From positions 1 to 28,325 of IMG/VR virus record IMGVR_UViG_3300017768_000057: DNA of 28,325 bases, one strand, 5' to 3'. Under the pieces are notes generated by a model, which did no database searches, was not told the DNA's origin, and worked only from the letters and a program-made list of their open reading frames with translations. A program made the translations under genes and the position numbers. The stretch is from a virus. Shown here piece after piece: positions 1-28,325 of this stretch. How positions within the stretch are numbered: position 1 is the stretch's first letter; each line of letters begins with the position of its first letter.

Positions 1-1566
1 CAAGAATTCGTTAAATCAGCTGGCGATCCTGTTTATTTTATGAAAAAATATTGTTGGATTCAACACCCAACAAGAGGTCGCACCCAGTTCAACTTATACC
101 CCTTCCAAGAAAAGGTATTAGGGTTATTAGGTAAACATGATAAATCAGTAATCTTAAAATCAAGACAGCTTGGTATTTCGACACTTTCAGCAGGTATAGC
201 TTTACACATGATGTTATTTCAAAAGGATAAAAATATCCTTGTAATAGCAACAAAACAAGAAACAGCTAAAAACCTAGTAACTAAAGTACGATTTATGTAC
301 GATCAGTTACCTAGTTGGTTAAAATTACCTACAATGGAAAATAACCGGCTATCATTACGACTTAAAAATGGGTCTCAAATTAAAGCAGTATCTGCAGCAG
401 GTGATGCTGGTAGATCAGAAGCCATTTCCCTTCTAGTAATTGATGAGGCGGCATTTATTGAAGAGAATAGGATTGAGGAAATTTGGGGTTCAGCACAACA
501 AACACTTGCAACTGGTGGTAGAGCAATTATATTATCTACACCTAATGGTACTGGTAACTGGTTTCACAGACAATGGACTAAAGCACAAGATGGTACTAGT
601 GGTTTTACACCTATTAGATTACCGTGGACTGTACACCCAGAACGAAACCAAGAGTGGAGAGATAAGCAAGATGATGAATTAGGGGATAGAATGGCGGCCC
701 AAGAATGTGACTGTGACTTTACAACCTCTGGTGATACTGTATTTCCCCCCGAAGTACTAAACCATATTGAAGCTACAATGTTAAAAGACCCCCTTGAAAA
801 ACGTGGTATAAATCAAAGTTTATGGGTTTGGGAATATCCCGATTACTCAAGACAATATATGGTTGTAGCTGACGTAGCAAGAGGTGACTCTAAAGACTAT
901 TCGGCATTTCATATTATTGATATAGAAAACTGTACTCAGGTAGCTGAATTTAAAGAACAAGTACCAACTAAAGACTTTGGTCGAATATTATACAATATAG
1001 CAACAGAATATAACAAAGCTCTACTTGTTATAGAAAATGCAAACATTGGTTGGGCTGCAATTCAAGAAGTGATTGATATGGGTTATGAAAACCTATATTA
1101 CAGTCCTAAAGACGAAAAATTCACTCGTGATGCTGAAGCATATATTGCTAAAGGATATGATTTAATAGATAAATCTAAAATGGTACCTGGTTTTACTATG
1201 TCACTTAGAACAAGACCTTTAACAATTGCTAAATTAGATGCATATGTTAAAGAACAAAGCATACAAATCCAATCAAGACGTACATTGGATGAATTAAGAA
1301 CATTTGTATGGAAAAATGGTAGACCAGAAGCCCAAACAGGGTATAATGATGACCTAATTATGTCCATAGCTACCGCATGTTACGTGCGAGATACTGCGCT
1401 TAAATTCGCTCAGCACGGGGTTGACTTAACTAGAGCAATGCTTGCAAATACAAGCAAAGCAAATTACAACCCATTTTTTAGTACTAATAAGATAAATGAC
1501 CCTAAAAATGCGTATAGAATGAAAATAGGGGGAAAAGATGAAGATTTATCTTGGCTTTTAGATTAG
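1..1566 (+). CDS. Terminase large subunit, gp17-like (5' end outside window)
   Basis: DNA-packaging motor: an ATPase that pumps DNA through the portal, plus a nuclease that cuts concatemers. The frame is open from base 1, and the residues before the first Met (ending DPVYFMKKY) read like the conserved lead-in of T4-like terminases, so the gene begins upstream; 521 aa are visible (T4 gp17 is about 610). A Walker A-type loop KSRQLGIST lies at 157-183; it has no Lys in the usual GKT position but a Lys four residues earlier than Gln-Leu-Gly, a variant known in phage terminases. Walker B is LLVIDE (430-447) and a coupling motif STPNGTG follows near 535. Nuclease acidic residues are Asp (871) in VADVARGDSKDY, Glu (1033) in LVIENAN and Asp pair (1348-1353) in YNDDLIMS. 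Portal follows after 30 bases, without the sheath and tube genes found here in T4. Confidence 0.95.
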   Translation, partial: QEFVKSAGDPVYFMKKYCWIQHPTRGRTQFNLYPFQEKVLGLLGKHDKSVILKSRQLGISTLSAGIALHMMLFQKDKNILVIATKQETAKNLVTKVRFMYDQLPSWLKLPTMENNRLSLRLKNGSQIKAVSAAGDAGRSEAISLLVIDEAAFIEENRIEEIWGSAQQTLATGGRAIILSTPNGTGNWFHRQWTKAQDGTSGFTPIRLPWTVHPERNQEWRDKQDDELGDRMAAQECDCDFTTSGDTVFPPEVLNHIEATMLKDPLEKRGINQSLWVWEYPDYSRQYMVVADVARGDSKDYSAFHIIDIENCTQVAEFKEQVPTKDFGRILYNIATEYNKALLVIENANIGWAAIQEVIDMGYENLYYSPKDEKFTRDAEAYIAKGYDLIDKSKMVPGFTMSLRTRPLTIAKLDAYVKEQSIQIQSRRTLDELRTFVWKNGRPEAQTGYNDDLIMSIATACYVRDTALKFAQHGVDLTRAMLANTSKANYNPFFSTNKINDPKNAYRMKIGGKDEDLSWLLD

Positions 1567-1596
1567 ATATTTATACACATATAATAAATTAAGAAT

Positions 1597-3450
1597 ATGG
1601 CAGATACTAGCTTATTTACACGATTAAGGAGATTATTTTCTAATGACGTTATTATAAGAAACGTTGGAGGAGATTCCCTTAAAATTATGGATACTGATCG
1701 TATTCAAAAATATGGGAATTTAGAATCTAATTCACTTTATGATAGGTTTACTAGGTTACATAGACCTGTAGGGTCATCTTTACAATATAATCCAACACTT
1801 AATTATTCCTCTATGCGACTTCAGTTGTATAGTGATTATGAAGCTATGGATTATGATTCATTAATTGCTCCCGCACTTGATATTATCTCAGAAGAGGCAA
1901 CCCTTAAAAATGAATATGGTGACGTTTTAACAATTAAATCATCTAATGAAAACGTTAAAAGAGTACTGCATAACTTATTTTATGATGTATTAAACATAGA
2001 ATTTAATTTACCATCATGGGTTCGTCAGATGTGTAAATATGGTGATTTCTATTTACACTTACAGATTTCAGAAAAATTTGGTGTATATAATGTATTGCCA
2101 CTTTCTGTATATCAAGTAGTAAGAGAAGAAGGTATGGATCCCGAAAACCCTTCTTATGTTCAGTTTGTATTAGATCCTAACGGTTTATCTCAAAGCCAAA
2201 CCTATAGTGCTAGAAGAAGTGACCAAATGAAACTTGAAAATTATGAAGTTGCCCACTTTAGATTACTAGCAGACGCTAACTATCTTCCTTATGGACGTTC
2301 ATATCTTGAGCCCGCTCGTAAGGTATTTAAACAGCTAATATTAATGGAGGACGCGATGCTTATTCATAGAATTATGCGAGCACCAGAAAAAAGAATATTC
2401 TATATGAATGTGGGAGGTATTCCACCAAATGAAATCGACCAATTTATGGAGCGTACAGTTGCTAAAATGAAAAAGACCCCATATGTGGATCAAAACACTG
2501 GCGACTACAATTTGAAATTTAATATTCAAAACATGACTGAGGATTTTTATATCCCAGTTAGAGGTAATGATGCATCTACTAAAATTGAAACTACAAAAGG
2601 ACTTGATTACGATGGTACAACTGATATTGAGTACTTAAAAAATCGAATGTTGGCCGCCCTTAAGATTCCGAAAGCATTTTTAGGGTATGATGAAAACCTT
2701 GAAGGCAAATCAACATTAGCTGCTATGGATATTCGTTTTGCCCGTACTATTGAGCGTTTACAAAGAACTATTGTATCTGAGCTCCAAAAAATAGCTTTAG
2801 TTCATTTATATACTCAAGGCTTTACAGATGCTGATTTAGTAGATTTTGAATTATCTCTTACAGGCCCTTCAATTGTATTTGAACAAGAAAAAACCGAATT
2901 ATATAAATCTAAAGTAGAATTAGCTAACTCAATCGCTGATAAAAAAGTATTATCTTCGGATTTTGTATATAAAAATATTTTTAACCTTTCAGACATGGAA
3001 ATGGAACACGAAAAAAATAGATCTTTAGATGATGCTGCTCGTATATTCCGTTTAAATCAAATAGAAAACGAAGGTAACGATCCAGTAGAAACTGGGGAAT
3101 CATATGGTACACCACATGACTTAGCAAACTTATATTCAACGAAAAGAGATAAAGCAGTTAAAGATGTTCCCGATGGGTATGATGAAAATGAACCTGGTAG
3201 ACCAAAAACTAAATTAAGTGATTTTGGTACTGACCAAAGTAATTTTAGTAGAGATCCACTAGGCAAATCTGGTTTAGCAGCCGTAGGGGACGATAGTCCT
3301 AATAAAACCAATAATATTTCCCCACTAGCTCTTGAAGAGAATAATAGAATTTTAAAAAGATTATCTTTATCTAGAATGAAAGGAAAAGAACTATTATCCG
3401 AAGAAGATTCACCTTCTATGTTAAGTGAAGAAAATATTATAAAAGAATAA
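1597..3450 (+). CDS. Portal vertex protein, gp20-like
   Basis: Forms the dodecameric ring at one capsid vertex through which DNA passes and on which the prohead starts to assemble. The 617-aa protein follows the terminase as in many tailed phages. The central part, with MRAPEKRIFYMNVGGIPP (about residues 260-277), the following helix and the stretch around TKIETTKGLDYDGTTDIEYL, matches the layout of T4 gp20. It is about 90 residues longer than T4 gp20 (524); the extra part is a polar C-terminal tail of roughly 120 residues, rich in Asp, Glu, Lys, Asn and Pro and probably disordered. The start ATG at 1597 has only A/T-rich sequence upstream, with no Shine-Dalgarno match. Confidence 0.92.
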   Translation: MADTSLFTRLRRLFSNDVIIRNVGGDSLKIMDTDRIQKYGNLESNSLYDRFTRLHRPVGSSLQYNPTLNYSSMRLQLYSDYEAMDYDSLIAPALDIISEEATLKNEYGDVLTIKSSNENVKRVLHNLFYDVLNIEFNLPSWVRQMCKYGDFYLHLQISEKFGVYNVLPLSVYQVVREEGMDPENPSYVQFVLDPNGLSQSQTYSARRSDQMKLENYEVAHFRLLADANYLPYGRSYLEPARKVFKQLILMEDAMLIHRIMRAPEKRIFYMNVGGIPPNEIDQFMERTVAKMKKTPYVDQNTGDYNLKFNIQNMTEDFYIPVRGNDASTKIETTKGLDYDGTTDIEYLKNRMLAALKIPKAFLGYDENLEGKSTLAAMDIRFARTIERLQRTIVSELQKIALVHLYTQGFTDADLVDFELSLTGPSIVFEQEKTELYKSKVELANSIADKKVLSSDFVYKNIFNLSDMEMEHEKNRSLDDAARIFRLNQIENEGNDPVETGESYGTPHDLANLYSTKRDKAVKDVPDGYDENEPGRPKTKLSDFGTDQSNFSRDPLGKSGLAAVGDDSPNKTNNISPLALEENNRILKRLSLSRMKGKELLSEEDSPSMLSEENIIKE

Positions 3451-3481
3451 CTCTTTAATATTTTTTACATATTTATATAAG

Positions 3482-3497
3482 AATAAATATATTTATT
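3482..3497. repeat. 16-bp perfect AT palindrome just before a start codon
   Basis: AATAAATA followed by its exact reverse complement ends two bases before the ATG at 3500. It could be part of an A/T-rich translation start region or a weak regulatory site. In a sequence this AT-rich such palindromes also arise by chance, so no function is claimed. Confidence 0.4.
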
Positions 3498-3499
3498 GC

Positions 3500-4342
3500 A
3501 TGAAACCTAAGCACTCCAAGTACAAAAATACTGGAATACTATTTGAATTGTTAACTAGACAAATTACGTCTGAAACTATATCAAATAATTCTCCAAAGGC
3601 TGTAGGTATCTTAAAAAAGTTTTTTAACCAAAATAGTACTCTTTTAAAAGAGTATCAAATTTATCATGCTTTATTAAATAAAAGATACGATAAAGAAGCT
3701 AATGCTACTGTATTAATCGAAACCTTGATAAATGCCCACAATAAATTAAATAAATCTGCCTTAAGAAGGGAAAGATATAATTTGGTTAGAGAAATAAAAG
3801 ATACATATAATATAGAAGATTTTTTTAAAGCTAAAATCCCTAACTATAAAATATATGCTAGTGTTTTTAATTTATTAGAAAATAAAAACGCTAACCCTAT
3901 GTCCATTGTGGATTCTAAGGTGGCTATATTAGAACATATTACTAATAAAAATCTCCTTAACAAACCTAAAAAGGAAATTGTTATGGAGGAATATGAAAAA
4001 TTTGATAAAGAAACTAGAGCATTAACATATAAAATGTTAATGGAAAAGTTTAATGATAAATACTCAAAATTAAAAGATAACCAACGTATCCTTTTAAAAG
4101 AATATGTTTATAATGTATCTAACAGCCCCAAACTAAAAAAATTCATTAATAAAGAAATTAATACTGTTAGGGCTGAATTAGAGACTTTATCTGAAAATAC
4201 TGATCAAGTTACTAAAATAAAACTTACAGAGGTAAAAAATTTAATTAAACCTTTATGCAAAAAATCTTCTGTTCATGATGATAATGTTATTAATCTCTTA
4301 AATTATTATGAATTAATTAATGAATTAAAATCCTTAGATTAA
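3500..4342 (+). CDS. Unrecognised helical protein in the head module (280 aa)
   Basis: I cannot assign a function. The protein is rich in Lys, Asn, Leu and Glu, appears almost entirely helical, and has no signal peptide or membrane segment. The N-terminus (KYKNTGILFELLTRQIT) resembles, from memory, an uncharacterised family found between portal and protease in marine T4-like phages; this is recall and not a search result. T4 has its small prohead core genes 67 and 68 at this position, so a role in prohead assembly is a reasonable guess from context only. Its TAA shares one base with the next ATG (TAATG), suggesting translational coupling. Confidence 0.75.
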   Translation: MKPKHSKYKNTGILFELLTRQITSETISNNSPKAVGILKKFFNQNSTLLKEYQIYHALLNKRYDKEANATVLIETLINAHNKLNKSALRRERYNLVREIKDTYNIEDFFKAKIPNYKIYASVFNLLENKNANPMSIVDSKVAILEHITNKNLLNKPKKEIVMEEYEKFDKETRALTYKMLMEKFNDKYSKLKDNQRILLKEYVYNVSNSPKLKKFINKEINTVRAELETLSENTDQVTKIKLTEVKNLIKPLCKKSSVHDDNVINLLNYYELINELKSLD

Positions 4343-4551
4343 TGAAAATAGATGAACTTAAAGCCCTTATCCGTGAACTCATCAAGACTGAAATCGATGA
4401 AGCAAATACTACCGGTACTGGTACTACTATTAGCACTGGTGGGAGCGAAGCTTATGCTACGCCCCGAGCTTTTAGAGGAAAAGGAAAAAAAGCAAAAAAT
4501 AGAGGCCTTGAACAAGCAAAGCGTCTCGGATATATACCCGTAAAAAAATAA
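4342..4551 (+). CDS. Small head-module protein with TGGSEAYATPRAF motif (69 aa)
   Basis: A short protein with an acidic helical N-terminus (about 1-22), a Thr/Gly linker (about 23-34) and a basic C-terminus (KGKKAKNRG). The overlap with the preceding stop codon and good spacing to the next gene support it as real. The segment TTISTGGSEAYATPRAF resembles TSITAGGSEAWAGVALP in the major capsid protein of this same window. Small proteins with an 'ATP-x-AF' stretch and a basic tail recur in marine T4-like phages as far as I recall. The function is unknown; a structural or core role is inferred from position. A second frame at 4352-4543 is a shadow of this gene. Confidence 0.7.
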   Translation: MKIDELKALIRELIKTEIDEANTTGTGTTISTGGSEAYATPRAFRGKGKKAKNRGLEQAKRLGYIPVKK

Positions 4552-4554
4552 GTT

Positions 4555-4695
4555 ATGGCAAGAAAAATTAGTGCATTTGATTTTAATAAAAGTGACGTAA
4601 GTGTTTCACGTCCAGGAGTACATGCTAAAACTAAGCATAGTAATCACAAACAGTCAAAACATTATAAAAAAACCTATAGAGGACAAGGAAGATGA
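4555..4695 (+). CDS. Tiny basic protein before the protease (46 aa)
   Basis: An ATG four bases after the previous stop opens a 46-codon frame that ends in ATGA, the TGA overlapping the protease start at 4692. The product begins MARKISAFDF and is strongly basic in its second half (RPGVHAKTKHSNHKQSKHYK), ending YRGQGR. There is no membrane segment. It fills exactly the space between two genes and shows overlapping-stop coupling, which supports it as real. I recall similar short basic proteins at the same place in marine T4-like phages but cannot verify that here. DNA, RNA or scaffold binding is possible from the charge alone; the function is unknown. Confidence 0.7.
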   Translation: MARKISAFDFNKSDVSVSRPGVHAKTKHSNHKQSKHYKKTYRGQGR

Positions 4696-5303
4696 GCAAT
4701 TTAATCGTAGATATTATCCCATTAAAAGTTGATAGATTATTAGTAGAATCATCAATCAAAGCTGGAGGTCCATTAATTGTGGAAGGAATTATCCAGAGAG
4801 CAGGTGTTAAAAACCATAATGGTCGTATTTATGAAAGACAAATTCTTGAAAGAGAAATGGGTAAATATACTGATGGACCCATTAAAGAAAATAATGCGTT
4901 AGGTGAATTAGATCACCCGGATTCTTCTGTTATTAACTTAAATAATGTATCCCATAAAATTAACAAATGTTGGTGGAATGGAAATGATATACATGGTCAA
5001 ATAGAAATCCTTCCTACTCCCTCAGGTAATATAGCAAAAGCATTATTCCAATCAGGAATCCCTGTTGGCATTTCTTCTAGGGGGATGGGTTCGGTACAAG
5101 AAAACTCAGATGGTGTTTTAATGGTTCAAGAAGATTTTGATCTATTATGCTTTGACTTAGTATCTACACCATCAACCCCTGGGGCTACATTAACTCCCCA
5201 ACAATTAAAGGAAGGTATAGAACACCCTACAGCTAATTACACTAAAATACACAATATTATTCGTGATATTATTTGTGATAATACGGGAGTGTGTAAGTGT
5301 TAA
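4692..5303 (+). CDS. Prohead maturation protease, gp21-like
   Basis: Serine protease (T4 gp21 type) that sits inside the prohead, digests the core and trims the capsid protein before packaging. It has 203 aa, close to T4 gp21 (212). The fold signature is present: VEGIIQRAGVKNHNGRIYER (30-49), the catalytic-His region GELDHP (His75), and the catalytic-Ser region VGISSRGMGS (Ser128 or Ser129). Asp155 in CFDLVSTPS is a candidate third residue. The ATG overlaps the TGA of the preceding tiny gene (ATGA), and GGACAAGGAAG before it lies inside that gene, so it is a weak argument for Shine-Dalgarno use. The stop overlaps the stop of the convergent minus-strand gene by three bases. Confidence 0.92.
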   Translation: MSNLIVDIIPLKVDRLLVESSIKAGGPLIVEGIIQRAGVKNHNGRIYERQILEREMGKYTDGPIKENNALGELDHPDSSVINLNNVSHKINKCWWNGNDIHGQIEILPTPSGNIAKALFQSGIPVGISSRGMGSVQENSDGVLMVQEDFDLLCFDLVSTPSTPGATLTPQQLKEGIEHPTANYTKIHNIIRDIICDNTGVCKC

Positions 5304-5536
5304 TCATCACCGAAAAATCCTTTAATAAAATGGTAAATAAAAATGGCTGATGCTAAGGGCCATCCTAATACTACCCAGAATCTATCTGACCATTCCATAG
5401 GATATCCTGCTCTAGTAATAGTACCTTCAAGAAAAGCTCCTATAATAACCCCAATTAAAAAGTACATGCATACGGTTTGGGGATCGGTAATGTCATGGAT
5501 AAATGCTTGTGCTAATATTTCTAGTGGATTCATCAT
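5300..5536 (-). CDS. Small two-helix membrane protein, only minus-strand gene
   Basis: A 78-aa protein beginning MMNPLEILAQ, with two hydrophobic segments: about 21-40 (TVCMYFLIGVIIGAFLEGTI) and about 52-75 (RFWVVLGWPLASAIFIYHF), joined by a short polar loop containing EWSDR. It ends GFFGDD. The frame stays open to 5707, but the upstream part translates the hairpin region into an unlikely peptide, so I start at the Met pair encoded at 5531-5536; AAGGA (complement of 5548-5552) lies 11 bases upstream. It is the only gene on this strand and sits between protease and scaffold, converging on the protease stop. A holin-like, superinfection or other host-membrane role is possible, but nothing in the sequence decides. 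Confidence 0.7.
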   Translation of the reverse strand: MMNPLEILAQAFIHDITDPQTVCMYFLIGVIIGAFLEGTITRAGYPMEWSDRFWVVLGWPLASAIFIYHFIKGFFGDD

Positions 5537-5543
5537 ATAAATA
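5536..5543 (+). promoter_or_regulatory. Candidate T4-type late promoter (TATAAATA)
   Basis: An exact match to the T4 late promoter octamer TATAAATA lies in the only sizeable gene-free gap, 180 bases upstream of the scaffold gene, and reads toward it. If used as in T4, transcription would begin near 5549 and give a leader of about 175 bases containing the three hairpins. The octamer also occurs by chance inside coding sequence here (24855, 25390, 26079), so the match alone is weak; its location is the argument. Confidence 0.35.
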
Positions 5544-5601
5544 GTTTTCCTTAAAGATATGAAAAAATTTTTTGGTTTCCAAATTATTTTTATATTTATT
5601 T

Positions 5602-5684
5602 GGGAAGCATACACTATCTTAAAATAGTGTCCCTGGATTTTAAAAAATAAATCCCTATTAGAGATATTAAAATCTCTATTTCCC
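5602..5684 (+). ncRNA. Structured leader: three hairpins inside a closing stem
   Basis: Three perfect hairpins follow one another: ACACTAT/ATAGTGT with loop CTTAAA (5611-5630), GGATTT/AAATCC with an 8-base A/T loop (5635-5654), and TAGAGAT/ATCTCTA with loop ATTAAA (5659-5678). GGGAA (5602-5606) can pair with TTCCC (5680-5684) to enclose all three, giving a four-way junction of about 83 bases. GGGA can also pair with TCCC at 5630 or 5652, so alternative folds exist. It lacks the arm lengths and T-loop of a tRNA. It lies in the probable 5' leader of the scaffold and capsid mRNA. Role is unknown: leader cis-regulator, mRNA stabiliser, processing site or small RNA. Confidence 0.5.
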
Positions 5685-5723
5685 GTACATAATTTACTGG
5701 AAGCCAATTAAAACTTAAATAAC

Positions 5724-6824
5724 ATGGCTAAAGAACTATTAAAAGAGGCTATTGCCGACGCAAAAGCCGTTAGAGAAGTCGCTTTGCAAAACGCTAAAAT
5801 GGCGTTAGAAGAAGCGTTCGACTCTAAAATTAAAAACATGCTCTCTGCTAAATTAGCTGAAGAGATTGAAGAAGATGTCGAACTCGAAGAGATGTATGAT
5901 GAAGACGAAAAGTCTGAAGGTATGTCTTACGACGAGGACGATAAAGTAGATGAAATGTCTTATGATGAAGACGATTCAATGGATGAAGTTGACGAAGAAA
6001 TCAACCTTGATGAACTCATGGCTGAACTCGAAGAAATGTCATACGATGAAGACGATGATATGAAAGAGGGTAAGAAAGACGATGATGACATGAAGGAAGG
6101 TAAAAAAGACGACGACGACATGAAAGAAGGTGCCCAACTTGACGAAATGGTAGGTTTAGCCGCTGTTGGTAGCATAATTGCTGCTGCTGGTGGTATTGAA
6201 GCTATCTTACAAAAAGGTCGTGCTGGTAAACTTTCTGGTAAAATGGAAGCCGTTTACAAAGCTTTAGAAGGTATGGCTGCCGGTGCTGGCGCTGCCCGTA
6301 GAAGCGAAGGTAAAAGCGAAGATGAAACCAATGAGAATATCGACATCGATGCTTTAATTTCCGAAATTGAAGAAGAAATTGAAGAAGGCAAAAAGAAAAA
6401 AGATGATGATGACGACATGAAAGAAGGTAAAAAGAAAGACAAAGAAGAAAAGGAAAAAATGAAAGAAGAGCTCGCTGAAGCGCTTTCAACCGTTAATTCT
6501 TTAAAATCTACTATCTCTGAAATGAACCTCCTCAACAGCAAACTCCTCTACTGCAACAAACTCTTCAGAGCTAATGCATTGACAGAAGCACAAAAAGTTA
6601 AGGTGGTTGACGCCTTAGACAAATCTACTACAACTGGCGAAGCTAAATTGGTATTTGAAACCCTTCAAGAATCATTTAACTTTACAGGTGTAGAAAAGAG
6701 AGCAATTAAGGAAGGTTTAGGTCGTGCTTCTAAAGCCGCTGGAACCGCTCCTAAAAAGGTTATAATGGAATCCGCTGACGAGACAGTGTCACGATTCCAA
6801 AAACTCGCAAACATTAAACTTTAA
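5724..6824 (+). CDS. Prohead core (scaffold) protein, gp22-like
   Basis: Internal scaffold around which the capsid shell forms, later degraded by the prohead protease. The 366-aa protein is very acidic, with three EMSYDEDD-type repeats (about 66-111) and DDDMKEGKK-type repeats (about 111-136 and 228-238). The C-terminal signature LLNSKLLYCNKLFRANALTE (269-288) followed by QKVKVVDALDK and ending SRFQKLANIKL matches the gp22 family in T4-like phages. Unusually, the acidic middle is interrupted by a Gly/Ala-rich, largely uncharged segment at about 140-192 (including VGSIIAAAGGIEAILQ). The codons are richer in C than in neighbouring genes, as in the capsid gene, fitting high expression. It lies directly after the gap with promoter-like and hairpin elements. 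Confidence 0.88.
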   Translation: MAKELLKEAIADAKAVREVALQNAKMALEEAFDSKIKNMLSAKLAEEIEEDVELEEMYDEDEKSEGMSYDEDDKVDEMSYDEDDSMDEVDEEINLDELMAELEEMSYDEDDDMKEGKKDDDDMKEGKKDDDDMKEGAQLDEMVGLAAVGSIIAAAGGIEAILQKGRAGKLSGKMEAVYKALEGMAAGAGAARRSEGKSEDETNENIDIDALISEIEEEIEEGKKKKDDDDDMKEGKKKDKEEKEKMKEELAEALSTVNSLKSTISEMNLLNSKLLYCNKLFRANALTEAQKVKVVDALDKSTTTGEAKLVFETLQESFNFTGVEKRAIKEGLGRASKAAGTAPKKVIMESADETVSRFQKLANIKL

Positions 6825-6836
6825 ACTTAAGAACCT

Positions 6837-8528
6837 ATGAATGTAAATACATTATTAGAAGGATCTAACCCATATAAGCAATACAGCGATGAAGCTGGTA
6901 AGCTTGCTAATAAGTGGGAAAGATCTGGTCTTTTAGAGGGTATTGACCTCTCTAATGAGACTGAAAAAACAAATATGGCTGTTCTCCTTGAGAACCAAGC
7001 TAAACAGTTAGTCCAAGAGGCTAATAGCTTAGGAGCTTCTGGTGCTGGTACATCTATCACTGCTGGAGGTTCAGAAGCATGGGCTGGTGTCGCTCTTCCA
7101 CTTGTTAGAAGAGTATTTGGTGAAATCGTAGCTAAGGACCTCGTGTCTGTTCAGCCTATGAACTTACCTTCTGGCCTGATCTTCTACTTAGATTTCCAAT
7201 ATGGCTCAAACCAACCTGGATTCACCGCTGGAGATTCATTATATAATGCAGGAGCTGATGAAGCTACAGACATCCCAAGCGCTGGTGGAACTGGTGGTCT
7301 TTATGGTGCTGGTCGTTTCGGTTACTCTATTAACGAAACTTCTTCATTATTAGCCCAAGCTGGTGGTGCTGTAAGCACAACTGCTGCTACTACAGCATCT
7401 GCTGAATATGGTGGTATTTTAAACTTTGATACCCAATTCTCCGCTTCTAAAGCAGGTAACTTTGGTGCTCTTGGTGGTAAAAAAGTAGTAACGTTATCTT
7501 TCCCAACTGCTTCGTTAGTTGATTTTGATCCTGAAGGTGTAAGAGCATACAGAGTAGCTGCAAGCGCTAACTTACCTGCTGCCAATGTATTCCCTCAATT
7601 CACTAGAATAAATGGTGGTCAAATTGAATTTGTAGTAGAACAAACTGCTGCAAATACTACATTAGGTAATGTAACTGTTACTTACCAAAAGGGTCCTGAT
7701 AACCTCAACGATAGAGGCGACTTTGAAGATACTAAAGGACCAGATGCTGGTATTGGTGATCTTCAGATTCCTTCAATCGATGTTAAGCTCAACAGTGATA
7801 CTGTTACAGCGAAAACTCGTAAGTTAAAGGCTCAATGGACACCAGAATTCGCTCAAGACCTCAATGCTTATCACAGTATTGATGCTGAGGCAGAATTAAC
7901 GTCTATCCTTTCTGAATACATCTCAATGGAAATCGATCTTGAAATCCTTGACATGCTTATCAGAAACGCTGATACTACTAAGAGATGGAGTGCTAAAGTT
8001 GGCCGTGAAGTAGCTGATACAGGTACAACTGCTGCAGCTGCATTTACAACTGCTGCTAATAATGAGTACTACACTAAGATGTCTTGGTTCCAAACTTTAG
8101 GTATCAAGCTTCAGGATGTTAGTAACACTATCCACCAGAAGACTCTTCGCGGTGGCGCTAACTTCATGGTAGTTTCTCCAAAAGTAAGCACAATCCTTGA
8201 ATCAATTCCTGGATTCGCTGCTGACTCACCTGGTGATTCTAACAAGTACGCAATGGGTGTTCAAAAGATTGGTGCTATTAACTCTAGATACACTGTCTAC
8301 AAGAACCCATACATGACTGAGAATGTGATCCTTATGGGTTATAAGGGTAACCAGTTCCTCGAAACAGGTGCTGTATTTGCTCCATATATTCCATTAATCA
8401 TGACTCCACTTGTATATGATCCGATTTCCTTCACTCCACGTAAGGGAATTATGACTCGTTACGCTAAGAAGATGGTTCGCCCAGACTTCTATGGTAAAGT
8501 AATCTGTTCAGATCTTAACCTAGTGTAA
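6837..8528 (+). CDS. Major capsid protein, gp23-like
   Basis: Forms the hexamers of the head shell (HK97 fold). It has 563 aa (T4 gp23 is 521). The N-terminal segment before SGAGTSITAGGSEAWAG is the usual cleaved arm; the T4 protease prefers (L/I)xE, and E61 in QLVQE/ANSLGAS lies close to the T4 position (65), with LLE (32-34 and 50-52) as alternatives. The following GVALPLVRRVFGEIVAKDLV (84-103) and VQPMNLPSGLIFYLDFQYG are capsid-family hallmarks, as is the C-terminal KGIMTRYAKKMVRPDFYGKV. A Gly/Ala/Thr-rich stretch (about 130-260) may be a surface insertion. Codon choice is richer in C and G at third positions than in the fibre genes. A strong terminator follows the stop. Confidence 0.95.
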   Translation: MNVNTLLEGSNPYKQYSDEAGKLANKWERSGLLEGIDLSNETEKTNMAVLLENQAKQLVQEANSLGASGAGTSITAGGSEAWAGVALPLVRRVFGEIVAKDLVSVQPMNLPSGLIFYLDFQYGSNQPGFTAGDSLYNAGADEATDIPSAGGTGGLYGAGRFGYSINETSSLLAQAGGAVSTTAATTASAEYGGILNFDTQFSASKAGNFGALGGKKVVTLSFPTASLVDFDPEGVRAYRVAASANLPAANVFPQFTRINGGQIEFVVEQTAANTTLGNVTVTYQKGPDNLNDRGDFEDTKGPDAGIGDLQIPSIDVKLNSDTVTAKTRKLKAQWTPEFAQDLNAYHSIDAEAELTSILSEYISMEIDLEILDMLIRNADTTKRWSAKVGREVADTGTTAAAAFTTAANNEYYTKMSWFQTLGIKLQDVSNTIHQKTLRGGANFMVVSPKVSTILESIPGFAADSPGDSNKYAMGVQKIGAINSRYTVYKNPYMTENVILMGYKGNQFLETGAVFAPYIPLIMTPLVYDPISFTPRKGIMTRYAKKMVRPDFYGKVICSDLNLV

Positions 8529-8551
8529 TAAAGTTATCTTTATAAATTGAG

Positions 8552-8579
8552 AAAGGGCCGCAATTTGCGGCCCTTTTTT
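8552..8579 (+). terminator. Intrinsic terminator after the capsid gene
   Basis: An 11-bp perfect stem, AAAGGGCCGCA paired with TGCGGCCCTTT, with a 3-base loop ATT, runs into six T residues. It lies 24 bases after the capsid stop and before the phoH-like gene. It is the clearest rho-independent terminator in the window and separates the scaffold-capsid unit from what follows. Confidence 0.92.
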
Positions 8580-8616
8580 ATATGTATAATTGAAAAACGT
8601 TTTAAAACCATTTATT

Positions 8617-9282
8617 ATGGCTAAACAAAATATTGAAAAAACCCCACCTAAAGGGACAGTTCGCTTTTCTGTCTCCCTTTCAGAAGAGCAAAAGCAAGCA
8701 AAGGAAAAAATCCTTCAAACACCTTTTAATTTTATTATTGGTAAAGCAGGAAGTGGTAAAACATTATTAGCAGTTCAAATTGCTTTAGATATGTTTTTTA
8801 AACGTATGACTAATAAAATAGTTATTACTCGTCCTACTGTGTCAAATGAAGACAATGGTTTTTTACCGGGTTCATTAGAAGAAAAATTAGAACCATGGTT
8901 AGTACCTATTCGTTCTAATATGAGAAAAGTGTATAATAAACCTGATATTTTATCTAAAATGGAAACGGATGAAAGTATAGAATTAGTTTCGCTTACTCAT
9001 TTTCGTGGTAGAACTTTTGAAAATGCTGTATGCATCATAGATGAATTTCAAAATTTAGATAAACAACAATTAACCATGTGTTTATCTAGGTTAGGTAAAA
9101 ACTCTACAATGATATTTACAGGAGATAGTCAACAAGTAGATTTAAAATTTAAAAATGATTCTGCAATTCATGAAGTAGCTAAAGTACAAGGATCGCGATT
9201 TGTAAATAAAATAGTACTTAAAGAAAACCATAGACATGAAGCACTTGATGAAATATTTGAACTATTAAAAGATTATAGTTAA
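8617..9282 (+). CDS. phoH: PhoH-like P-loop ATPase
   Basis: A 221-aa cytoplasmic P-loop NTPase of the PhoH family, common in marine phages and of uncertain role (phosphate stress and RNA metabolism have been proposed for the family). Walker A is GKAGSGKT (42-49), Walker B is CIIDEFQN (139-146, DExx type), and a sensor-like FTGDSQQVD lies at 167-175. These are the standard PhoH motifs, and the protein corresponds to the ATPase core without an N-terminal PIN domain. The frame extends back to a TTG at 8590, but MAKQNIEK from the ATG at 8617 is preferred because it is an ATG preceded by an A/T-rich start region. It sits between capsid and neck genes and after the terminator, so it may have its own transcript. 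Confidence 0.9.
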   Translation: MAKQNIEKTPPKGTVRFSVSLSEEQKQAKEKILQTPFNFIIGKAGSGKTLLAVQIALDMFFKRMTNKIVITRPTVSNEDNGFLPGSLEEKLEPWLVPIRSNMRKVYNKPDILSKMETDESIELVSLTHFRGRTFENAVCIIDEFQNLDKQQLTMCLSRLGKNSTMIFTGDSQQVDLKFKNDSAIHEVAKVQGSRFVNKIVLKENHRHEALDEIFELLKDYS

Positions 9283-9292
9283 CCCTGCTAAA

Positions 9293-9314
9293 TTTTTTAA
9301 TATTTATTAAAAAA
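9293..9314. repeat. AT-only inverted repeat between phoH and neck gene
   Basis: TTTTTTAATA and TATTAAAAAA form a perfect 10-bp inverted repeat with a 2-base loop. It begins 10 bases after the phoH stop and ends 7 bases before the next start. It could act as a weak bidirectional terminator or as an A/T-rich start region; it contains no GC pair, so the stem is weak. Confidence 0.4.
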
Positions 9315-9321
9315 CACTAGT

Positions 9322-10470
9322 ATGGCAACAATTTCTATTTGGCCTGGATCTGCTTCTTTTACTGCTGGTGATACACCTTTTGGATTTTATGATGATGATT
9401 CTGAATTTGTTTCAGAAGCACCCCAAGTATCTAAATGGTGTGCCCAACGTTTAGGATACCCTATAGTAGATATAGAATTACAAGGCATCAATTTCTTTAC
9501 AGCTTTTGAAGAAGCTATAACCACATATGCCCAGTATGTGTACCAATATAAAATTAAAGAAAATATTGGAAATTTAGAAGGAGCTTCTACAGGAAGTAAT
9601 TTAAATAATCAATATATACAACCAAATCTAGGTAACACTATAGCAATAACAGAACAATATGGTACTGAAGCGGGTACTGGTGGTAATATTAGATATAAAA
9701 CAGGAAGTATTGCTGTTAGTGCATCACAACAAGTATATAGTTTGGATGACTTATGGACAAATGTTAACGAATCAGGTAATAACATAGAAGTAAAAAGAAT
9801 TTACCATTATGCGCCCCCCGCTATTACAAGGTATTTTGATCCCTATGCGGGTACAGGTACGGGAATCCAATCATTAATGGAAACCTTTGGATTTGGTAAT
9901 TATTCTCCTGGTGTAAACTTTATGTTAATGCCCATTTACTATGATGCTTTAAAGATCCAAGCTATTGAATTTAACGATCAAATTCGTAAATCAGCTTACA
10001 GTTTTGAACTCATAGATAATAATAGACTAAAATTATTCCCTCGTCCCGCTAGAAATGAAAACTTATATTTTGAATATGTAGTTAAAGAAGAAAGAAACAA
10101 TCCAATAAGAAATACAGCTACTAATCTGATTACTAATGTTTCTAATGTCCCATATACTAATATATCTTATTCAACTATTAATACTCCTGGCAAACAGTGG
10201 GTATTTAGATATACACTAGCTTTATCTAAAGAAATGTTAGCAAATGTACGAGGTAAATATTCACAAATCCCAATTCCGGGTTCTGAAGTTCAAACAAATG
10301 CCTCTGAATTAAGAAGTGAGGCTGCTAATGAAAAACAATCATTAATAGAAGAACTTAAATTAATATTAGAAGAATCTTCAAGAACTAAATATCTTGAAAG
10401 ACAATCACAAGAAGCTCAATTTGCTCAAGATACCTTAACTAAGGTCCCATACCCTATATATATCTACTAA
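9322..10470 (+). CDS. Neck protein, gp13-like
   Basis: Head-completion (neck) protein that caps the portal after packaging and forms the site for tail joining. Two stretches align by eye with T4 gp13: RLGYPIVDIELQGINFFTAF (about residues 44-63) corresponds to the T4 stretch around RRLGAPIINVELTPDQIY, and the C-terminal part with WVFRYTLALSKEMLANVRGK followed by a helix ending SLIEELKLILEE corresponds to the end of gp13. At 382 aa it is longer than T4 gp13 (309), mainly through a Gly/Thr/Asn-rich middle. In T4 and cyanophages the neck genes lie upstream of the terminase, so the placement after the capsid gene is unusual. Its stop shares one base with the next ATG. Confidence 0.75.
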   Translation: MATISIWPGSASFTAGDTPFGFYDDDSEFVSEAPQVSKWCAQRLGYPIVDIELQGINFFTAFEEAITTYAQYVYQYKIKENIGNLEGASTGSNLNNQYIQPNLGNTIAITEQYGTEAGTGGNIRYKTGSIAVSASQQVYSLDDLWTNVNESGNNIEVKRIYHYAPPAITRYFDPYAGTGTGIQSLMETFGFGNYSPGVNFMLMPIYYDALKIQAIEFNDQIRKSAYSFELIDNNRLKLFPRPARNENLYFEYVVKEERNNPIRNTATNLITNVSNVPYTNISYSTINTPGKQWVFRYTLALSKEMLANVRGKYSQIPIPGSEVQTNASELRSEAANEKQSLIEELKLILEESSRTKYLERQSQEAQFAQDTLTKVPYPIYIY

Positions 10471-10826
10471 TGATTAAATTAAAAGACATATTAAACGAAG
10501 AGGTAGTTTTACGTTCTGTAGATGCAGTTTTAGTAACTGATAAAGATATAAACTACACAGATACTATTGATGGTATAAGAGGAGTAAGAAAAATAACTAC
10601 TGTAAATACTACAACTTCTGATGAATTAGAATCTAAAAATCGTGCTAGAACAGATGGTAAAGAAGTACATACAGTTACTTTAAAATTTATTTCAGGATTA
10701 GATCCTAAACAGGATTTAGAATTTTTTAAAACTACAATGCTCCAAAGTAAAAAAGGAGATGCTAATAGACGAATAGATGGATTACGCCATATAATTTTTA
10801 AACCAGATACATTAACTAGAATATAA
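10470..10826 (+). CDS. Unrecognised protein between neck genes (118 aa)
   Basis: No family is recognised. It opens MIKLKDILNEE, a short amphipathic lead like that of other small virion proteins of this phage, then shows a mixed strand/helix pattern with VTLKFISGLDPKQDLEFFKT and the ending KPDTLTRI. There is no membrane segment or cysteine. It overlaps both neighbours by a single base (TAATG at each end), so it is translated with gp13-like and gp14-like proteins and is probably a small virion or connector component. This is inferred from position only. Confidence 0.75.
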   Translation: MIKLKDILNEEVVLRSVDAVLVTDKDINYTDTIDGIRGVRKITTVNTTTSDELESKNRARTDGKEVHTVTLKFISGLDPKQDLEFFKTTMLQSKKGDANRRIDGLRHIIFKPDTLTRI

Positions 10827-11368
10827 TGCCATTATTTGGAGGTGCCAGAGACATATCATTGTTTAGAACAATGAATCGAGAACTGATTAATGATATTATT
10901 CAGACCGAAGTTGCCTATTATAAATTTGCTTTAGACCAAACAGACTCAAATATATATAATGAATCTACTAAAAAGTTTTACTATGAACCTATAAGATTAT
11001 CCTGTTTAATCGAAAAAAATGATCAGGAATGGAATAGTGATGATTTTGGCCCTGACGTAAAACAAATATTTAAATATAGATTTCTTAAAGCTGATTTAAA
11101 TGACATTAATTTAATCCCAGAAGTAGGAGATTATATATTATTTAATAATGATTTTTGGGAAGTAGATAGCTATATTGAAAACCAATTTTTTACAGGTAAA
11201 AAACCCGAATATGCTATATCCGAAGATACCCAAAACTTTGGTGTTTCATTATCTATAATTTTATCTACCCATTTATCAAGAGTAGAAAAATTAAATTTAG
11301 TTCCCCTAAGGGGAGGAATATACCCAACTACTCAAATAGCCTCTGGTTCTACCGCTAATCCTATATAA
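10826..11368 (+). CDS. Neck protein, gp14-like
   Basis: Probably the second neck protein, which acts with gp13 in closing the head and preparing it for the tail. It has 180 aa (T4 gp14 is 256). After an N-terminal helix (about 12-38), the segment INLIPEVGDYILFNNDFWEV and the following YIENQFFTGKKP match the layout of the T4 gp14 segment around [20 protein letters not shown], with its downstream FYQTGKN. The gp13-like gene lies just upstream and the gp15-like gene just downstream, in the same relative order as T4. Identification rests on motif and order, so it is moderate. Confidence 0.65.
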   Translation: MPLFGGARDISLFRTMNRELINDIIQTEVAYYKFALDQTDSNIYNESTKKFYYEPIRLSCLIEKNDQEWNSDDFGPDVKQIFKYRFLKADLNDINLIPEVGDYILFNNDFWEVDSYIENQFFTGKKPEYAISEDTQNFGVSLSIILSTHLSRVEKLNLVPLRGGIYPTTQIASGSTANPI

Positions 11369-11369
11369 G

Positions 11370-12251
11370 ATGTCTGATAATAGAATAAAACCTGATATAT
11401 TAAGTAATAATACTCTTTTAAGAAGAAACTTAGAAGCGGGAGCCCCTCCTGAATTTGAAGAATTACCTTTAGATACTGAACGTGATGTAAAAGGTAAAAA
11501 CCGCCATTTAGAAATTAGAAGAGACCAAGATAATATTCAAACAACTTCTATAACTTTAGAAGATATAGATGAAGCTGTTTATTATTACCTTGATCAGGAA
11601 TTAAATTTATCTGTAGAAAATAACGGTGAATCCATTAAAGTTCCCATAGTGTACGGAGCCGGTGAAAGGTGGAAGACAGTGCAAGCAGATGGCTATTATC
11701 GCGATAAAAACGGCAAAATACAGGTGCCCCTATTAATGTTTAAACGTACTTCTGTTGAAAAAAGAAGAGACATAGGTAATAAATTAGATGGTAATAAACC
11801 TAATCTTTATATTACTGAACAAAATAGATATAGTAAAAAAAATGTATATGATAGTTTTAATCTTTTAAATGATATACGACAACCCCAAAGGGAAATATAT
11901 CAGGTACCTATTCCCGATTATATTTTTGCTAATTATGAAGCTATATTATGGACTGATTTTATGACTCAAAATAATAAATTAGTTGAAGCTATAGAATATG
12001 TTTCAGATGCTTACTGGGGTAATAAAGAAAAAAACCTATTTCAAGTTAATGTAGATCAAATTCAAAATATTAATGAATTACAAGTAGGTGAAGATAGATT
12101 AGTAAAAGCTAACTTTAGTTTTAAATTAGCAGGATATTTACTCCCTGATACATTTAAAAATGAAACCCAATCTATTAAAAAAGAATTTACTCGTGCGGAA
12201 ATCAAAATAGGATCTGAAACTGTAATTAATTTAAATGATCTTAATAGTTAA
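11370..12251 (+). CDS. Tail completion / sheath stabiliser, gp15-like
   Basis: Probably the protein that caps the finished tail and binds the neck. It has 293 aa (T4 gp15 is 272). The pattern SIKVPIVYGAGERW (about 88-101) recalls the T4 stretch around RVPITYASKEHF; YQVPIPDYIFANYEAILWTD recalls the T4 strand KMIYELSIFTRYEDDM; and FSFKLAGYLLP near 250 recalls TFEVNGWMYPP. These, and the gp13-gp14-gp15 order, support the call. It starts one base after the preceding stop, and its own stop overlaps the next ATG. Known variants of this family differ much in sequence, so the assignment should be read as likely, not certain. Confidence 0.65.
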   Translation: MSDNRIKPDILSNNTLLRRNLEAGAPPEFEELPLDTERDVKGKNRHLEIRRDQDNIQTTSITLEDIDEAVYYYLDQELNLSVENNGESIKVPIVYGAGERWKTVQADGYYRDKNGKIQVPLLMFKRTSVEKRRDIGNKLDGNKPNLYITEQNRYSKKNVYDSFNLLNDIRQPQREIYQVPIPDYIFANYEAILWTDFMTQNNKLVEAIEYVSDAYWGNKEKNLFQVNVDQIQNINELQVGEDRLVKANFSFKLAGYLLPDTFKNETQSIKKEFTRAEIKIGSETVINLNDLNS

Positions 12252-12724
12252 TGGCAAAGAACAAAATAATATTTGGCGTAGGTAATATACCTAAGGCAAG
12301 TGATTTTGCATTAGGTGAATTAGTCATTAACGTAAATGATCAAAAAGTATTTTCTAAAGATAAACAGAATGTAGTTTTTGAAATAAAAGGAGCATCATCA
12401 TCTGAATCTACCCCTACAAATGTAAATACAGGTAGCTTTTATATAAGTTCTTCTTTTAATAACAATATAATTACATTTAATCAGGGGGATGGCACCACAG
12501 ATGCTGTTGATTTAAGTACTTTAACATCTCAGGATAATGATTGGTATATTGATATCTCTAATTCAAGATTAACATCTTCATTAAATATTTTTGTAGAAGG
12601 AGATATTACATCTTCCGGAATTATAAGTTCTAGTTTTATAAAACTTACTGATAGATCACTTCCTAGTGCTGAATCCGGTATTATAGTATATTCTTCTTCT
12701 AATTTTTATGCTGGAATTGAATAA
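12251..12724 (+). CDS. Short fibre-type virion protein with collar-like N-terminus
   Basis: 157 aa, rich in Ser, Asn and Thr. The N-terminal part IPKASDFALGELVINVNDQK (13-32) followed by VFSKDKQNVVFEI is the 'LGEL-IN-D-K-F' domain found at the N-termini of many phage tail fibres and related to the major-tropism-determinant N-terminal fold. The rest is beta-rich and ends with a Ser-rich stretch and no tip domain. It overlaps the gp15-like gene by one base, so it may be a fibre base or connector plate protein. Relatives in this window are the proteins at 25707 and 26776. Confidence 0.7.
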   Translation: MAKNKIIFGVGNIPKASDFALGELVINVNDQKVFSKDKQNVVFEIKGASSSESTPTNVNTGSFYISSSFNNNIITFNQGDGTTDAVDLSTLTSQDNDWYIDISNSRLTSSLNIFVEGDITSSGIISSSFIKLTDRSLPSAESGIIVYSSSNFYAGIE

Positions 12725-12757
12725 CTATATATTTATACTAGATAAATACAATATAAT

Positions 12758-12937
12758 ATGGCAATAAGATTTGGTTCTAGTAAAAGAGAAGAATTGACTA
12801 CACCTAAATTACAATTTACTAAAGAGGAAGCAAAAATGATACTTTCTTTAATAGGTGAAGGTGAAATTAAAATCAAAAATATACAACCTATATACGATTT
12901 AGTATATAGGATTACGGAATTTGTCCAAAAAGATTAA
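12758..12937 (+). CDS. Small unrecognised protein (59 aa)
   Basis: An ATG at 12758, preceded by an A/T-rich start region, opens a 59-codon frame ending at TAA just before the next fibre gene. The product MAIRFGSSKREELTTPKLQF is followed by a predominantly helical region with FTKEEAKMILSLIGEGEIKI and YDLVYRITEFVQKD. It has a balanced charge and no membrane segment. It is not fibre-like. The tight fit between the neighbouring genes supports it. Function is unknown; helical bundles of this size can be virion joints or regulators. Confidence 0.65.
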   Translation: MAIRFGSSKREELTTPKLQFTKEEAKMILSLIGEGEIKIKNIQPIYDLVYRITEFVQKD

Positions 12938-12943
12938 TAACAC

Positions 12944-14266
12944 ATGGCACAGTTTAGAAAAATATTATTATCTGGATCTAATGTTCACGTCTCTGAAGTA
13001 ACAGCATCCAATATTCCTCAAGCTACTGATAATAACACAATACTATTTGCTGATAGTAGTGGTGCAGTAAGAACCCTTAATAATTTAACGTATAATGCTT
13101 CCCAAACCACAATTGAATTTACTGGTGGTACTTTCAGTGGTAGTTTTAGTGGCGATGGTAGTGGATTAACTGGTGTAACTGCTACATTAGGTAATAGTTT
13201 AGCTGACGGTGCTGGTATTGTTGATTTTACTTATAATGGTGGAACCGCAAGAACAGCATCCTTAGATTTACACCCCTCAGGTGGTTTAACATTTTTTGAT
13301 GGTAACACAGATTCAGGTACATCTACAGGAGCAGGAAAAGATGATTTTAAGTTAGGTTTAACTAGTTCATTAGCGGGTAATGGTTTAGAATTTCCTACTG
13401 CTAATGACTATAGTGAAATACAAATCAACCTTAATGGTAATAGTAATAGTACTTCTGGACTTAAACTAGGTTCCAGTGGATTAGCTATATCAGATAACAT
13501 AGATGGTGATGGTTTAGGTCTTAGCTCAGGTGTATTATCAGTAGATTTAGCTACAAATAGTGGTCTTGCAATTAGTAGTAATAAATTAAAACTTGCTAAT
13601 ACCTTAGATGGTACCGGTTTAAACTTTGCTACAGGAAATACTATATTAAATATTGATAGTAGTGTAGTTGTTGATAATGCTAATACCATTACATTTGCTA
13701 CAGGTTCTACTAATGTTGTAATAACTGTAACTTCTGATGGTAGTGTTTCAGATGTTACTGCTGGTAAAAGTGCACTCCTTATAGATAACCCAGTGTTATC
13801 TATGAACCTTAGTGACACATTAACAGGTAACTTTACTTTTAATGATGATGTAACTATTTCAGGTGATTTATTAGTTGAAGGAGGTGGTAGTGAAGTTAAC
13901 CTTGAAGTTCAAAACTTAAACATTGCTGATCAATTTATTCTTGTTAATAGTGGTTCAACCTCAGGAGATGGTGGTTTAATAGTCCAAAATGGAAGTGGTA
14001 CTACAGGCGCGTTCTTATTCTATGATGGATCCCATAATAGATGGGGAGTTTCAAACGATAGCCAAACCATGACAGATACAGGCCATGAAGTTCAGGAAGC
14101 AGGTCATGCCGCTGTTGTAACGGTACAACCTACTACAGATGCCGAATCTACTATCCTTGCATCTGACCCACTATTTGGAACTGCTGCTAATAATTCTAGA
14201 GTAGGACAAATGGTTATAAAAGTTAACCAATCTACTAATGAAAGTAGTGCTTTTATATACGCATAA
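12944..14266 (+). CDS. Tail-fibre-type adhesin, 'RKILLSGS' family (440 aa)
   Basis: A Ser/Gly/Thr/Asn-rich beta protein of fibre type. The N-terminus MAQFRKILLSGSNVHVSEVT is shared in pattern with the proteins starting at 14282 and 16194 and may be a docking segment. FSGDGSGLTGV (about 67-78) is a common fibre stretch. The middle repeats 'LDGTGL', 'DGDGLGL' and 'SGVLSVDLA' units. Near 310-370 lies the module found also in three other places in this window: VNLEVQNLNIADQFILVNSG followed by GGLIVQ and GAFLFYDGSHNRWGV. The ending ESSAFIYA parallels ESNVWFYTA of its neighbour. No catalytic domain is seen. It is likely a fibre or fibre-network subunit; which fibre (long tail fibre, neck whisker, baseplate) cannot be told. 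Confidence 0.8.
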   Translation: MAQFRKILLSGSNVHVSEVTASNIPQATDNNTILFADSSGAVRTLNNLTYNASQTTIEFTGGTFSGSFSGDGSGLTGVTATLGNSLADGAGIVDFTYNGGTARTASLDLHPSGGLTFFDGNTDSGTSTGAGKDDFKLGLTSSLAGNGLEFPTANDYSEIQINLNGNSNSTSGLKLGSSGLAISDNIDGDGLGLSSGVLSVDLATNSGLAISSNKLKLANTLDGTGLNFATGNTILNIDSSVVVDNANTITFATGSTNVVITVTSDGSVSDVTAGKSALLIDNPVLSMNLSDTLTGNFTFNDDVTISGDLLVEGGGSEVNLEVQNLNIADQFILVNSGSTSGDGGLIVQNGSGTTGAFLFYDGSHNRWGVSNDSQTMTDTGHEVQEAGHAAVVTVQPTTDAESTILASDPLFGTAANNSRVGQMVIKVNQSTNESSAFIYA

Positions 14267-14281
14267 AATAATATATCTATA

Positions 14282-15892
14282 ATGGCTAATTGGAAAAGAG
14301 TATTAATTTCGGGTTCCCATTTCACTGTTAAAGAACTCAAAATATCAAACATAGGAACCGCCCAAGATGGTGACACTATATTATTTGCAGGTAGTGCTTC
14401 TGCTGTGGATAGTGGTTCATTTAAAGCTGAAAGTAAATTTGTATTAGCTGATGGAAAGTTAAGCGCTTCTTATGGTACTAATAGTGGGCAAGAAACTTCT
14501 TTTGAAGGAGATGGCTCGGGAATCACAGGAATAGATAGTGCAAACGCCGAAGCTGGTATAAAACATGGAGCAGGTGTTGGTATTATAAATGGATCAAGTA
14601 ACATAAATACCGAATTTACAGCTAATAATGCAGGTGTATTTACCATTGCCTTAAAAGGAGCTAGTAATTTTCCTACTGTTTATGGAACTGAAATTAACAC
14701 CCAAACAACTGTTAACTCTAAAAATGCTGGTGTTAATGGTGGTATTTTATTTGCAACTCATAGTGCCCAAAATAAATTAATATTAGACCCGGGTTTACCA
14801 GGCAATGGCTTAGAATGGGATCCTGCTTACCTTAATGGAGGTATAGGAAATAAACTCCGAATAGATTTAGATGGTACTAGTAATGGTACTTCAGGTTTAG
14901 CTACGGGTTCTAGTGGTTTAACATTATCCTCAAACTTAGATGGTGATGGTATAGACCTTACTAGTGGTGTATTAAAAATAGATTTAGCCAGTAACAGTGG
15001 TTTAACTACTAGTGATGGTGTTATGGGTACTGGTGAATTATCATTAGTAAGCAGTTTAGCAGGTACTGGTTTAGTTTTTACTGGTGTAAACGATAGAAGT
15101 GTAATCAATATAGATACTTCTGTTGTTGTAACAGACGAAACAATAGATTTTGAACCTAAGGCAGCTTTTGATGGGGGTGTGTTTGCAAATACTATAACAC
15201 AAGGACAAGGGATAGCAAACCAAACTTATGGTGTTATAGGTGCTAGTACAGATTCTTCTTTTGCCAATGCTGAATTCTCTACTGGTACTGGTACTCAAAC
15301 ATTTATTTCTGATCCAACAGTATTTTTTGATTTATCTACAACCTGGGGTAATGCTGATGCTCCTAGTAATGCTGATTTTTCAATCACAGGTAATGTTACT
15401 ATTAAAGGTGCACTAACAGTTATTTCATCAAGTAACATTGTTAATGTACAAGTTAGTGATTTTAAAACAAATGATCCCTTTATTCTTTTAAATAGTGGAT
15501 CTACTGGTACTAGTGAAGCTTTCCAATATAGTAATGGGGGTGTTATTGTTCAAACTTCTAACCCCGCAGGAGGAGCTCATGGTAGTGCCCTATTTTACCA
15601 ATCAGGGAGTACACATAATGTATGGGGGGTTACTACATCCGATCAAGTAGGATGGAATGACATTCACCCAGGTACAACTAATGGTGATTTATCTGGTACT
15701 AGCTTATCAGGTAATACTGAGGCTATCATAGCTACAGTTGCTATCTCTACTGTTGATGACCCTAATGCCTCGTTAACCGAACATAATGTATTTTGGGATA
15801 GCGCGGGCCAAGAAAGATTAGGTAGTTGGTATGTAGATACCGATGCAGATCCTGCAGGTGGAGAAAGTAATGTGTGGTTTTACACAGCTTAA
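14282..15892 (+). CDS. Tail-fibre-type adhesin, paralogue of its neighbour (536 aa)
   Basis: Same architecture as the preceding gene, and clearly a duplicate that has diverged. The N-terminus MANWKRVLISGSHFTVKELK is followed by FEGDGSGITGID, and the middle has NLDGDGIDLTSGVLKIDLAS matched to the neighbour's DGDGLGLSSGVLSVDLA. The module with NVQVSDFKTNDPFILLNSGS, GGVIVQ, ALFYQSG and NVWGV lies at about 385-450. It ends ESNVWFYTA. It is about 100 residues longer than the neighbour, mainly by an extra N-terminal beta region and an insert near 330. Sixteen bases separate the two genes. A fibre role is inferred from composition and modules. Confidence 0.8.
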   Translation: MANWKRVLISGSHFTVKELKISNIGTAQDGDTILFAGSASAVDSGSFKAESKFVLADGKLSASYGTNSGQETSFEGDGSGITGIDSANAEAGIKHGAGVGIINGSSNINTEFTANNAGVFTIALKGASNFPTVYGTEINTQTTVNSKNAGVNGGILFATHSAQNKLILDPGLPGNGLEWDPAYLNGGIGNKLRIDLDGTSNGTSGLATGSSGLTLSSNLDGDGIDLTSGVLKIDLASNSGLTTSDGVMGTGELSLVSSLAGTGLVFTGVNDRSVINIDTSVVVTDETIDFEPKAAFDGGVFANTITQGQGIANQTYGVIGASTDSSFANAEFSTGTGTQTFISDPTVFFDLSTTWGNADAPSNADFSITGNVTIKGALTVISSSNIVNVQVSDFKTNDPFILLNSGSTGTSEAFQYSNGGVIVQTSNPAGGAHGSALFYQSGSTHNVWGVTTSDQVGWNDIHPGTTNGDLSGTSLSGNTEAIIATVAISTVDDPNASLTEHNVFWDSAGQERLGSWYVDTDADPAGGESNVWFYTA

Positions 15893-15936
15893 TTTGGGAA
15901 TTTAATTTTTCCTTATTACACTAAAAATAAAAAGTT

Positions 15937-16113
15937 ATGGCAAATATAAAATTAGAACCTAATCAAATGGCCTTTTTAGTGGCCGCTTCTAAAAACGCTA
16001 CTATTCAAGGTAAAGATGCTGTCATAGTAGCTAATATTATTACAACTTTAGAAAAAGAGCTTGAAAAAGCTTCTATTCCCCCTGAAGTAGCCGCTAAGAG
16101 AAAACAATCCTAA
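15937..16113 (+). CDS. Small unrecognised protein (58 aa)
   Basis: An ATG after an A-rich stretch (AAAAATAAAAAGTT) opens a 58-codon frame. The product begins MANIKLEPNQMAFLVAASKN and continues as a helical sequence with ITTLEKELEKASIPPE and a basic end KRKQS. There is no membrane helix of convincing length, although MAFLVAA and AVIVANII are hydrophobic patches. Like the 59-aa protein at 12758, it stands between fibre genes without being fibre-like. The function is unknown. Confidence 0.6.
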   Translation: MANIKLEPNQMAFLVAASKNATIQGKDAVIVANIITTLEKELEKASIPPEVAAKRKQS

Positions 16114-16133
16114 TATATTTATTGTTAAGGATA

Positions 16134-16181
16134 TTATTGGCCTCCGGGAAGTGGGCGGCATTAAGTCGTAACCAACCGTAA
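16134..16181 (+). other. GC-rich intergenic island with imperfect hairpin
   Basis: In the 80-base gap before the S74 fibre gene, the 21 bases from 16139 are about 80 percent G+C (GGCCTCCGGGAAGTGGG and on), against an AT-rich surrounding. TTA.TG.CC.CC (16134-16145) can pair imperfectly with GG.GGCATTAA (16154-16164) around a GGGAAGTG loop, with one bulge and two mismatches. CGTAA is repeated at 16167 and 16177. There is no T run, so it is not a classical terminator. It might be a translational or transcriptional control element of the following fibre gene, or an imported scrap; unassigned. Confidence 0.4.
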
Positions 16182-16193
16182 TAGACAAAACAC

Positions 16194-17633
16194 ATGCCGA
16201 ACTGGAAAAAAGTCTTACTTTCAGGCTCTAAAGCCTCTTTATACGATATTACTTCAAGTAATTTACCTGCTGAAGCTGGTAGCACTAATAATATATTAAG
16301 TATAGATGGTTCTGGGCATTTCCAAATAACTACTAGGGGTGATATCGGGGGCAGTGTTTCAGCAGGTACTGGTATATCAGGTACAACTACATTTAATATA
16401 GCATTAGATGAAGTTCCAAACCCTGGCTTTGGTGTTGCATCTGACTCAACAAATGTTTTAGATTTAGCAGAAACAGCTTCTCTTAGTAGATCTGGTATTG
16501 GTGGTGCTGATAAACTTATTATTGGTGGAGCATCCGCAGGCAGTTATAAAAATATAGAATATATAACTAAAGATTATGATAGCACTAATTTAGGCCATTT
16601 ATTTAAAGTAGGTAGTGTAACTCATTTAGCATTAGATGAAGTAAGCACTGCACGAAAGGTATCAGTTAACCCTGATGGTAGTGATATAGATTTTGCAGTT
16701 TACTCTAATGGCAATTCTACTCCCAACATGTATCTTGAGGGCAGTACCGGTCACGTAGGTGTAGGTACTGATTCACATGTTCTTACTCCAAATACTTTTA
16801 ATGTTAGTCACACAGGAGCTGACGGTGATGGGGGGATTATGATCATCAGGAATGATACAAGCATTTCTTCTGGTAATTTTTTAGGAGGTATAGGATTTGA
16901 TGGGCGTGATGGTAATGTTCCTAGCGGTATAACAGAAGCATCAGCATATATAGCAGCTTATGCTCTTCAAAATCACTCCACTACTGAGAAAGGGGGTAGA
17001 TTAGTATTTGGTGTAAGTAGGAAAGATGATAATGATGATACTACTTCATACGCAGTACTACATGTTCAATACCCTAATACAACTACTAATAATGGAAGAA
17101 TTGGAATTAATAATGCTGCCCCAAGCTATGCTTTAGATGTATTAGGTAACAGCACAAGCTATGTAGCACGAATTCGAAATGATAATTCGGGTAACAATAC
17201 AAGTGCTGATGGTTTAAATATTACTATTGACGGGACAAATTCCACAAGTAGAAATTTTATAGGATTTAGGGGTAATAATCAATTTTGTGGGGCTATTAGA
17301 TCTGCTGGTAATAATAATAGTATAGCTATAACATATAGTTCAGATAAAAATCTGAAAAAAGATATAGTCCCTACTAAATATTCTGTTGATGATTTAATGA
17401 AAATTAAAATTAAAGATTTTACATGGAAATCTTCTGGTGAAACAGACACAGGGGTTATAGCCCAAGAACTACATGAAATTTTACCTAAATCTACTTATGC
17501 TCCCAAAAAAGATGAACATTGGACTGTTGATTATACTAGCTTAGTTCCCTATCTAATTAAATCTATTCAAGACCAACAAAAAATGATTGAAGATCTTCAA
17601 CAAGAAATTAAAACCTTAAAACCACAAACCTAA
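16194..17633 (+). CDS. Tail fibre with C-terminal S74 intramolecular chaperone
   Basis: 479-aa fibre protein. The N-terminus MPNWKKVLLSGSKASLYDIT is of the 'WKKVLLSGS' type shared with the two genes upstream. A 'GIN-AAPSYALDVLGN' stretch near 305-320 is the GIGT-type fibre motif. Residues 383-479 are the intramolecular chaperone domain (peptidase S74, as in endosialidases): SDKNLKKDI holds the Ser383-Lys388 dyad in the correct S-D-x-x-x-K spacing, then DTGVIAQELHEILP, VDYTSLVPYLIKSIQDQQ and a C-terminal coiled coil. In this family the domain folds the trimer and cuts itself off in front of the Ser, leaving about 382 residues in the virion. It is the only gene in the window with this domain. 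The stop overlaps the next ATG. Confidence 0.9.
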   Translation: MPNWKKVLLSGSKASLYDITSSNLPAEAGSTNNILSIDGSGHFQITTRGDIGGSVSAGTGISGTTTFNIALDEVPNPGFGVASDSTNVLDLAETASLSRSGIGGADKLIIGGASAGSYKNIEYITKDYDSTNLGHLFKVGSVTHLALDEVSTARKVSVNPDGSDIDFAVYSNGNSTPNMYLEGSTGHVGVGTDSHVLTPNTFNVSHTGADGDGGIMIIRNDTSISSGNFLGGIGFDGRDGNVPSGITEASAYIAAYALQNHSTTEKGGRLVFGVSRKDDNDDTTSYAVLHVQYPNTTTNNGRIGINNAAPSYALDVLGNSTSYVARIRNDNSGNNTSADGLNITIDGTNSTSRNFIGFRGNNQFCGAIRSAGNNNSIAITYSSDKNLKKDIVPTKYSVDDLMKIKIKDFTWKSSGETDTGVIAQELHEILPKSTYAPKKDEHWTVDYTSLVPYLIKSIQDQQKMIEDLQQEIKTLKPQT

Positions 17634-18493
17634 TGGGATTAGTATTTTATAGTGGCTCTTTCCTAACAGGATCGGATGAAGATATAAATTATAATTCAGC
17701 AATAGAACTTGGATCTATTGGTACATCTGAAATTAATGATGCTATCCAAATTTTAATTAACTCACAATCTTTAGGAACCCTTACCAGTTCTGTTGCTATA
17801 TACATTACAGGATCTAGTCCTGATCCTTTAGTAGGAATGGGTACTACAAACCCCCTTTCTAACCTTGATATTAGATCTACAACTGGATCTTCTCCAGCAA
17901 ATTTAATTTTAAGAACTAATGAAGATGGAGTTATCCAGGTGGGGGAAGAAACAGGTAGAATTATATTTGCTATAGAATCTGCTTCATTCTTAGGTACTGG
18001 TTTTATAGCAAGCGGGTCTACCTCAGCTATATATTCTGAAGTCATAGGTAGTAATATTAATGGAGCATATGGTGGTTTAATTTTTGAAGTTAATGATAGT
18101 AGTAATGTAACTACCCCTATTAAAGCCCTAACTATAGGTTATGGTTTAGGAGCATCTAGTAATGATGTAGGTTTTGTTTTTTCAGGATCAATAAAAAGTA
18201 CTGCAGGTGCTAATTCTTTATCCTTATTATCTTCTACTAATGATAATACATTAGCCTATCTAGGATTTTCTGGTGTAAGTGATCTCCCAGAACTTGATAG
18301 AGGTATGCTTTTGCTAAATGATGATGGTAATACACATGTTCGACTTAATGGTGCAGCCGGATCTACAGATTTTCTAAATACAGGCAATAATGTAGCTATA
18401 GGAACAACTACAGCACCCGAAAAATTAACAGTAGAAGGTAGTATAAGTGCTAGTGGCGATATAATTGGTAATATAAATGGTGGATCTTTCTAA
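17633..18493 (+). CDS. Fibre-type protein with GIGT motifs and NGGSF ending (286 aa)
   Basis: A beta-rich, Ser/Gly/Asn-rich protein of 286 aa. It contains two motifs of the phage-fibre type 'V-G-x-GT-x-P-x-x-L-x-x': VGMGTTNPLSNLDI near 67-80 and VAIGTTTAPEKLTVEGSISA at about 254-273. It ends GNINGGSF, which is nearly the same as the ending of the 76-aa protein at 26525. The ATG overlaps the stop of the S74 fibre and its own stop overlaps the next ATG, so it is coupled to both. No chaperone domain is present; it may be a partner segment of the adjacent fibre. Confidence 0.75.
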   Translation: MGLVFYSGSFLTGSDEDINYNSAIELGSIGTSEINDAIQILINSQSLGTLTSSVAIYITGSSPDPLVGMGTTNPLSNLDIRSTTGSSPANLILRTNEDGVIQVGEETGRIIFAIESASFLGTGFIASGSTSAIYSEVIGSNINGAYGGLIFEVNDSSNVTTPIKALTIGYGLGASSNDVGFVFSGSIKSTAGANSLSLLSSTNDNTLAYLGFSGVSDLPELDRGMLLLNDDGNTHVRLNGAAGSTDFLNTGNNVAIGTTTAPEKLTVEGSISASGDIIGNINGGSF

Positions 18494-18819
18494 TGACACA
18501 GCAATTTAGAAAAACACCTATAAAATGGGAAAACGCAGATTTTACTTATGATAATAATACATCACCCTTAGGGGAACCATATAAGTGGGAAGATGTTTTC
18601 TTATTACAAGAAATTATAGCTGGGGGAGCTTTAGAAGATCCTAAAACTTATTTTGATAAAGAACCTGAAAAGAAAAAGAAATTTATTAAACTACTTTGCA
18701 AAGTTAATGGTGAGTTGTACGAAGAAACTAAAGAAGTACAAGAAAGAAAAATTACTGTTAAAGATATTGAACTAGTTGCAAAAGAGGTACTAGGTATTAA
18801 CGTAAACGTAAACTTATAA
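18493..18819 (+). CDS. Unrecognised non-fibre protein (108 aa)
   Basis: Lysine- and glutamate-rich, without the Ser/Gly/Thr bias of its neighbours. It begins MTQQFRKTPIKWENADFTYD, has EPYKWEDVFLLQEIIAGGAL (about 27-46), and a helical second half with KKKKFIKLLCKVNGELYEET and ITVKDIELVAKEVL. It looks like a small cytoplasmic or structural adaptor. I have an impression of similar short proteins in marine T4-like phages but cannot name a function. The ATG overlaps the preceding stop (TAATG). Confidence 0.7.
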   Translation: MTQQFRKTPIKWENADFTYDNNTSPLGEPYKWEDVFLLQEIIAGGALEDPKTYFDKEPEKKKKFIKLLCKVNGELYEETKEVQERKITVKDIELVAKEVLGINVNVNL

Positions 18820-18822
18820 GAT

Positions 18823-19401
18823 ATGTATAAACTTTATACTGATAAACAAGAAATATTTGAGTGTGATATACAATTAGAAGGTGCTTCACTTTCTAATTCT
18901 CTTGCTAGATTAATTGTAGCAACTAAAGACCTATCATTACTATTTGAAGGAGAAATTAACTCTAGAGGAAAATGCATAATTCCCATTAAAAAATTAAAAG
19001 GACTATTACAAGAAAACAGTTCTGGTAATATTAAATTAGAAGTAATAGCTGAAGATACTTATTTTACCCCTTGGGAATCTACATTTGAAGTGGATGCCTC
19101 AAGAAAAATACAAGTCGAAGTTAAATCCCAATCAGGTACTGTTATTACAGAAGATAATAAACCTAAGATTAAAGTAGCTAACATTAAAGAAACAAAACAA
19201 GTTACTACTAATGATAAAAAACACGTTTATAATATACTGAAATTGCTTGTTAAGGAAGATATTAAACTTGACAATGTAAACTTTAGAAAGAATAAATTAA
19301 ACCATATAGTTGCTACCTACTTATCTGAAAATACAATAAAAGAATCCCAAAAAGATAAAATTATTGAAGGAGTAATTACTGGTCTATCTAAATTAAAGTG
19401 A
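18823..19401 (+). CDS. Unrecognised two-domain virion-module protein (192 aa)
   Basis: The N-terminal half (about 1-100) is beta-rich, with SRGKCIIPIKKLKGLLQENS and LEVIAEDTYFTPWESTFEVD. A short acidic/lysine linker follows (about 105-130), then a helical C-terminal domain (about 130-192) with KHVYNILKLLVKEDIKL and IVATYLSENTIKESQKDKI. There is no signal peptide or membrane segment. It starts three bases after the previous stop. The pair 18493/18823 is the only non-fibre pair inside the fibre array; it might be involved in fibre assembly or tail structure. That is inferred from position alone. Confidence 0.7.
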   Translation: MYKLYTDKQEIFECDIQLEGASLSNSLARLIVATKDLSLLFEGEINSRGKCIIPIKKLKGLLQENSSGNIKLEVIAEDTYFTPWESTFEVDASRKIQVEVKSQSGTVITEDNKPKIKVANIKETKQVTTNDKKHVYNILKLLVKEDIKLDNVNFRKNKLNHIVATYLSENTIKESQKDKIIEGVITGLSKLK

Positions 19402-19408
19402 TTAAAAA

Positions 19409-20077
19409 ATGGCTGGACCCTTTAATTTTACTGGGAACAATATACAAGACACTTATCAGAGAATAGTCCAAACAGATGGTACTAGTTTCTTTGATGGAAC
19501 GGGTTCTGCAGTAAATTTTGGTTCATCCTTTACGGCCGCTGGGATATCTGGTTCATCTAATGAGTTATCTTCGTCTATATCAAATAGAGTAACAACTTTA
19601 GAAACTGCTGGATCTAGTGGGGATACATTTCCTTTTACAGGTAGTGCCGAGATTTCAGGTAGTCTAAAAGTAATTGGATCTCTTACTATTACAGGTTCTC
19701 AACTTATTACAGATGATATTACTTCTAGTGGAACATTACGCGCACGTGTTAAGTCTTTTGATATAGAACACCCCACTAAAATTGGTAAAAGACTTGTGTA
19801 TGGCGCATTAGAGGGTCCTGAGCATGGGGTATACTGTAGGGGGAGAGCGAATGTATTAAAAGTAAAATTACCGCCCGAATGGAGCAAATTAATTGTGCCC
19901 TCAACAATAACTGTACAAATATCTTCCGTAGGGAAATTTCAACCTATTTATTTTGAAAAATTTATAAGTAATTGGTTATATTTTGGTTGTGACTCAGATG
20001 ATATTATTGAATATGATTTCTTTTGGGAAGTTAAAGGTGCTAGAGCAGATGTACCTAAACTTAAAACAACTCAATAA
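19409..20077 (+). CDS. Fibre-type protein with EGPE/RGR tip-like domain (222 aa)
   Basis: The first 110 residues are Ser/Gly-rich with FPFTGSAEISGSLKVIGSLT (74-93), a stretch also present in the fibre at 22975. Residues 114-211 form a distinct domain: VKSFDIEHPTKIGKRLVYGA (114-133), LEGPEHGVYCRGR (134-146), LPPEWSKLIVPSTITVQISS (154-173), and FQPIYFEKFISNWLYF. I recognise this 'HPTK-G-R-L...EGPE-GVYxRGR' domain from many phage structural and fibre proteins, where it lies at the C-terminus. It could be a head or tip domain that is processed or binds a partner. The mechanism is not known to me. Confidence 0.75.
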   Translation: MAGPFNFTGNNIQDTYQRIVQTDGTSFFDGTGSAVNFGSSFTAAGISGSSNELSSSISNRVTTLETAGSSGDTFPFTGSAEISGSLKVIGSLTITGSQLITDDITSSGTLRARVKSFDIEHPTKIGKRLVYGALEGPEHGVYCRGRANVLKVKLPPEWSKLIVPSTITVQISSVGKFQPIYFEKFISNWLYFGCDSDDIIEYDFFWEVKGARADVPKLKTTQ

Positions 20078-20100
20078 AATATTTATAACCAAATACTATA

Positions 20101-20349
20101 TTGCCTTTATATAATAGAAATATAATTATAGAACCCGCAAGCGGATCCATCATATTTAGTGGGTCTGCGGGGGCATTTATTTCTGAAATTATTGTAAATG
20201 ATAGTGGAAGTATATCTCTTAACATCACAGAAAGTGGAAAATTTTCTATTACGGGATCAACAGATATTACTGGGTCATTAAATGTATCAGGAACCCTTTC
20301 TACTGATAACATAATACTAAGGGGAAACCTTGACCTTGGGGGATTTTAA
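20101..20349 (+). CDS. Tiny fibre-type protein with TTG start (82 aa)
   Basis: The frame is closed by a stop at 20086, and the only plausible start after it is TTG at 20101 (TTGCCTTTA), so it is a rare non-ATG start. The product begins MPLYNRNIIIEPASGSIIFS and has a beta-rich sequence with repeated 'ITGS' and 'SGT' units, ending ILRGNLDLGGF. It resembles the 76-aa protein at 26525 in size, composition and its Gly-Gly-Phe ending. It may be an accessory fibre segment; a degraded remnant of a larger fibre is also possible. Confidence 0.55.
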   Translation: MPLYNRNIIIEPASGSIIFSGSAGAFISEIIVNDSGSISLNITESGKFSITGSTDITGSLNVSGTLSTDNIILRGNLDLGGF

Positions 20350-20380
20350 ATATGTATATTAGAATAATCAAATAGACAAC

Positions 20381-22957
20381 ATGGCTCAAACAATTCAGTT
20401 AAAAAGAGGTGGCGTAGGCTCTCTATCATCTACAGTAACCGCAAATATAGGTGAGGTTTTAATTGTCACTGGTTCTAGTGGTAATTTAACAGGACCATTT
20501 TTAGTTGTTGGTATAGGTGAAACTTCGGCTAGCTTAGTTAACCCCGTACAATTAGGAACAACAGTTCCTACATTAGATTCAAATAATAAACAACTAAATG
20601 GTACTTTATTTTATGATACTGATGATAACAAATTATATAGATTAGATAGTAGTGGTAATACTGAAATTACCCTAGGTACTTTACAAAATGAAGCACGATT
20701 TGCTCTTACAGGTAGTACTAACCTATTCAAAGATTCACAAATAATTACAGGTAGTACATTATTGGGGTCACCTGATACTGCTCCTACGGAAATTAGAGGA
20801 GCTTCTTCTACAAATAATAATTATGCTTTAATTGTTAGCCAATCTGCTTATTTTAGTAACCATAATGTTGGTCACCCAAATAATTTAGCTTGGCAATCTA
20901 ATTTAGCAGGTTCTATATTTAATAATTATGATGCTAATACTGATGTAGCAGAAATTTTAAGAACATTCGCAGGACTTATTAGTTCTTCTAATAGTGCTTT
21001 AGTTGCTTCTCCTACTGCTTTAGCTACTAAATACACGGGGTATAATAGCGAAGCTGAATCACTGCCTACTGATAGTAGCGATTTTGATAGTGTATACCTT
21101 CCTGTAGGGTTTACTGAAGAAAATGCTGCTTACTTAAATCTAAAGGGATTTAATGGAGGCGCAGGTACAAGTATGTTTAGTGAGGTAGCTGCTTCAAATA
21201 GACGCACAGGAGTTACAACAGGTAATTATGGGGTTAGAATAGATTTATTAGGGGGTGGCGTTGCCGATACTGAATTTGATGCGGGGTCTAATAGTGATAA
21301 CTTTACTGTATTCGCTAAAGTAACTCAAAGTTTTAGTGATACACAAAGTGAGAATGATCCAAGCCCCGCTAGTAATACATTTAATACTCAATCTAGATTT
21401 GAATTTACCTTAACCCCGGGGGCCGCTGGTGTAGTAGTACAGGGGGGGCCTAGTAATACTATTGATTTAGAAACAATAGCGACGGGTAACCCAACAGTTA
21501 TTCCACCTCAGTTTAAAAAGGCTAATGGTGCTAATATACCTTTACAAACATCTTTAAGATATAAAGCTTCTAGTGAAGATTTTACAGACATTTCCTCAAG
21601 TGGATACTACAAATACCAAGGTATATTAGCAGGTGTAGCCACAGGTAGTACCCAAACAGAAGCTGAAGTTATTTTTGGTAGCTTACAAAGCCCTGGATCC
21701 CAAACCAATGTAAATACATCTATATTTCAATCTCCACTACAAATTAGTGATATAACAGATACTGCAGTTTCTAATGTTACAAAATTTACTTCTTCAAGTT
21801 TTACTTCTAGAAGCTTATCAGGTGCCCCATACTTGAATGGAGCTACTTATAGTGCAGAAGTTACAGCTAGTAATTTATTTAAACCCCTATATAGAAACAA
21901 CACTACATTATTAGATGGTTCAATTACTAGTACTACTTTAACTTTTGCGGGCGACTCAACACAAATAATTACTATTCAGTCAGATGGCGATGTAGCTGGA
22001 GCTAATAGGGTATATGATGGTAATACCGCTAGAGCAATTAATGATAACCCGGGTATAGATGATACTGGTAGAATAGCAGAAACCTATAGCTTTGGTGCTA
22101 GTGATGCTAATGAAACTAATATCCTAGAAGGATCAAGCTATAGTGATAGTACATTTACATACAGAATTACATCTCGTAATTTCACTGACAGTACTACAAA
22201 TGATGATACTAATATAAATTATCACACAGCGGGAGCCTTTGGCCAACCTGTAGCTAGTGGTTCTCTAGCATACTTCATTTCAGATGATGGTGGTGCTGGT
22301 GGGGCTACAAATACTAGCGAAACCTTTAAAGGTGAAGTTTATAGAAGAACAATTAGTAATTCAACTACTTTAACAACAGCATTTAATTCAAGTTCAAGAT
22401 TAACATTAGGAGATGGTGGTGACTTACAAGTTAAACCTGGTTTCCTTGTTAATCCAGAACATAACGGTACTGCTGTAAGTAATGCAGGTGCTGGTTATTG
22501 GTACCCTACAGATGGATTTAACCAGGCCCATTATAAGTGGTTCTTAAGAGAAGTTGACACTGGAGCAAGTAGTAATAAAAGTACTCTAACATTAAATTTT
22601 GACCCAGATAGCAGCAGTGATTTTGTTACTTGGGATACTACCACTAATAACAAAATTTCAATCGGTGTTATTTTCCAAGCACAAAACTCTGATATATTTG
22701 ATGCTGTTAAAGGTAATGGTACTTATGGAGGTAGTTTAAATGCACAATCAACAGGAAATAATAACCCATTTAGCGATAATATAGATGTTATAGGTGATTT
22801 TACATCATTTACAAATTCAAGTGGTACATTAACTTTAGGATTAAATAACTCTATAGGACAAACTATTAACGCTTCAAACCCTAAAATTTGGATATTAATT
22901 AGATATAAAGGAGCCCCTGCTTCTACATTAACTGGATTTACAGTATCCACATCGTAA
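20381..22957 (+). CDS. Large fibre-type adhesin (858 aa)
   Basis: A long beta protein rich in Ser, Thr, Asn and Gly. The N-terminus MAQTIQLKRGGVGSLSSTVT is of the 'LKR' type also seen at 25707 and 26776, followed by NGTLFYDTDDNKLYRLDSSG (74-93), a fibre-base motif. The middle (about 160-520) is unlike the other fibres here and contains aromatic-rich stretches such as GFNQAHYKWFLREVDTG near 710. It lacks the LNSG module, the S74 chaperone and long heptad repeats. It ends TLTGFTVSTS. It is probably a receptor-binding or structural fibre with its own tip, but no catalytic residues can be pointed to. Confidence 0.75.
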   Translation: MAQTIQLKRGGVGSLSSTVTANIGEVLIVTGSSGNLTGPFLVVGIGETSASLVNPVQLGTTVPTLDSNNKQLNGTLFYDTDDNKLYRLDSSGNTEITLGTLQNEARFALTGSTNLFKDSQIITGSTLLGSPDTAPTEIRGASSTNNNYALIVSQSAYFSNHNVGHPNNLAWQSNLAGSIFNNYDANTDVAEILRTFAGLISSSNSALVASPTALATKYTGYNSEAESLPTDSSDFDSVYLPVGFTEENAAYLNLKGFNGGAGTSMFSEVAASNRRTGVTTGNYGVRIDLLGGGVADTEFDAGSNSDNFTVFAKVTQSFSDTQSENDPSPASNTFNTQSRFEFTLTPGAAGVVVQGGPSNTIDLETIATGNPTVIPPQFKKANGANIPLQTSLRYKASSEDFTDISSSGYYKYQGILAGVATGSTQTEAEVIFGSLQSPGSQTNVNTSIFQSPLQISDITDTAVSNVTKFTSSSFTSRSLSGAPYLNGATYSAEVTASNLFKPLYRNNTTLLDGSITSTTLTFAGDSTQIITIQSDGDVAGANRVYDGNTARAINDNPGIDDTGRIAETYSFGASDANETNILEGSSYSDSTFTYRITSRNFTDSTTNDDTNINYHTAGAFGQPVASGSLAYFISDDGGAGGATNTSETFKGEVYRRTISNSTTLTTAFNSSSRLTLGDGGDLQVKPGFLVNPEHNGTAVSNAGAGYWYPTDGFNQAHYKWFLREVDTGASSNKSTLTLNFDPDSSSDFVTWDTTTNNKISIGVIFQAQNSDIFDAVKGNGTYGGSLNAQSTGNNNPFSDNIDVIGDFTSFTNSSGTLTLGLNNSIGQTINASNPKIWILIRYKGAPASTLTGFTVSTS

Positions 22958-22974
22958 TACAGAAACTATAAGAT

Positions 22975-25608
22975 ATGGCATATAACTCACCCAATAGATC
23001 AGAAAGATTATTACAAGGTAGAAGATTTACTACTAATGATCTTACATTAACTCAAGAAGCATTTACAGATGTATTTGATTTAGGGGCTAATGAAATATTT
23101 ACAGATGACGGGTTAATCCCTACGGGAAGTAGCCAACTACCTTATAGTGGTTCTAGTCAAGATGGGTTAATAATTTCAGCTAGTTTAGTAGATCCTACTA
23201 CTTACACAGAGGGAAGTGCTGATGATCTAGCAATTGTAAAATTCCACCATAGAAAAAAACTCAAGGGAGCTGCTGACGGGCAAAGGGAAGTTTATTATTT
23301 TACTACTGATGATCCTGATGCCCATGATGATTATGTAACTTCTGACCAAATTATAGAAGCGGACCAACAAACTAATTTTGTATCCCCCAAGTATATAATA
23401 CCTGGACACGCTTCTAGAAATGCTGAATCTTTAACCCCTGGTTATAAGGTAGCAATTTCTTATGGTAATGATGAAAACAACGTTACTGCCGCTACAGATG
23501 ACCAATTTGTATTTGATTATAAAACAGGTGTTCTTACCTGGGTAGGTACTCCTCCACATGATGGAAATGATTTTGTATTTGCTACTGCTTATCAATATGT
23601 TGGTAGAACATTAAGAACCCAAATAGATGATGGTACATTAGGAGGATCAGGATTCCCTTTTAGTGGTAGTGCCGTAATTACAGGTTCATTAATTGTATCA
23701 GGAGCTACTAGCACAGATGTAGTAGATTTTACTAATGTATCCGTTATTAGTGGTTCTACTTTTAGTGGTAGTTTTGTAGGTAATGGTAGTGACTTAACAG
23801 GAGTAACAGTTGATGCTAGTACAGTTACCTTAGGGGGTGTATTAGGGGGAACTGCAAATGCTGCTACTTTTACAAATAATGTACTTTCAGGTAGTGGAGC
23901 AAATAATCAAGTTGCTATTTTTAATGGGGCAAGTGAATTAGATGGTTCATCCAATTTAACGTTTAATGGTAATACATTAACAGCGGCCACCGCTTCTATT
24001 ACCCAAAATCTAACAGTTGGTAAAAATTTAACAGTTACAGGTGATTTAACTGTTAGTGGTACTACAACAACTATTAATTCAACTGAAGTTGAAATTGGAG
24101 ATAGAATTATAGTACTAAATGCTGCCTTAGGAGGTGGATCAGGTAATGCCGGTATTAATGTTCATGTAAGCGCATCGGATGGTAACCCTACTGCCCATAC
24201 AGGTAGTTTCTTATGGGATGATGATGAAAAATATTGGAAAGGAGGCGAATTAGGATCTGAAGCTAAATTCTTAAGAGAAACTGGAGATGGTATTATTAGT
24301 GGTTCAGCCCAATTACCTAGTATTGCCGCTTTAAATACATTCAGTGGTTCTGCCAATACAAGTATTGCAGCTCTTAATACCAAAACAGGTTCTTTAGACT
24401 CAGATATTAGTACAATTAACACCAGCATAACTTCTCTTAACGCCAAGACTGGTTCTTTGGATTCTAATATTAGTACTATTAATACTAGCATTACTGCTTT
24501 AAACACAGAAACAGGCTCTATTAATACTAAAATTACTGCTTTAAACACTAAGACAGGCTCTTTAGACTCAGATATTAGTACTATAAACACTAGTGTAACT
24601 GCCCTTAATACCAAAACAGGTTCTTTAGACTCAGATATTAGTACCATAAATACTATTATAACCGCTCTTAATACTGAAACAGGTTCTATTAATGCTAGTA
24701 TAGCCGCCCTTAACACCAAAACAGGTTCCTTAGATTCTAGTATTAGTAATATAAACACTAGTGTTACTGCTTTAAACACTAAGACGGGCTCTTTAGATAG
24801 CGATATTAGCACAATTAACACTATTATAACTGCTCTTAATACCGAAACTGGCTCTATAAATACTAGTATAACTGCCCTTAACACTAAGACAGGTTCACTT
24901 GACAGTGATATTAGCACAATTAATACTAGTGTAACCGCCCTTAATACTAAAACTGGTTCTTTAGATACTGAACAATCAACCCAAAATAGCAGATTATCTA
25001 GTATAGAAACTAAAACAGGTTCCTTAGATTCTGATATTAGTAATATAAACACTAGTGTTACTGCCTTAAATACATTTACAGGATCGGCAGCCACCTTTAC
25101 TAATTATACGGAAAATCACGTAGCAGTATTTACTGCAACTACTGGACAAGTAGAAGGATCTGCTAATTTAACCTTTAATGGTACTTTATTAACAGCAGCA
25201 ACTGCTTCTATTAGCCAAAATTTAACTGTTGGAGGTGATTTAACAGTAAATGGTACTACTACAACAGTTAACTCAACTGAAGTCGAGATCGGTGATAATA
25301 TTATAATATTAAATAGTGCTACAGCCGCAGCAAATGCCGGTATCTATGTATTTGATCAAGATAGTGCAGGTGTAACAGGATCACTATTATATAAATACGA
25401 TTCTAACTACTGGATGGCGGGTGAAAAAGATTCAGAAAAAAGAATTGCTTTATTTAATGCTGCTAACCCTACAAATAGTGGTTTTATTCATTTAGATGAC
25501 TCAGATAATATAGTTTCAGTAGCATCGGGTTCAACTGTTGGTGCTTTCCTCCAGAAAACCGCCGATGGGTTTGCAGTATCCGCTGTAATTGACGGAGGTA
25601 CCTACTAA
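22975..25608 (+). CDS. Giant fibre with heptad-repeat stalk (877 aa)
   Basis: The largest gene of the window. Residues 1-220 form a distinct N-terminal domain (MAYNSPNRSERLLQGRRFTT; VYYFTTDDPDAHDDYVT; YDFKTGVLTW-type strands), probably the attachment base. Residues about 225-290 have FPFSGSAVITGSLIVSG and GSFVGNGSDLTGV. Two copies of the LNSG-type module flank the stalk: one at about 297-435 (INSTEVEIGDRIIVLNAAL) and one at about 706-825 (VNSTEVEIGDNIIILNSAT). The stalk between them (449-705) has 14 units of 14 or 21 residues, each a multiple of seven, fitting a trimeric coiled coil. It ends VIDGGTY. No S74 domain is present. A long minus-strand frame at 24162-25094 is a side effect of the repeats. 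Confidence 0.85.
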   Translation: MAYNSPNRSERLLQGRRFTTNDLTLTQEAFTDVFDLGANEIFTDDGLIPTGSSQLPYSGSSQDGLIISASLVDPTTYTEGSADDLAIVKFHHRKKLKGAADGQREVYYFTTDDPDAHDDYVTSDQIIEADQQTNFVSPKYIIPGHASRNAESLTPGYKVAISYGNDENNVTAATDDQFVFDYKTGVLTWVGTPPHDGNDFVFATAYQYVGRTLRTQIDDGTLGGSGFPFSGSAVITGSLIVSGATSTDVVDFTNVSVISGSTFSGSFVGNGSDLTGVTVDASTVTLGGVLGGTANAATFTNNVLSGSGANNQVAIFNGASELDGSSNLTFNGNTLTAATASITQNLTVGKNLTVTGDLTVSGTTTTINSTEVEIGDRIIVLNAALGGGSGNAGINVHVSASDGNPTAHTGSFLWDDDEKYWKGGELGSEAKFLRETGDGIISGSAQLPSIAALNTFSGSANTSIAALNTKTGSLDSDISTINTSITSLNAKTGSLDSNISTINTSITALNTETGSINTKITALNTKTGSLDSDISTINTSVTALNTKTGSLDSDISTINTIITALNTETGSINASIAALNTKTGSLDSSISNINTSVTALNTKTGSLDSDISTINTIITALNTETGSINTSITALNTKTGSLDSDISTINTSVTALNTKTGSLDTEQSTQNSRLSSIETKTGSLDSDISNINTSVTALNTFTGSAATFTNYTENHVAVFTATTGQVEGSANLTFNGTLLTAATASISQNLTVGGDLTVNGTTTTVNSTEVEIGDNIIILNSATAAANAGIYVFDQDSAGVTGSLLYKYDSNYWMAGEKDSEKRIALFNAANPTNSGFIHLDDSDNIVSVASGSTVGAFLQKTADGFAVSAVIDGGTY
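24319..25089 (+). repeat. Tandem 42/63-bp coding repeats in the giant fibre
   Basis: Fourteen in-frame units of 42 or 63 bases (14 or 21 residues). Apart from the ends they follow the order 63-63-42 three times (24361-24528, 24529-24696, 24697-24864; 168 bases each), then 63-63-63 (24865-25053). Short units read 'ALNTETGSIN', long units 'ALNTKTGSLDSDISTINT'. Caps ALNTFSGSA and ALNTFTGSA stand at the two ends. Silent sites differ freely between units while residues are kept. Confidence 0.9.
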
Positions 25609-25630
25609 GACTACATATATATTTCTTTTA

Positions 25631-25658
25631 AAGAGCTCCAAGGTTTCTTGGGGCTCTT
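25631..25658 (+). terminator. Long hairpin between fibre genes (possible terminator)
   Basis: AAGAGCTCCAAG pairs with CTTGGGGCTCTT over 12 bp (one G-T pair) around a 4-base loop GTTT. It lies 22 bases after the stop of the giant fibre. It lacks a proper T run on either strand (TTTTA precedes it, ACTATG follows), so termination would be inefficient or factor-dependent; it could also stabilise the 3' end of the fibre message. Confidence 0.6.
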
Positions 25659-25671
25659 ACTATGTATACTT

Positions 25672-25685
25672 GTAGTATATACTAC
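25672..25685. promoter_or_regulatory. 14-bp perfect palindrome upstream of fibre gene
   Basis: GTAGTATATACTAC is a perfect palindrome located between the 25631 hairpin and the ATG at 25707. The size and symmetry suit a dimeric DNA-binding site, and the place suits an operator or promoter element for the downstream fibre genes. No binding protein can be named. Confidence 0.4.
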
Positions 25686-25706
25686 CTTAAAATATAGACC
25701 ATATAT

Positions 25707-26525
25707 ATGGCACAAGTAGTTAAATTAAAACGCAGTTCAGTTGTTGGGAAAGTCCCTACAACTTCTAACCTAGAGTTAGGAGAATTATCTATCAACACAC
25801 ATGATGGTAGAATATTTTTTGAAAAGAACAATGGTTCTGATTCTATTGAACATATTATAACTACTAATAGCCAAACAACTGGTAGTATAGAGATAGTAGG
25901 CAACATTACAGCCTCGGGCAATATAAGTTCCAGTGGCACTATACATACTAGTAACATAGAATCAGATAGTAATTTAATAATTACTAGTAGTAATCTTACT
26001 TTAGGGACTAATCAAAATATAACTATAGTTCCTAAAGGTAACACTACTCCTATTACTATAAACCACCCTATGTCTAGTATAAATAACAATAGAGGTGTTA
26101 TTAAATATAAAAATGACGATGTAGCTTCACATTATATCAGTGATCAATATCTATTATCCCAAAGTAATACTTTAGGGGTTTATAAAGGAGTGGGTGTGGC
26201 TACAATATCGGCTTCTATAGGATCTGCTTTTACACAAGATGTAGCCGATTTTGCTACTTCATTTGTAGCAGTTCATATGAATTATAATGCTGTAGGTGCA
26301 CAAGGTGGATATGTAGAAACGGGCGAATTTCATATAGCTTATAATCAATCGGGAAATTCATATAACCATCAGCCTAAAGTACTTTTAGCTAAAAATACAA
26401 GCCAAACTATTTTAAACTTAACATCTTCAGCTGCATATTGTAATGTCTCGGCCCAAATAAATCCTGCTTTTGGGCCTGTAGAAATTATGTATGAATTTAC
26501 TGCGTTTACACAAGGAATAATATAA
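25707..26525 (+). CDS. Fibre-type protein with collar-like N-terminus (272 aa)
   Basis: N-terminus MAQVVKLKRSSVVGKVPTTS followed by NLELGELSINTHDGRIFFEK (21-40), a clear 'LGEL-INT-DG-IFFEK' domain of phage tail fibres. A beta stem with 'ITASGNISSSGTI' repeats follows to about residue 115. The C-terminal part (about 120-272) is a different, more hydrophobic domain: KYKNDDVASHYISDQYLL, AVHMNYNAVGAQGGYVETGE, HPQKVLLA-type strands and YEFTAFTQGII. It looks like a compact jelly-roll-type tip, perhaps the receptor-binding end; this is inference. It follows a hairpin and palindrome and so may begin a transcript. The stop overlaps the next ATG. Confidence 0.75.
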   Translation: MAQVVKLKRSSVVGKVPTTSNLELGELSINTHDGRIFFEKNNGSDSIEHIITTNSQTTGSIEIVGNITASGNISSSGTIHTSNIESDSNLIITSSNLTLGTNQNITIVPKGNTTPITINHPMSSINNNRGVIKYKNDDVASHYISDQYLLSQSNTLGVYKGVGVATISASIGSAFTQDVADFATSFVAVHMNYNAVGAQGGYVETGEFHIAYNQSGNSYNHQPKVLLAKNTSQTILNLTSSAAYCNVSAQINPAFGPVEIMYEFTAFTQGII

Positions 26526-26755
26526 TGCCAAGTAATACACTCATATTAGGTAGTTTAGCATCATCAGGCTCACTATATACACAGGATAGTTTACTATTTG
26601 GTAAATTTAGTGATGCTACTGACTTTGAAGTTGATTCATTTATTGATAATACTAGTGGATCATTAAGTTTTGACTTTAATAATAATAAATTTAGTTTTAA
26701 TAAACCTGTTAGCGCAAGTTTATTTATAGGAACCATTAATGGAGGCTCATTTTAA
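26525..26755 (+). CDS. Tiny fibre-type protein ending NGGSF (76 aa)
   Basis: The ATG overlaps the preceding stop (TAATG), so the gene is coupled to the 272-aa fibre. The product MPSNTLILGSLASSGSLYTQ is beta-rich and ends SASLFIGTINGGSF, almost the same as the ending of the 286-aa protein at 17633. It has no tip or coiled coil. Like the 82-aa protein at 20101, it may be an accessory fibre segment or a short cap added to a larger fibre. Confidence 0.65.
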   Translation: MPSNTLILGSLASSGSLYTQDSLLFGKFSDATDFEVDSFIDNTSGSLSFDFNNNKFSFNKPVSASLFIGTINGGSF

Positions 26756-26775
26756 TCAATATGTATATATAAGAT

Positions 26776-28325
26776 ATGTCAAATAGTACAATAAAATTAA
26801 AAAGCAGTGCTACTGCTGGAAATACACCATCTTCACTAGAAACAGGTGAATTTGCAATTAATATTGCTGATGGTAATTTATTTTATGGTAGTGCATCTGC
26901 TGTAAAACAAGATTTAGTATTAGAAACCCTAACAGTTAAGGGATCATTAACCGCAGAAAATTATATAGTTTCATCTTCGGTCACCCATATGACACAGTCA
27001 TTTAGTAGTGGTTCTACTATTTTTGGTGATAGTATAGATGATACCCATTTATTTACAGGCAGCTTAAAATTAACGGGTAGTACAGAAATTATAGGAGGAG
27101 TATTATCAATTCCAGGATTTGCTAATGTATCATCATCACTTGCCGCAGCATCCGCTGGTGGGATAAGTGCCGTAGTAGACGATACTTCCCCACAATTAGG
27201 GGGTGATTTAGATGCAAACGGAAAAAATATAGGGTTTGGAGACAATGATTCGGCTTCATTTGGTGCTGCAGGTGATTTAAAAATCTACCACGATGGTAGT
27301 GATAGTTTTATTAAGGATACGGGAACTGGAGATTTAAAAATACATGCAAGCACACTTAAAATATCAGATGCTGATGGTTCCCCCGATTTTATAACAGTAT
27401 CTAATAGTTCATTCAATTTAAGGCCAGCAAATGGTATAATCAATATAAGCAATAATAAAATAGGAAATGGTACTGATGAAGAATATATTGAATTTAGTGC
27501 TACTGATATTGATTTCCATGTTGAAGATACCCAACGTTTAAGAGTTGGTGATGGGTTTGTTGCGGTTAGTGGTAGTTTTAACACAACGGGTAGTGTCGAT
27601 ATAAATGGTACCTTATCAATTCCAGGATTTGCTAATGTATCATCATCACTTGCCGCAGCATCCGCTGGTGGCGATAACCTAGGTAACCATACTGCTACCC
27701 AAGATTTAAATATGGGTGGTAATGCTATTACTAGTGTTGGTAACGTTGATGGTGTAGATGTATCAACATTAAATAGTAGTTTTAATACTCTTGAAGGTAA
27801 AACATTAGTTTCAGGCTCGGCCCAAACAGTAGCCAATTTAGATACTCAGAATGTTGTTGTAGGATCATTAAATATAAAATCAGAGATTACTGATAGTTTT
27901 AGAATCCAAAATTCAGGTGGTACTACTACTTATGTTAATTTTTCCCCACAAGGAGGTTTAGAAGTAGATTTAGGAGGAACAGGAAATAGTATAAGTGCTA
28001 GTCAAGATATTAAAACCCATGGTGATTTTATAGGTGCAAATACTCATATAAGACTTACTAACCCTGATGGGGGTGGTGGTAGTGGATTATACTTAAGTAG
28101 TAGTGGAGATTTACAAGGTAGTAGTTTTAAAATATTTGCAGGAGATATAGGAGGTGTAGGTCAGGGAACTTTATTAACAGTTGATGACGCAAATGAACAA
28201 ATTACTACTAGTAAAGCTTTAGGTGTTACAGGAAACATAACGGTTACAGGAACTGTTGATGGTAGAGATGTAGCAGCTGATGGTATTAAATTAGATGGAA
28301 TAACAGCAGCAGGAATTTCAGGTTC
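26776..28325 (+). CDS. Large tail fibre, 3' end outside window
   Basis: The ATG at 26776 opens a frame that stays open to the end of the window (at least 516 residues). It starts MSNSTIKLKSSATAGNTPSS, then LETGEFAINIADGNLFYGSA (21-40), the same collar-like domain as in the 25707 gene. VVDDTSPQLGGDLDANGKNI and DLKIYHDGSDSFI (about 134-175) are stretches very common in marine phage tail fibres, as is DGRDVAADGIKLDGITAAG near the window end. A 20-residue segment LSIPGFANVSSSLAAASAGG occurs twice, 170 residues apart, encoded by an identical 59-bp stretch. The C-terminal domain, which might hold a chaperone or tip, lies outside. Confidence 0.85.
   Translation, partial: MSNSTIKLKSSATAGNTPSSLETGEFAINIADGNLFYGSASAVKQDLVLETLTVKGSLTAENYIVSSSVTHMTQSFSSGSTIFGDSIDDTHLFTGSLKLTGSTEIIGGVLSIPGFANVSSSLAAASAGGISAVVDDTSPQLGGDLDANGKNIGFGDNDSASFGAAGDLKIYHDGSDSFIKDTGTGDLKIHASTLKISDADGSPDFITVSNSSFNLRPANGIINISNNKIGNGTDEEYIEFSATDIDFHVEDTQRLRVGDGFVAVSGSFNTTGSVDINGTLSIPGFANVSSSLAAASAGGDNLGNHTATQDLNMGGNAITSVGNVDGVDVSTLNSSFNTLEGKTLVSGSAQTVANLDTQNVVVGSLNIKSEITDSFRIQNSGGTTTYVNFSPQGGLEVDLGGTGNSISASQDIKTHGDFIGANTHIRLTNPDGGGGSGLYLSSSGDLQGSSFKIFAGDIGGVGQGTLLTVDDANEQITTSKALGVTGNITVTGTVDGRDVAADGIKLDGITAAGISG
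27103..27161 (+). repeat. 59-bp direct repeat, copy 1
   Basis: Identical in all 59 bases to 27613-27671, 510 bases away and in the same reading frame. It encodes LSIPGFANVSSSLAAASAGG inside the last fibre gene. Identity also at silent sites points to a recent duplication, gene conversion or recombination site. Confidence 0.95.
27613..27671 (+). repeat. 59-bp direct repeat, copy 2
   Basis: Second identical copy of the 27103-27161 stretch. After copy 1 the fibre continues with a VDDTSPQLGGDLDANG module; after copy 2 it continues with DNLGNHTATQDLNMGG. The repeat thus marks the junction to two different downstream modules. Confidence 0.95.

Follow-up and report, generated by a model that had tools for sequence, protein, structure and literature searches.

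The gap upstream of the scaffold and capsid genes

What is the series of hairpins that precedes the scaffold and capsid genes of a T4-type head module, and does it serve as the 5' leader of their mRNA? The question is raised by a viral contig of 28,325 bases (the window), which carries a T4-type head module with genes for terminase, portal, a gp21-like protease, a gp22-like scaffold and the gp23 capsid protein (Table 1), and whose nearest named isolate is Flavobacterium phage immuto. The original prediction placed three hairpins, folded into one four-way junction, in the only long gap of this module. The gap is there, but a minus-strand gene takes much of it, and the free leader space left beside that gene is ~187 nt. 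The 78-residue product of the minus-strand gene has no matches in Pfam or PHROG. In other clades, the place of this gene is occupied by bS21.

Table 1. Features in and around the gp22-gp23 transcription unit of the window
Feature	Position	Strand	Remarks
78-aa gene, conserved, apparently a membrane protein	5303-5536	-	Divergent from gp22
TTTGGTTTCCAAA inverted repeat	5571..5583	+	Precedes the promoter-like element; conserved in most members of the window's clade
TATATTTAT late-promoter-like element	5591..5599	+	Directional ATATTTAT counts; predicted transcript start ~5604-5607
H1	5611..5630	+	ACACTAT[CTTAAA]ATAGTGT; 7 bp, loop CUUAAA; covariation in relatives
H2	5635..5654	+	GGATTT[TAAAAAAT]AAATCC; 6 bp, loop UAAAAAAU; specific to the window's clade
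H3	5659..5678	+	TAGAGAT[ATTAAA]ATCTCTA; 7 bp, loop AUUAAA; covariation in A3 and A4
H4	5679..5703	+	UUUCC(Y)GUA...UAC(Y)GGAAG; abuts H3 directly; found de novo by RNAalifold in A1 and A4
gp22-type prohead scaffold gene	5724..6824	+	Between the gp21 protease and gp23; relatives keep a KEAIADAK N-terminus
gp23 major capsid protein	6837..8528	+	Pfam PF07068, E 1.8e-78
Intrinsic terminator GGGCCGCAATTTGCGGCCCTTTTTT	8555..8579	+	Closes the gp22-gp23 unit; GC-rich hairpin and T run, read by eye

A row of hairpins

H1, H2 and H3 lie exactly where they had been predicted. As RNA, the segment 5602-5684 folds at -22.3 kcal/mol, whereas shuffles average -10.3 (z -4.66, with 0 of 200 shuffles as good); the longer segment 5545-5730 gives a z of -4.24 against shuffles, and the likely transcript, 5604-5726, a z of -4.73, with a further hairpin, H4, present in the fold. 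The proposed four-way junction fared differently. Its closing stem, GGGAA/TTCCC, pairs only when 5602-5684 is cut out alone, and is missing from the minimum-energy folds of both 5545-5730 and 5604-5726. Nor do close relatives support it, with 62.9% of cells paired and 22 of 35 sequences unable to form the outer pair. The TTTCC of this stem pairs downstream instead, as H4, which was found by RNAalifold on 35 close relatives and is present in all 35, in the form UUUCC(Y)GUA...UAC(Y)GGARG. Because the closing stem is poorly paired and its UUUCC is used in H4, the element is a row of hairpins and not a four-way junction. The three-hairpin unit also proved not to be the intrinsic layout: H2 is limited to the window's clade, and only H1 and H3 make up the constant core.

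H4 varies among clades. In alignment A4 it is 86% paired, with changes that are mostly one-sided, and in relatives that have a Shine-Dalgarno (SD) sequence, the 3' strand of H4 is that sequence. In the window, GGAAG lies ~20 nt from the gp22 start codon, too distant for an ordinary SD. The A5 clade has neither H4 nor an SD sequence; a mechanism based on SD occlusion therefore cannot hold in general.

Conservation among close relatives

A search with gp22 yielded 26 loci. For 20 of them (L002-L021, best-segment identity 56-100%), coverage of gp22 begins in its start region, and the leader core is exact in all 20. A pattern scan yielded 46 stretches, with gp22 following in every context listed. 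The scan pattern demanded 28 exact core bases, and the conservation of H2 and H3 in the pattern-selected set is partly due to selection; a protein-anchored set is free of this bias. Mean identity of the core in the pattern-selected set is 93.7%, compared with 72% for the synonymous third positions in adjacent codons of gp22, and the linkers between hairpins are kept far beyond synonymous sites in the window's clade. RNAalifold detected compensatory changes at three pairs of H1, whereas H2 is invariant in the 35 close relatives. In alignment A3, H3 is 100% paired and covaries, compared with 78% of cells for H2, in which four of the six pairs are unpaired in 5-6 of 22 sequences.

Covariation, strand and copy number in distant relatives

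Homologues were retrieved with a covariance model of the close clade at E-values from ~5e-6 to 0.1; almost all of them lie before gp22, on the same strand. To this we added 111 non-redundant gp22 upstream regions gathered by protein motif alone. At least one perfect hairpin (at least 6 bp, within the last 140 nt) is present in 108 of the 111, compared with 49% of shuffles, and at least two in 72 of the 111, compared with 10% of shuffles. The core that is constant over the 111 relatives is H1 plus H3; in most of them both hairpins are of 7 bp, closed by a U-A pair around a six-base loop that approximates YYYAAU. Loops of CCCAAU, CCUAAU, CUUAAU, CUCAAU and CUCUAU all occur, and loop length ranges from 5 to 10. 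The start-to-start spacing of H1 and H3 is commonly ~42-48 nt. The loop rule holds for 115 of 156 7-bp hairpins near gp22, compared with 44 of 696 elsewhere, many of these 44 being the same hairpins read backwards.

Two alignments, A4 and A5, cover clades other than the window's and were made with MAFFT, unfitted to structure. H1, H3 and H4 emerge de novo from A4; from A5, H1 emerges de novo and H3 only partly, owing to misalignment. In A4, H1 is 94.6% paired and all seven of its pairs have changed on both sides somewhere, while H3 is 100% paired and covarying; when the pairing partners are slid as a control, overall pairing falls to 40-50%. In A5, H1 is 95% paired with five covarying pairs, compared with 14-53% when slid. 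Compensatory base changes, whose lack in related phages had been named as grounds for abandoning the leader reading, are thus abundant. Stem mismatches on the mRNA strand, by curation, comprise ~19 G-U and 3 A-C; this excess of G-U over A-C identifies the gp22-strand RNA as the folded molecule.

A second covariance model, R2, built from A4 only with the window's clade excluded, matches the window at 5589-5709 with an E-value of 2.6e-6. It has a single match in the immuto genome, directly before gp22, and its best match in Microcystis phage Mel-JY01 is also the gp22 leader, at a weak E-value of 0.007. One clear copy is present in each of 15 contigs (44-187 kb), one of which has a second match with an E-value of 0.09. 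A single clear copy per genome rules out a general leader of late mRNAs. No leader match with an E-value below 1 was obtained for classical T4, pelagiphage HTVC008M or cyanophage P-SSM3, in which the gaps upstream of gp22 measure 30, 8 and 55 nt, respectively. An exact scan for the core in ~85,000 bacterial and archaeal genomes, which addressed host origin, gave no match.

The transcription unit

The motif ATATTTAT, part of the promoter-like element, occurs in 74 of the 111 gp22 upstream regions, compared with 2 for its reverse complement. The same directionality is seen at genes across relatives: 221 of 903 plus-strand genes have it upstream, compared with 26 in reversed orientation, and the counts for minus-strand genes are 18 and 3. 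Measured from the first base of ATATTTAT, H1 begins 14-27 nt downstream, with 16-17 nt the commonest spacing; the motif is usually 16-24 nt before H1. Judged from sequence, ATATTTAT is a probable late promoter common to many genes, and the leader is therefore not simply part of every late transcript. The TTTGGTTTCCAAA repeat may be a site for a late activator or an upstream promoter site. In the intergenic gaps of the window, ATATTTAT(A/T) is found at 1568, 3468, 3488, 5592, 12730 and 16115; it resembles T4's TATAAATA on the other strand. A T4-style TATAAATA at 5536 was considered and rejected as a promoter, the window holding 9 copies compared with 9.3 expected, with no enrichment.

The covarying mRNA-strand structure lies between the promoter-like element and the start codon, which bears out its assignment to the probable 5' leader of the scaffold-capsid genes. 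A leader beginning downstream of 5684 would contradict this assignment, but the likely promoter precedes all of the hairpins, and from its position we infer the transcript start. At the other end of the unit, the terminator is missing from the list of a simple terminator scan, and similar terminator-like sequences follow gp23 in the 8 relatives inspected, from several clades. The transcription unit is composed of a predicted promoter and start, the leader, scaffold, capsid and terminator.

Relation to known RNA families

As had been suspected, the leader matches no named RNA family: with Rfam 15, neither the window nor 12 diverse relatives gave a match at gathering threshold, the best weak match being STnc220 (22.8 bits, compared with 60 needed). 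It is not a tRNA either, ARAGORN reporting 0 tRNA or tmRNA genes. A literature search did not find such a scaffold-capsid leader described. In phage P22, an unrelated phage with an unrelated scaffold, scaffolding protein that is not yet assembled represses its own production post-transcriptionally, a functional precedent for which we know of no twin-hairpin leader. The TwoAYGGAY motif reportedly has two hairpins with a common loop motif, like the twin hairpins here. It differs in loop sequence, and it comes from the human gut, gamma-Proteobacteria and Clostridiales and is not a phage capsid leader (PMC2864571). The manA and wcaG motifs are likewise conserved leaders, in marine T4-like cyanophages (PMC2864571), but they precede metabolic genes and have no Rfam match to the window or its relatives.

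The closest systems are found in T4 itself, where gp32 and gp43 repress their own mRNAs via leader structures (PMC3014915). The gene 43 operator resembles the present leader in being a hairpin ~40 nt upstream of the start codon, with a UAAC or UAAA loop, that mediates autoregulation (PMC3014915); it consists of one hairpin before a replication gene, in contrast to two matched hairpins before scaffold-capsid genes. It was rejected as the identity of the leader, which in every relative examined is followed by gp22 and not by a DNA polymerase gene. The gene 32 leader is also a structured T4-type mRNA leader under autogenous control (PMC3014915), built from a pseudoknot and an A+U-rich stretch, whereas here we find simple tandem hairpins. 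The leader thus appears to be an undescribed RNA family of a known general kind, the structured cis-regulatory leader, its regulatory role being predicted. Its carriers are T4-like phages, probably Bacteroidota-infecting. It represents a strongly covarying family without an Rfam entry, at the scaffold-capsid operon of a widespread marine phage group.

Phage bS21 and the Shine-Dalgarno sequence

One large clade has a phage gene for ribosomal protein S21 (bS21) immediately ahead of the gp22 leader (L050:3451-3724, L082:3622-3928, L152:4278-4505 and similar loci). That Bacteroidetes phages can have bS21 genes in their head module was already known (PMC9723584). We found bS21 nearby in 39 of 105 loci, and in 37 of these 39 it lies 123-208 nt before gp22. 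GGAG or GAGG is present near the gp22 start in 32 of the 39 bS21 loci (82%), compared with 15 of the 66 others, and at other genes in 31% compared with 5%, an enrichment of about six times; these counts are uncorrected for shared ancestry, which confounds the association. The GGAG of gp22 in the bS21 clade is the 3' strand of H4.

The leader (H1 plus H3) is retained even in clades that have no bS21 nearby and no SD sequence; the 160-kb immuto genome and most long contigs from these clades lack bS21. Any link between bS21 and the twin hairpins is therefore not general, and as a universal ligand bS21 is rejected, being missing from many leader-carrying genomes. One member of the bS21-carrying group, Microcystis phage Mel-JY01 (L152, PP395634.1), has a Bacteroidota-type head module, bS21 and the weak leader match, and its stated cyanobacterial host may be questionable.

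Proposed function and alternatives

With moderate confidence, we consider the element a cis-regulatory leader of gp22-gp23, whose twin hairpins would bind a putative protein and thereby tune scaffold-capsid translation or mRNA life. Transcription would start right after TATATTTAT, so that H1 folds near the 5' end, and H3, followed by H4 where present, would stand just before the ribosome site. A single RNA-binding protein may read both H1 and H3, because their loops are nearly the same (YYYAAU; UUAAA in the window). A protein that reads loops is suggested because the same loop occurs twice, stem sequence is free, gene context is fixed and the copy is single; and because that one copy per genome stands before one operon, the control is likely gene-specific. 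The ligand would most likely be a phage virion or late protein, an excess of which would damp the translation of gp22 (and gp23) and so set scaffold:capsid supply, with H4 transmitting the control where it covers the SD sequence. Feedback on scaffold-capsid synthesis would be the most economical purpose. The old question of scaffold/capsid balance in T4-type phages thereby becomes testable in a defined leader.

Several of the same observations could be explained without a protein. A passive leader, in which H1 would block 5'-end-dependent decay and H3 would open the start region and organize the ribosome site, is possible and would suit both the position of H1 close to the likely 5' end and stems that vary freely while pairing is kept. 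Such a role leaves unexplained why loops should be constrained and common to both hairpins, why the leader stands before one operon only though other late genes have the same promoter-like element, and why linkers in the window's clade are conserved beyond synonymous sites. Selection of translation by phage-modified ribosomes is a doubtful alternative, according to which phage bS21 would free the anti-SD for the SD of H4, or bS21 would bind the leader. Bacteroidota ribosomes normally ignore SD sequences, bS21 and its partners hiding the anti-SD, and ribosomes without bS21 initiate on SD mRNAs (PMC9976891). The adjacency of bS21 to the leader and the SD enrichment in those loci also fit this alternative; the persistence of H1 and H3 without nearby bS21 or SD, the lack of bS21 in immuto and the confounding by ancestry speak against it.

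A role at the DNA level, as operators of a dimeric transcription factor or as a replication or packaging site, is very unlikely. The hairpins do form perfect inverted repeats, spaced by 6 nt and close to a promoter, which fits such sites. A DNA site would be expected to conserve its arms, however, and here the arms diverge widely with compensatory changes, loop length varies, and G-U outnumbers A-C on the mRNA strand. Least probable is processing of the leader into a separate small RNA, which had been offered as one option: the element is compact and conserved, but it is always joined to gp22 with the start codon close behind, and no terminator-like site lies between leader and gp22 on the plus strand. 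A more elaborate form of the favored cis-regulatory reading is speculative and improbable as a whole: the widespread, single-copy twin-hairpin RNA would be a scaffold-capsid feedback operator in Bacteroidota T4-like phages, wired in one large clade to phage bS21, with phage-altered ribosomes reading the otherwise unused SD of H4. The bS21-SD link offers a concrete test of why Bacteroidota phages have their own S21.

Additional observations

In immuto, the leader is overlapped by immuto26A_203, annotated as a 30-aa hypothetical protein (L151:10608-10700; MW353175.1 125506-125598) and probably spurious. A candidate structured leader before window gene 16194 was rejected, as 16112-16200 folds no better than shuffles (z 0.67). 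An S74-peptidase-domain gene has the unusually GC-rich GGCCTCCGGGAAGTGGGCGGC (window 16139-16163) in its leader; exact copies of this GC-rich core occur in only 3 other contig stretches.
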